Positions 1-45,896 of a DNA stretch of 45,896 nucleotides are shown piece by piece; position 1 is the stretch's first letter; each line of letters starts with the position of its first letter. Under the pieces are notes generated by a model. The model did not search any database and was not told the origin of the DNA. It saw only the letters and a list, made by a program, of their open reading frames with translations. Origin of the DNA: an uncultured Oscillospiraceae bacterium. Lineage in GTDB: Bacteria; Bacillota; Clostridia; Oscillospirales; Oscillospiraceae. A program made the translations under genes and the position numbers. Location of the stretch: the NCBI GenBank assembly GCA_949935795.1, contig CATLFX010000018.1, positions 1 to 45,896 on the forward strand, read 5' to 3'.

Positions 1-514
1 GGATGGGGGGGCTTCCGATGAGGGCCCGGGCCAGCTCCACCCGGCGGCACTCGCCGATGGACAGCTCCACGGGGTATTTGGACTCCACGCCCTTCATCCC
101 TACCAGGCCCAGTACTTTTTTGACGCGGATGTCCATCACTTTAGGGCTCTCCCTGCCATTGGCGATCTGCGTGGCCAGAAGCAGGTTTTCCCCGATGGTT
201 TTTTTCCGGATCAGGGTGGGGTCCTGCCAGATCTTCCCGAACATCACCGAGGCCCGGTTGCGGCTGAGCAGCAGCGCCCGGTTCAAGTCCCGGTCCCCCA
301 GGAACACCTTGCCCAGGGAGGGCTTGGCCTCGCCGGTGATCAGGCGCAGAAGGGTGCTCTTTCCCGCGCCGCTGCCCCCCACCAGAAAGACAAACTCCCC
401 CTGATGGATGGTCAGCTCCACGTTTTCCACCCCCATGTTCTGGTGGACGGGGCCCTTTCGCCGCCGTTTGGGCTTATAGAATTTTGAAACGTGATCCAAA
501 TGTATGGTGGGCAT
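1..514 (-). CDS. FtsE-like ABC transporter ATP-binding protein (3' end outside the window)
   Basis: Reading leftwards from an ATG at 514, preceded by AGGAGA, the frame stays open to the window edge, giving the first 171 residues of an ABC ATPase. Visible motifs are an aromatic A-loop residue in SKFYKP near residue 12, a Walker A GGSGAGKST, a Q-loop in WQDPTLI, and a signature region reading LSIGECRR. The order and the surrounding sequence (QGEFVFLVGGSGAGKSTLLRL) most resemble FtsE, which with FtsX couples ATP hydrolysis to peptidoglycan hydrolase activation at the membrane. The signature is unusual: FtsE normally has LSGGEQQR, and here the first Gly is Ile. Walker B and the partner permease are beyond the window, so another ABC family is possible. 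Confidence 0.75.
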   Translation of the reverse strand, partial: MPTIHLDHVSKFYKPKRRRKGPVHQNMGVENVELTIHQGEFVFLVGGSGAGKSTLLRLITGEAKPSLGKVFLGDRDLNRALLLSRNRASVMFGKIWQDPTLIRKKTIGENLLLATQIANGRESPKVMDIRVKKVLGLVGMKGVESKYPVELSIGECRRVELARALIGSPPI

Positions 515-565
515 AGACGTCTCCTGATTCTGCAAGCGGACTGCTTGGGATCAAATTTCTTTCCA

Positions 566-593
566 TTGAAAAAGGCGTTTTTTCTGTTATAAT
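566..593 (+). promoter_or_regulatory. Sigma-A type promoter for the C39-like peptidase gene
   Basis: TTGAAA (566-571) and TATAAT (588-593) are separated by 16 bases, and TG one base before the -10 makes it an extended -10. It lies 34 bases upstream of the GTG start at 627. Confidence 0.65.
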
Positions 594-626
594 AGAAGTC
601 AAATCCCAAACCGGGGAGGTGAGCGG

Positions 627-1583
627 GTGAAGCTGAATAAGAAATCCGGGCGGTTGGCGCGCAATATCATATTGGTGGTGCTGCTGGCGGTGTTGTGCGT
701 CGGCGGGGTGGAGCTGGCCGCCTGCCGCCACTTTGCCCCGGACACCTACGAGCGCATTGTGGCCCCCGTCCGCTGCGCCGCCGCGGCGACGGTAGACGCT
801 GGGAAAGCGGCGCTGGACGCCGCCGGGCGGTTCTGCGTGGGAGCGGCCAACAAGGCCATGGAGGGCTTGGACTGGGCCGGGCGGCAGATATCGGCGCTGG
901 GGGACTGGGCCGCGGGGGCCTGGGTGGATTTCACCGAAGGCCCGCTGCTGTCCATACCGGTGGTGACGCCGGAGCCGGACGACGTCCCCGCCACCGACCC
1001 CACCGACCCGCCCGTCACCCAGGTGCTGGAGGCGGGCGGCAGGCAGCTGCTCACCGGCGGGCTGTGGGACGTGGTCTACTACTGCCAGTCCGACGAGGAG
1101 TGGGCCGAACAGCTCTACGGTACCGACCCCATCGGCCCCTATGGCTGCGGCCCCACGGCTATGGCCATCGCGGTGGCCACCATGACGGACACGGACACCG
1201 ACCCGGCAAAAATGGCCGCCTGGGCGGCGGAACACGGCTACTGGGCCCGGCGGAGCGGTTCCTACCACTCCATTGTCCAGGGGACCGCCCGGGGCTTTGG
1301 GCTGGAGGCCCAGGCCGTCACGGAACGGACCCCGGAAAGGCTGCGGGATATCCTGAGCTCCGGCGGGATGGCGGTGGCCCTCATGGGCCGGGGCCATTTC
1401 ACCGACGGCGGACACTTTATTATCCTGCGGGGGACCACCCTCACCGGAGACATCCTGGTGGCCGACCCCAACAGCCTGGAGCGAAGCCTTCAGGTCTGGG
1501 ACCCCCAGCTTATCCTGGACGAGCTGTCCTCCGCCCGGGACAACGGCGCGCCCCTATGGGCCATCTACACGCCCAGTACATAA
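627..1583 (+). CDS. Membrane-anchored C39-family (C39_2-like) cysteine peptidase
   Basis: A protein of 318 residues with a GTG start placed 6 bases after GGGGAGGT. Residues 10-32 form a hydrophobic signal/anchor segment, followed by an Ala-rich region and a Pro/Asp-rich linker near 112-130. The C-terminal half looks like a papain-fold peptidase of the C39_2 type: a CQSDEEW start near 153, a putative nucleophile Cys174 in YGCGPTAM, His263 in GGHFII and Asp280 in VADPN. These are the expected Cys-His-Asp positions. The enzyme would act outside the membrane; the substrate is unknown. It stands alone, converging on the flagellar operon, with its own promoter and terminator. The family call is confident, the biological role is not. 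Confidence 0.75.
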   Translation: MKLNKKSGRLARNIILVVLLAVLCVGGVELAACRHFAPDTYERIVAPVRCAAAATVDAGKAALDAAGRFCVGAANKAMEGLDWAGRQISALGDWAAGAWVDFTEGPLLSIPVVTPEPDDVPATDPTDPPVTQVLEAGGRQLLTGGLWDVVYYCQSDEEWAEQLYGTDPIGPYGCGPTAMAIAVATMTDTDTDPAKMAAWAAEHGYWARRSGSYHSIVQGTARGFGLEAQAVTERTPERLRDILSSGGMAVALMGRGHFTDGGHFIILRGTTLTGDILVADPNSLERSLQVWDPQLILDELSSARDNGAPLWAIYTPST

Positions 1584-1599
1584 CCGCTTTTGTTCGTGG

Positions 1600-1640
1600 A
1601 ATATCGGCCCGGTGGATCACCGGGCCGATATTTTGTTGTT
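1600..1640 (+). terminator. Rho-independent terminator after the peptidase gene
   Basis: A perfect 15-bp inverted repeat (1600-1614 with 618-632, 3-base loop) is followed by TTGTTGTT. It sits between the converging peptidase gene and the end of the fliD-fliS unit, and the stem could also act on the other strand, although the T-run there is poor. Confidence 0.8.
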
Positions 1641-1643
1641 CGA

Positions 1644-2042
1644 CTATTGATAGGCTGAATTTTCCCGGCCCAGCCGCTGGTTCAACGCTTTGTCCAGCGC
1701 CATGATCTGCTTGAGGCGGCGGTTGTTGGAGGCCACCTGCTCGCAGAGCATGACCTGAGTCTGCTGGCTGAGCTCGACGGGCTGGCCTCCGTTGAGCATG
1801 GAGGCCAGCTGACGGGCGGTATCCCGGTTGGGCAGGGCCTCCAGCTGGTCCCGCAGGGCCTGGTCGGCGGCCTGGAGCTTGCCCAGGGGTTCCTCCCGCA
1901 TGGCGATGAGCATTTGAGTGCTCACCTGGTCGTTGCGGTCGATGGACTGGCCCAGCTGCTGGGTCAGGTCCCACAGCTCGTTGAGCAGGTTGCCGGTGCG
2001 CTTCATCTGCATCAGGGCGTCCATCACGGTCTTTTCATCCAT
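1644..2042 (-). CDS. Putative flagellar export chaperone, FliT/FlgN-like
   Basis: A 132-residue, almost entirely helical and Gln-rich protein, beginning 2 bases after the fliS stop codon and last gene of the fliD-fliS unit. Small helical proteins in this position are commonly FliT or FlgN-type chaperones that hold cap or hook-junction proteins for type III export, and that is the basis for the call. No diagnostic motif is visible by eye, so the evidence is size, predicted helicity and position. The ATG at 2042 is preceded by GAGGG at a suitable distance. Confidence 0.5.
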   Translation of the reverse strand: MDEKTVMDALMQMKRTGNLLNELWDLTQQLGQSIDRNDQVSTQMLIAMREEPLGKLQAADQALRDQLEALPNRDTARQLASMLNGGQPVELSQQTQVMLCEQVASNNRRLKQIMALDKALNQRLGRENSAYQ

Positions 2043-2044
2043 GC

Positions 2045-2464
2045 TCAGCCCTCGGCCCCCTGCTGCTGCGCCAAGGCGGCCAGCTGCTCGTTGGCGTTCT
2101 TGTTGGCCTCCCGGAAGGTGTCCCGCAGGTCACTCACCATGACCCTGACCCGTTCCAGTTCCTCCTTGTTGCGGCCCGCTTTTACCCGGTTCAGCTCAAA
2201 GCTGAAATAGTCGTAGAGCCGGTTCAAGTTCCTGCTGATGGGGTACTGCATATCCAGGGTGTCGTCCAGGTAGCGGACGATGTCCAGGCAGCGGTCCACG
2301 CTGGCCTCGAACAGGGCGTAGTCCGCCTTGTTCAGGGCCAGGCCCGCCCGAACCAGCCGCTTCACCAGCTCGTCATACAGCAGCAGCAGCAGCTCGCCGG
2401 GGGTCATCTCATTGATACCCTGCTCTTTATAGCCCTGGTATCCCTGGTAGCCTTTGAAATCCAT
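2045..2464 (-). CDS. fliS: Flagellar export chaperone FliS
   Basis: A protein of 139 residues, typical FliS length. The segment around MTPGELLLLLYDEL (about 20-33) and the later SRNLNRLYDYF (about 77-87) are characteristic of the family. FliS binds the disordered C-terminus of flagellin in the cytoplasm and keeps it unfolded until export. It follows fliD by 28 bases with AAGGAG six bases before the ATG. The N-terminus has a small tandem repeat, GYQGYQGY, in the region that in FliS closes over the flagellin site. The flagellin gene itself is not in this window. Confidence 0.9.
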   Translation of the reverse strand: MDFKGYQGYQGYKEQGINEMTPGELLLLLYDELVKRLVRAGLALNKADYALFEASVDRCLDIVRYLDDTLDMQYPISRNLNRLYDYFSFELNRVKAGRNKEELERVRVMVSDLRDTFREANKNANEQLAALAQQQGAEG

Positions 2465-2492
2465 TCTTGACTCCTTCTTGACTTGCGGTAAT

Positions 2493-5333
2493 TTAGTAGC
2501 CGGAGCTGCCGCCCATCAGGCCGGACATGGCGGAGGCCTGGGAATTCATCTGAGCGATCAGCTGCTCCAGACGGCTGAACTGGGTGGTGTAGCGGTCGAT
2601 TTGGTTGGCCATCTTGTCGGTCCAGCGGTCGATCTGATTGTCGATGTTGTCCATCTGGGACTTCAGGCTGTTGTTGTTCAGCGAGGTGTACGCCTTCACG
2701 GAGCCCGCCCGCTGGATGAGCACGCCCTTAGGCTCGCCGGTGGTCTTGACGTAGTTGTTCAGGGTGTTCTGCATGGTCTGCATCAGCCCGTTGGTGGAGG
2801 AACCGCCCTCTTTCGTCTTGGTGAAAGCGTTCTTCACCTTGTCGGGGTCGCTCTCCAGGGCGGCGCGCAGCTTATCCTCGTCCAAGCTCAGGGTGGTCAT
2901 GCCGTTGTTGTACGCGGTGCCGATGCCGATTTCCCGCAGGGTCTGGCCGTCGGAGCCGCCGGGCTGAATGGCGCTCAGAAGCTTGCTGTACATGCTGGAC
3001 AGGTTGGAATCACCGAACAAAATGCCCTGCTTGGCCTTCTCGTTGTAGGCTTTCAGCTCGCTCTCGCTGTACTGGTCCTCCTGCTCGGCGGTGAGGGGCT
3101 CATACCGCTCCTTGTTGTTCTTAGTGGCGGGCATGGTGGAGTAGGCGTTCTTGATCTCCGTGACCATCTCGTTGTAATCGTTGACGAACTCCCGGATGGT
3201 GTCCACGATCTTGTCCGCGTCGGTGGAGGTCTCAAAGGTGATGGGCTCCTCCGGATTGCCGTCCTTGTCCACGCCGGTGGTGAACTCGCCCTTCACATTG
3301 ACGGTGAGGCCGTCGATGTCGAAGCTGTTGCTGGAGCGGGTCAGGTTCTCAAACCGCTTGCCGTTAATCTCCACGTCCATAACGGCGTCCTGGCCGGCGG
3401 TAAAGTTGGCGACAGGCTCGATCTCACGCTTGTAGTCAAAGCCGTACTGGTCAGTGATGGAAAATTGCTGCTCCGCGCCGGTGCTCCTATTGGCCACGGT
3501 AAACTGGCCCGTTTCCTTATTATAGGAAGCGGTCAGGCTTCTTCCGCTGGCCTCGTTCAGCTTGTCGGCAAAATCCTGCATGGTCATTGTATTATCGACG
3601 TCGAGCTCAATGTTGAACTTATCAAACTTAACGGTAATATGGTTTTTCTCGCCGTCGTTCAAATAAAAGCCGAAGTTATCCGCGAAATTATCATTGAGCC
3701 CGCCGTCGCTGCGGGGGCCGAACAGATCCTTGGCCATTCCGCCAAACTCGATCTTCCCGTTGGAGCCCGTCTCGGCGGCGGTGAACTTGAACTCGTTGGT
3801 CAGCTTGGAATAGCTCACCTTCACCCCGGCCTCGGCGCTGGAGTTGATGGAGTTCAGCAGGCTCTCCAGAGTGGTGTCCTTGGTGACGCTGATGTTGGCG
3901 TCGTTGATCTTGAAGTCATAGAGGAACTCGCCGTCGCTGTTCACCCGGTAGTAATTGCCGTCATCGGCCTTGGCCACCCGGTTGCCCTTGCTGTCCACCA
4001 TCTTTTCAAGGTTAACGTCCGCCTCATCCACTTTGATGCGGTTCTCCGGCTTGAAGAAGTCCTCTCCCATCAGCTCGGACAGCTTCTTGCCGGTGTTGAC
4101 GTAGTTGGTGTTGTCCTCGGTGAAGCCCAGCCCCTTGAGGGCGGAGCCGCCCAGGGCCAGGGTGTCGCCCTTGCCGGAGGGGGTAAAGGACAGCTTGCCG
4201 TCGGTATAATCCGCCGTGATCTTGCCCGTGCCGAAGGCCTTGTCCAGCTCCCCTTGAAGCGCGCCCTTGAACTGGGTATTCACATCCTCGGCGCCGTCGC
4301 TGAAGTCAATCTTGTTCATGATATCGGACATATTGATCTTCTTGGTGGTGCCGTTGAAAGTGATGCCCAGCTCCTTGCCGCCGCTCCACTTGCCGTTGTC
4401 GTCCTTTTCGCCGCCCAGGTACTCGCTGGTGGGCATCTTCCTGGTCAGCGGACTGCTCACCGGCCCGATGCTGGTGTCGCCTTTGGAAATGCCCAGCGTT
4501 TCCTCCATATTCTCAGACATGGAGTCCACGCTGACCTTGTTGCCGCTGCCCAGCCCGTCGGAGAAGCTGATCTTGCCGGCGGAATCCACCTCCACTTTGA
4601 TGGCCTTGTCGGCGGTGGTGGTCTCCTGGAAGCCGTTCTTGGTGTAGCTGTAAGTGATCTCGCCCAGCTTGTTGTTGATGGCCTGGGCCAGCTTCTCGCT
4701 GTCGGTGGCGTCCTTCTTCACGTTCCCGTCGGCGTCCAGCACCTCCACCTCGTTCAGGTTCTCCAGCTCGTCGAAGCTGATGGTAAAGGTGGAGCCGTTG
4801 GTGCCGCCGTACTTGAGGGACAGGCTGCCGGATATGGTGCTCACGTCCTTTTCCACGCCCAGGTCAAAATCCTCCGCGCCGGTGATGCCGTTGATCTCGC
4901 CGTTGAACTTGCCGCCCAGGCCGGACACGGTGTAGGTGGCCGCCTTGGCCAGCTGCTTCACCGCGTTGATCTTGATGTCGCTGGAGGTCTTGCCGGTGGC
5001 GGTGATCTTGTCCTTGTAGGTGCCGTTGACAGTGTTGTTCACCGCGTTGTTAAAGAAGCTGGAGCTGAGCAGGTTGGTCTTGGAGGAGTAGGAGGTGTAC
5101 TTGGTGTTGAAGTTCACCGCCTTGTCGATGATGCTGCGGTAAGCCTCCTGCTGCCACTCGATCTTGGTGCGCCGCTTCTGGAGGTTCTGGATCTTCAGCT
5201 TGATGCCGGATACCGCGTTTTCGATCATGGATTCGGTATCCATGCCGCTGGCCAGGCCGCTGAGCACGTTGCGGTTGCCATAGATGCTGCTGGTATTATA
5301 GTTGCTGTTGCTTAAACTGGTAATAGACGCCAT
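2493..5333 (-). CDS. fliD: Flagellar filament cap protein FliD (unusually long)
   Basis: FliD caps the growing filament and promotes flagellin folding. The N-terminal region (NVLSGLASGMDTESMIENAV, about 24-43, then the coiled segment with KRRTKIEWQQEAYRSI) and the helical C-terminus ending MSGLMGGSSGY match the FliD D0/D1 domains. I place the start at the ATG at 5333: AAAGGAG lies 9 bases upstream, whereas the TTG at 5339 is too close to it. At 946 residues it is about twice as long as common FliD proteins. The extra length lies in the central Thr/Ser/Asp/Gly-rich part (about 90-720), which would be surface-exposed domains and might have adhesive roles. It is the first gene of a three-gene unit behind a sigma-28-like promoter. 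Confidence 0.93.
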   Translation of the reverse strand: MASITSLSNSNYNTSSIYGNRNVLSGLASGMDTESMIENAVSGIKLKIQNLQKRRTKIEWQQEAYRSIIDKAVNFNTKYTSYSSKTNLLSSSFFNNAVNNTVNGTYKDKITATGKTSSDIKINAVKQLAKAATYTVSGLGGKFNGEINGITGAEDFDLGVEKDVSTISGSLSLKYGGTNGSTFTISFDELENLNEVEVLDADGNVKKDATDSEKLAQAINNKLGEITYSYTKNGFQETTTADKAIKVEVDSAGKISFSDGLGSGNKVSVDSMSENMEETLGISKGDTSIGPVSSPLTRKMPTSEYLGGEKDDNGKWSGGKELGITFNGTTKKINMSDIMNKIDFSDGAEDVNTQFKGALQGELDKAFGTGKITADYTDGKLSFTPSGKGDTLALGGSALKGLGFTEDNTNYVNTGKKLSELMGEDFFKPENRIKVDEADVNLEKMVDSKGNRVAKADDGNYYRVNSDGEFLYDFKINDANISVTKDTTLESLLNSINSSAEAGVKVSYSKLTNEFKFTAAETGSNGKIEFGGMAKDLFGPRSDGGLNDNFADNFGFYLNDGEKNHITVKFDKFNIELDVDNTMTMQDFADKLNEASGRSLTASYNKETGQFTVANRSTGAEQQFSITDQYGFDYKREIEPVANFTAGQDAVMDVEINGKRFENLTRSSNSFDIDGLTVNVKGEFTTGVDKDGNPEEPITFETSTDADKIVDTIREFVNDYNEMVTEIKNAYSTMPATKNNKERYEPLTAEQEDQYSESELKAYNEKAKQGILFGDSNLSSMYSKLLSAIQPGGSDGQTLREIGIGTAYNNGMTTLSLDEDKLRAALESDPDKVKNAFTKTKEGGSSTNGLMQTMQNTLNNYVKTTGEPKGVLIQRAGSVKAYTSLNNNSLKSQMDNIDNQIDRWTDKMANQIDRYTTQFSRLEQLIAQMNSQASAMSGLMGGSSGY

Positions 5334-5450
5334 AGTCAATCGCTCCTTTCCATCGGACGCTCATGTACGGAATGCACCGCTGGAGGCGGGTCCGCGGGAG
5401 AAATTTCTAAAAAATTTTTTACAGTTTTTTCGCTGTACCTCTGTTCTTTT

Positions 5451-5477
5451 TTATCGACCTGTAGTATATTAAACTTA
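5451..5477 (-). promoter_or_regulatory. Sigma-28 (FliA/SigD)-type promoter of fliD-fliS
   Basis: On the minus strand TAAG (5477-5474), then exactly 15 bases, then GTCGATAA (5458-5451). The sigma-28 consensus in Firmicutes is TAAA-N15-GCCGATAA, so 10 of 12 positions match. It lies about 118 bases upstream of the fliD ATG. FliA encoded in the same locus would use it, which fits the late-gene role of the cap and FliS. Confidence 0.75.
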
Positions 5478-5518
5478 AGACTTTTCCCCAAGTTTTTGTG
5501 AAAGGGAGGGAATGTTCC

Positions 5519-6331
5519 TTGACTCAGATAATCACCGTCACCAACCAAAAAGGAGGGGTGGGCAAAACCACCACCGCTTCGGCCCTGGTGTGCGGGCTCC
5601 ACCAGCGCGGGGCGAAGGTTTTGGGCATCGATCTGGACCCCCAGGGCAACCTGGGCTTCACTCTGGGGCTGGACATCGGCTCAAACAGCACCGTTTATGA
5701 CGTGTTCAAGGGGAACTGCTCTATGGAGGAGGCCATTGCCTCCACCGAGTTCGGCGATGTGCTGCCCTCAGACATCATGCTGTCCGCCGCCGAGGTGGAG
5801 TTCACCGCCCCCCGGCGGGAGTTCATGCTCAGCGACCTGCTCATGGCGGTGCGGGACCGGTATGATTTCATCATCATCGACACGCCCCCGGCGCTGAATA
5901 TCCTCACCGTCAACGCCTACGTGGCCTCCACCGGCCTCATTGTGCCCATGGAGGCGGAGGTGCTCAGCCTGGTGGGCGTCACCCAGCTCCAGGAGACCAT
6001 TGAGACGGTGCGGGACGCCTTCAACCCCAACTTGAAGGTGATCGGCATCCTCATCAACAAGTTCAACGGGCGGCTCACCCTGTCCAGGGACATTCTGGAG
6101 CTGGCCCAGGAAGTGGCAAGTCAGTTGGGCAGCCGGGTGTTTGAGGCCAAGATCCACCGGGGTGTGGGCGTAGCCATGGCCCCCGCCCACGGGCAGAGCG
6201 TGCTCACCTACCAGCCGGACTCCCGTCCCGCCCAGGATTTCCAAGAGATTGTGGACGTGGTGGCGGGGGACCGCTTCCCCCGGCCCAAGCCCACCTTCCG
6301 TCAGAAGTATATCTCTAAATTTTTCAACTAA
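5519..6331 (+). CDS. ParA/Soj-family ATPase
   Basis: 270 residues from a TTG at 5519, chosen because AAGGGAGGG ends 9 bases before it; the upstream in-frame GTG at 5498 has no ribosome binding site. The deviant Walker A KGGVGKTT is at residues 11-18, IDLDPQGN follows near 38-45 and the Walker B-type FIIIDTPPAL near 117-126. ParA ATPases form dynamic gradients on DNA or membrane to position cargo such as plasmids, chemoreceptor arrays or carboxysomes. No ParB gene or obvious parS repeats are nearby. It lacks the N-terminal extension typical of FlhG, yet sits divergently from fliD. It is followed 18 bases later by a ComFB-domain gene, so the two are probably one unit. Confidence 0.88.
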   Translation: MTQIITVTNQKGGVGKTTTASALVCGLHQRGAKVLGIDLDPQGNLGFTLGLDIGSNSTVYDVFKGNCSMEEAIASTEFGDVLPSDIMLSAAEVEFTAPRREFMLSDLLMAVRDRYDFIIIDTPPALNILTVNAYVASTGLIVPMEAEVLSLVGVTQLQETIETVRDAFNPNLKVIGILINKFNGRLTLSRDILELAQEVASQLGSRVFEAKIHRGVGVAMAPAHGQSVLTYQPDSRPAQDFQEIVDVVAGDRFPRPKPTFRQKYISKFFN

Positions 6332-6349
6332 GTGAAGGAGTACAGCGTC

Positions 6350-7024
6350 ATGGCATCTAAGGATAAGACCAGCAAGACCGCGCGGGTCATGAACCTGCTG
6401 AGCAAAAAGCCCGACCCCGCCGCCGAGGCTGCGGCCCCGGAGGCCCCTGCAGCGCCCGCGGCCCCGGTACCCCCCATCGTCACCTCCATGGCCCCGGACG
6501 CGGCGGTGTCGGTGCAGATCAAAAACGCCCTGGAGGACGCTTTGGAGGGGGAGTTGGAGGTCCAGCAGCCCGCTCCGGCCCATGGGTCCCAGCCTGAGCC
6601 CGTCCCCGTGGCGGTCCAGGCGGCCCCCGCGCCCGAGCCGGAGCCCGAACCCGAACCCCTTCCGGCGGAGCCCGAGCCGGTTCCCCAGGCGGCGGAGCCT
6701 GAGCCCGCCCCGGTGAAGGACGGGTCCGCCCATGAGTTTGTGGAGCCGGAAAACCCGGGCTACATCAACGTGATGCAGGTGCTGGTGGAGGAGAAGGCCC
6801 CCAAGTACGTGGAGATGTTCGGCCTGTGTACCTGCAAGCGGTGCATGGAGGACGTGAAGGCCTATACCCTGAACCACCTGCCCCCCAAGTACGTGGTGCT
6901 GGAGCCCAATGACCGGGTGCCCCGGCTGACGGTGTACGAGGGCAAATTCAGCAGCGACATCACGGCCCAGCTGCTCCAGGCGTGCAAGGTGGTCATGGAG
7001 ACGCCCCACCACGCCCGGGACTGA
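6350..7024 (+). CDS. ComFB-domain protein with a long Pro/Ala/Glu linker
   Basis: 224 residues from the ATG at 6350, with AAGGAG 9 bases upstream; the earlier GTG at 6332 is rejected. Residues 1-20 are basic, 20-125 are a low-complexity Ala/Pro/Glu region with EPEPEP runs, and 137-216 form a ComFB-type domain: INVMQVLVEEKAPKYVEMF, then CTCKRCMEDV (Cys160, Cys162, Cys165) and LNHLPPKYVV. ComFB was named from the late competence comF operon of Bacillus; domain members have more recently been reported to bind cyclic dinucleotides. The Cys cluster may hold a metal. Paired with the ParA ATPase upstream, it could be its cargo adaptor. No function is proven. Confidence 0.8.
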   Translation: MASKDKTSKTARVMNLLSKKPDPAAEAAAPEAPAAPAAPVPPIVTSMAPDAAVSVQIKNALEDALEGELEVQQPAPAHGSQPEPVPVAVQAAPAPEPEPEPEPLPAEPEPVPQAAEPEPAPVKDGSAHEFVEPENPGYINVMQVLVEEKAPKYVEMFGLCTCKRCMEDVKAYTLNHLPPKYVVLEPNDRVPRLTVYEGKFSSDITAQLLQACKVVMETPHHARD

Positions 7025-7034
7025 AAAGGAAAAA

Positions 7035-7076
7035 CTCTGGCGGATGAATCCCATCCGCCAGAGCTTTTCTTTTTTT
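7035..7076. terminator. Bidirectional rho-independent terminator
   Basis: A perfect 12-bp stem (7035-7046 with 7052-7063, 5-base loop) is followed on the plus strand by CTTTTCTTTTTTT and on the minus strand by TTTTTCCTTTT. It ends both the parA-comFB unit and the 27-kb flagellar operon, whose last stop codon is 20 bases away. Confidence 0.9.
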
Positions 7077-7082
7077 GATGGG

Positions 7083-8378
7083 TCAGCCCTGGGGTGCGTT
7101 CGGGGTCTCGCCCGTGGGGGGAAGCTGCTGGGGGTAGGGGTTGGTGAGCTGTTCCCACAGGGTGTTCACGTTTTCCATGCAGATGAAGTAGACGCTGGTC
7201 ATCATGTTGTCGGGGATGCCCAGCTCCTCCGCCAGCACGGTAATCTTTTCCCAGTCGGCGGACTCATAGCTGAGCACCAGGTCGTACAGCTTGCCGCAGC
7301 GGCCCTCATGGGTGAGCAGGGCGGCTTTGATCTCGTCTGCCACCGGCACCTCCGCCAAAATTTCATCCAGGGGGGCGTCAATGAGGTAGTTCAGGGTGGA
7401 GAACATGCCCATGAGATAGGCCTCCGACTTGGAGATGGGCATGTTTTTGGCGTGGTTCATCAGCTCGCTGCAAAAATTGGCCCGCAGGAAGGAGCGCTTC
7501 AGGAACTCCTCGGAGCCGGGGTCCACCTCGTTTTCCGCGTTGCTGGCGCTGAGCAGGTAGATCCACTGCTTCAGCTGGCCCAGGCCCAGGGTCATGATGG
7601 CCTGGGTGATGGTGGTGGCGCGGTGGCGCAGGGCGAAGTAAGCGGAGTTGACCATTTTCAGCAGGCCGTAGGTCAGGCTGGCGTCGGCGGCGATCATCTG
7701 CTCGATCTCCTCCACGTTGGGCTCGTCCTTGGTGACGGCCACCATCAGCTGGAAGAAGTTGCTCTGGATGTAGGCGCTGCTGTGGGCCTGGGTGGTGAGC
7801 TTGGCCGCCACATAGGGGCCCTCCAGCCCGTCCGCCCCCAGGGCCACCGCCCGCTGGTACTGCTTTTCCCCGTCGATGTTGGTGACGATGCACTTGATGT
7901 TCATGCTGTGGGCGATCTCCACCGTGTTGCGGATGGTGAGCTCGGTGGCGGTCTTGGCGTTGATCTTGATGAAGTGGATGTCGTCCAGCAGGGAGAGGTA
8001 CCGGGGGGTGAACTGGAAGTCGTTCACCGCGATGCGGTAGCCCTCCTTGGCGTACTGCTGCACCAGGTGCATGGACAGGGGATGGATAATCACCGCGTCG
8101 TCGATCTGGATGACCAGGTCGCTCTTGTCGAACAGCCGGGGGGTCTTCTTCATCAGGAGCATGGTGGTGAAGGTCATGAAATTCAGCGTGCCCTTCAGCA
8201 CCTTGGGGCTGTTGTCGGTGAGAAAATTGTAGATGGTGTTGGCGGCGGCAAATTCCGCGCTGGATGTGGAGCTGTCACTGCTGAAGGCCTGGTTGGCGCC
8301 GTGGTAAAGGATCTCATGCCCGAGGGTGTTGCCCGCGGCGTCTCGAATGGGCTGCCGCACGATATATTTGCCGCTCAT
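7083..8378 (-). CDS. HDOD-domain signalling protein with degenerate EAL domain (CdgJ/YuxH-like)
   Basis: 431 residues. The N-terminal 200 or so resemble an EAL fold (KYIVRQPIRDAAGNTLGHEILYH, then FIKIN and a C-terminal VTNIDGEKQ part), but the catalytic E-x-L-x-R reads EILYH and other metal ligands are missing, so c-di-GMP hydrolysis is unlikely. Residues about 215-400 form an HDOD domain (ADASLTYGLLKMVNSAYF, then ITQAIMTLGLGQLKQW). EAL-HDOD proteins are scaffolds in motility and adhesion signalling. It is the last gene of the flagellar operon, 33 bases from cheV by its stop-to-start gap, with ATAGGAGG nine bases before the ATG. The partner is unknown. Confidence 0.85.
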   Translation of the reverse strand: MSGKYIVRQPIRDAAGNTLGHEILYHGANQAFSSDSSTSSAEFAAANTIYNFLTDNSPKVLKGTLNFMTFTTMLLMKKTPRLFDKSDLVIQIDDAVIIHPLSMHLVQQYAKEGYRIAVNDFQFTPRYLSLLDDIHFIKINAKTATELTIRNTVEIAHSMNIKCIVTNIDGEKQYQRAVALGADGLEGPYVAAKLTTQAHSSAYIQSNFFQLMVAVTKDEPNVEEIEQMIAADASLTYGLLKMVNSAYFALRHRATTITQAIMTLGLGQLKQWIYLLSASNAENEVDPGSEEFLKRSFLRANFCSELMNHAKNMPISKSEAYLMGMFSTLNYLIDAPLDEILAEVPVADEIKAALLTHEGRCGKLYDLVLSYESADWEKITVLAEELGIPDNMMTSVYFICMENVNTLWEQLTNPYPQQLPPTGETPNAPQG

Positions 8379-8411
8379 AGAAAATTGCCTCCTATCCTGT
8401 CCTGTCCAATC

Positions 8412-9344
8412 TTAGCCCCGTGCCTGCTTATCCTGGCGCAGGAGCAGATGGTCCATTACGTCCACCAGATGGCCGATCTCCGGCTTGGTGAGCTGTTCGT
8501 CCGCGCCCAGGTCCCGGCCCTTGCGGCGCATCTCCTCGCTGATGAGGGAGGAGAAGATGATGAGGGGGATCTGCTTGAACCGGGTGTTGTCCTTCACCAG
8601 CTTGGTCAGCCGGTGGCCGTCCATCTGCGGCATCTCGATGTCGGTGATGATGAGGGCCACGTCCCGGGTCAGATCGCCCTCATGGGGCAGGGCCTCCAGG
8701 GCCTCCCACAGCTCCAGGCCGTTGGAGAACATGTGCAGGTTGACGTAATTGGCCTTGCGCAGGGAGTCCTCGATCATTTTGCTCAGCAGGACGGAGTCCT
8801 CCGCCACCCAAATGGGCCTGTCGTTGCGCTCCCGGGGGCCCAGCTGCTCCACCTCGGACATCTGGATGGAGGTCTCCGGGGCGATCTCCGCCACAATGCG
8901 CTCAAAGTCCAGGATGGTGACCAGCTCGCCGTCGCACTGGGCGATGCCGGTGGCCACGCCCTCCGTGCCGCCGGACACGGTCTTGTCCGGCTTCTGGATG
9001 TCCGTCCAGGAGATGCGGCTGATGCGGTCCACGGTGTGCACCCGGAAGGCGATGAACATCTTGTTGAAGTTGGTGATGATGAAGATGTCCTTGGGGTCCT
9101 TGGGGCTTTCCACGCCCAGGTAGCTGGGCAGGTCCACCACGGTGAGCACGGTGTCCCGGGGCTTGAAGATGCCCTCCACCGCATGGTGGGCCATAGGCAT
9201 GGGCTTCACCGGGGCGGAAATCATGATCTCCCGCACCTTGGCCACGTTGATGCCGTAGAGGTTGCCGCCGATGGTGAATTTCATGATCTCGATCTCATTG
9301 GTCCCGGACTCCAGAAGGATGCCTTGCTTGTTTTCTTCCATCAT
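8412..9344 (-). CDS. cheV: Chemotaxis coupling protein CheV (CheW-receiver fusion)
   Basis: About 310 residues: an N-terminal CheW-like domain (IEIMKFTIGGNLYGINVAKV, then PVKPMPMAHHAVEGIFKPRD) followed by a response-regulator receiver (WVAEDSVLLSKMI, phospho-acceptor Asp in LIITDIEMPQMDG, Lys in LTKPE). CheV links chemoreceptors to CheA and adjusts coupling when phosphorylated. I start it at the ATG at 9344, which has AAAGGGAG eight bases upstream; an in-frame GTG at 9353 overlaps that site. It follows cheD by about 30 bases. The partner kinase CheA is not in the window. Confidence 0.92.
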   Translation of the reverse strand: MMEENKQGILLESGTNEIEIMKFTIGGNLYGINVAKVREIMISAPVKPMPMAHHAVEGIFKPRDTVLTVVDLPSYLGVESPKDPKDIFIITNFNKMFIAFRVHTVDRISRISWTDIQKPDKTVSGGTEGVATGIAQCDGELVTILDFERIVAEIAPETSIQMSEVEQLGPRERNDRPIWVAEDSVLLSKMIEDSLRKANYVNLHMFSNGLELWEALEALPHEGDLTRDVALIITDIEMPQMDGHRLTKLVKDNTRFKQIPLIIFSSLISEEMRRKGRDLGADEQLTKPEIGHLVDVMDHLLLRQDKQARG

Positions 9345-9374
9345 TTCCAACACTCCCTTTCCGCTTGCGCGGTG

Positions 9375-9854
9375 TCAAATGATAAGTTCCTTGCGGCCAT
9401 AGCTCCGAATGCACGCCAGGCCGGTATTCACATCAAAGAGCAGGGTGCGGGCCACCGTCCCGCCCACATCCTCCTTCAGCAGGCGGATGCCCTCCTTTTT
9501 CAGGTTGAGCTTGACGCTGTCAATATTCCGCTGGCCAATGTTGCCCATCGAGCCGCTGCTGTCTTTAAACATCATAGCCCCGCCGGCGATCTTGGCGGTG
9601 ATCCTGGAGCGGCTGGCGCCCTTGGCCTCCATCTGCTTCAAGGTCTCTCTGATCCCGGTATCGGCATATTTCATCGGGTTCTTTCGCCCCGTCTCCATAT
9701 TCAGCGGCAGCATGATGTGCACCAGGGCCCCCAGCCTGAGGGCCGGGTCGTGCAGGCAGATGCCGATGCAGGACCCCAGCGCGTAGGTGACCAGCATTCC
9801 CTCTCCCTTGGCCATCTTCATGTCCGCAATACCGATCGTGATCTTATCAGCCAT
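9375..9854 (-). CDS. cheD: Chemoreceptor glutamine deamidase CheD
   Basis: 159 residues, normal CheD length. The catalytic triad is visible with the spacing known from CheD: Thr23, Cys29 in ALGSCIG and His46 in VHIMLP. CheD deamidates Gln residues of chemoreceptors and binds CheC, increasing CheC phosphatase activity on CheY-P. Its start overlaps the last codons of cheC by 8 bases, so the two are likely translated together, matching their known complex. Confidence 0.95.
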   Translation of the reverse strand: MADKITIGIADMKMAKGEGMLVTYALGSCIGICLHDPALRLGALVHIMLPLNMETGRKNPMKYADTGIRETLKQMEAKGASRSRITAKIAGGAMMFKDSSGSMGNIGQRNIDSVKLNLKKEGIRLLKEDVGGTVARTLLFDVNTGLACIRSYGRKELII

Positions 9855-10473
9855 CGCTCACGCCCAACCTCCGTAACAAAGCGTTCAGCGACCGAAGGTC
9901 CGGCGACATCAAAAGCCGGCAGGGAACCTCCTTGTTTTCGCTTACAAAATTGCCCCCGATGGTCATGATGTAGTCGGACTGCCCGCCGTACTCCGCCATG
10001 GGCACGGCCAGAATGGCGCCCTGCATGTCCACGGTGAAGGCGGGCACGGTCAGATTCACGTCCATGCCGGCCAGGCCGCTCAGGGCGTTGATAAAGGTGG
10101 AGATCATGATGTTGCCCACCTCCACCAGAGCGGAGTGCTCCATCTCGGTGAGCTGGGCGTAGTCGCCGACCGTCTTGCCCATCATGCTCCCCAGCACGAC
10201 GTTGACAAACTCCAAAGGCTGAACCGACAGCATGATGCCGGAGATCTGGCCGCTGAGCTTCACCAGCACGCCGGCGGTGATTTCCTCCGGGCCGCCGATC
10301 CACTCGATGGCCTCGTTGTAGCCCATGATGCGCACCTCGGGCAGGGTGATGCGCACCGTGCGCCCCAGCATTTGCGACAGGGCGGTGGCGGCGTTGCCGG
10401 TGCCGACGCTGCCGATCTCCCGGAGGGTGTCCAACTCTAGGGAATTCAGCTCGTCGTAGTTCTTAATCGCCAT
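9847..10473 (-). CDS. cheC: CheY-P phosphatase CheC
   Basis: 208 residues with the two pseudo-symmetric CheC halves. The second active site is intact (Ser114, Glu118, Asn121 in SALVEVGN, then Pro in NLTVPAF). The first reads DTLREIGS, with Ser22 where the site usually has Asn, so that half may be weak or inactive. CheC dephosphorylates CheY-P and is regulated by CheD. ATAGGAGG precedes the ATG. Downstream of the rod genes and upstream of cheD, it opens the chemotaxis part of the operon. Confidence 0.93.
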   Translation of the reverse strand: MAIKNYDELNSLELDTLREIGSVGTGNAATALSQMLGRTVRITLPEVRIMGYNEAIEWIGGPEEITAGVLVKLSGQISGIMLSVQPLEFVNVVLGSMMGKTVGDYAQLTEMEHSALVEVGNIMISTFINALSGLAGMDVNLTVPAFTVDMQGAILAVPMAEYGGQSDYIMTIGGNFVSENKEVPCRLLMSPDLRSLNALLRRLGVSDG

Positions 10474-10491
10474 TGCATTCCCTCCTATCTA

Positions 10492-11238
10492 TCAAGTGCG
10501 CAGATTGTTGATGGTGGTCTCGATCTCGTCGGAGGTCTGCACCATCTTCAGGGCCATTCCGTAGGCCCGCTGGGATTCAATGACCTTGGTGTATTCCTCG
10601 GCCAGGTCGGCGTTGGAGCCCTCCACCACGCCCCGGCGAAGCTTGCCGGTGCCGTAGATCAGGTTGCCGTTCTTGTCCACAGGCAGGTAACGGGTGTCAT
10701 CAATCTGGGTCATGCCGTCGTAGTTAATATAGTCGAAAATGCCCACGGGCAGCATCTTTGTCAGGTCATCCCCCACCTCAATGAGGCCGCCCACGTCGCT
10801 GAGCACGAAGCGGTGCTTGTTGTCGCCCAGGTAGTAGACGCGCTCGGTGATGGGGTTGCCGTACTGGTCCACCTCGCCGGTGGGCACCTCGCGGCCTGAC
10901 TTGACAAACGCGCCGTTGCGGGTGTAGGAGACCTCGCCGGATACTAGGTCCACCAGGGCGAAGAAGCCGTCTCCCTCGATCATGTAATCCAGGGGATGCC
11001 CGTGGTCCTCCACCGGGCCCGTCTCGTTGTTCCTGGAGGTCATGAGCAGCCGGGTGCCCACGCCCATGGGCAGCTCAGTATTGATGCCCTTGTGGTCCTG
11101 GTACAGCAGGGCGGTGAAGTCGGCGCGGTTGGCTTTGAAGCCCAGGGTGTTCAGGTTGGCGATGTTGTCGCCGTGGATGTTCAGCCGCTTGAGCTGCTGG
11201 GAGGCGCCTACCGCGCCGATATAAAAGGATTGATTCAT
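10492..11238 (-). CDS. flgG: Flagellar hook-basal body rod protein, FlgG/FlgF family
   Basis: 248 residues with both family hallmarks: the N-terminal rod motif (GASQQLKRLNIHGDNIANLNTLGFK) and the C-terminal helix (EYTKVIESQRAYGMALKMVQTSDE). A MIEGDGFFAL segment marks the central domain. Such proteins polymerise to form the distal rod. It follows a paralogue by 14 bases; the pair corresponds to the two FlgF/FlgG-type genes seen after the sigma factor in Firmicutes (flhO-flhP in Bacillus). Which of the two is the true FlgG cannot be decided by eye; the FTALLYQD segment near residue 41 favours this one. Confidence 0.85.
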   Translation of the reverse strand: MNQSFYIGAVGASQQLKRLNIHGDNIANLNTLGFKANRADFTALLYQDHKGINTELPMGVGTRLLMTSRNNETGPVEDHGHPLDYMIEGDGFFALVDLVSGEVSYTRNGAFVKSGREVPTGEVDQYGNPITERVYYLGDNKHRFVLSDVGGLIEVGDDLTKMLPVGIFDYINYDGMTQIDDTRYLPVDKNGNLIYGTGKLRRGVVEGSNADLAEEYTKVIESQRAYGMALKMVQTSDEIETTINNLRT

Positions 11239-11252
11239 CTCATTTCACCTCA

Positions 11253-12011
11253 TCATCCCATCCGGCCCACGTCGCTGGCGGAGTGGCCCATGACCTCGTC
11301 GTAGATCTTGGTCACCGAGGCGCAGCTTTGCAGGGCCCGCTGGCAGGTGAGCATCTCGGTCATCTGCTGGACCATGTCGGAGTTGGAGCGCTCCAGATGC
11401 TTCCACAAGATATAGGGATTCTGGACGGCCTGGGCCCCTTCGCCGGTGAAGAAGCCGTTGCCGTTGTGCTCCAGCTGGGCTGTGTCCTCAAACTCGTAGA
11501 CGCCAACGGTGCCCAGATAGCCCCCGGTATCCCGGTTGGAAATGTTGCCGTTCTGGTCCACATCCAGTTTGTCGGTGCGCAGCTGGATGCGTTCCCCGTC
11601 AGGATTGAGCACATAACCCATGCCGGGGAAGCACAGGTAGCCCTCGTCGTCCAGAGAGAAGCTGCCCGCCCGGGTGTAGAAAATGTCGTTGCCCTCCAGG
11701 GCCTGGATGGCGAAGAAGCCGTCCCCCATGATGGCGAAATCCAGGGAGATGTTGGTGGGCTCGGGGATGCCCTGGGAGTAGTCCACATAGATCTCGTCGT
11801 TGGCCCGGATGTAACTCTGCCGCCCGATGTCGGTGTAGATCTTCTCGCGGTTGCCCACCCGGGTGTACATCACGTCGTCGAAGGTCCTGGCGGTGTACCG
11901 GCTCTGCTTGAAGCCGGCGGTGGATATGTTCACCAGGTTGTTGCCCACCACGTTCAGGTTCTGCTGCTGGGTGTACATGCCGGAGGTGAGGTTGTAAAAA
12001 CCCTTAAACAT
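11253..12011 (-). CDS. flgF: Flagellar hook-basal body rod protein, FlgF/FlgG family (first copy)
   Basis: 252 residues with a rod-protein N-terminus (SGMYTQQQNLNVVGNNLVNISTAGFK) and a C-terminal helix (SNSDMVQQMTEMLTCQRALQSC). The central domain contains DFAIMGDGFFAI. The product forms part of the rod that crosses the cell wall. It begins 6 bases after the fliA stop. The symbol flgF is assigned by order and sequence impression relative to the following paralogue and is less sure than the family. Confidence 0.83.
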   Translation of the reverse strand: MFKGFYNLTSGMYTQQQNLNVVGNNLVNISTAGFKQSRYTARTFDDVMYTRVGNREKIYTDIGRQSYIRANDEIYVDYSQGIPEPTNISLDFAIMGDGFFAIQALEGNDIFYTRAGSFSLDDEGYLCFPGMGYVLNPDGERIQLRTDKLDVDQNGNISNRDTGGYLGTVGVYEFEDTAQLEHNGNGFFTGEGAQAVQNPYILWKHLERSNSDMVQQMTEMLTCQRALQSCASVTKIYDEVMGHSASDVGRMG

Positions 12012-12017
12012 CTTGCA

Positions 12018-12860
12018 TCATGCCTTCTTCCGCTTTTTGCTTGATTTTTTTGGGGCCTCGCTGTTCATGTATGCGCCCATATGCTCCCGCAGCTTCTGGA
12101 TGGCCCGGGAGTGGATCTGGGAGATGCGGGGTTCGCTGACCTGCATCACCTGGGCGATCTCCTTCATGTGAAGGTTTTTTTCGTAATAGAGGGACAGGAC
12201 GATCTGTTCGTTTTTTTGCAGGGAGGCGACGCCTTGGGCCAGGGTCTCCTGGAGCTCCTGGTCCTCCAGCACGGACTCGGGCTGGACGGTGGGGTCCTCG
12301 GTGGACACCTCGAAGCGGTAGCCCTCCAGGTCCCGGGCGTCCATCAGCGCGTCCAGAGACAGGGTGTTGGACAGGGCCACCCGGGCGGTCTCCTTCTGAT
12401 ACTTGTCGGTGGGGATGCCCAGGTGGGCGGCCACCTCCTGGTCGGTGGGGAACCGGCCCAGCTCGTTGGACAGGGAAGACACCGCCGCGTCGATCTCCTT
12501 GGCCCGCTGGCGGATGTTCCGGGGCAGCCAGTCCTGCTTTCGGGCCAGGTCGATGACCATGCCCCGGATGCGCTTGGCCACGTAGGTCTCAAACTTGATG
12601 CCCTTCTCCGGGTCGAACTTGTCGATGGAGCTGAGCAGGGTGAGGATGCCCTCGCTGACGATATCGTCCACCTGAGCGAAGCTGCTGTACACGCCCCGGA
12701 TCTGCAGCGCCGCGCTTTTAATCAGCCCCTCGTACCGCAGGACCAGGGGCCATTTCAGGGTCTCGTCCCCGGTCTGCTTGTAGAGGGCCAGCAGGTCGGG
12801 GGTCTCCATGGCCTCGATCTCGGCCTCGGTGTAACGCCGTTGGGCGACGCCTGTGCTCAT
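12018..12860 (-). CDS. fliA: RNA polymerase sigma factor FliA (sigma-28/SigD)
   Basis: 280 residues with sigma-70 regions 2 (YEGLIKSAALQIRGVY, DDIVSEGILTLLSSIDKFDPEKGIKFETYVAKRIRG), 3 (LGRFPTDQEVAAHLGIP) and 4 (NEQIVLSLYYEKNLHMKEIAQVMQVSEPRISQIHSRA), and a Lys-rich tail. This is the FliA/WhiG group, which directs late flagellar genes. Its ATG overlaps the flhA stop by 4 bases (ATGA), so it is made along with the export gate. The fliD promoter in this window is a likely target. The anti-sigma factor FlgM is not here. Confidence 0.95.
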   Translation of the reverse strand: MSTGVAQRRYTEAEIEAMETPDLLALYKQTGDETLKWPLVLRYEGLIKSAALQIRGVYSSFAQVDDIVSEGILTLLSSIDKFDPEKGIKFETYVAKRIRGMVIDLARKQDWLPRNIRQRAKEIDAAVSSLSNELGRFPTDQEVAAHLGIPTDKYQKETARVALSNTLSLDALMDARDLEGYRFEVSTEDPTVQPESVLEDQELQETLAQGVASLQKNEQIVLSLYYEKNLHMKEIAQVMQVSEPRISQIHSRAIQKLREHMGAYMNSEAPKKSSKKRKKA

Positions 12861-14962
12861 GCGTTCACCGCCCTTCGCTGGACCTGGGCGGCGGTCTGGT
12901 CGGTGATGTTGCCCAGGGCCTGGATCTGCACGGTGTTGGTGATCTCATTGAAGGAGAGCACATAGACGTGGGGATAGAACTGGGTAATCATCCTGCTGAA
13001 ATAGCCGCGGATGACCTGACTGACCAGGATGACGGGGGTCTGGGACAGGTCGCCGAACTTTTTCAGGTGCTCCGCCAGCTGAGAGATGATGGACTGCATG
13101 AGCTCGGGGCCCATGGCCAGGTACACGCCCTGCTCGTTGCGGGTGAGGGAGGAGATGATCTTCTTCTCCACCTCGGCGTCCAGGGTGATGACCCGCAGCT
13201 GGCCGTCCTCGCAGAACCGGCGGGTGATGGTGCGGGCCAGGGCGCCGCGGACCTGCTCGGTGGCCATATCCAGGTCCCGGCCCTGGGAGAAGGCATCGGC
13301 GGCGGTCTCCACAATGGTGGCCAGGTCCTTGATGGGCACGCCCTCCATCAGGAGGTTGCGCAGCAGCTTCTCCAGCTTGGAGTAGGGGATAATGGCCGGG
13401 ACGGCCTCCTCCACCAGCTCGGGGGAGGTCTGCTTCAGATTGTCCACCAGCCGGATGGTCTCCGCCCGGCTGAGCAGCTCGTAGGCGTGCTTTTTCACCG
13501 TCTCGGCCAGGTGGGTCAGCATGACGGACAGGGGGTCGATGACGTTGTAGCCGTAGATCTCCGCCATCTCCTTGTTCTCGGGGAGAATCCACCGGGAGGG
13601 GATGCCGTAGGCGGGCTCGATGGTCTCGATGCCGTCGATCTCCCCCAGGGGGTTGGGGGGCTCCAGGGCCAGGTAGTAGTCCACCAGGATCTCGCCCTGG
13701 GCCACCACCTCGCCCTTGATGCGGATGGCGTACTGGTTGGTGCCCAGCGCGGAGGAGTCGTGGAGGCGGATGGAGGGGATGACGAAGCCCATATCCTGGG
13801 CGTACTGCCGCCGGAAGATGACGATGCGGTTGATGAGCTTGCCGCCGTGGCTCTCGTCCACCAGGGGGATGAGGCTGTAGCCGAACTCCATCTCCACCGG
13901 CTCCACCGACAGCAGGGTGTACACGTTGTTGATATCCTTGTAGTAGTCGCTCTCGCTGGGAGCGGCCAGCTCGGGGGCCTCCTCGGGGGCCTGGGCCGCG
14001 GCGATCTCCGCCTGGACCTTGGCGTCCTTCTGGCGGTTGAGGAAAAATCCTCCTCCGCTCAGCGCCGCGCCGCCCAACAGCAGAGGAATGGTGGGTGTGC
14101 CGGGGATGACGCCCAGGAACAGCAGGATGACGCCGGTGGTCATGAAAGCTCTGGGCTGGGCGGTGAACTGGCTCATTACGTCCGCGTTCAGGCTGCCGTC
14201 GGACACGGAACGGGTGACGATCATGCCCGTGGCGGTGGAGATCATCAGGGAGGGGATCTGGGACACCAGGCCGTCGCCGATGGTGAGGATGCAATAGGTC
14301 TGCATGACCTCCATGATGTCGCCGTCGTTGACCACCACGCCGATGATGATGCCGCCCACCAGGTTGATGAGCGTGATGATGATGGACATGGTGGAGTCGC
14401 CCTTGACGATCTTGGTGGCGCCGTCCATGGCGCCGTAGAAGTCGGCCTCCTTCTGGATCTTCTCACGGCGGACCCGGGCCTGCTGCTCGTCGATGAGGCC
14501 GGAGGACAGGTCGGCGTCGATGGCCATCTGCTTGCCGGGCATGGCGTCCAGGGTGAACCGGGCGGCCACCTCGGACACGCGCTCCGCGCCCTTGGTGATG
14601 ACGATGAGCTGGACCAGCACGATGATGAAGAAGATCACGAAGCCCACCACGATGTTGCCCTGGGTGATGAGGTTGCCGAAGTTGTTGATGACCACGCCGG
14701 GGTTGCCGGTGGTGAGGATCATCCGGGTGGAGGACACGTTCATGCCCAGCCGGAACAGGGTGGTAATGAGCAGCAGGGAGGGGAAGATGGAGAAATCCAG
14801 CGCCTCCGAGATGTTCATGGTAATCATCAGGATCATGATGGACAATCCCAGGTTGACGATCAGCAGGATGTCCAGAATCTCGGGCCGCAGGGGGATGAAC
14901 AGGAACATGACCACCACGACCACAAACAGCGCTATGGCGTTGTCGGTAATGCGTTTGAGCAT
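12857..14962 (-). CDS. flhA: Flagellar export gate protein FlhA
   Basis: 701 residues, standard for FlhA. The N-terminal half contains about eight membrane helices (FVVVVVMFLFIPLRPEILDILL onwards) and the conserved FHIPEP-region features such as TLFRLGMNVSSTR and the loop GERVSEVAARFTLDAMPGKQ; the C-terminal half (from about 330) is the cytoplasmic ring domain that receives chaperone-substrate complexes. It uses the proton motive force for export. GGAGGTG precedes the ATG. In many Clostridia flhF and flhG follow flhA; here fliA follows directly. Confidence 0.97.
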   Translation of the reverse strand: MLKRITDNAIALFVVVVVMFLFIPLRPEILDILLIVNLGLSIMILMITMNISEALDFSIFPSLLLITTLFRLGMNVSSTRMILTTGNPGVVINNFGNLITQGNIVVGFVIFFIIVLVQLIVITKGAERVSEVAARFTLDAMPGKQMAIDADLSSGLIDEQQARVRREKIQKEADFYGAMDGATKIVKGDSTMSIIITLINLVGGIIIGVVVNDGDIMEVMQTYCILTIGDGLVSQIPSLMISTATGMIVTRSVSDGSLNADVMSQFTAQPRAFMTTGVILLFLGVIPGTPTIPLLLGGAALSGGGFFLNRQKDAKVQAEIAAAQAPEEAPELAAPSESDYYKDINNVYTLLSVEPVEMEFGYSLIPLVDESHGGKLINRIVIFRRQYAQDMGFVIPSIRLHDSSALGTNQYAIRIKGEVVAQGEILVDYYLALEPPNPLGEIDGIETIEPAYGIPSRWILPENKEMAEIYGYNVIDPLSVMLTHLAETVKKHAYELLSRAETIRLVDNLKQTSPELVEEAVPAIIPYSKLEKLLRNLLMEGVPIKDLATIVETAADAFSQGRDLDMATEQVRGALARTITRRFCEDGQLRVITLDAEVEKKIISSLTRNEQGVYLAMGPELMQSIISQLAEHLKKFGDLSQTPVILVSQVIRGYFSRMITQFYPHVYVLSFNEITNTVQIQALGNITDQTAAQVQRRAVNA

Positions 14963-15004
14963 GGCGGTTCACCTCCGGGTGGTCTGTCCTGGGATTTGTC
15001 TTTC

Positions 15005-16075
15005 CTATTTCACAATTTGCTGCTTGTCGTTCAGCTTGAAGATGTACACCAGCACCTTGGCCACCGGGTCGTACAGGTCCGGGGGGATGAACTGGTTCAG
15101 CTCCGCCTGGGCGTACAGCGCCCGGGCCAGCGGTACGTTTTCCACCACCGCCACCTGATTGTCCTCGGCGATCTGGACAATGCGCAGGGCAATGGTGTCC
15201 TGGCCCTTGGCCAGCACGATGGGGGCGTCGTCCTGGCCCGGCTTGTAGCGCAGGGCCACGGCGTAGTGGGTGGGGTTACGGATGACCACGTCCGCCCCGG
15301 GCACCTGCTGCATCATGCGCTGCTGGGCTCTCCGGCGCTGGATCTCCTTGATCTTCCCCTTCACCTGGGGGTCGCCTTCCATCTGTTTGTACTCTTCCTT
15401 GACCTCCTGTTTGGTCATCATCATGTTCTTCTCGTAGTCCCACCACTGGTAGAAGAAATCCACCGCGGCCACCGCCACAAAGGCGATACAGATGCGGACG
15501 ACCATACCCCACGCCATCTCCACCAGGTGGGCCACGGAGGCGGTCAGGTCGGTGTACAGGTAGTTGGAGCTCTCCAGGAACATGTCCCGGATGCTGAGGA
15601 AAATGATGACCAGCAGAATAATGATCTTAATCAGGTTTTTTCCGGTCTCAACTAAGCTTTTTAGGGAGAACAGCCGTTTAAAGCCCTGGAGGGGGCTGAG
15701 GCGGCTGAATTTTGGCTTGATGGATTCGGTGCTCACCAGAAAACGGGTTTGGGCGAAGGTGGCGGCCACGGCGCACAGGATGGCCACCGCCACCACCGGC
15801 CCCACGGTCTTGAGAATGACCATGACGGCCTGTATGCCCAGCTCGCCGGACATGCTCACCGGCTCCTGGGGCTCCTCCCCGATAGAGGAGAAGCACAGGG
15901 ACATAAACCCGCCCAGCTGTTCGGCGAAGGCGCCGGCGACCAGCCAGAGGACGGCGAAGGTGCCCAGAAGGCTGGCCACCGCCACCGCGTCGCGGCTCAT
16001 GAAGACGTTGCCCTTTTTCCGTTCGTCACGCCGTTTTTTTGGCGTCGCTTTTTCTGTCTTATTTCCCTCGGGCAA
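15005..16075 (-). CDS. flhB: Flagellar export switch protein FlhB
   Basis: 356 residues. It begins with the typical charged segment (KTEKATPKKRRDERKKGNV), has four membrane helices between about 30 and 210, and a cytoplasmic domain with the autocleavage motif NPTH at 267-270. Cleavage between Asn and Pro switches export from rod/hook to filament substrates together with FliK. The start is a TTG at 16075, supported by AAGGGGGG seven bases upstream; no nearby ATG fits. Confidence 0.96.
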   Translation of the reverse strand: MPEGNKTEKATPKKRRDERKKGNVFMSRDAVAVASLLGTFAVLWLVAGAFAEQLGGFMSLCFSSIGEEPQEPVSMSGELGIQAVMVILKTVGPVVAVAILCAVAATFAQTRFLVSTESIKPKFSRLSPLQGFKRLFSLKSLVETGKNLIKIIILLVIIFLSIRDMFLESSNYLYTDLTASVAHLVEMAWGMVVRICIAFVAVAAVDFFYQWWDYEKNMMMTKQEVKEEYKQMEGDPQVKGKIKEIQRRRAQQRMMQQVPGADVVIRNPTHYAVALRYKPGQDDAPIVLAKGQDTIALRIVQIAEDNQVAVVENVPLARALYAQAELNQFIPPDLYDPVAKVLVYIFKLNDKQQIVK

Positions 16076-16184
16076 CGTCTGTCCCCCCTTGAGGTCCCGC
16101 GCGGCCCGCGCCTCAGAAGGGTGGAGGAGCGGGTATTTGACGTATACGTATTGTTTTTATCGGAAGAATAAACTCAAATTGGAA
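16076..16184. other. fliR-flhB intergenic spacer with dyads
   Basis: A 109-base gap in an otherwise tight gene block. It holds a 10-base perfect palindrome ACGTATACGT (16140-16149) and a GC-rich imperfect hairpin (about 16090-16113). On the minus strand TTGAGT followed 17 bases later by ACAATA, or the TCCGATAA there, could be a weak internal promoter. None of this is decisive. Confidence 0.3.
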
Positions 16185-16949
16185 TCATCCCGTGAGGGCC
16201 AGCACGTCGTGGAGGGCGTTGAGCATGGCCAGCTCCGCCTGGAGCAGGAACTCGCTGAAGGGGACGATCAGCACCAGCAGCAGGGCCAGGCCCACAATGA
16301 CCTTCAGCTCGATATTGATGGCGAACACGTTGATCTGGGGGATGACCTTCATCAGCACCCCCATGCCCACCTGGGCGATGAGCTCCGCCGCCAGAATGGG
16401 CATACACAGCTTCACCGCCAGCACGGTGCACTCCACGAACAGCTCCAGCATCAGGTTGTAGGCGGGCAGCCCGATGGACACCTGGCCGAAGGGCACGATC
16501 TGCTCCGAGGTGAGGAACAGCCGCAGCAGGGTCAGGTGGCCCCCTCCGGCGAAGAACAGCAGGGTCATGAGCACGTTGAGGATCTGCCCGGTCACCGACA
16601 TGTTGGCCGAGGCCCCCGCGTCATACATCTGGTTCATGGTCATGCCCATCTGGGTGTCGATCATGGAGCCCGCCAGCTGGGGGATGTAGAAGAAAAAGTT
16701 CACCGCCATGCCCAGCAGGAAGCCAATGGCGATCTCCAGCAGTATCAGCACCATAAATTCCGCCGTCCCCGAGGGGGTGGGGGGCTGCTGGTCCGTCACC
16801 GAGGTGACAAAGACGGACAGCACCATGGCCATACCCGTGCGGAAGGCGGCGGGGATGTTGGTCCGGCCCAGGATGGGGTTGAAGAGGACGAACCCGCCCA
16901 CCCGGGCGGAGACAAAGAGGAACAGGGTCAGTTCCGGCCAGTCAAACAT
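16185..16949 (-). CDS. fliR: Flagellar export apparatus protein FliR
   Basis: 254 residues, strongly hydrophobic with about six membrane segments. FLFVSARVGGFVLFNPILGR near the start and the C-terminal PQINVFAINIELKVIVGLALLLVLI are family features. FliR assembles with FliP and FliQ into the export channel at the centre of the MS ring. It lies between fliQ (15 bases upstream) and flhB, the usual Firmicutes order. The upstream ribosome binding site (GCAGGA) is modest. Confidence 0.95.
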   Translation of the reverse strand: MFDWPELTLFLFVSARVGGFVLFNPILGRTNIPAAFRTGMAMVLSVFVTSVTDQQPPTPSGTAEFMVLILLEIAIGFLLGMAVNFFFYIPQLAGSMIDTQMGMTMNQMYDAGASANMSVTGQILNVLMTLLFFAGGGHLTLLRLFLTSEQIVPFGQVSIGLPAYNLMLELFVECTVLAVKLCMPILAAELIAQVGMGVLMKVIPQINVFAINIELKVIVGLALLLVLIVPFSEFLLQAELAMLNALHDVLALTG

Positions 16950-16964
16950 GGTCCTGCGCCCCGC

Positions 16965-17225
16965 TTAACTGGCGATGAGGGAGAAGATCTCCCGGGTATA
17001 ATCCTGGAGGGTGTCCATCATCCAGCCGCCGGCGACGAGCAGCACGGCCACCACCACAATGAGCTTGAGCACAAAGCCGATGGTCTGCTCGTGGATCTGG
17101 GTGACGGCCTGGAAAATGGCCACCACCACGCCCACCAGCATGCTCAGCAGCAGCATGGGGCTGGCCAGCTTCAGGGCCACGCCCACCGCGTCCCGGAGAA
17201 GGTCGGTCACCTGTGTGGTATCCAT
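16965..17225 (-). CDS. fliQ: Flagellar export apparatus protein FliQ
   Basis: 86 residues with two membrane helices and the conserved core SPMLLLSMLVGVVVAIFQAVTQIHEQT (two pieces around residues 22-48), diagnostic of FliQ/SpaQ proteins. It packs around the FliP-FliR core of the export channel. AAGGAG precedes the ATG, and it lies between fliP and fliR. Confidence 0.95.
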   Translation of the reverse strand: MDTTQVTDLLRDAVGVALKLASPMLLLSMLVGVVVAIFQAVTQIHEQTIGFVLKLIVVVAVLLVAGGWMMDTLQDYTREIFSLIAS

Positions 17226-17252
17226 AGTCTGCTCCTTCCTTCTGTGGCGGTG

Positions 17253-17933
17253 TTAGTGGACTCCCTGCACCAGGGAGGAGAACATCAGGTTCCAGCCGTT
17301 GACGGACACAAACAGCAGCAGCTTGAACGGGGTGGAGATCATGGCCGGGGGCAGCATAATCATGCCCATGCTCATCAGGGTGGAGGACACCACGATGTCG
17401 ATGAGCAGGAAGGGGATGTACAACAGCAGCCCCGTGTAAAAGGCCCTTTGCAGTTCCTCGGTCATGAAGGTGGGGATGATGACCCGCATGGGCAGGTCCA
17501 TGGCCACTTCGTTCAGCCCTGCCGCGTCCTCCGGCACGTCGATATGGGCCAGGTTGCAGTACATCCGCAGGGTATTCCGCTGGGTGTTGTTCAGCATGAA
17601 TTCCTTCAGCGGGACCACCGCCCGGTCGAAGAATTCCTCCTGCCCGATCTCCTGTTCCCGGTAGGGCTCCCAGGCCTCCGTCTCGATGCGGGAGATCACC
17701 GGGTTCATGGTGATGAGGGTGAGGAACATGGCAATGCCCACCAGCACCACGTTGGGCGGGGTCTGCTGGGTGCCCATGGCGGTGCGCAGGAAGGACAGGG
17801 AGATGATGTACCGCGCGAAGGAGGTCATCATCACCAGCATGGAGGGCAGCAGGGCGATGAGCGTGGTGAGGAAGAGAATTTCCAGGGTCTGGACGCTGTC
17901 GCCGTTGATATTGATCAGACTGTCTGTGGGCAT
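17253..17933 (-). CDS. fliP: Flagellar export apparatus protein FliP
   Basis: About 226 residues from the ATG at 17933, which has GAGGTGAGG upstream; the longer frame to 17987 runs into fliO without a better site. Conserved segments: LPSMLVMMTSFARYIISLSFLRTAMGTQQTPPN near 35-65 (given here in pieces: MMTSFARYI, SFLRTAMGTQQTPPN), LFVSVNGWNLM near the end. Five copies of FliP form the channel core with FliQ and FliR. There is no cleavable signal peptide; the protein begins where the mature form starts in enterobacteria, as in Bacillus. Confidence 0.95.
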   Translation of the reverse strand: MPTDSLININGDSVQTLEILFLTTLIALLPSMLVMMTSFARYIISLSFLRTAMGTQQTPPNVVLVGIAMFLTLITMNPVISRIETEAWEPYREQEIGQEEFFDRAVVPLKEFMLNNTQRNTLRMYCNLAHIDVPEDAAGLNEVAMDLPMRVIIPTFMTEELQRAFYTGLLLYIPFLLIDIVVSSTLMSMGMIMLPPAMISTPFKLLLFVSVNGWNLMFSSLVQGVH

Positions 17934-17940
17934 CCCGTCC

Positions 17941-18348
17941 TCACCTCGGTTTCTTTTGCTTGAGTACGGTGCGCAGCGCCTCCGCAAAGCTGGGGGGAGG
18001 CGGCTGGTCCGAAGGGGGCTGGCAGAGCGCCTTTGCCTCCTCGGGGGTCAATTCCGCCGTCAGGGTCACCCCCGAGGGGCCCGTTCCCAGCAGGAGGTAG
18101 CGCTCCCCGGCCTGAACCAGCACCAGGGATTGGTCACGGCTCAGGGGCAGGCGGGCCAGCACTTTGAACTGGGCGGTCCCGCCCCCCGTGCCGAAAAAGC
18201 TGCCGTTCCGGCCCGCCACGTACTTGGTGAACAGGTAGGCCAGCACGACGATGGCCAGCACGCAGACCAACAGCCAGAGCAGGGAGAGGATGTTGTCCAG
18301 CGCGGTGGTTTCCAGGGCCAGGGGAAGCCTGCCAGGGGAAACGGCCAT
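17941..18348 (-). CDS. fliO: Flagellar export assembly protein FliO
   Basis: 135 residues. One strong membrane helix (NILSLLWLLVCVLAIVVLAY, about 19-38) is followed by a small cytoplasmic domain with the typical FliO pattern (KVLARLPLSRDQSLVLVQAGERYLLLG, about 62-88) and a Pro-rich tail. FliO helps assemble FliP into the export core. Its start overlaps the cheY stop by one base (TGATG) and fliP follows, which together with the helix-domain layout supports the call despite weak sequence conservation in this family. Confidence 0.88.
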   Translation of the reverse strand: MAVSPGRLPLALETTALDNILSLLWLLVCVLAIVVLAYLFTKYVAGRNGSFFGTGGGTAQFKVLARLPLSRDQSLVLVQAGERYLLLGTGPSGVTLTAELTPEEAKALCQPPSDQPPPPSFAEALRTVLKQKKPR

Positions 18349-18716
18349 CAGGGCGCGCCCAGGATAGAGGTGACGGTTTTGAGGACGCGGTCGGGCTTAA
18401 AGGGCTTGACGATGAAGTCCTTGGCGCCGGAGCGCACGGCGTCCATAACCATGGACTCCTGGCCCATGGCGGAGCACATGACCACGTTGGCGCTGCCGTC
18501 CTTGGCGCGGATGGCCTTCAGGGCCTCCAGGCCGTCCATGTTGGGCATGGTGATGTCCATGATGACCAGGTCGGGCCCGATCTCGCTGAACTTCTCCACC
18601 GCGTCGGCGCCGTCAACGGCCTCGAACAGCTCGGTGTAGCCGTTCTTGCTCAGGGTGTCCATGATCATCTTGCGCATGAATGCGGCGTCGTCCACTAACA
18701 AAATTTTCTTAGCCAT
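18348..18716 (-). CDS. cheY: Chemotaxis response regulator CheY
   Basis: A single receiver domain of 122 residues: acidic pair in LLVDDAAFMRKMI, phospho-acceptor Asp in LVIMDITMPNMDG, Thr/Ser switch in VVMCSAMGQ and Lys in FIVKPFKP. I start it at the ATG at 18716, with AAAAGG upstream; the longer frame to 18737 lacks a site. CheY-P binds the N-terminal peptide of FliM/FliY to change rotor behaviour. Its place between fliY and fliO is the standard Firmicutes one. Confidence 0.95.
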   Translation of the reverse strand: MAKKILLVDDAAFMRKMIMDTLSKNGYTELFEAVDGADAVEKFSEIGPDLVIMDITMPNMDGLEALKAIRAKDGSANVVMCSAMGQESMVMDAVRSGAKDFIVKPFKPDRVLKTVTSILGAP

Positions 18717-18801
18717 GGTTGATCCATCCTTTTCCATTTATGTTGTGTACCCCCGCATGTCGCCGGGGCGCGATTTTATGAGGTCAGCCCTAAGGCAGTC
18801 C

Positions 18802-20328
18802 TTACTTGTGGTTGGTGGCCAGCATCTCAATGCCGGGGGTCTGGACGATCTCCGTAATGCGCACGCCGAAGTTGTCCTCGATGACCACCACTTCGCCCCG
18901 GGCGATGCACTTGCCGTTGACGAACAGGTCCACCTGGTCGCCCGCCAGCTTATCCAGCACCACCAGGGAGCCCTTGGCGAACTCCAGAATGTCCTGGACC
19001 TTCCGCCGGGCCCGTCCGATTTCCACCGTCACCTGGAGGGGCACCTCCATGATGAGGTCCAGGTTCTGGGCCTGCTCCTTGCCCAGCCGGTCCATGGGGT
19101 CCATCTCCTCCATGCGCACCGGCTTGGTGGAGATGACCTTGGGCTCGGGGGGCGCTTTCTGGACCGAGCCCTCAGGCTGAGGCGGATAGGGGTACGGGTA
19201 GGGGGGGTAGTACATGGGGGGGTAGCCCATATAGCCGCCCTGCATCTGGCCGTCCATCCCGGGCATGGGGTAGGGCATGGGCATCTGGCCCATCTGGGGG
19301 GGCATGGGGGCCTGGGCCGCAGGCGCCTGGGGCGAGGCGGGCGGAGTCTGGGCCGCCGGAGCGGGCTGGGGCGCAGGCTGGGGAGCGGGAGCCGGAGCGG
19401 GCTCGCTGTTCATGCCGGCCAGCATGGCCTCGATCTCCGCCTGGCTCATCTTGTGGTCGCCGCCGCCCGAGGGCTCGGGGGCGGGAGCCGGGGCGGGCTC
19501 GCTGTTCATGCCGGCCAGCATGGCCTCAATCTCCGCCTGACTCATCTTATGGTCGCCGCCGCGGTCGGGCTCCGGCTCAGGAGCGGGGGCCGGGGCGGGC
19601 TCGCCGCCCATACCGGCCAGCATGGCCTCGATCTCCGCCTGGCTCATCTTGTGGTCGCCGCCGCCCGAGGGCTGGGGCTCAGGAGCCGGAGCGGGGGCCT
19701 CGGCAGGAGCGTCGGACGCGCCGGTGACCTCGCCCTCCAGGCCCAGGCTCTTCAGCAGCTCCTTGGCCAGGGCCACGGACATCACGTTCATGAACTCGCT
19801 CTCCAGCGCGTTCTCGATCTTCAGGTAGAAGCGCACCACCACGATCTGGTCCGCCCCCTGGGGCAGGTGCTCCAGCTTAAACTGGTCCAGATCGTTCAGC
19901 TCGAAGGACTGGGGGGTGGAGATGTCCACCCGGAAGCCCAGAAAGTCGGACATGGCGGTGGCGGCGGACCCCATCATCTGGTTCATGACCTCGCACACGC
20001 AGCTGATGGTCAGCTCATTGAGCTCGAAATCCTCATCGGCGGTCTCCATGCCCATGAGTATGTCCACGATGACCTTGATGTCGCTGCGCTTGAGCAGCAT
20101 GATGTTGCTGCCCTCCAGGCCCTCGACGTATTTGATCTCCACGCCGATGGCCGGCTCCAGGTTGCCCAGGGTAAAGTCCTTCACGTCCACCACGGACACC
20201 GTGGGCGTGGTAATATCCACCCGGTGGTCCAGCATGTTTGACACGGCGGTGGCCGAGGAGCCCAGGCTGATATTCATCATTTCGCCCAAGGCGTCGATCG
20301 CCATTGGGCTGAAGATTTGCTTCTCCAT
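18802..20328 (-). CDS. fliY: Flagellar switch protein/CheY-P phosphatase FliY with three internal CheY-binding-type motifs
   Basis: 508 residues, longer than usual FliY. Residues 1-195 are a CheC-like domain with both phosphatase sites intact (Glu16/Asn19 and Glu113/Asn116); 420-508 form the FliN-type C-ring domain (LIMEVPLQVTVEIGRARR, then GVRITEIV). Between them lies a 220-residue linker rich in Ala, Pro, Gln, Tyr. It carries three near-identical copies of MSQAEIEAMLAGM (228-240, 262-274, 294-306). This resembles the LSQ-x-EIDALL peptide that in FliM and Bacillus FliY sits at the very N-terminus and binds CheY-P; here the N-terminus lacks it. The protein would sit in the C-ring, removing phosphate from CheY-P. 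Confidence 0.95.
   Translation of the reverse strand: MEKQIFSPMAIDALGEMMNISLGSSATAVSNMLDHRVDITTPTVSVVDVKDFTLGNLEPAIGVEIKYVEGLEGSNIMLLKRSDIKVIVDILMGMETADEDFELNELTISCVCEVMNQMMGSAATAMSDFLGFRVDISTPQSFELNDLDQFKLEHLPQGADQIVVVRFYLKIENALESEFMNVMSVALAKELLKSLGLEGEVTGASDAPAEAPAPAPEPQPSGGGDHKMSQAEIEAMLAGMGGEPAPAPAPEPEPDRGGDHKMSQAEIEAMLAGMNSEPAPAPAPEPSGGGDHKMSQAEIEAMLAGMNSEPAPAPAPQPAPQPAPAAQTPPASPQAPAAQAPMPPQMGQMPMPYPMPGMDGQMQGGYMGYPPMYYPPYPYPYPPQPEGSVQKAPPEPKVISTKPVRMEEMDPMDRLGKEQAQNLDLIMEVPLQVTVEIGRARRKVQDILEFAKGSLVVLDKLAGDQVDLFVNGKCIARGEVVVIEDNFGVRITEIVQTPGIEMLATNHK
19381..19665 (-). repeat. Three tandem coding repeats in the fliY linker
   Basis: Three units of about 96-102 bases, each encoding GGGDHKMSQAEIEAMLAGM plus an Ala/Pro/Glu spacer (codons about 222-316 of fliY). 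The copies differ by several synonymous changes (for example ATC/ATT and GCC choices), so the duplication is not brand new and the peptide seems to be under selection. Confidence 0.9.
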
Positions 20329-20331
20329 CGC

Positions 20332-21357
20332 TTACTCGCTCCTTTGCTCGGCCGAATAGCATACCTCGTCTATCTTAATGGCCATGTTTTTCTTGTGGGT
20401 GCCCATGCGCCCGGTGAACCACTGGTAGCCGCCGATCTCCAGGAACACGGGAGAGTCCTTGGAGCGGCCCAGGTCCACCACGTCGCCTACATTGAGATGA
20501 TAGATGTCGCTGAGGGACAGCTGGGTGTCGCCCAGCTCCGCGATGATCTCCAGGGTGGAGTCCCGCAGCTTGTCGAAGATCTCCTCCGAGTTGTCCTCGC
20601 TGGTGGCCTTCCGGCCCATAGTCTCCCGGCTGACCTCGCCAAAGACGCTCACCAGCATGTTGCCCGGAAGCACCACGCTCATGCGCCCCTCGCTGCCGCC
20701 GAAGTCCAGCTTCATGTCCACCAGCACCACGGTCTCATCCAGGTTCAGCAGGGTCACCAGGGTTGGGTTCACCTGGGTGTGGTTATACTCGAAGGTGACG
20801 GGCACGTAGTTCTCCCAGCTGCTGCCCATCAGCGAGATGATGTCCCGGAGCAGGTGCTCGTAGAGCTGGAGCTCCAGGTCGGTGTAGGCGTAGCCCATGG
20901 GGATCTCCCGCTCCGACTCGTTCTCGCTGCCCATCATGCGGTCCATCATCCCCAGCGCCGTTGAGGTGGACAAATACACCATCACCGGGTCGTCCACCAG
21001 GAGATCCTCGCCGCCCTCATCACGGGGATGGATGGTGACGTCCACCATGGCCAGCACGTCTCCCTCCATCAGCGCGTTGTTGAACTCGTAGAACTTCTGT
21101 TCCTCGATGCTCTCCACCGTGATCTCACAAGTGGTGCGCAGCTGGGCGTTGAGCCGGGAGCTGATGACCCGGGTGTAGTTTTCAAAGATGCCGTTGAGCA
21201 TCTTGATGCGGTCCTTGGTGAATTTGCGGGGGGTGGTGAAGTCATATTTCCGATATTTTTTCTCTGGCTGTTTTTCCTCCGCCTTGCCAGAATCCCCGCC
21301 GCTCAGCATGGAGTTGAGCAGCGCGTCGATCTGACTTTGTGACAATACTTCAGCCAT
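20332..21357 (-). CDS. fliM: Flagellar motor switch protein FliM
   Basis: 341 residues. The N-terminal CheY-P-binding peptide LSQSQIDALL is at 5-14, followed by a linker, the central CheC-like domain (about 40-235) and a C-terminal FliN-like domain (about 245-330). FliM ties the C-ring to FliG. The loop that usually contains GGPG and contacts FliG reads GSEN at 143-146 (MMDRMMGSENESERE), an unusual substitution. The gene follows motB and is followed after 3 bases by fliY. Confidence 0.95.
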   Translation of the reverse strand: MAEVLSQSQIDALLNSMLSGGDSGKAEEKQPEKKYRKYDFTTPRKFTKDRIKMLNGIFENYTRVISSRLNAQLRTTCEITVESIEEQKFYEFNNALMEGDVLAMVDVTIHPRDEGGEDLLVDDPVMVYLSTSTALGMMDRMMGSENESEREIPMGYAYTDLELQLYEHLLRDIISLMGSSWENYVPVTFEYNHTQVNPTLVTLLNLDETVVLVDMKLDFGGSEGRMSVVLPGNMLVSVFGEVSRETMGRKATSEDNSEEIFDKLRDSTLEIIAELGDTQLSLSDIYHLNVGDVVDLGRSKDSPVFLEIGGYQWFTGRMGTHKKNMAIKIDEVCYSAEQRSE

Positions 21358-21392
21358 CGAACCACCTCACCTTATCTGCGTATGCCGAAATT

Positions 21393-22211
21393 TCATGGAT
21401 TTGCGGACTCCTGCGTCAGGGCTTCGTCGGACGTAGTGATATAATTCTTGATCGCCTCGTTCAGCTCCTCCGCCTCCAGGTCCACGCCGGAGATCATCAT
21501 CTCCACCCGGCGGTTGGGGGCGCGGCCCGCCTCGTCCCTGTTGTTGCCGATGGGCCGCCACTGGCCGAAGCCCTCGGGGGTCATCCGGGCGGGGTGGATG
21601 GAGCAGTGGTCCTGGAGATAAAGCAGCACCTCAATGGCCCGGTTGGCCGACAGCCGGTAATCGTTCCGGGGTTCGTTGCGTTCATTGGGGCTGCCCTGGG
21701 CGGTGTGGCCCGAGATCACGATCTCGTCGATGGCGTCCTTCGCCTCGTCCAGCAGGGGGCAGATTTTGGACAGTACCTCCTGGCCGGCGGGCTGGAGCAC
21801 CGAGCTGTCCCCCAGGAAGAACACGGAGTTGCTGAAGGTGACGTACACCTTGCCGCCGTTGAAGTCCACCTGGATGGTGCTCTCCATGCCTTCCTGGCTC
21901 ACCATGGTCTGGATGGCCTGAGCCAGGTCCTCCATCATTTCGTCGATCTTCTGCTGCTCCTGGGCGGTCTCGCTCAGGCCAGGATTTTGGTCTCCAAGCT
22001 CCGGATCGGCGAGAGGGCCGCCTTTCCCCTCCGGGTCGGTGGTGATCTCGGTGGCCAGGGGGTTGAAGGACATGACCAGGGCCTTCCACTTGTCCTCGCT
22101 GATGGTGGACATGGAGTACAAAAGCACAAAGAAGCACAGCAGCAGGGTCACCATATCGCCGTAGGTGTCCATCCAGTTGGCGCCGCCGCCACCGCTCTTT
22201 TTCTTTTTCAC
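21393..22211 (-). CDS. motB: Flagellar stator protein MotB
   Basis: 272 residues from a GTG at 22211 with AAGGGAGTG upstream. A Lys-rich start leads into the single membrane helix with the proton-binding Asp19 (WMDTYGDMVTLLLCFF). The C-terminal OmpA-like peptidoglycan-binding domain covers about 120-250 (ISGHTAQGSPNERNEPRNDYRLSANRA, in pieces ISGHTAQG and LSANRAIEVL). MotB anchors the stator to the cell wall and conducts protons with MotA. It follows motA directly. Confidence 0.95.
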   Translation of the reverse strand: MKKKKSGGGGANWMDTYGDMVTLLLCFFVLLYSMSTISEDKWKALVMSFNPLATEITTDPEGKGGPLADPELGDQNPGLSETAQEQQKIDEMMEDLAQAIQTMVSQEGMESTIQVDFNGGKVYVTFSNSVFFLGDSSVLQPAGQEVLSKICPLLDEAKDAIDEIVISGHTAQGSPNERNEPRNDYRLSANRAIEVLLYLQDHCSIHPARMTPEGFGQWRPIGNNRDEAGRAPNRRVEMMISGVDLEAEELNEAIKNYITTSDEALTQESANP

Positions 22212-22258
22212 GACGTTTTCACTCCCTTATACCGTGCCAAAACGTTCGTTTCATCGTC

Positions 22259-23098
22259 TTATTCGCCGCTGGACCGGCTGCCCTCGTCCCGCTTCCCCTG
22301 GGGGATGTAGGTGAGCAGCTTCTCCCGCAGGGCCTTGGGGTTCTCGCCGGACTGGATGGACATAATGCCCTCCACAATGATCTGCTTGCACAGCACTTCC
22401 TCGCCGTCCCGGATGCGCAGGTTGTTGGCGATGGGGCCGAAGAGCACGTGGGCCAGGATACAGCCGTACAGGGTGGTGATCAGGGCGGTGCCCATGTCTT
22501 TGCCGATGCTGGACGATCCGTCCCCCGTGAGGCTCATGTTGTTCAGCATGTTGATCAGGCCCACCAGGGTGCCCACCATGCCGAAGGCCGGGGCCACGGA
22601 TGAGGCCTTGTCGTAGAGCGCCGCCGCGTCCTCGTGCCGGGCGGACATGCACTCGATGTCGTTCTCCAGAATGGCCCGGACCTTGTCCGGGTCGTTGGCG
22701 TCCACGATGAGCATGATGGCCATTTTGAAGAAGGGGTCCTCCTGCTCGTTGGCCTTGCCCTCCAAAGCCAGCAGGCCGTTTTTACGGGCGGTCTGGGCCA
22801 GGTCCACCAGCTGGTCGATGTACTTCATGGGGTCAAACTTCGCCGCGTTGAGCATGATCCCGAAGTGCTTGGGGATGGAGCTCAGGGTGCTGGCCGGGAA
22901 GCTGGCCACCACGATGGCCAAGGTACACCCGATGACGATGAAGATACTGGCCGCGTCGAAGAAGTTCCACAGGTTATCAGGGGTGAATGTAACCGGGGGC
23001 AGGCCCGCCGCCTTGGGGCCGATGTTGATGCCCAGCACACACCCCAGCAGGAACACCACCAGAGCAAGGACTACGCCGATGATATATGTAATATTCAT
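22259..23098 (-). CDS. motA: Flagellar stator protein MotA
   Basis: 279 residues with four membrane helices (about 5-25, 45-65, 165-190, 200-222), a charged cytoplasmic loop, and the conserved FGMVGTLVGLINML and GTALITTLYGCILAHVLFGPIANNL regions around the proton pathway. Five MotA surround two MotB. GGAGGTAG lies 9 bases before the ATG. Located after flbD, as in other Clostridia. Confidence 0.96.
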   Translation of the reverse strand: MNITYIIGVVLALVVFLLGCVLGINIGPKAAGLPPVTFTPDNLWNFFDAASIFIVIGCTLAIVVASFPASTLSSIPKHFGIMLNAAKFDPMKYIDQLVDLAQTARKNGLLALEGKANEQEDPFFKMAIMLIVDANDPDKVRAILENDIECMSARHEDAAALYDKASSVAPAFGMVGTLVGLINMLNNMSLTGDGSSSIGKDMGTALITTLYGCILAHVLFGPIANNLRIRDGEEVLCKQIIVEGIMSIQSGENPKALREKLLTYIPQGKRDEGSRSSGE

Positions 23099-23158
23099 AC
23101 TACAGCACTACCTCCAAACCGGCCGGGAGCGATACTGGCCCGGACGCCTGTTTCTTTC

Positions 23159-23374
23159 TTACCGCTTGTCGACGACGGTGATTTCCCGCTGGATATCCAT
23201 CACCTTGGCGTTGTAGCGGGCGATTTTCTCTATGATCTCCTCGGTGCTCTCCCGCACGAGGTAAAAGTCGTGGTTCATCATGACGATCTTGGACTCGGGG
23301 ATGGTTTCGATATACTCGATCTGAAGATGGTTGACAAGGAATTTCTCGTGGTTGCGCTTTGTCAGGACGATCAT
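23159..23374 (-). CDS. flbD: Flagellar protein FlbD family
   Basis: 71 residues. MIVLTKRNHEKFLVNHLQIEYIE and PESKIVMMNHDFYLVRES are typical of the small FlbD/YlzI family found between flgE and motA in Firmicutes and spirochaetes; only the role in motility is inferred from this linkage, the biochemistry is unknown. AAAGGAGG precedes the ATG. Confidence 0.9.
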   Translation of the reverse strand: MIVLTKRNHEKFLVNHLQIEYIETIPESKIVMMNHDFYLVRESTEEIIEKIARYNAKVMDIQREITVVDKR

Positions 23375-23417
23375 AACGCGGACCTCCTTTTTCCTATTGA
23401 AGGACTACAGGGGGATA

Positions 23418-23446
23418 GCCCGGGGAGAGATCGGCTCTCCCCGGGC
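23418..23446 (-). other. Perfect hairpin between flgE and flbD
   Basis: A 12-bp perfect GC-rich stem (23418-23429 with 23435-23446, 5-base loop) 15 bases after the flgE stop. No T-run follows on the minus strand, so it looks like an RNA processing or stabilising element rather than a terminator. Confidence 0.6.
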
Positions 23447-23460
23447 CGGTTCAAAGCTTA

Positions 23461-24645
23461 TCAGCGCTTCATGTTGACCAGTTCCTCCAGCATGGAGTCG
23501 GTCACGGTGATGATACGGGTGTTGGCCTGGTAGCCGCGCTGGGTCAGGATCATCTGGGAGATCTCCTGGGCCAGGTCGGTCTTGGACATCTCCAGGCCGT
23601 TCTGCAGCACGCGGGTCTTGCCGCCGCTGCGCAGGCGGCAGGCGTCGGAGACCTCGTCGGCGTTGCCGTTGCCGCCGCCCTGCTGGTTGTTGACCAGCGA
23701 CTGGTTCATATAGTAGGCCTTGCCGCTGGGATCGGTGGGGGTTCCGAACATGCTCTGGGCCGCGCCGCCCAGCAGGGACACGGACAGGCCGCCGGAGCCC
23801 TCGCCCGCCTGGTAATAGTTGTCGCCCAGGTTGGTGACGCCGTTGGGGTTCTTCACGTTGCCCACGGCGATCACGCCGATGGTGATCAGCTCGTTGGTGT
23901 CCTTGGTGGTGCCGGTGATGATGCCGGTGTTCTTATCAATGGTAATGCCGGACAGCTCCACCTTGGCGTAGGGCTCCGTTACCGTCTGCCCGCCAACTGT
24001 CACCTCGTGAGTGGCGTCGGTGAGGTGTCCGTTGCCCTGGCCCTGGCCGCCGGCGGCGGGCTGGACGGAGGGATAGACCACCTCTTTGGTGCCGTCGTCG
24101 TTGACCCTGAGGCCCGGCAGGCGGATGGGCACCAGCTGGTCGCTGTAGGTGGCGTTGCCGTTCTGGTCATACCCCGTGCACAGGAAGCCGTAGACGCACT
24201 GGCCGTCGTCCTCCTTGGCCAGGTAGCCGTCGGGCCCGAAAGTGAAGTTGCCCACACGGGTCAGCTTCATGCCGTTAAGGACGGACTGGTCCCCGCCGGT
24301 GCCGTCGAACTGGTCGGCGGTGGTTTTATCGCTGAGGATAAAGAAGCCCTCGCCGTCCAGCATCAGGTCGGTGGCCATGCCGGTGACGGCATAGTTGCCG
24401 GTGCTCATGTCGATGCCGATGCTGCCCATGGTGGCGCCGTAGCCGATCTGGGAGGGGTTGGCGCCGCCCAGGACGGCGGTGCCGTCGGAGCCGCCGCTCA
24501 GGGTAGTGTACAGGGCGGTTTTGAAAACGGAACGGGCGGACTTGTAGCCGTAGGTGTTCACGTTGGCCACGTTGTTGCCGATGACGTTCAGGTTCTGCAT
24601 ATGGGTGCGCAGGCCGGCGATGGCCGCATACATTGCTCCAGTCAT
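23461..24645 (-). CDS. flgE: Flagellar hook protein FlgE
   Basis: 394 residues. The N-terminal rod-type motif (AAIAGLRTHMQNLNVIGNNVANVNTYGYK, in pieces GLRTHMQNLNVIGNNVANVN) and the C-terminal helix (EISQMILTQRGYQANTRIITVTDSMLEELVNMKR, in pieces) bracket a Gly/Thr/Asn-rich middle of hook domains. Hook subunits form the universal joint. AAAGGAG precedes the ATG. A 102-base gap without recognisable signals lies upstream of it. Confidence 0.95.
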   Translation of the reverse strand: MTGAMYAAIAGLRTHMQNLNVIGNNVANVNTYGYKSARSVFKTALYTTLSGGSDGTAVLGGANPSQIGYGATMGSIGIDMSTGNYAVTGMATDLMLDGEGFFILSDKTTADQFDGTGGDQSVLNGMKLTRVGNFTFGPDGYLAKEDDGQCVYGFLCTGYDQNGNATYSDQLVPIRLPGLRVNDDGTKEVVYPSVQPAAGGQGQGNGHLTDATHEVTVGGQTVTEPYAKVELSGITIDKNTGIITGTTKDTNELITIGVIAVGNVKNPNGVTNLGDNYYQAGEGSGGLSVSLLGGAAQSMFGTPTDPSGKAYYMNQSLVNNQQGGGNGNADEVSDACRLRSGGKTRVLQNGLEMSKTDLAQEISQMILTQRGYQANTRIITVTDSMLEELVNMKR

Positions 24646-24747
24646 GTTTTGCTGATAACTCCTTTCGGTTTGGCGCTGTCCCAGCCCGTGTCAATCGGGC
24701 ACAGGCCGAAGGCATCCGAAAATCGGTCCTGCCATCTGCTTATCGTA

Positions 24748-25128
24748 CTACAGGAAAACCGCGCCGTCAATATTTGTGAAGACATTTTCTTTCATTTCTT
24801 CCTGGGTGATCGCGGTGATGACCTTGGCGCTGGGGACGTTGATAATAAACGCTTTTTCGGTGTCCATGGCCAGGATGTTGGTAGCTCCCTTGGCCTGGGC
24901 CCGGATGACGCTGCCCGCCAGCTGGTCCATCAGGTCCGGCGTGACCTCGATCCCCCGTTCCTGCGCCCGGCTGATGGCGTGCTTGGAGAACGCCACGCTC
25001 TGGGGGGCCTGCCCGCTTTTGGCCAGCTCCTGCTGGAGCATAGCGCCGAAGCCGCCTCCCGCCGCGCGTTGTTGTATCTGGGCCTGGGGCGCTTCCCTGC
25101 GCTGTGCGCCTGATACGCGCTGGATCAT
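24748..25128 (-). CDS. Flagellar operon protein (TIGR02530-type)
   Basis: 126 residues. The core VAFSKHAISRAQERGIEVT (about 45-63), LAGSVIRAQAKGATNILAMD and AFIINVPSAKVITAI matches the small conserved family located between flgD and flgE in Firmicutes. It is thought to act in hook assembly, but that comes only from gene neighbourhood. GAGGTGA precedes the ATG. Confidence 0.85.
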   Translation of the reverse strand: MIQRVSGAQRREAPQAQIQQRAAGGGFGAMLQQELAKSGQAPQSVAFSKHAISRAQERGIEVTPDLMDQLAGSVIRAQAKGATNILAMDTEKAFIINVPSAKVITAITQEEMKENVFTNIDGAVFL

Positions 25129-25164
25129 CTCATGTCACCTCAATCTCTGTGGTCTTGCCACGCC

Positions 25165-25692
25165 TCAAATGGTGGGATGGGTGTCGGCGGGTCTGTCGGC
25201 GCCGCCGTTCTGTCCGGCGTCCTGTCCAGGCTCCTCGGCCTCTTCTTTGGGGGGAAGCTTGCCCACCGCCATGATCTGGTTCAGGTTGTAGGTCTCCACA
25301 TCGCCATTTTCGTCCTGGCCGAAGATGACCTGCTGGCCGTTGGACATACCGGTGCCGATGACAGTGACCACCCGCTCCTCCAACGTGTCGCCGTTGATGA
25401 TGCCGATGGTGACTTCCTTGTTCACCAGGGAGCTGGCGTAGGTCATAATGTTGGTCTCGGTCATGTTGGTGATGGCGGTGACCATCTGCATCTGAACCAT
25501 CTGGTTCATCATCTCGCTGGTGTCCATGGTGTCGTCCAGGGTCTGGCTCTGGAGCTGCACGATCATCAGCTTGAGGAAGTCGGTCATGTCCAGGTCGGTG
25601 TTGTTTTTCCGGCTGGTGCTGTTCTGTGCGACCTCGGTGGCGCCAAGGGAGGCGCGCAGGGAGATATCAGCCATTGAGTAGTCGTTAGCCAT
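25165..25692 (-). CDS. flgD: Flagellar hook assembly (cap) protein FlgD
   Basis: 175 residues. The conserved N-terminal block NTDLDMTDFLKLMIVQLQSQ with DTMDTSEMMNQMVQMQMVTAI is the FlgD signature; the short C-terminal part lacks the full fibronectin-like and tudor-like domains of enteric FlgD, as is common in Firmicutes. It caps the growing hook and is shed afterwards. AAAGGAG precedes the ATG. It follows fliK by 21 bases. Confidence 0.93.
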   Translation of the reverse strand: MANDYSMADISLRASLGATEVAQNSTSRKNNTDLDMTDFLKLMIVQLQSQTLDDTMDTSEMMNQMVQMQMVTAITNMTETNIMTYASSLVNKEVTIGIINGDTLEERVVTVIGTGMSNGQQVIFGQDENGDVETYNLNQIMAVGKLPPKEEAEEPGQDAGQNGGADRPADTHPTI

Positions 25693-25713
25693 ACTGTTTT
25701 TGTCTCCTTTCCG

Positions 25714-26835
25714 TCAGATTCCCCCGTCGTCGGGGATGAGGCCCAGCCGCAGCTGCTGCATGAAGTCCTCGGGGCTGGTGTGCTCGCGCTGCTGGCGGCG
25801 GCGCTCCTGGCCGTCCTGGGCGTGTCCGTTGTGGCCGTCGTAGCTGTGCTGCTGGTTCTGGTTCTGCTGGCTCTCCTGCTGGCGCTGGACGCTGACCTCC
25901 ACGCTCTGCTGGGTGCGGTCGTTCAGCATCCCCTGGAGCTCTCCGGCGTGGCGCTGCAAAAGCTCACGGGTGTCGGCGCTGCTGGCGGTGAGGGCCACCT
26001 TGAGGACGCCCTGAGCGCTCTGGCTGATCTCCACCGTGACCTCGCCCAAATTCGCCGGGGTCAGCTGGATGCGCACCAGGGACTCGCCCTTTTGCATGGC
26101 CTGAGCCAATCCGGCGTCGATCTGCTGGGCCACGTTCTGGGGCTGCTCCAGTTCGGGGGCCTCGCCCACCTTGATGGGGGCCGCTTTCACGTCGTGGAAG
26201 ACCTGACTGGGACCCTGGTCCACGTCGATGAGCTCCACCTGGGCGTCGTCGTCCTTTTCCTGGGGCTTGACCTCTTCCACGGCCTGCTCCAGCGCCCTGC
26301 CCGCCTGATGGTCCACGGCCTTGTCCAGAAGCTCGGCGGGGCTGTGCTCCACGGTGGGATCGGTGGCCTCCAGCAAAGCGTCGGCCTCGGGGTCGGAGAC
26401 GTCGATGGCCTGCGCAAAGCCGGTCAGAAGTCCCTCCAGCTCCTCCTTTTGCTGGCCGTCCAGGCCGGCGGTGGGGATGAACTGCACGTCGGAGCCCTTC
26501 CAGGCGATCACGTACTCGCCGGGCTCATAGGTCTGTCCGTCGAGGGTCATCGCGGCAATGGCGGGCTGCGAAATGACGTAACCCTGTTCAGCCAGCTTTT
26601 TGACCTGCTCCAGGGGGTCCTCCGTCACAGAGGCCTCTTCGCTCTTGGCGGCCGCGCCGTCGGTCTTGGGCTTCTCCTGCACAGGGGCGTCGCTCTTGGC
26701 GGGCTGGGACTGGGACTTCTGGTCCAGCAGCTTCTGGAAATCGCCGGACTTGTCGCCGGTCTTGCCGGTCTTGGGCGCCATCCCCTGGGCGGCCATGGCC
26801 TGGTACATCGCCATGACCAGGTTTGTCTGTTCCAT
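25714..26835 (-). CDS. fliK: Hook-length control protein FliK
   Basis: 373 residues. A long low-complexity N-terminal part (about 1-245), which would serve as the ruler, precedes the conserved C-terminal core at about 250-316 (VRIQLTPANLGEVTVEIS, L-x-P-x-x-LG signature at 258-264). The last 55 residues are a Gln/His/Asn-rich tail. FliK measures the hook and triggers the FlhB switch. AAGGAGG lies upstream of the ATG. Sequence outside the core is not informative. Confidence 0.9.
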   Translation of the reverse strand: MEQTNLVMAMYQAMAAQGMAPKTGKTGDKSGDFQKLLDQKSQSQPAKSDAPVQEKPKTDGAAAKSEEASVTEDPLEQVKKLAEQGYVISQPAIAAMTLDGQTYEPGEYVIAWKGSDVQFIPTAGLDGQQKEELEGLLTGFAQAIDVSDPEADALLEATDPTVEHSPAELLDKAVDHQAGRALEQAVEEVKPQEKDDDAQVELIDVDQGPSQVFHDVKAAPIKVGEAPELEQPQNVAQQIDAGLAQAMQKGESLVRIQLTPANLGEVTVEISQSAQGVLKVALTASSADTRELLQRHAGELQGMLNDRTQQSVEVSVQRQQESQQNQNQQHSYDGHNGHAQDGQERRRQQREHTSPEDFMQQLRLGLIPDDGGI

Positions 26836-27110
26836 GTTTCTTACACCTCCTTAAATGAGATATCTATTTCCAAACGGCGGGAACATACGCCGGTTTGGAC
26901 ATCGTCGCCGCAAGCTCCATATCCCTCGCGTCCGCCCGCAGGGCGAACGCTCGCTCATTTCGCTGCGGCTCCTCTCCCCACAAAGCCTGAAGGGCGGCTT
27001 TGCGGGGACCCCTTTGGGCAAAGTCCGCTCAGCTCCCCTGCCCCTCCTCTCCCCACCGAACCCGCTTCGCTGGGCTTCGGTGGGGGCCCCTTTTGGGCCT
27101 TGCGCCTATC
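26836..27110. other. fliJ-fliK intergenic region with REP-like hairpins
   Basis: 275 bases without a gene, the largest gap inside the operon. The right half holds two tandem hairpins described separately. The left half (26860-26965) shows nothing I recognise beyond short GC-rich inverted bits such as GCGAACGCTCGC. Confidence 0.6.
26970..27103. repeat. Two tandem REP-like palindromic units
   Basis: Each unit has CTCCTCT, a long GC-rich hairpin opening with CCCCA, then (A/GC)CCCCTTT(T)GGGC. Hairpin 1: 26976-26987 pairs with 26996-27007 (one mismatch). Hairpin 2: 27051-27060 pairs perfectly with 27076-27085, extended by CCC/GGG. The units are 75 bases apart. Stem sequences differ but pairing is kept. 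Confidence 0.7.
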
Positions 27111-27563
27111 TTACGCTCCAATGCTGGCCCGGGCCCGGGCGGAGCTGACGAACTCGTCGATGAGGACCTCCTCGCTCTTGGCCACTTCCTTGTTGTAGAG
27201 GTCCAGCTTTTTCTCCTTCAGCTTCTCAATGGAGGAGGTGTCGATCTTGGCGTCCACCACTTCCTGGCGCTTGGCCTCCTCCTTCTTCCTCAGCTCCTCC
27301 AGCTTGTCGGTCTCCCGCTGGATGTCCCGCTCCAGCACCCGCAGACCATTCTGGTAGACCATGGCGTCGGTGATGGTGATGCCCTCCGCCTTGCGCTGGC
27401 GGTACTCCGCGTCGCAGTCCCGGTAATTCTGCCAGGTCCGCTCCAGCACGCCCTCCTGCTCCCGGACCTGGGCCAGGATGACGGCGTGTTCACCTTGAAG
27501 GGACTCCAGCACCTGCTGCTTGTAGGACAGCACCGAGTCCAGGGAAAATTTGAATTTCTTCAT
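27111..27563 (-). CDS. fliJ: Flagellar export protein FliJ
   Basis: 150 residues, almost wholly coiled coil rich in Lys, Glu, Arg and Gln, starting MKKFKFSLDSVLSYKQQVLE, the usual FliJ N-terminus. FliJ sits in the centre of the FliI ring and links it to FlhA. It begins 27 bases after fliI with GAGGTG upstream. The ORF ends next to the REP-like hairpins, which do not disrupt it. Confidence 0.92.
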   Translation of the reverse strand: MKKFKFSLDSVLSYKQQVLESLQGEHAVILAQVREQEGVLERTWQNYRDCDAEYRQRKAEGITITDAMVYQNGLRVLERDIQRETDKLEELRKKEEAKRQEVVDAKIDTSSIEKLKEKKLDLYNKEVAKSEEVLIDEFVSSARARASIGA

Positions 27564-27589
27564 CTATCTGTACACCTCATTATATAAGG

Positions 27590-28900
27590 TTACTGAAGGA
27601 TTTTCGCCATCTCGGCCACGCACTGGTCGTAGGAAAAGGCCTCGTTCACGTCCTGGGTGAGGAAGTCGTTCACCGCGTCGATCTTGGACATGGCGAAGTC
27701 CAGCTTCCGGTTGGTGCCGGGCTTGTAGGCTCCGATGGCCACCAGGTCGGCGTTCTTCTCATAGACGCTCATAATATCCCGTATGCGGGAGGCCAGCTGC
27801 CTGTGCTCCGGGGGGACGATCTCCACCATCAGACGGGAGATGCTGGCGGACACGTCGATGGCGGGGTAGTGGTTGGAGTTGGCCAGCTGCCGGGAGAGCA
27901 CGATGTGCCCGTCCAGAATGCCGCGGACGGTGTCGGCAATGGGCTCGTTGGTGTCGTCGCCCTCCACCAGCACCGTGTACACGCCCGTGATGGAGCCCTT
28001 GCTGAAATTGCCGCTCCTCTCCAGCAGCTTGGGCATTTCCGCGTACATGGAGGGGGTATAGCCTCTGGACACCGGCGGCTCACCGATGGCCAGGCCGATC
28101 TCCCGCTGGGCCATGGCGAACCGGGTGAGGGAGTCCATCATCAGCAGCACATCGTAGCCCTGGTCCCGGAAGTACTCCGCGATGCCGGTGGCCACCGAGG
28201 GGCACCGCATCCGCAGCATGGCGGGCTGGTCGGAGGTGGCCACCACCAGGATGGACCGCTTCATGCCCTCCGGCCCCAGGTCCTTCTCGACGAACTCCAG
28301 AACCTCCCGGCCGCGCTCGCCCACCAGGGCGATGACGTTGATGTCGGCGGTGACGTTTTTGGCGATCATGCCCATCAGGGTGGACTTGCCCACGCCGGAC
28401 CCGGCGAATATGCCGATACGCTGGCCCTTGCCGATGGTAATCATGCCGTCGATGGCCTTCACCCCGAACTGGATGCGCTCCCGGATGGGGGGGCGCTGGA
28501 GGGGGTTGATGTAGCCGCCGCCCACGCAGTAGGAGGTGCCCCCCTCAAAGGGGCACTTGCCGTCGATGGGCTGGCCCAGGGCGTTGATGATGCGGCCCCG
28601 GAGGAACTCGCCCACCTGGAGGGTGAGCTGCCGCCCGGTATTGCGCACAAAGTTGCCTGCCGAGATGCCGCTCATGTCCGAGTAGGGCATGAGCAGGATG
28701 TGGTCGTTTTTGAACCCCACCACCTCGGCGGTGACCTGCCCGCCGGAGTCGCCGTTGTAGATGCGGCAGATGTCGCCCACGGCGGCCCGGCCGCCGCTGG
28801 CCTCGATGGACATGCCCACAATATTTTCAATTTTTCCCGTCAGGCTGTAGGGCTCCGCGTTGTAGACCTGGCGGGTCATCTGCTGAAATACGGAAGGCAT
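27590..28900 (-). CDS. fliI: Flagellum-specific ATP synthase/export ATPase FliI
   Basis: 436 residues, F1-beta-like. Walker A GSGVGKST is at 167-174, the catalytic Glu region in VGERGREVLEF, Walker B in DVLLMMDSLTRFAMAQREI, and the C-terminal domain binds FliJ and chaperones. FliI powers substrate unloading at the export gate with FliH and FliJ. GGAGTGGAG precedes the ATG. It is complete. Confidence 0.97.
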   Translation of the reverse strand: MPSVFQQMTRQVYNAEPYSLTGKIENIVGMSIEASGGRAAVGDICRIYNGDSGGQVTAEVVGFKNDHILLMPYSDMSGISAGNFVRNTGRQLTLQVGEFLRGRIINALGQPIDGKCPFEGGTSYCVGGGYINPLQRPPIRERIQFGVKAIDGMITIGKGQRIGIFAGSGVGKSTLMGMIAKNVTADINVIALVGERGREVLEFVEKDLGPEGMKRSILVVATSDQPAMLRMRCPSVATGIAEYFRDQGYDVLLMMDSLTRFAMAQREIGLAIGEPPVSRGYTPSMYAEMPKLLERSGNFSKGSITGVYTVLVEGDDTNEPIADTVRGILDGHIVLSRQLANSNHYPAIDVSASISRLMVEIVPPEHRQLASRIRDIMSVYEKNADLVAIGAYKPGTNRKLDFAMSKIDAVNDFLTQDVNEAFSYDQCVAEMAKILQ

Positions 28901-28976
28901 TTTTTCTACTCCACTCCAACGGCCTGTGCGTTGCCGGCCCGTTCCCGGCCTGGGAGAAAGCGGGCGGCGGTGATAA

Positions 28977-29912
28977 TCAGTGAAACAGGTTGATGCCCGA
29001 TGCGCTGTTGGCGGTGTCCATGAGGATGGTCCGCAGATTGTTCAGCTGGGTAGAGGTGCTGGCGTCCACAATCTCGTCGGGCATTTCGATGATGCAGGTG
29101 CCCGACTCGTCGTCGGACATGGGGATGATGCGCACCCGGTCGGACAGGGCGCTGAGGGCGGCGGACAGGGAGGCGGGGATCTGGGTGAGCCGCTTGGCGT
29201 CGCACTCAGATATGTATATGTGCACCCATTCCTTTTTTTTCCGCTTATCAATGGCGGTCTGAATCATCCGGCTGATGACGTCGGCGCTGCTTTTCAGGCT
29301 GACGCACACCACCTTCTCCGCCACGGCCAGGGCCAGGTCCCGCAGGTCGTCCACGCTCTGGTCCATCTGGCGGTCCAGGGCCAGGCCCGCCTGCTCCATG
29401 AAGCGGTGGACCTCCTCCTCCTGGCGCTTGGCCTGCTCCTCGCGGGCGGCCTTGGACTCCTGGGCGGCCTGAGCCATTCCGGCCACATAGCCCTCCTGGT
29501 AGCCCTCCTCCCGGGCCTTGGCAAACACATTCCCCGCCTCTTTGTCGGCGTCGTCCCGGGCCTGCTTCAAGATGCGCTCCGCGTCCTGCCGGGCCTCGGC
29601 CAGGATGGCCTCCGCCTGGAGCTGGGCAAAGCTGATGGGATTTTCCTCGGGCTCCGGTTCGGGCTCGGGTTCCGGCTCCTCCGCCTGGGGCTCGCCGGCC
29701 GCCGCCGCGTCAAAGCCTTCCGCCCCGCCCGCGCCCTCCTCCGGCTCCTCCCCGTCGAAGGAGGGGAAGAGCTCCGGGTCCAGGGCGGGGGCCTCCTCCT
29801 GAGGGTCGGGCTCCACCACCAGCTCATCCGCGGCGGGGAACTGGTAGGGCTTTACTTTGGATTCGGCGTCCTTGCCTCCGCCCCAAAGAAACGCTTTGAA
29901 TACGTTAGGCAA
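28977..29912 (-). CDS. fliH: Flagellar export ATPase regulator FliH
   Basis: About 311 residues. I favour the TTG at 29912, eight bases after AAAGGA; the in-frame GTG at 29930 sits on top of that site. The start overlaps the fliG stop by 8 bases. An acidic low-complexity region with EPEPEP runs (about 40-90) precedes a long Ala/Glu/Lys/Gln coiled coil (AQLQAEAILAEARQDAERIL) and a V-ATPase E-like C-terminal domain (VHIYISECDAKRLTQIP, GTCIIEMPDEIVDAS). FliH binds FliI and the C-ring. Confidence 0.9.
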   Translation of the reverse strand: MPNVFKAFLWGGGKDAESKVKPYQFPAADELVVEPDPQEEAPALDPELFPSFDGEEPEEGAGGAEGFDAAAAGEPQAEEPEPEPEPEPEENPISFAQLQAEAILAEARQDAERILKQARDDADKEAGNVFAKAREEGYQEGYVAGMAQAAQESKAAREEQAKRQEEEVHRFMEQAGLALDRQMDQSVDDLRDLALAVAEKVVCVSLKSSADVISRMIQTAIDKRKKKEWVHIYISECDAKRLTQIPASLSAALSALSDRVRIIPMSDDESGTCIIEMPDEIVDASTSTQLNNLRTILMDTANSASGINLFH

Positions 29913-30990
29913 TGATATCGTCCTTTCCACCCTTGGCGATCACGATTTCGTTCTTTTCCTCCAGGTCGCGGATGATATCCACAATGCGCTGCTGGGCGTC
30001 CTCCACGTCCTTGAGCTTGACGTTGGTGGTGATCTCCAGATCGTCCTTGATGTTCTGGGCCATACGGGTGGACATGTTGCTGAGCAGCTTCTTGGCCACG
30101 TCCTCGTTGGCGGTCTTGAGGGCCAGCACCAGGTCTCTGGGGTCGCAGTCCCGGACGAAGCGCTGTACGGACCGGTCGTCCATGGTGATGATGTCCTCGA
30201 AGACGAACATCCGCTTGCGGATCTCGTCGGCCAGCTCCTGATCGTAGGCGGACAGGCCGTCGAAGATGTTTTTCTCGCTGGTGCGGTCCAAATTGTTCAT
30301 CACGTCGGCCACGTAGTCGATGCCGCCCACCTTCACGTTGGCGTTGGTGACGATGCTGGAGAACTTCTTGCGCATCTCCGCCTCGATGATCTTGACGGCC
30401 ACGGGGGACACGCTCTCGATCTTGGCCATGCTCTCCACCACCTGGACCTGCCGCTTTTCGTCCAGCCGGGAGATGACCCCGGCGGCCTTGTTGGGGTCCA
30501 CATAGGACAGCACCAGGGCGATGGTCTGGGGACGCTCGTTTTGCAGGGCGGAGAACATGGAGGTCTCGTCGGCCTTCTCCATGAAGGAGAAGTTGCGGTT
30601 CTGGAGGGATTTGGTCACCTTGCCCAGCAGCTCGGTGGCCGCCTCGGCGCCGTAGGCCTTTTCCAGCACCGTCCGGGCGTATTCCAAGCCGCCCTCGGTG
30701 ACCGCCCGGTTGGTGCGGCACAGCTGGTAGAACTCGTATAAAATTTCCTCGGTCTGCTCAGAGCCCAGGAAGCCCATTTTCGCGACCTCCAGGGTGAGCT
30801 GCTCCACGTCCTCGGGCTCCATGTGCTTGTAGAGGGCGGAGGCCCGCTCCACGCCCAGGGCGATGATGACGGTGGCCGCCCGCTGGGCGCCGGTGAGGGG
30901 GACCTCGTTTTCAATCTTCTTGCGGGCCGGGGGAGCGGCCGGCGCGGCGGGGGCAGCCGCCTTCTGTTCGGCCACGGCAGCGTCAGCCAT
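29905..30990 (-). CDS. fliG: Flagellar motor switch protein FliG
   Basis: 361 residues with an Ala/Pro/Lys-rich N-terminal extension of about 30 residues, then FliG N, middle and C domains. The C-terminal torque region (DLVLALKTANEDVAKKLLSNMS, VEDAQQRIVDIIRDLEEKNEIVIAKGG) is well conserved. In the middle domain, the FliM-binding EHPQ motif reads ERPQ at 152-155. FliG couples the stator to the rotor. Its ATG overlaps the fliF end by 8 bases; GGAGGATG lies upstream. Confidence 0.96.
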   Translation of the reverse strand: MADAAVAEQKAAAPAAPAAPPARKKIENEVPLTGAQRAATVIIALGVERASALYKHMEPEDVEQLTLEVAKMGFLGSEQTEEILYEFYQLCRTNRAVTEGGLEYARTVLEKAYGAEAATELLGKVTKSLQNRNFSFMEKADETSMFSALQNERPQTIALVLSYVDPNKAAGVISRLDEKRQVQVVESMAKIESVSPVAVKIIEAEMRKKFSSIVTNANVKVGGIDYVADVMNNLDRTSEKNIFDGLSAYDQELADEIRKRMFVFEDIITMDDRSVQRFVRDCDPRDLVLALKTANEDVAKKLLSNMSTRMAQNIKDDLEITTNVKLKDVEDAQQRIVDIIRDLEEKNEIVIAKGGKDDIIA

Positions 30991-32758
30991 TGTCTACATC
31001 CTCCTTTAGCCAGCTCTTGAGCAGCAGGGCCGCGACTTCCATGTTCTCGTCCACGTAGTCCCGGATGCTCTGGCGCAGCTCCATGCTGCGTTCGGTGTGC
31101 AGGTCCATCACGTCGGCGCCGGTCACCGGGTTGCCGTCCTCGTCCAGCTGGACCGGGGTCTCCACCGGCTGGCCGTCCGCGCCGATGGTGACGGTGACGG
31201 GCTGGCCTTCCTCGTTGAGGACCACGGTCTGGCCGGGCATAGCGGTGGACAGCAGCTCCTCCACGGCCTTCTGCTCCGCCTCCTGCTTTTTCTTCTTGCT
31301 CCGGCGGACCAGCAGGATGACGGTCACCAGGATGATGACGAACAGCAGCAGGCCGCCGATGGCCGCGATCAGCACCCAAGTGGGGATGCCCATGGCGTTG
31401 AGGGTCTCCAGGAAGGTGGGCTCGGGCACGGGCACGGGCTCCTGATAGAACTCGGTGCCCAGCACGGAAATCTTACGGGCCAGATAGTCCTCGGCGGTGA
31501 TGTTTTCGGGCAGCTCTATGGGGGCCTGGATGCCGGCCGCCTTGGCGATATGCTGGGTCAGCCGCTCCTCGTTCAGTGTCCTGGGGGGTTCGTCGGGATT
31601 GGGCAGGGTATTGATGGATACGGACACCGTCACGTCCTTCAGGGTGGCGGCGGTGATAATCATCTGGGTCTGGGTCTTGGAGTTGTCGTACTCGATGTTG
31701 CCCTCGCCCACCAGCCGGGCCAGGGCGTCGGCCACGGACTCGCCCTCCTCCACATAGTTGATCAGGTCGGAATTGGTGGGAGTGCCCACCAGGCCGCCGG
31801 CGGCCACGTCGTCGCCCACCCGGACCTGATAGGAGTAGAACCGGGTGCCGATGATGCCCGCGCCGTTGGTGGAGCCGTCCTCGGCGAACTCGGGCAGGTG
31901 GACCTGGTATTCGTTGACCGTCTTATTGCCCAGCTCCACCTCGGGGTGAACGGCCACGCTGAAATTGCCCTCGCCGTACATGGGGAGCAGCAGCTGCTCG
32001 ATTGCGGACCGGATGGCGTTTCTCCAATACTGTTCGGTCTGGAGGGCCAGGGCGGTGGAATCAATGGAGTCGGCGTTGCCGCCGGTGGTGAGGCCGTCGT
32101 AGATGTTGCCCTTTTTGTCGCTGATGGACACCTCGGACACTTTCAGCCCCGCCACGCCCTTGGAGATCAGGTAGCGGATGGCCTCGGCCTGCTCGGCGGT
32201 GAGCAGCTTGCCCTGCTCCATGGTGAGGGACACGGTGGCGGAGGCGTTGACGATGTTGTTGGTGTCCAGCACATAGCCGTTGTCCTCGCCGGTGTTGATG
32301 ACCACCTCTGCGTCCCGGACGTTGTCAAAGCCCCGGATCATGTCCTCCAGCTGCTGGGTCAGGGCGTCCAGAGCGGCCACTTCCCGGTCCTTCATGGTGG
32401 ACAGGGCGCCCACCCGCTCAAAGTAGCCCTGCCAGGGGGAGTTGGAGTTGGAGTACTGCTCCTGGAGCAGCCGGGTTTTCAGCGCGGTGGCCTGGTCCGA
32501 GGGAACCAGGATGGTGCCCGGCCCGTCCATCTTGTAATCCTTGACCCCCTGCTCGCCCAGCCAGCTGATGACGGTGCTTGTCTCCTCATCGCTGGCCCCG
32601 GAGATCAGCGGGGAATAGGGACGGGTGTTGAGGAACACCACCACCCCGATCACCAGGACGGCCAGGATCGCGCCGATCAAAATCCATATTTTCTTGGAAA
32701 CCTTACCAAGGGTCTCCTTTGCCTTATCCAGGTAACCCTTCAGCTTTTCCTTGTTCAA
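30983..32758 (-). CDS. fliF: Flagellar MS-ring protein FliF
   Basis: 591 residues with membrane helices near 26-43 and 462-484 flanking the ring-building domains (SPLISGASDEETSTVISWLGEQG, in pieces; EVVINTGEDNGYVLD). The C-terminal tail (SMELRQSIRDYVDENMEVAALLLKSWL, in pieces) is the FliG-binding segment. It begins at a TTG at 32758; the upstream region lacks a strong ribosome binding site (GGGGTC only). FliF forms the MS ring in the membrane on which the rotor and export apparatus assemble. Confidence 0.95.
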   Translation of the reverse strand: MNKEKLKGYLDKAKETLGKVSKKIWILIGAILAVLVIGVVVFLNTRPYSPLISGASDEETSTVISWLGEQGVKDYKMDGPGTILVPSDQATALKTRLLQEQYSNSNSPWQGYFERVGALSTMKDREVAALDALTQQLEDMIRGFDNVRDAEVVINTGEDNGYVLDTNNIVNASATVSLTMEQGKLLTAEQAEAIRYLISKGVAGLKVSEVSISDKKGNIYDGLTTGGNADSIDSTALALQTEQYWRNAIRSAIEQLLLPMYGEGNFSVAVHPEVELGNKTVNEYQVHLPEFAEDGSTNGAGIIGTRFYSYQVRVGDDVAAGGLVGTPTNSDLINYVEEGESVADALARLVGEGNIEYDNSKTQTQMIITAATLKDVTVSVSINTLPNPDEPPRTLNEERLTQHIAKAAGIQAPIELPENITAEDYLARKISVLGTEFYQEPVPVPEPTFLETLNAMGIPTWVLIAAIGGLLLFVIILVTVILLVRRSKKKKQEAEQKAVEELLSTAMPGQTVVLNEEGQPVTVTIGADGQPVETPVQLDEDGNPVTGADVMDLHTERSMELRQSIRDYVDENMEVAALLLKSWLKEDVDNG

Positions 32759-32804
32759 GTGCCATCGACCCCGCTCTCCGCGTATGTTCCTTTAGTGGCG
32801 CGTG

Positions 32805-33167
32805 TTACACGTTCATGTTCTTCAGCTCGTTGTACGCGTCCAGCGCCCGGTTGCGCAGCTGGATCAGCAGGTCCAGCGCGATTTCGGCCTTATAGGCGGA
32901 AATACCCACCTGGACAGGATTGTCCAGCTGGCCGGTGGAGAGCAGGTATTGATTCTGGGTAAACTCCGCGTCGGTGTCCTTTACGTCCTGGATCAGCTCC
33001 TTGAACAGGCCGCCGAAGCTGCTGTCCTTGATCTGGTCCAGGGTGGCGGGGGCCTCTTCCTCCTGGGCGGGGCGGACGGGAGGGGTAATTTTCTGGATGG
33101 TATTGGTGATGCCGGTGATTCCGGCGGCGGCGGGGGTGGTGCCCACGCCCTCGATAAAAGCGCTCAT
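32805..33167 (-). CDS. fliE: Flagellar hook-basal body junction protein FliE
   Basis: 120 residues. The C-terminal half (SFGGLFKELIQDVKDTDAE, then NPVQVGISAYKAEIALDLLIQLRNRALDAYNELKNM in pieces) is the conserved FliE helix pair; the N-terminal 45 residues are Pro/Ala-rich and longer than in minimal FliE. It joins the MS ring to the rod. AAAGGAG precedes the ATG. Lies between flgC and fliF as usual. Confidence 0.94.
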   Translation of the reverse strand: MSAFIEGVGTTPAAAGITGITNTIQKITPPVRPAQEEEAPATLDQIKDSSFGGLFKELIQDVKDTDAEFTQNQYLLSTGQLDNPVQVGISAYKAEIALDLLIQLRNRALDAYNELKNMNV

Positions 33168-33201
33168 GGCCGTTTTCTCCTTTATTTAATGGGGTGGGCC
33201 C

Positions 33202-33672
33202 TTACCGGCCGATCTCCAGCCCGCTGGAGATGACGGTTTTCAGGGTGTTGAAGGCGGTGACGTTGGAGGCGAAGGCCCGGGAGGCGGCCATGGCGTCAGC
33301 CATCTCCATCACCATGTCCACGTTGGGCAGCTCCACGTAGCCCTGGTCGTCGGCGTCCGGGTGGGAGGGGTCGTACACCATTTTCATGGGGGTGTCCTCG
33401 TCCTCCACGATCTGGGTCACCCGCACGCCGCCGGCGTTGGGGGCGGCGCCCGCGTTGGGGACCGCGCCTGCGGCGGCGCGCGCCAAAGCGGCCCGGAAGG
33501 AGTTCCGGCCGCTGACAGCCTCAAAAACCACCATCTTACGGCGGTAAGCGCCCTCGCCGTTCTCCACACGGGTGGTCTGGGAATTGGTGACATTTTCCGA
33601 CACCACGTCCAGCCGCAGCTGCTGGGCGGTGAGGCCGGAGCCGATGATATTGATGGTATTCAGAAATGACAT
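33202..33672 (-). CDS. flgC: Flagellar basal-body rod protein FlgC
   Basis: 156 residues with the rod-protein N-terminus (NIIGSGLTAQQLRLDVVSENVTNSQTT, in pieces), the conserved EDEDTPMKMVYDPSHPDADDQGYVELPNVDM segment seen in FlgC, and a C-terminal helix (RAFASNVTAFNTLKTVI). It builds the proximal rod with FlgB. GGGGGATA is upstream. It follows flgB by 21 bases. Confidence 0.96.
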   Translation of the reverse strand: MSFLNTINIIGSGLTAQQLRLDVVSENVTNSQTTRVENGEGAYRRKMVVFEAVSGRNSFRAALARAAAGAVPNAGAAPNAGGVRVTQIVEDEDTPMKMVYDPSHPDADDQGYVELPNVDMVMEMADAMAASRAFASNVTAFNTLKTVISSGLEIGR

Positions 33673-33693
33673 GTTTATGTATCCCCCTAGCGT

Positions 33694-34083
33694 TTACTGG
33701 CCCCTGACGGCCATGCGGAGCAGGCCGTAGTGCTTGTTGATGGCCTGGTACAGGTACTGCTGCTGGTAGGCGTTGCGGATCATCTCCGTCATCTCGCTGG
33801 TGACGTTGATGCCGTTGTCGTCCATGCGGGTCTGCTCCTGGGCCTCGAAGACGGTGAAGCCGGAGTCCTCCAGAATGTCCCGCACCGCCTTGCCGGCGCC
33901 CTGGGGGCGGGAGGCGGCCTCCTCCAGCTGGGTGCGGATGCTCTCCTCGAAGGTGACCACCTTGGCCTTGTACTCGGGGGTCTCGGCGTTGGCGATGTTG
34001 TCCAGGATCGCCGCCTGCTTCGCCCAGAGATAGCTCATGGACTTTTCCATAAGCAGCTGGGAATTACTGGATAAAAAATCCAT
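33694..34083 (-). CDS. flgB: Flagellar basal-body rod protein FlgB
   Basis: 129 residues with KSMSYLWAKQAAILDNIANAETPEYKAK near the start (in pieces: AAILDNIANAETPEYKAK) and a C-terminal helix (EMTEMIRNAYQQQYLYQAIN). It is the first gene of the operon, with AAAGGGAGG and a five-T spacer before the ATG, and forms the proximal rod with FlgC and FliE. A 456-base region with promoters lies upstream. Confidence 0.96.
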   Translation of the reverse strand: MDFLSSNSQLLMEKSMSYLWAKQAAILDNIANAETPEYKAKVVTFEESIRTQLEEAASRPQGAGKAVRDILEDSGFTVFEAQEQTRMDDNGINVTSEMTEMIRNAYQQQYLYQAINKHYGLLRMAVRGQ

Positions 34084-34133
34084 AAAAATCCTCCCTTTGC
34101 GGCGGAAACGAAATCCGCCGGCACATTATTTGT

Positions 34134-34162
34134 ATTATGAAGGAAAAACGCGAAAAATGCAA
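34134..34162 (-). promoter_or_regulatory. Proximal promoter of the flgB operon
   Basis: On the minus strand TTGCAT (34162-34157), 17 bases, then CATAAT (34139-34134). It is about 50 bases upstream of the flgB ATG, giving a short leader. Confidence 0.6.
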
Positions 34163-34339
34163 CCCCTAAAGCCAAGCCAAAAAATGGCAAGCTTGGGGGG
34201 CAGACACAACATATTGTGGTTCAGAAAACAACGACCCCATCAAAAGCCGGCGGAGCTGGCCTGCGAGGGGGGCGCTCGGCATTATGAAGAGGCCAAAACG
34301 CCTCCCGCCCAAGCGTTCGCGGCGGCTTCACTTGCTTGC

Positions 34340-34368
34340 ATTATAACACAACTGGCGAAAGAGCACAA
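34340..34368 (-). promoter_or_regulatory. Distal promoter of the flgB operon
   Basis: On the minus strand TTGTGC (34368-34363), 17 bases, then TATAAT (34345-34340) with an extended -10 TG. It would give a 250-base untranslated leader before flgB. Confidence 0.6.
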
Positions 34369-34496
34369 GGGCTTTCCCACCGCTTTTTTCGGTTGAAGTA
34401 AACAAAATGCAAGGAATTTCAAGGGTTCCGGGGAAAGACAGATGTCCCTGTCCCCGACAAATGACTGAGGCCGGGCGGCAAAGGACCGGGGTCCTG

Positions 34497-34530
34497 GAAA
34501 AATTTGGGGTCCCCGGCGGCCGCCGGGGGC
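34497..34530 (-). terminator. Rho-independent terminator after the hybrid kinase gene
   Basis: An 18-base perfect GC palindrome (34511-34528) located 10 bases after the kinase stop, followed on the minus strand by ACCCC and AAATTTTT. Confidence 0.65.
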
Positions 34531-34539
34531 TCCTGAGGG

Positions 34540-37110
34540 TTACTTGATGTATTTGGACAGCAGGCGCATGACCTCGTCCACGTCGATGGGCTTGGCCACG
34601 TGGGCGTTCATACCGCAGTCCAGGGCGCGCTTCACGTCCTCGGCGAAGGCGTCCGCCGTCATGGCGATGATGGGCAGGTCGTGGTCGGGGCGCTCCAGCG
34701 TGCGGATGACCTGGGTGGCCTCGTAGCCGCCCATGATGGGCATGCGCACGTCCATGAGCACCGCGTCGTAGTAGCCCACAGCGGATTGCTGGAACATCTC
34801 CACGCAGGACTGGCCGTTTTCCGCCCAGTCCAGCAACAGGCCCTTCTCGCTGAGCAGCTCGTTGGCGATCTCCCAGTTGAGCTCGTTGTCCTCGGCCAGC
34901 AGGATGTGCCTGCCGGTGAGGTCCCGGTGGTGCTCCTGGGGCCGGCCCTTTGCCTCGCTCTCGGGGAGGCCGGCAAACTGCCGCAGGGAGTTGAACAGGG
35001 TGGACTTGAACAGGGGCTTGGAGATGAACCCGGTGATGCCCGCCGCCCTGGCCTCGTCCTCGATCTCCCCCCAGTCGTAGGCGGAGATGAGAAGGATGGG
35101 CACCTGGTCCCCCAGCTCCCGGCGGATGCGGCGGGCGGTGGCGATGCCGTCCATGTCGGGCAGCTTCCAGTCCAGCAGGATGATCTGGTACTCGTCCCCC
35201 CGGCGGTGGCGCTTGACCGCCATGTCCACGGCGGACTCGCCGTCCAGGGTCCACTCGGCGGTGATGCCGATGGAGGCCAGGGCGGACACGGTGGACTCGC
35301 ACAGCTGGCGGTCGTCGTCCACCACCAGCATGTTCCAGTTGGGCAGGACCATGTCCTCCTCCATGACCTGGGCCTTCTCCAGGTCCAGTGTGACGGTGAA
35401 GGTGGTGCCCTGACCCTGCCTGCTGTCCATGTCGATGGCGCCTCCCATGGCGTCCACCACGATGTACTTGGTGATGGACATGCCCAGGCCGGTGCCCTCG
35501 GTGCGGTGGACCCGCTGGCTGTCCTCCCGGGCGAAGGAGTCGAAGATGTGCTTTTTGAACTCCTCAGACATGCCGATGCCGGTGTCCTGGACCTCAATGT
35601 GGATGCGTACATAGCCGTCCCCCTTGGGGGAGTCCTCCTCGTAGAGGGCCACATGGATCTCCCCGCCGTCGGGGGTGAACTTGATGGCGTTGGACAGCAG
35701 GTTGAGCAGCACCTGGTTGAGCCGGACGCTGTCGCAGATCACGTTTTCGGTGGAGATATCGTGGATGAACACGTCGAAGTGCTGGCGCTTGGCCTTCACC
35801 TGGGGCTGACAGATGGACACGATGCCCTCCACCACCTCCCGCAGGGACACCTGGTCCATGTTCAGCGTCATCTTGCCGCTCTCGATCTTGGACATGTCCA
35901 GCACGTCGTTGATGAGCCCCAGCAGGTGCTTGCTGGACAGGGTGATCTTTCTCAGGCAGTTTTTCACCTGCTCGGCGTTGTCCATGTTGGCGGTGGCGAT
36001 GGCGGTCATGCCCACGATGGCGTTCATGGGGGTGCGGATGTCGTGGCTCATGTTGGACAGAAACTCGCTCTTGGCCCGGTTGGCGTGCTCGGCGTCCTTG
36101 CGGGCGGCCTCGGCGGCCTGGCGGGCCTCCTCCACCTCCCGCAGCTGCTGGCGGGTGAGGCCGAAGTATTTGTAGAACACCAGCATCAGGGCGGTGAGGA
36201 TGATGGCCCCGCTGAGGATGGTCAGCGTACCCCACTCCTGGCTGAAGCTCCTGACCACGGAGTCCATGGTGCCGTAGGGCATGAAGGTGATGAGATACCA
36301 CTCGGAGTAGGGCAGGCGGGTGCAATACAGGTGGTAGCGCTCCCCGTGCATGGTGAACTCATTGGAGTAGTCCGTGCCCTGGGCCATGGTGTCGGACAGC
36401 GCCTGGATGTACTCCTCCGGCGTCATGCCGTTTACGTCCTCGTACTCAGAGGCCACCCGCTCGAAATAGCTGTTGCGGTAGGCGTCGGCGGTGCGGATGA
36501 CGAAGGAGCCGTCCTTGCGGATGATGTAGGAGTAGGCCCGGTCGCTGTTCTCCTCCAGGGCCAGGTTGTCGCTGACGTACTCGATGGGCAGGCCCACCAC
36601 CAGAGCCGCGCAGTTGTGCTCCCGGGTGGGGGGGTGGGGGGAGGGCCACCCCAGCAGCGCCACCTTTTCCCCCAGGTCATTGGTCCCAATGGCCACCTTC
36701 TGCTGCCCCTCCTGCAAGGAGCTCAGAAAGGGCTGGGGGTCGGTGACCTTCACCTGGGAGCCATAGAGCATCTCCAGCGTACCGTCGTTCCCATAAAAGC
36801 CCAGGTAGGCGAAATCCCGGGCCTTGGCCTGGGCGATCAGCTCCTCCTGAAGGGCCGGGTCGGAGTGGACGCTGTCGGAGGGTATGGTGGACGCCAGCGT
36901 TTTCAGCTGGCTCATCTGCACGTCGATGAGGCTTTCAAAGTGGGATGATATCTGCTGGCTCATGCTGGACATATACAGGGTGCCCACCTGGTTGATGGTG
37001 CGGGCGCTCTGATTGCCCATGTGGATGCCGAAGAAGGAAAACACGCATACGCAGAGCAGGGCGACCGCGACCAAGCTGGTGATGAGGAATCGGGTCGTTT
37101 TATTCTTCAT
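34540..37110 (-). CDS. Hybrid sensor histidine kinase with two receiver domains
   Basis: 856 residues. Membrane helices at about 9-28 and 296-313 flank an extracellular sensor of the Cache type. A coiled segment leads to the HisKA domain with His356 (NMSHDIRTPMNAIVGM) and the ATPase domain (N-box LLNLLSNAIKF with Asn474; DTGIGM; GTGLGMSI). Two receivers follow with Asp647 (LLDWKLPD) and Asp787 (LMDVRMPI). It would pass phosphate to the Hpt protein encoded just upstream, whose stop it overlaps by 4 bases. It ends at a terminator before the flagellar operon. The signal sensed is unknown. Confidence 0.93.
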   Translation of the reverse strand: MKNKTTRFLITSLVAVALLCVCVFSFFGIHMGNQSARTINQVGTLYMSSMSQQISSHFESLIDVQMSQLKTLASTIPSDSVHSDPALQEELIAQAKARDFAYLGFYGNDGTLEMLYGSQVKVTDPQPFLSSLQEGQQKVAIGTNDLGEKVALLGWPSPHPPTREHNCAALVVGLPIEYVSDNLALEENSDRAYSYIIRKDGSFVIRTADAYRNSYFERVASEYEDVNGMTPEEYIQALSDTMAQGTDYSNEFTMHGERYHLYCTRLPYSEWYLITFMPYGTMDSVVRSFSQEWGTLTILSGAIILTALMLVFYKYFGLTRQQLREVEEARQAAEAARKDAEHANRAKSEFLSNMSHDIRTPMNAIVGMTAIATANMDNAEQVKNCLRKITLSSKHLLGLINDVLDMSKIESGKMTLNMDQVSLREVVEGIVSICQPQVKAKRQHFDVFIHDISTENVICDSVRLNQVLLNLLSNAIKFTPDGGEIHVALYEEDSPKGDGYVRIHIEVQDTGIGMSEEFKKHIFDSFAREDSQRVHRTEGTGLGMSITKYIVVDAMGGAIDMDSRQGQGTTFTVTLDLEKAQVMEEDMVLPNWNMLVVDDDRQLCESTVSALASIGITAEWTLDGESAVDMAVKRHRRGDEYQIILLDWKLPDMDGIATARRIRRELGDQVPILLISAYDWGEIEDEARAAGITGFISKPLFKSTLFNSLRQFAGLPESEAKGRPQEHHRDLTGRHILLAEDNELNWEIANELLSEKGLLLDWAENGQSCVEMFQQSAVGYYDAVLMDVRMPIMGGYEATQVIRTLERPDHDLPIIAMTADAFAEDVKRALDCGMNAHVAKPIDVDEVMRLLSKYIK

Positions 37111-37475
37111 CCCCCGGCACCTTCTTGATAGGCCTGGATGGCCTGCCGGGTGCGGGCGTAGTCCGCCTCCACCCGGGCGATGAGATCAGCCTCTCCGGGC
37201 TGGGGGGGCCTGCCGTCCCGCAGGGCCTCGGTGAGGGCCTCGCTGGAGGCCAGCAGCACGTCGAACCCCAGGTTGGCGCACACGCCCTTGATGGTGTGGG
37301 CGGCCCGGAAGGCCTCCTCCCGGTCCCCGGCCGCCAGGGAGTCCAGCAGCAGCTGGTAGCTGCCGTCGTTCAGAAACTTCAGCACAAACTTCTGCACCAG
37401 CTTCTCGCTGCGCAGCCGGCCGATCACTTCGTCATAGTTGCCGCCCATGGCGGCGTAGCATTCCTGCAAAGTCAT
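37107..37475 (-). CDS. Stand-alone histidine phosphotransfer (Hpt) protein
   Basis: 122 residues, all helical, with the phospho-acceptor His60 in FRAAHTIKGVCANLGF. Hpt proteins shuttle phosphate between receivers of hybrid kinases and response regulators. Its ATG overlaps the preceding stop and its own stop overlaps the next start, each by an ATGA, so the three genes are translationally coupled. Partners are most likely the kinase downstream and the REC-HD-GYP-GGDEF protein upstream. Confidence 0.92.
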   Translation of the reverse strand: MTLQECYAAMGGNYDEVIGRLRSEKLVQKFVLKFLNDGSYQLLLDSLAAGDREEAFRAAHTIKGVCANLGFDVLLASSEALTEALRDGRPPQPGEADLIARVEADYARTRQAIQAYQEGAGG

Positions 37476-39592
37476 TTGGGCGCCTCCTCGCTGTCGTGTT
37501 TGGTCTCCTCGCTGTCGATGGGGGAGACCGCCGAAATATCCGCGCCCACCGGGGCGTGTTCCTTCTGATAGTAGCTGTAGTGGCCCTTGCCGCTGTTTTT
37601 CACCACATAGAGCGCCTCGTCTGCGCAGCGGAACAGGGTCTCGTAGTCTCCGTCCACAATCTCTGTGCTGGCCACGCCCATGCTCACCGAGATCTTGAAG
37701 TCCTCGTAGACGCCGCCGCTCACCCGGTTGTAGATGCCCTCGATGGTGGACTCCAGATCGTCCTTGTACTCCAGGAAGATGAGGAACTCGTCTCCGCCCA
37801 CCCGGGCGGCGATGTCGCCTCCCCGGATGCTGCGGCGCATCCGCTCCGCCAGGAATTTCAGCACCTGGTCGCCGAACATGTGGCCGTAGGTGTCGTTGGC
37901 GGATTTAAAATAGTCCAGGTCCAGGATGGCCAGGGCGTAGCGGCCCGTGGGCCGGTCCGCCAGGCGCTCGGCGATCCGCTTTCTGGCGTAGGCCCGGTTG
38001 ATGAGGCCGGTGAGGGCGTCGTGGGAAGCCTCCTGCTCCAGATGCTCCATCTGGAGGCGGGAGGAGTGGGTGTCCAGCGCCTTGCCGATGCAGCCGGTGT
38101 ACCGGGGGGGCTCCTCGGAAGACCAGGAGGCCCGGGCGATGATGCGGTGCCAGCGGTCCTCCCCGCCCAGGTGGAGCTTGCAGTCGTAGGTGACCACCGG
38201 GTTGCCCGGCGTGGTGGAGTGGAGGGTGTCGGCCAGGCTGTCCCGGTCAGCGGCGTTGATGATGGCGTTGGCCTCCATGCTCTGGTAGGGGTCCATGAGC
38301 ACCTCGGGCAGGCCCAGCCGCTCCGCCCCCCAGGTGCTGAGGATGAGGGAGGAGGGGGTGACGGTGTACTCGAACTGGATCTCCTGGGTGAGGGAGGCGA
38401 AGAAGCTGTACTTCATCCGCTCGTGCTCCAGCAGCTCCAGGGTGCGCTCGGAGGCGGTGAGCTCCTCGTGCTTGTGCAGCTCCCGGGCCACGTTTTGCAG
38501 CTCCCGGCGGCTGCGCTCCTCGAAGCTGTCGCCGTCCAGGGCCCGGGGGATGTCGTCGGCGCAGTCCCGCAGGCAGTCCATCAGCAGGGGGTTGAAGGTG
38601 CCGCACTCCCCATTGAGGATCATGCTCACCGCCTTTTCGTGGCTGAAGGCGGGCTTGTATACCCGCTGGGAGGTGAGGGCGTCGTACACGTCGGCCAGCG
38701 CCACGATCTGGGCGGATATGGGGATCTCGTCCCCCTTGAGGCCGTCGGGGTAGCCCCGTCCATCCCACCGCTCGTGGTGCCAGCGGCAGATTTGGTAGGC
38801 GAAGCGGACCAGGGGTTCGTCCTGGTAGGAGGGCAGGGCCTCCAGCATGTTCGCGCCCACCAGGGAGTGGGTCTTCATGATGGCGAACTCCTCATCGGTG
38901 AGGCGGCCCGGCTTGTTGAGCACCTCCTCGGGTATGGCGATCTTGCCCACGTCGTGAAGGGCGGAGGCGGTGCTGATGACGGTGATGTCCGTCTGGGACA
39001 GGTGATACTTGTCCGTCTTTTGTATCACCACCTTTAGCAGGGTCTCGGTAAGTGTGTGTACATGCTGCACGTGCATTCCGCTCTCGCCGTTGCGGAACTC
39101 CACGATGTGGCTGAGTATGTCGATCATCAGGCTGCTGCGGTGCTCTTTCTCAAAGATCTGCTCGGCCACCATAGCGGTCAGCTTTTTCTGCTTGGCGTAG
39201 AGCAGGATGGTGTTCACCACCCGGTGCCGGACGATGAGGGCGTCGAAGGGCCGCCAGATGAAGTCGGTGATGCCCAGCTCGAAGGCCCGCTCGATGTGGC
39301 TGGACCCCCGCTCCGCCGAGATCATGATCACAGGGATGTCCTCGATCCAGTGATATTTATTCATCATGTTCAGCACGCCGAAGCCGTCCATCTCCGGCAT
39401 GACGATATCCAGCAGCACGAGAGAGATCTCCGGGCCGTGCTTTTGCAGCATGGCCACCCCCTCCAGGCCGTTTTCCGCCTCCAGGATATCGAACTCGTTT
39501 CCCAGCATATCCGCCAGGATGGCGCGGTTCATCTCTGAATCATCCACGATGAGTATCGTCTGTCTATTGGCCGTCTGTGTCAAGGCGTTCAT
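37472..39592 (-). CDS. Response regulator with HD-GYP and GGDEF domains (bifunctional c-di-GMP enzyme candidate)
   Basis: About 706 residues counted from the ATG at 39592. A receiver (about 12-130, Asp62 in LLDIVMPEMDG) precedes an HD-GYP phosphodiesterase domain (about 155-345; HD at 213-214, HHE at 272-274, GYP at 280-282), a PAS-like segment (about 395-510) and a diguanylate cyclase domain (about 520-680, GGDEF at 599-603) with an inhibitory RxxD (590-593) five residues upstream. Both the making and the breaking sites of c-di-GMP look intact. The start is uncertain: AAAAGGGG touches this ATG, so the TTG at 39583, nine bases after it, may be used. Confidence 0.92.
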   Translation of the reverse strand: MNALTQTANRQTILIVDDSEMNRAILADMLGNEFDILEAENGLEGVAMLQKHGPEISLVLLDIVMPEMDGFGVLNMMNKYHWIEDIPVIMISAERGSSHIERAFELGITDFIWRPFDALIVRHRVVNTILLYAKQKKLTAMVAEQIFEKEHRSSLMIDILSHIVEFRNGESGMHVQHVHTLTETLLKVVIQKTDKYHLSQTDITVISTASALHDVGKIAIPEEVLNKPGRLTDEEFAIMKTHSLVGANMLEALPSYQDEPLVRFAYQICRWHHERWDGRGYPDGLKGDEIPISAQIVALADVYDALTSQRVYKPAFSHEKAVSMILNGECGTFNPLLMDCLRDCADDIPRALDGDSFEERSRRELQNVARELHKHEELTASERTLELLEHERMKYSFFASLTQEIQFEYTVTPSSLILSTWGAERLGLPEVLMDPYQSMEANAIINAADRDSLADTLHSTTPGNPVVTYDCKLHLGGEDRWHRIIARASWSSEEPPRYTGCIGKALDTHSSRLQMEHLEQEASHDALTGLINRAYARKRIAERLADRPTGRYALAILDLDYFKSANDTYGHMFGDQVLKFLAERMRRSIRGGDIAARVGGDEFLIFLEYKDDLESTIEGIYNRVSGGVYEDFKISVSMGVASTEIVDGDYETLFRCADEALYVVKNSGKGHYSYYQKEHAPVGADISAVSPIDSEETKHDSEEAPK

Positions 39593-39675
39593 CCCCTTTT
39601 TGAGCCTGGCAGTTGACTGGGCGGCCCCGCCCGGCCGCTTTCCGGCGGCAGGGCGCAAACCGTCATGATATCTGC

Positions 39676-39705
39676 ATTATAGCACAGGGATATGGGGAAA
39701 GACAA
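39676..39705 (-). promoter_or_regulatory. Sigma-A-type promoter of the phosphorelay operon
   Basis: On the minus strand TTGTCT (39705-39700), 18 bases, then TATAAT (39681-39676) with an extended -10 TG. It lies 84 bases upstream of the ATG at 39592. Confidence 0.6.
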
Positions 39706-39761
39706 GCGGGTTTTTTGAAATTGTCCGGGGAGGGCCTTTCCAAAAATTGATCAGGTTTTCC

Positions 39762-39790
39762 TTTACTTTTCCTCCAGGGTGGTATACAAT
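39762..39790 (+). promoter_or_regulatory. Sigma-A-type promoter of the beta-CASP gene
   Basis: TTTACT (39762-39767), 17 bases, TACAAT (39785-39790); start codon about 52 bases downstream. The -35 is weak. Confidence 0.5.
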
Positions 39791-39841
39791 GCGGTTAGGG
39801 ATATTAGACAATATGAGTCAGCGCATGGAGGTGCTTTTTAG

Positions 39842-41437
39842 GTGAAACTTACATTTTTCGGCGCGGCTAAGGCGGTTACGGGCAGCTGTCACTGCGTGGA
39901 GGTCAACGGGCACAAGGTGCTGGTGGACTGCGGGCTCCAGCAGGGGCGGGACGAGCGGGACAACCGGGAGCTGGATTTTTCTCCCCAGTACATTGACGAC
40001 GTGGTGGTCACCCACGCCCACATCGACCACTCGGGCCGTATTCCCCTGCTGGTGAAGGAAGGCTTTTCCGGCAATATCTACTGTACCCGGCTGACGGCCC
40101 AGCTGCTGTCCATCATGCTCCGGGATTCCGCCCAGATCCAGGAGAACGACGCGGCCTATGAGAACCAGAAGGGCAAGCGGGCGGGCAAGCCCCCTGTGGA
40201 GCCGCTGTACACCCTGGTGGATGTGGAGAAGGCCCTGCGCCACATCGTCACCTGCGAGTACGGCCAGGAGCTGGACATATCCGACGGCATCAAGGTCCGT
40301 TTTGTGGACGCGGGGCACCTCCTGGGCTCCGCCTGTGTAGAGATGTGGCTCACCGAGCAGGGCTTCACCAAGAAGATCGTGTTTTCCGGCGACATCGGCA
40401 ACCGCAAGCAGCCCATCATCCGCTCCCCCCAGCCCATCACCGAGGCGGACTACGTGGTCACCGAGAGCACATACGGCGACCGGCTGCACAACGTGAAGGA
40501 GAAGCCCAACTATGCCGACGACCTGGCCCGGGTCATTGACGAGACCCTGGGCAGGGGGGGCAACCTGGTGATTCCCTCCTTCGCGGTGGGCCGCACCCAG
40601 GAGCTTTTGTACTTTATCCGGGAGATCAAGGAGCAGGGCCTGGTGGACGCCGACCCGGATTTCCAGGTGTATGTGGACTCCCCCCTGGCGGGGGCGGCCA
40701 CGGAGATTTTCTCCGGCGACCTCACCGGCTACCTGGATGAGGAGGAGCTGGAGGGCCTGCGGGGCGGGGCGCTGTTCCGGTTCCCGGGGCTGAACATCAC
40801 CGAGAGCACCGAGGAGTCCCGGGAGCTGAACCTGGACGCCCGGCCCAAGGTTATCATATCCGCCTCCGGCATGTGCGACGCGGGCCGCATCCGCCATCAT
40901 CTGAAGCACAATTTGTGGCGGCCGGAGTGCACCATCCTCTTTGTGGGCTACCAGGCGGAGGGTTCCCTGGGGCGGCGCATTCTGGACGGGGCGGGCCACG
41001 TGAAGCTCTTCGGGGAGGAGATTGCCGTGCGGGCGCGGATCGTCCGGTTCCACGGCCTGAGCTCCCACGCCGACCGGGACGGGCTGGTGCGGTGGATCAA
41101 CAACTATACGCCCAAGCCCCAGCAGGTATTTGTGGTCCACGGCGAGGCCAGGGCGGCGGAGAACTACGCCCAGACGCTGACGGAGCTGGGTTTTTCCGCC
41201 CATGCCCCCAACTATGAAGAGGTCTACGACCTGATGGAGGACCGCATGATTGCACCGGGCATTGTCCTGGAGCCCAAGGAGGCCCCGGTGGACCCGGGCT
41301 CTCCCGCCTACCGCCGCCTGGAGGATATCGGCAAGAAGCTCATGGATGTCATCGCCCACAACAAGGGCGGGACCAACAAGGACCTGGGAAAATTCGCGGA
41401 TCAGATCAGGGCGCTCATCTCCAAATGGGACAGGTAG
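39842..41437 (+). CDS. Metallo-beta-lactamase/beta-CASP fold ribonuclease-type protein
   Basis: 531 residues from a GTG at 39842 with GGAGGTG upstream. Zn-binding motif HAHIDH at 58-63 (H58, H60, D62, H63), the beta-CASP part with PSFAVGRTQELLYFI, SGMCDAGRIRHHL and GYQAEGSLGRRI, and the C-terminal HGLSSHADRDGL motif place it in the CPSF73/YSH1-like group of RNA-cleaving enzymes, often annotated as RNA exonuclease. In the cytoplasm such enzymes process RNA ends; the substrate here is unknown. The C-terminal 60 residues form a small extra helical part. Complete. It lies outside the flagellar operon, divergent from the phosphorelay. Confidence 0.9.
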   Translation: MKLTFFGAAKAVTGSCHCVEVNGHKVLVDCGLQQGRDERDNRELDFSPQYIDDVVVTHAHIDHSGRIPLLVKEGFSGNIYCTRLTAQLLSIMLRDSAQIQENDAAYENQKGKRAGKPPVEPLYTLVDVEKALRHIVTCEYGQELDISDGIKVRFVDAGHLLGSACVEMWLTEQGFTKKIVFSGDIGNRKQPIIRSPQPITEADYVVTESTYGDRLHNVKEKPNYADDLARVIDETLGRGGNLVIPSFAVGRTQELLYFIREIKEQGLVDADPDFQVYVDSPLAGAATEIFSGDLTGYLDEEELEGLRGGALFRFPGLNITESTEESRELNLDARPKVIISASGMCDAGRIRHHLKHNLWRPECTILFVGYQAEGSLGRRILDGAGHVKLFGEEIAVRARIVRFHGLSSHADRDGLVRWINNYTPKPQQVFVVHGEARAAENYAQTLTELGFSAHAPNYEEVYDLMEDRMIAPGIVLEPKEAPVDPGSPAYRRLEDIGKKLMDVIAHNKGGTNKDLGKFADQIRALISKWDR

Positions 41438-41498
41438 TCCGCATCCCAATATGGCACTTGGTTCTTTTCTCTGTTTCCTGCGGGGACAAAGCGGGGAT

Positions 41499-41526
41499 TT
41501 GAGATCATAGATCAAACTTTTATAAG
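41499..41526 (+). promoter_or_regulatory. Possible promoter of the HEPN-like gene
   Basis: TTGAGA (41499-41504), 16 bases, TATAAG (41521-41526). The start site implied is only about 13 bases before the ATG, which would leave a minimal leader, so this is tentative. Confidence 0.3.
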
Positions 41527-41545
41527 TTATAAAGGTGTTGGAATA

Positions 41546-42109
41546 ATGTTAGAGTATGAGAGAGAATTATTTGATGAGTTTAAGCGCTTAGAGTCCCTTT
41601 GCCGCGATATGTTCTCCTGTCAACACGGTGTGAGCGAGTATATCAACCAAATGGAACAAATCCCTCCCTACATAAAGAACCGGATTCCATCATGGGACAG
41701 AGATTACCGGACCTTAAAGCATTTGCGGTGGTTGCGAAACCAAATCGCCCATGAAATGACTGCAACGGATTGCGATTTCGATGATGTGGAACAGCTTAAG
41801 GATTTTTATAGACGTATCTTGAATGGACAAGATCCTCTTGCTATGGCAAGGAAGGTGAAACAGAACACACAAAGTTGTTCTTGTCAAAAAAGCAGTAACA
41901 ATATAAAACTCAAAAGTGTTTTTTACGATAACAAGCGGGAGCAAAAGCGGACGCACAGTCTTTCATACGTGTGGTTCAGCCTGATTTCATTGATTTTGAT
42001 TATTTTAATCATACTTTTATTCGTTTCAGGTATCAAAAATGAAAAGCGGGAAAGACCATCACTGCATATTCAAGATTCCTGGGAAACGATGACGGATACC
42101 ATGATTTAG
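41546..42109 (+). CDS. Small HEPN-like protein with C-terminal membrane anchor
   Basis: 187 residues. The helical N-terminal part contains LRWLRNQIAHEM, with Arg64 and His69 in an R-x4-H arrangement typical of HEPN RNase domains. A basic Ser/Gln/Lys-rich linker (about 100-138) leads to one membrane helix at 141-162 and a short tail. The gene is clearly AT-richer than everything around it, with codons such as AAA, ATT, TTA, which suggests later acquisition. Active HEPN proteins cleave RNA in toxin-antitoxin and defence systems, but no antitoxin lies next to it, so it might be inactive or regulatory. I do not recognise the exact family. Confidence 0.6.
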   Translation: MLEYERELFDEFKRLESLCRDMFSCQHGVSEYINQMEQIPPYIKNRIPSWDRDYRTLKHLRWLRNQIAHEMTATDCDFDDVEQLKDFYRRILNGQDPLAMARKVKQNTQSCSCQKSSNNIKLKSVFYDNKREQKRTHSLSYVWFSLISLILIILIILLFVSGIKNEKRERPSLHIQDSWETMTDTMI

Positions 42110-42160
42110 AATAAAGCGAGCTCCCCAGAGGTAGATCCCTCTGGGGAGCTCGCTTTATTC
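42109..42160. terminator. Bidirectional terminator: perfect 23-bp inverted repeat
   Basis: 42109-42131 pairs perfectly with 42138-42160 around a 6-base loop; A-rich and T-rich ends form the base of the stem. It ends both the HEPN-like gene (plus) and glmM (minus), and the last glmM codon and stop lie inside the stem. Confidence 0.85.
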
Positions 42161-43525
42161 TGCCCTGTGTCCCTGGGCGGCGATCACGTCCACCACCCGC
42201 TGGGCCAGCTCCTGGCACTGATCCTTTTCCGGGGCCTCTACCATGACCCGGACCACCGGCTCGGTACCCGACTCCCGCACCAGGATGCGGCCGGTGTCCC
42301 CCAGCTCGCCGGCCACGGCCTTCACCGCGTCCTGGACGGCCGGGTCGTCTTGTGCGGCCTTTTTGTCCTTCACCCGCACGTTGATGAGCACCTGGGGATA
42401 GATGGTCACCGGGGCGGCCAGACGGCTCAGCGCCTCTTTTTTGGCCATCATCACCTCCATGATTTTCAGCGAGGTGAGGATGCCGTCCCCCGTCCGGGCG
42501 TACTTGGAGAAGATGATGTGGCCCGACTGCTCGCCCCCCAGCCGGTGGCCCCCCCGGACCATCTCCTCATACACGTACTTATCCCCCACGGCGGTTTTGG
42601 CGTAGCCGATGCCCGCCTTGTCCAGGGCCTTGTACAGCCCGAAGTTGGACATAACGGTGGTGACCACCGTGTTGGTGAGCAGCTTGCCCCGCTCCTTCAT
42701 GTACGCGCCGTACAGGTACATGATCTGGTCGCCGTCCACCAGATTACCGTTCTCGTCCACCGCCAGGCAGCGGTCCGCGTCCCCGTCGTAGGCGAAGCCC
42801 GCGTCGCAATTGTGCTCCCTGACGTACTTTTTCAGCCCCTCGATGTGGGTGGAGCCCGCGTCCAGGTTGATGTTCAGCCCGTCGGGCCGGTCGTTGATGA
42901 CGTGCACGTCCGCCCCCAGGGAGCGGAACACGTTGGGGGCGATGGACCAGGCGGAGCCGTTGGCGCAGTCCAGGGCGATGCGCTTGCCCCGGAAGGAGTA
43001 CACCGCCAGGGAGATCAGGTAGCCCATGTAGCGGTTGCGCCCGGCGGTGTGGTCCACGATGCTGCCCACCGCCTCGCCGGTGGCGAAGGGGAGCTTGGGG
43101 AAGGTCTGGCCGTCCACGGAGAGGGTCCCGTCCAGGTAGTCCTCCACCAGCCGGATGGTGGCCTCGTCCATCTTCTCCCCCTCCCGGTTCAGCAGCTTGA
43201 CGCCGTTGTCGTAGTAGGGGTTGTGGGAGGCGGAGATCATTACGCCGCAGTCGAAGCCGTCGGTGCGGGTGACGTAGGACACGGAGGGGGTGGTGGTGAC
43301 GTGGAGCAGGTACACGTCTGCCCCGGAGGCGGCCATGCCCGCGCTGATGGCGTACTCCAGCATGTAGCTGGACCGCCGGGTGTCTTTGCCCACCACGATC
43401 CGGGCCCGGTCCCCGCCCCGGCCGTAGTACCAGCCCAAAAACCGGCCCACCTGGTAGGCGTGGTCGCCGGTGAGCTCCACGTTGGCCTTGCCACGGAAGC
43501 CGTCCGTACCAAAATATTTACCCAT
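42155..43525 (-). CDS. glmM: Phosphoglucosamine mutase GlmM
   Basis: 456 residues, full length. MGKYFGTDGFRGKAN at the start, active-site Ser100 in ISASHNP, metal loop DGDADR (about 245-250), GEQSGHI for substrate binding and the C-terminal RESGTEPVVRVMVEA (phosphate binding) are all present. It converts glucosamine-6-phosphate to glucosamine-1-phosphate for UDP-GlcNAc and peptidoglycan. AAAGGAG precedes the ATG. The upstream GlmU-like gene ends 3 bases before, so the two act in one pathway. Confidence 0.96.
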   Translation of the reverse strand: MGKYFGTDGFRGKANVELTGDHAYQVGRFLGWYYGRGGDRARIVVGKDTRRSSYMLEYAISAGMAASGADVYLLHVTTTPSVSYVTRTDGFDCGVMISASHNPYYDNGVKLLNREGEKMDEATIRLVEDYLDGTLSVDGQTFPKLPFATGEAVGSIVDHTAGRNRYMGYLISLAVYSFRGKRIALDCANGSAWSIAPNVFRSLGADVHVINDRPDGLNINLDAGSTHIEGLKKYVREHNCDAGFAYDGDADRCLAVDENGNLVDGDQIMYLYGAYMKERGKLLTNTVVTTVMSNFGLYKALDKAGIGYAKTAVGDKYVYEEMVRGGHRLGGEQSGHIIFSKYARTGDGILTSLKIMEVMMAKKEALSRLAAPVTIYPQVLINVRVKDKKAAQDDPAVQDAVKAVAGELGDTGRILVRESGTEPVVRVMVEAPEKDQCQELAQRVVDVIAAQGHRAE

Positions 43526-43528
43526 CGC

Positions 43529-44191
43529 TCACTTCTCCTTTTTAACGGTGACGCCGCCCGTCTTATAGATGCAGTCCCCCGGCACCGCGCCCCGGACGCA
43601 GGACAGGGGATAGACGTTGCTGCGGGGGCCGATCACCGTGCCCGGGTTGAGCACGCTGTTGCAGCCCACCTCCACACAGTCGCCCAGGATGGCCCCGAAC
43701 TTCTTCCGGCCCGTCTCAATTTTCTCGTCCCCGTCCTTCACTGTGACCAGGGTTTTGTCCGACTTCACGTTGGAGGTGATGGACCCAGCCCCCATGTGGC
43801 TCCTGTAACCCAGGATGGAGTCGCCCACGTAGTTGTAGTGGGGGACCTGGACGTTGTCGAACAGAATCACGTTTTTCAGCTCCACCGAGTTGCCGACGAC
43901 GCAGTTGGCCCCCACCAGGGCGGAGCCCCGGATGAAGGCGCAGTGGCGCACCTCGGTGTGGGGGCCGATGATGCAGGGCGCGCCCAAAAAGGCGGAGTGG
44001 GCGATCTGGGCGGTCTGGTGGACCCACACCTGGGAGCCCAGCTCCTCATACTCGTCCCCCAGGGCGGGGCCCAGGGCCAGAATCAGGTCCTTGATGCCGT
44101 CCAGGGCCTGCCAGGGGTATTCAAAGCGGGCCAGATAGTCCCCGGCCAGGGTGTGGCTCAGGTCAAACAGCCCGGTTGTGTTCAAATTCAT
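43529..44191 (-). CDS. GlmU-like left-handed beta-helix acyltransferase (no uridyltransferase domain)
   Basis: 220 residues. After a short N-terminal helical part (1-50) come hexapeptide repeats of a left-handed beta-helix (AQIAHSAFLGAPCIIGPHTEVRHCAFIRG and onward). The segment VELKNVILFDNVQVPHYNYVGDSILG, with GAGSITSN, resembles the acetyltransferase half of GlmU. The nucleotidyltransferase domain of GlmU is absent. Its place directly before glmM supports a role in amino-sugar metabolism. AAGGAGG precedes the ATG. A different acyl acceptor cannot be excluded. Confidence 0.75.
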   Translation of the reverse strand: MNLNTTGLFDLSHTLAGDYLARFEYPWQALDGIKDLILALGPALGDEYEELGSQVWVHQTAQIAHSAFLGAPCIIGPHTEVRHCAFIRGSALVGANCVVGNSVELKNVILFDNVQVPHYNYVGDSILGYRSHMGAGSITSNVKSDKTLVTVKDGDEKIETGRKKFGAILGDCVEVGCNSVLNPGTVIGPRSNVYPLSCVRGAVPGDCIYKTGGVTVKKEK

Positions 44192-44203
44192 GGGAAAACC
44201 TCC

Positions 44204-44404
44204 TTATTCTTTGCCTTTCCGGCCTTTCCAATACCGATAAAGCACGACGCAGAAACTGGCAACCCAGAGCAGAGCCAGGAAAATATTATACCCCGCCGGG
44301 CCCGCGCTGCCCGACATGGCAAGACGCACCAGCTTCACGACCCAAATCGCCGACGCGACGGCCCAGATGATAACAGTCACCAAATCGACCGATTTCAATT
44401 TCAT
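44204..44404 (-). CDS. Small two-helix membrane protein of unknown function
   Basis: 66 residues from the ATG at 44404 with GAGGTGA upstream; the frame can be extended to 44458 but without a site. Two hydrophobic stretches (LVTVIIWAVASAIWVV and NIFLALLWVASFCVVLYRYW) and a Lys/Arg-rich tail are visible. It sits between the Gx-type gene and the GlmU-like gene in the same direction. I do not recognise it. Confidence 0.55.
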   Translation of the reverse strand: MKLKSVDLVTVIIWAVASAIWVVKLVRLAMSGSAGPAGYNIFLALLWVASFCVVLYRYWKGRKGKE

Positions 44405-44414
44405 GCAAATCACC

Positions 44415-44903
44415 TCATTTTTTATCCGGCACCCGCTCGACCAGCACCCCGGACACAACGCCGATCAGCACCCCGGCCACCGTCCCGGAAATCCACAGCA
44501 CCGGTAGATACCAGGCCAGCCGTGAGGTCTCCAGCAGGGCCATGGCCACCAGAATCTGCCCCGCGTTGTGGGCCACCCCTCCGGCCACGCTGACGCCGAC
44601 GGAGGAGAATTTCCCCGTCCTTTTCAGCAGGCCCATGAGGGACAGGCTCAGCGCCGCCCCGGCCACGCTGTAGGCCAGCGCCGCCCCGTTGCCGAACAGC
44701 AGTGTGACCAAAACGACCCGCATCAGGGAGATAATACAGGCGTCCTTCCAGTTCAGGCGGTACAGCGCGAACACGATGGCCAGGTTGGGCAGGCCCAGCT
44801 TGACCCCCGGCACGCCCAGCGGCGGCAGGAGGGATTCCAGGTAGGACAGCACCAGGGCCAGGGCGGTGATGAGCCCGTACTGGGCGACTTTCGATGCTTT
44901 CAT
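44415..44903 (-). CDS. Gx transporter family/heptaprenyl diphosphate synthase component I-like membrane protein
   Basis: 162 residues with about five membrane helices. GLITALALVLSYLESLLPPLGVPGVKLGLPNLAIVF and GVAHNAGQILVAMALL are typical of the Hpre_diP_synt_I/Gx family, whose fold looks like the substrate-binding subunit of ECF transporters. Despite the old HepI annotation, the ECF-S-like topology suggests uptake of an unknown compound. AAGGAGG lies very close before the ATG. It follows the NusG-II gene by about 10 bases, a common pair in Clostridia. Confidence 0.82.
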   Translation of the reverse strand: MKASKVAQYGLITALALVLSYLESLLPPLGVPGVKLGLPNLAIVFALYRLNWKDACIISLMRVVLVTLLFGNGAALAYSVAGAALSLSLMGLLKRTGKFSSVGVSVAGGVAHNAGQILVAMALLETSRLAWYLPVLWISGTVAGVLIGVVSGVLVERVPDKK

Positions 44904-44912
44904 CCTGCCTCC

Positions 44913-45290
44913 TTATCCCGTGTTGGCGTCGATGCCGCTTCCCTGTCCGCCCTCGACAGACACCACCAGCTTGTGGGGCAGGCAGACGATGGACTCCCCC
45001 TCGTATTGCACCGCTCCCTGGCGCACACAGATCTGATCGGGGCAATCGGCCTCCACCACCTGGGCCGTCCCGTTCCGAATGACCAGGGTGTTGGTGTGTC
45101 CGTCCTCCCCCAGCAGGACCTGGGTATCCTCGCTGAGGGGCAGCTCCATCACCGTCTGCCCGTCCATCTGGACGGACACATACCCCCCGTCCTGCCGGGT
45201 GGCGTACAGGAATACCGCCAGAGCCCCGCCCAGGAGCATCAGGGCGGCAATCAGTATAGCATCGTTTCGATGGGTTTTCAACCACTCCAC
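44913..45290 (-). CDS. NusG domain II-containing membrane protein
   Basis: 125 residues from a GTG at 45290 six bases after GGAGG; the longer frame to the TTG at 45311 would contain that site itself. One membrane helix (about 10-30) precedes a small extracytoplasmic NusG-II-type beta domain with VVEADCPDQICVRQGAV and IVCLPHKLVVSVEG. Such proteins often sit beside Gx-type genes and Rnf or ApbE genes in Clostridia; the function is not established. The two Cys residues flanking the domain may form a disulfide. Confidence 0.8.
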   Translation of the reverse strand: MEWLKTHRNDAILIAALMLLGGALAVFLYATRQDGGYVSVQMDGQTVMELPLSEDTQVLLGEDGHTNTLVIRNGTAQVVEADCPDQICVRQGAVQYEGESIVCLPHKLVVSVEGGQGSGIDANTG

Positions 45291-45359
45291 AAAATTCCTC
45301 CAAAACCGCAACAGAGGGAGGGCCGCATGGCCTCTCCCCCGTTTGCGTTTTTTCGTCTG

Positions 45360-45896
45360 TTAACCGTTCACGACCTCAGCCTTGGTGATATTGAGGGCGA
45401 CAAGGCACCCGGCCTTACACACCTCAATGCACTTGCCGCAGCCGTCGCACTTGGCGTAGTCGATGCTCGCCAGGTTGTCGGTGACGGTGATGGCCCCGGT
45501 GTGGCAGTTCTTCTCGCACAGCTTGCAGCCGATGCAGCCCGCGGAGCAGCTCTTGCGGGTGCCCGCGCCCTTCTGATGGCTGTTGCAGTCCACCACCATG
45601 TGGGCGTCGGCGGGACGGATGGCGATGACCTGGTTGGGGCAGGTCTTGGCGCACAGGCCGCAGCCGATGCAGACGGAGGTATCCACCCGGGCCAGCCCGC
45701 CGTTGATGTGGATGGCCCCCACGGGGCACACCTGGGCGCAGTCGCCCAGGCCGATGCAGCCGTAGACGCACTTGCCCGTGCCGCCGAACAGCAGCTTGGC
45801 GGCGGCGCAGCTCTCCAGGCCCTTGTAGTCCATCTTCACGGAGGTGGCCTCACAGGTGCCGGAGCAGCGCACCTCGGCCACCTGCTTGGCCACGTC
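45360..45896 (-). CDS. rnfB: Rnf complex iron-sulfur subunit RnfB, C-terminal part (5' end outside the window)
   Basis: The open frame runs to the window edge, so this is the last 178 residues. Ferredoxin-type Cys clusters are visible: CVYGCIGLGDCAQVCP, CIGCGLCAKTCP, CIGCKLCEKNC and CDGCGKCIEVC, preceded by ESCAAA. RnfB receives electrons from ferredoxin in the ion-pumping ferredoxin:NAD oxidoreductase at the membrane. Presence of this subunit at the end of an rnf operon fits an anaerobic fermentative clostridium. The NusG-II and Gx genes follow. Confidence 0.88.
   Translation of the reverse strand, partial: DVAKQVAEVRCSGTCEATSVKMDYKGLESCAAAKLLFGGTGKCVYGCIGLGDCAQVCPVGAIHINGGLARVDTSVCIGCGLCAKTCPNQVIAIRPADAHMVVDCNSHQKGAGTRKSCSAGCIGCKLCEKNCHTGAITVTDNLASIDYAKCDGCGKCIEVCKAGCLVALNITKAEVVNG

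Follow-up and report, generated by a model that had tools for sequence, protein, structure and literature searches.

What does a flagellar switch protein do with three docking peptides in the middle of its chain and none at its start? The question is raised by the FliY encoded in a 45,896-nucleotide stretch of DNA from an uncultured Oscillospiraceae bacterium (contig CATLFX010000018.1 of assembly GCA_949935795.1), hereafter the window; the assembly amounts to 2.2 Mb and is 70% complete.

A FliY with docking peptides in its linker

The gene fliY (18802..20328, minus strand) encodes 508 residues arranged as a CheC-like phosphatase domain (about 1-200), a Pro/Ala linker and a SpoA/FliN domain (about 420-500). 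The Pfam models CheC, for two repeats, and FliMN_C, for the FliN-type domain at the C-terminus, both score above cut-off, and the model for the flagellar motor switch phosphatase FliY, NF005995, gives 324.9 bits against a cut-off of 218, its match starting at model position 31. No EIDAL-type peptide precedes the CheC domain, as the sequence-only reading had held. Because the frame opens one codon upstream of the ATG and the stop codon of fliM ends three bases before that ATG, a hidden upstream N-terminal peptide is impossible. The adjoining fliM (20332..21357, minus strand) retains its single N-terminal peptide, LSQSQIDALL, its product beginning MAEVLSQSQIDALL; this too bears out the earlier description.

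What the FliY carries instead is the 13-residue peptide MSQAEIEAMLAGM, refound three times in the linker at exactly the positions first reported: residues 228-240 (19609..19647), 262-274 (19507..19545) and 294-306 (19411..19449), all on the minus strand. At the DNA level the three peptide-plus-spacer units form a tandem repeat (19376..19698, no strand assigned) with a period of 96-102 bp and 3.2-3.3 copies. A degenerate peptide pattern, which omits the SQSQID form found in FliM, has three matches in the whole assembly, and all three are the FliY copies. The three 13-codon copies differ from one another at one to three bases in 39, and every difference is synonymous. The suggestion that these differences argue for selection on the peptide holds in part: all of them are indeed silent, yet one to three bases are too few to carry the argument alone. 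It is the comparison between species that reveals constraint on the peptide.

An AlphaFold2 model built from 50 sequences places the CheC domain with confidence and leaves the linker disordered. Between residues 202 and 416 its only helices are 230-238, 264-272 and 296-304, which fall on the three copies in turn with a pLDDT of 60-71, as against 40-54 in the surrounding linker. The model as a whole reaches a mean pLDDT of 69.7 and a pTM of 0.52, its SpoA part being poorer. It fits a picture in which the copies would be tethered docking peptides, each a short helix, and it does not name their partner.

A clade-wide array under constraint

Relatives were gathered in two ways. For the near set, a related-genome search gave a match in 46 of 149 genomes, some of the matches being incomplete FliYs, and a scan of contigs from named genomes added at least 80 loci. 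For the class-wide set, 158 of 392 drawn genomes had a match; 143 loci were fetched, both domains were present in 135, and 133 rows were kept once the masked L215 and L274, truncated where its contig stops, had been removed. Near loci are often duplicated as two records (for instance L006 and L058), and recognised named duplicates were left off the tree. The resulting tree of 224 FliYs holds 73 proteins of the linker type, 131 of the N-terminal type, 20 without either peptide and none with both, proportions that are not natural frequencies since the near set was chosen by similarity to the FliY of the window. All 73 linker-type rows belong to the near set. Among the 133 class-wide rows, 122 have the N-terminal peptide, 11 have no peptide and none has a linker peptide.

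On a reduced tree the linker types fall into a single clade of 63 rows (SH-aLRT 99). Records named Oscillibacter (L082, L096, L124), Agathobaculum (L106, L114) and Lacrimispora (L120) belong to it, together with several labelled Lachnospiraceae. The array is thus a clade-wide feature and not the quirk of a single genome; counting motif copies across relatives, as had been proposed, reveals a relocation and multiplication of the FliM/FliY-type peptide that is conserved throughout a clade. Copy number itself is fluid. Among the 73 tree rows three copies occur in 38, two in 20, four in nine, one in five and five in one, and at least 23 changes are needed on the tree. The sole row with zero copies in the clade, L030, comes from a 100% complete genome in which FliM and FliY are still present. 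The linkers are also long, with a median of 200 residues in linker types against 84 in all 131 N-terminal types.

The nearest outgroups are FliYs without a peptide (G044, G065, G085, G382, G507, G410, G521 and G228), a placement with a modest SH-aLRT of 80 in a quick tree whose own warning notes long branches meeting among the outgroups. The peptide-less FliYs L032, L034, L036, L283, L286 and L288-L290 are the nearest relatives that the linker type has in the tree. Like the outgroup FliYs just listed, they come from genomes in which no FlhF scores above cut-off.

When FliYs sharing identical last 150 residues are counted once, 83 unique linker-type proteins contribute 219 copies, with three in 46 proteins, two in 26, four in six and one in five; this tally differs from that of the 73 rows because slightly different patterns and row sets were used. 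The copies follow the profile [ML]SQEEIE[KRA][ML][LM]. Glutamine occupies position 3 in all 219 and isoleucine position 6 in 99%, where the search pattern allowed Q, P or A and I, V or L, respectively. They conform to the docking-peptide core [LM]S[QP]x[EQ]I(D/E/N) followed by a hydrophobic pair, with E rather than D at position 7. Since the copies had been picked by pattern, a profile scan was run over all linkers. It gave 225 stretches a score of at least 20 bits, namely the 219 copies plus six that the pattern had missed, and placed three at 10-15 bits and one near 0, the background lying lower; decayed copies are therefore rare. Copies that had degenerated and drifted freely would have spoken against a function for the peptide, and few stretches lie between the intact and the background scores.

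Within the genus of the window, 18 of 19 FliYs have exactly three copies. There the peptides show a pN of 0.08-0.13 and the spacers one of 0.20-0.31, a contrast that misalignment may inflate, as pS is also lower in the peptides (0.33-0.37 against 0.63-0.64) and the spacer alignments are uncertain. The corresponding pN/pS values are 0.23-0.38 for peptides, 0.31-0.49 for spacers and 0.12 for the CheC domain, so that the contrast between peptide and spacer is weak. Copies from one gene share a mean identity of 0.83, those at corresponding positions in different species 0.82 and all other pairs 0.77, a pattern that reads as a sign of duplication with partial homogenisation.

The linker peptides also constitute a subtype of their own. 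At position 7, D is found in 104 of 130 N-terminal FliY peptides (with N in another 22) and in 99 of 99 FliM peptides; the 196 linker copies have E there in 174 cases and never D, and 133 of them carry K or R at position 8. With these residues differing, the linker peptides are not recent copies of the FliM peptide, and they may have an affinity, perhaps a weaker one, or a partner that differs from that of the FliM peptides. A second array occurs in genus g9, which belongs to the family of the window's genome and in which 14 of 19 genomes have a match. All 12 readable FliYs (L295-L306) have the usual first peptide together with one to four extra copies, 30 in total, that resemble MSPEAIAAML (exactly so in 12 of the 30). 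Both this FliY and that of the window carry an array of several FliM/FliY-type peptides, but the g9 array precedes the CheC domain. In the tree a wide distance separates the g9 member L044 from the linker clade, so that arrays of several copies seem to have had at least two origins, in different places.

Candidate partners and competing explanations

CheY is a known ligand of this class of switch peptide (PMC9126983, PMC6946799), and its gene is close at hand. The cheY of the window (18348..18737, minus strand), which would encode the presumed ligand, follows fliY. The closest solved sequence to its product is Thermotoga CheY 4IGA, with 62 of 116 residues identical, an entry that we take to be a CheY structure with the FliM peptide. 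Of the 97 linker-type loci whose DNA extends far enough, 72 have a CheY gene within 900 bases after FliY, by a crude regular-expression test that counts duplicate records. In 76 neighbouring CheYs located by this expression, duplicates included, 72 of them beside linker types, the alpha4-beta5-alpha5 stretch is strongly conserved. FliM has exactly one N-terminal peptide at 99 of 99 linker-type loci that include FliM, duplicate records again counted, and in 78 it is LSQSQIDALL. In all 17 genomes surveyed (16 linker-type and G102), no SpoA protein other than FliM and FliY was found.

Elsewhere in the window, a CheV-like protein of CheW and receiver domains (8412-9353), a CheD (9375-9854) and a CheC (9847-10473) lie in the same cluster and together make up an adaptation set of the Bacillus style. 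A 428-residue open reading frame without a Pfam match (5768-7054) adjoins an EAL-HDOD protein (7083-8378), and a DUF6548 protein is encoded on the plus strand (41546-42109), opposite the flagellar genes.

On balance we lean towards reading the FliY of the linker clade as a multivalent array on the FliN-type subunit that docks CheY, most likely as CheY-P. Each copy would act as an EIDAL-class peptide that folds into a short helix and hangs on a disordered tether. Since the 17 genomes have no FliN-type protein besides FliY, several peptides would be presented wherever the C-ring has a FliN position. CheY would thereby be enriched around the ring of FliM and FliY and close to both phosphatase sites of the CheC type, with higher occupancy and turnover as the outcome. 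As the tree suggests, a lineage devoid of FlhF and FlhG would have lost the N-terminal peptide, and one of its descendants would later have gained a linker peptide and gone on altering its copy number. The architecture, its conservation, the missing N-terminal copy and the absence of detectable FlhF and FlhG are observed; CheY as ligand, dependence on phosphorylation and an effect on switching are the parts that we infer. Counting against a CheY array are the subtype shift at positions 7 and 8, the weak pN/pS contrast and the loss of the array in L030. Moreover, Thermotoga FliY showed no preference for activated CheY in solution assays, according to a review (PMC7355467).

A wider version of the CheY-docking reading, which is tentative and on the whole doubtful, would make the N-terminal FliY peptide a port shared by CheY and FlhG. 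This port would have been lost after the loss of FlhF and FlhG and rebuilt as a linker array of a distinct affinity class, FliY and not FliM would hold most of the CheY at the motor, and the copy number of one to five would let evolution tune the gain of the switch or the decay of the signal.

Alternatively, the peptides may bind CheY chiefly to feed the CheC-type sites of the same FliY, serving signal termination rather than input to the switch. The sequence-only reading had called these sites intact, and both ExxN pairs, E16/N19 and E113/N116, which we take to be the catalytic residues of CheC-type phosphatase sites, prove invariant in an alignment of 50 FliYs; such feeding is therefore possible. 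A simple chain model likewise gives a local concentration of about 1-10 mM for bound CheY at the CheC domain, under assumptions of our own. However, FliYs without a motif, such as L032, have the same ExxN residues, which makes the phosphatase sites independent of the array. The evidence bears equally on phosphatase feeding and on switch input, so that feeding by the array is plausible without having specific support, and we consider it unlikely to be the chief role.

A third possibility is that an assembly factor, either FlhG or another ATPase replacing it, docks on the linker peptides. It takes its appeal from work on Geobacillus and Bacillus, in which the first 36 residues of FliY (FliY-N36) are necessary and sufficient for binding FlhG (PMC12327844). 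Genome content bears on this directly. FlhG scores are bimodal in 80 genomes, with 17 at 220 bits or more and 63 at 110 or less, and an intact N-terminal FliY peptide is present in 16 of the 17 FlhG-positive genomes against three of the 63 FlhG-negative ones. FlhF exceeds the cut-off in 70 of 80 class-wide genomes and in eight of 46 near genomes, but it never does so in the 73 tree rows of linker type or in the 50 genomes with linker-type loci, a set in which many genomes are incomplete but which includes the complete genome of Oscillibacter valericigenes Sjm18-20 (L096) and the 100% complete G124. Nor was FlhG found in the 48 linker-type genomes searched, all of which score 110 bits or less; the cross-table of FlhG against peptide shows 47 of them because the FliY of G038 is split between contigs. 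In the window, neither flhF nor flhG lies between a putative flhA (12857-14962, minus strand; named from its length and operon context) and the sigma-70 type factor directly after it (12018-12860, minus strand), a stretch covering 12018..14962, and neither was found in the 70%-complete assembly. By contrast, G049 of genus g9 has both FlhF and FlhG, unlike the linker-type genomes.

The co-occurrence of the N-terminal peptide with FlhF or FlhG is nevertheless not strict. Seven rows have an N-terminal peptide without FlhF (L038, L039, L043, L048, L243, L271 and L278), and six have FlhF without an intact peptide (L257, L261, L270, L276 and the pair L045 and L046 from one genome). In L270 (G351) and L261 (G184), FlhF is present, FlhG scores are low, and the N-terminal peptide is lost or degenerate. 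These two cases offer hints that FlhG may be what keeps the N-terminal peptide in such lineages. G069, which lies outside the 80 genomes, is a counter-example: it has flhF with a neighbouring flhG, and its two FliYs, L045 and L046, are both without the N-terminal peptide. Once shared ancestry is allowed for by independent pairs, the N-terminal peptide and FlhF show no significant association (median p 1); the seven pairs on supported branches average 1.0 in the same direction, 1.2 in the opposite direction and 4.8 with no difference, few separate events being involved. A phylogenetically corrected link was accordingly dropped, and the co-occurrence of peptide and FlhF holds only at the level of clades. 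The FlhF and FlhG searches thus weaken FlhG docking of the linker peptides, and an assembly factor as the partner now appears quite improbable. With FlhG apparently absent from linker types, CheY becomes the likelier known ligand, and by elimination it would be the likelier partner of the linker peptides.

Very unlikely, finally, is a neutral tandem-repeat expansion of a GC-rich, low-complexity linker in which copy number means nothing: the DNA is a tandem repeat, copies in the same gene are alike and their number is fluid, but spacers vary from 8 to 18 residues while the peptides remain intact, the profile scan falls into intact copies with hardly anything between them and the background, zero copies occur once in the clade, and g9 has an array as well, at another position.

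Relation to known switch proteins

What can the linker clade add to the understanding of the flagellar switch? How CheY is captured by the peptide and then handed over to second sites of the C-ring is unsettled and may vary by species (PMC7355467). A clade with the capture peptide on the FliN-type subunit and with zero to five natural copies is a ready copy-number series, which could show whether the valency of capture sets switch sensitivity or CheY-P turnover. Furthermore, as these lineages appear to be FlhG-less, they may allow what the FliY peptide does for CheY to be told apart from what it does for FlhG.

PMC6946799 describes full or degenerate EIDAL motifs as sporadic in FliN and FliY, and PMC9126983 states that every motile bacterium has the motif in its FliM and FliY, which the 20 peptide-less FliYs of the 224-row tree do not fit. 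Multi-copy or internal FliY peptides were not found in the part of the literature that was consulted.

Among characterised proteins, Thermotoga maritima FliY offers a structural counterpart: 4HYN, which we take to be its CheC domain, aligns with the FliY of the window from residue 5. No array is described for the Thermotoga protein, and its affinity for CheY is no higher upon activation, so far as the accessible part of PMC7355467 goes. FliY of Bacillus subtilis and Geobacillus likewise combines a CheC-like phosphatase with a FliN-type domain. The Bacillus type, however, begins with an LSQxEIDALL-like peptide, as most class-wide rows do, and the FliY of the window has none; linker-clade FliYs have one to five EIE(K/R/A) peptides in a linker more than twice as long by median. 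A further parallel is the N-terminal EIDAL peptide of FliM, which shares with the linker copies the core [LM]SQxxI(D/E)x[LM][LM] and a flexible tether. Yet FliM has one copy, at its start, with D invariably after the isoleucine, whereas in the linker-clade FliY the peptide is internal, usually repeated and never has that D.
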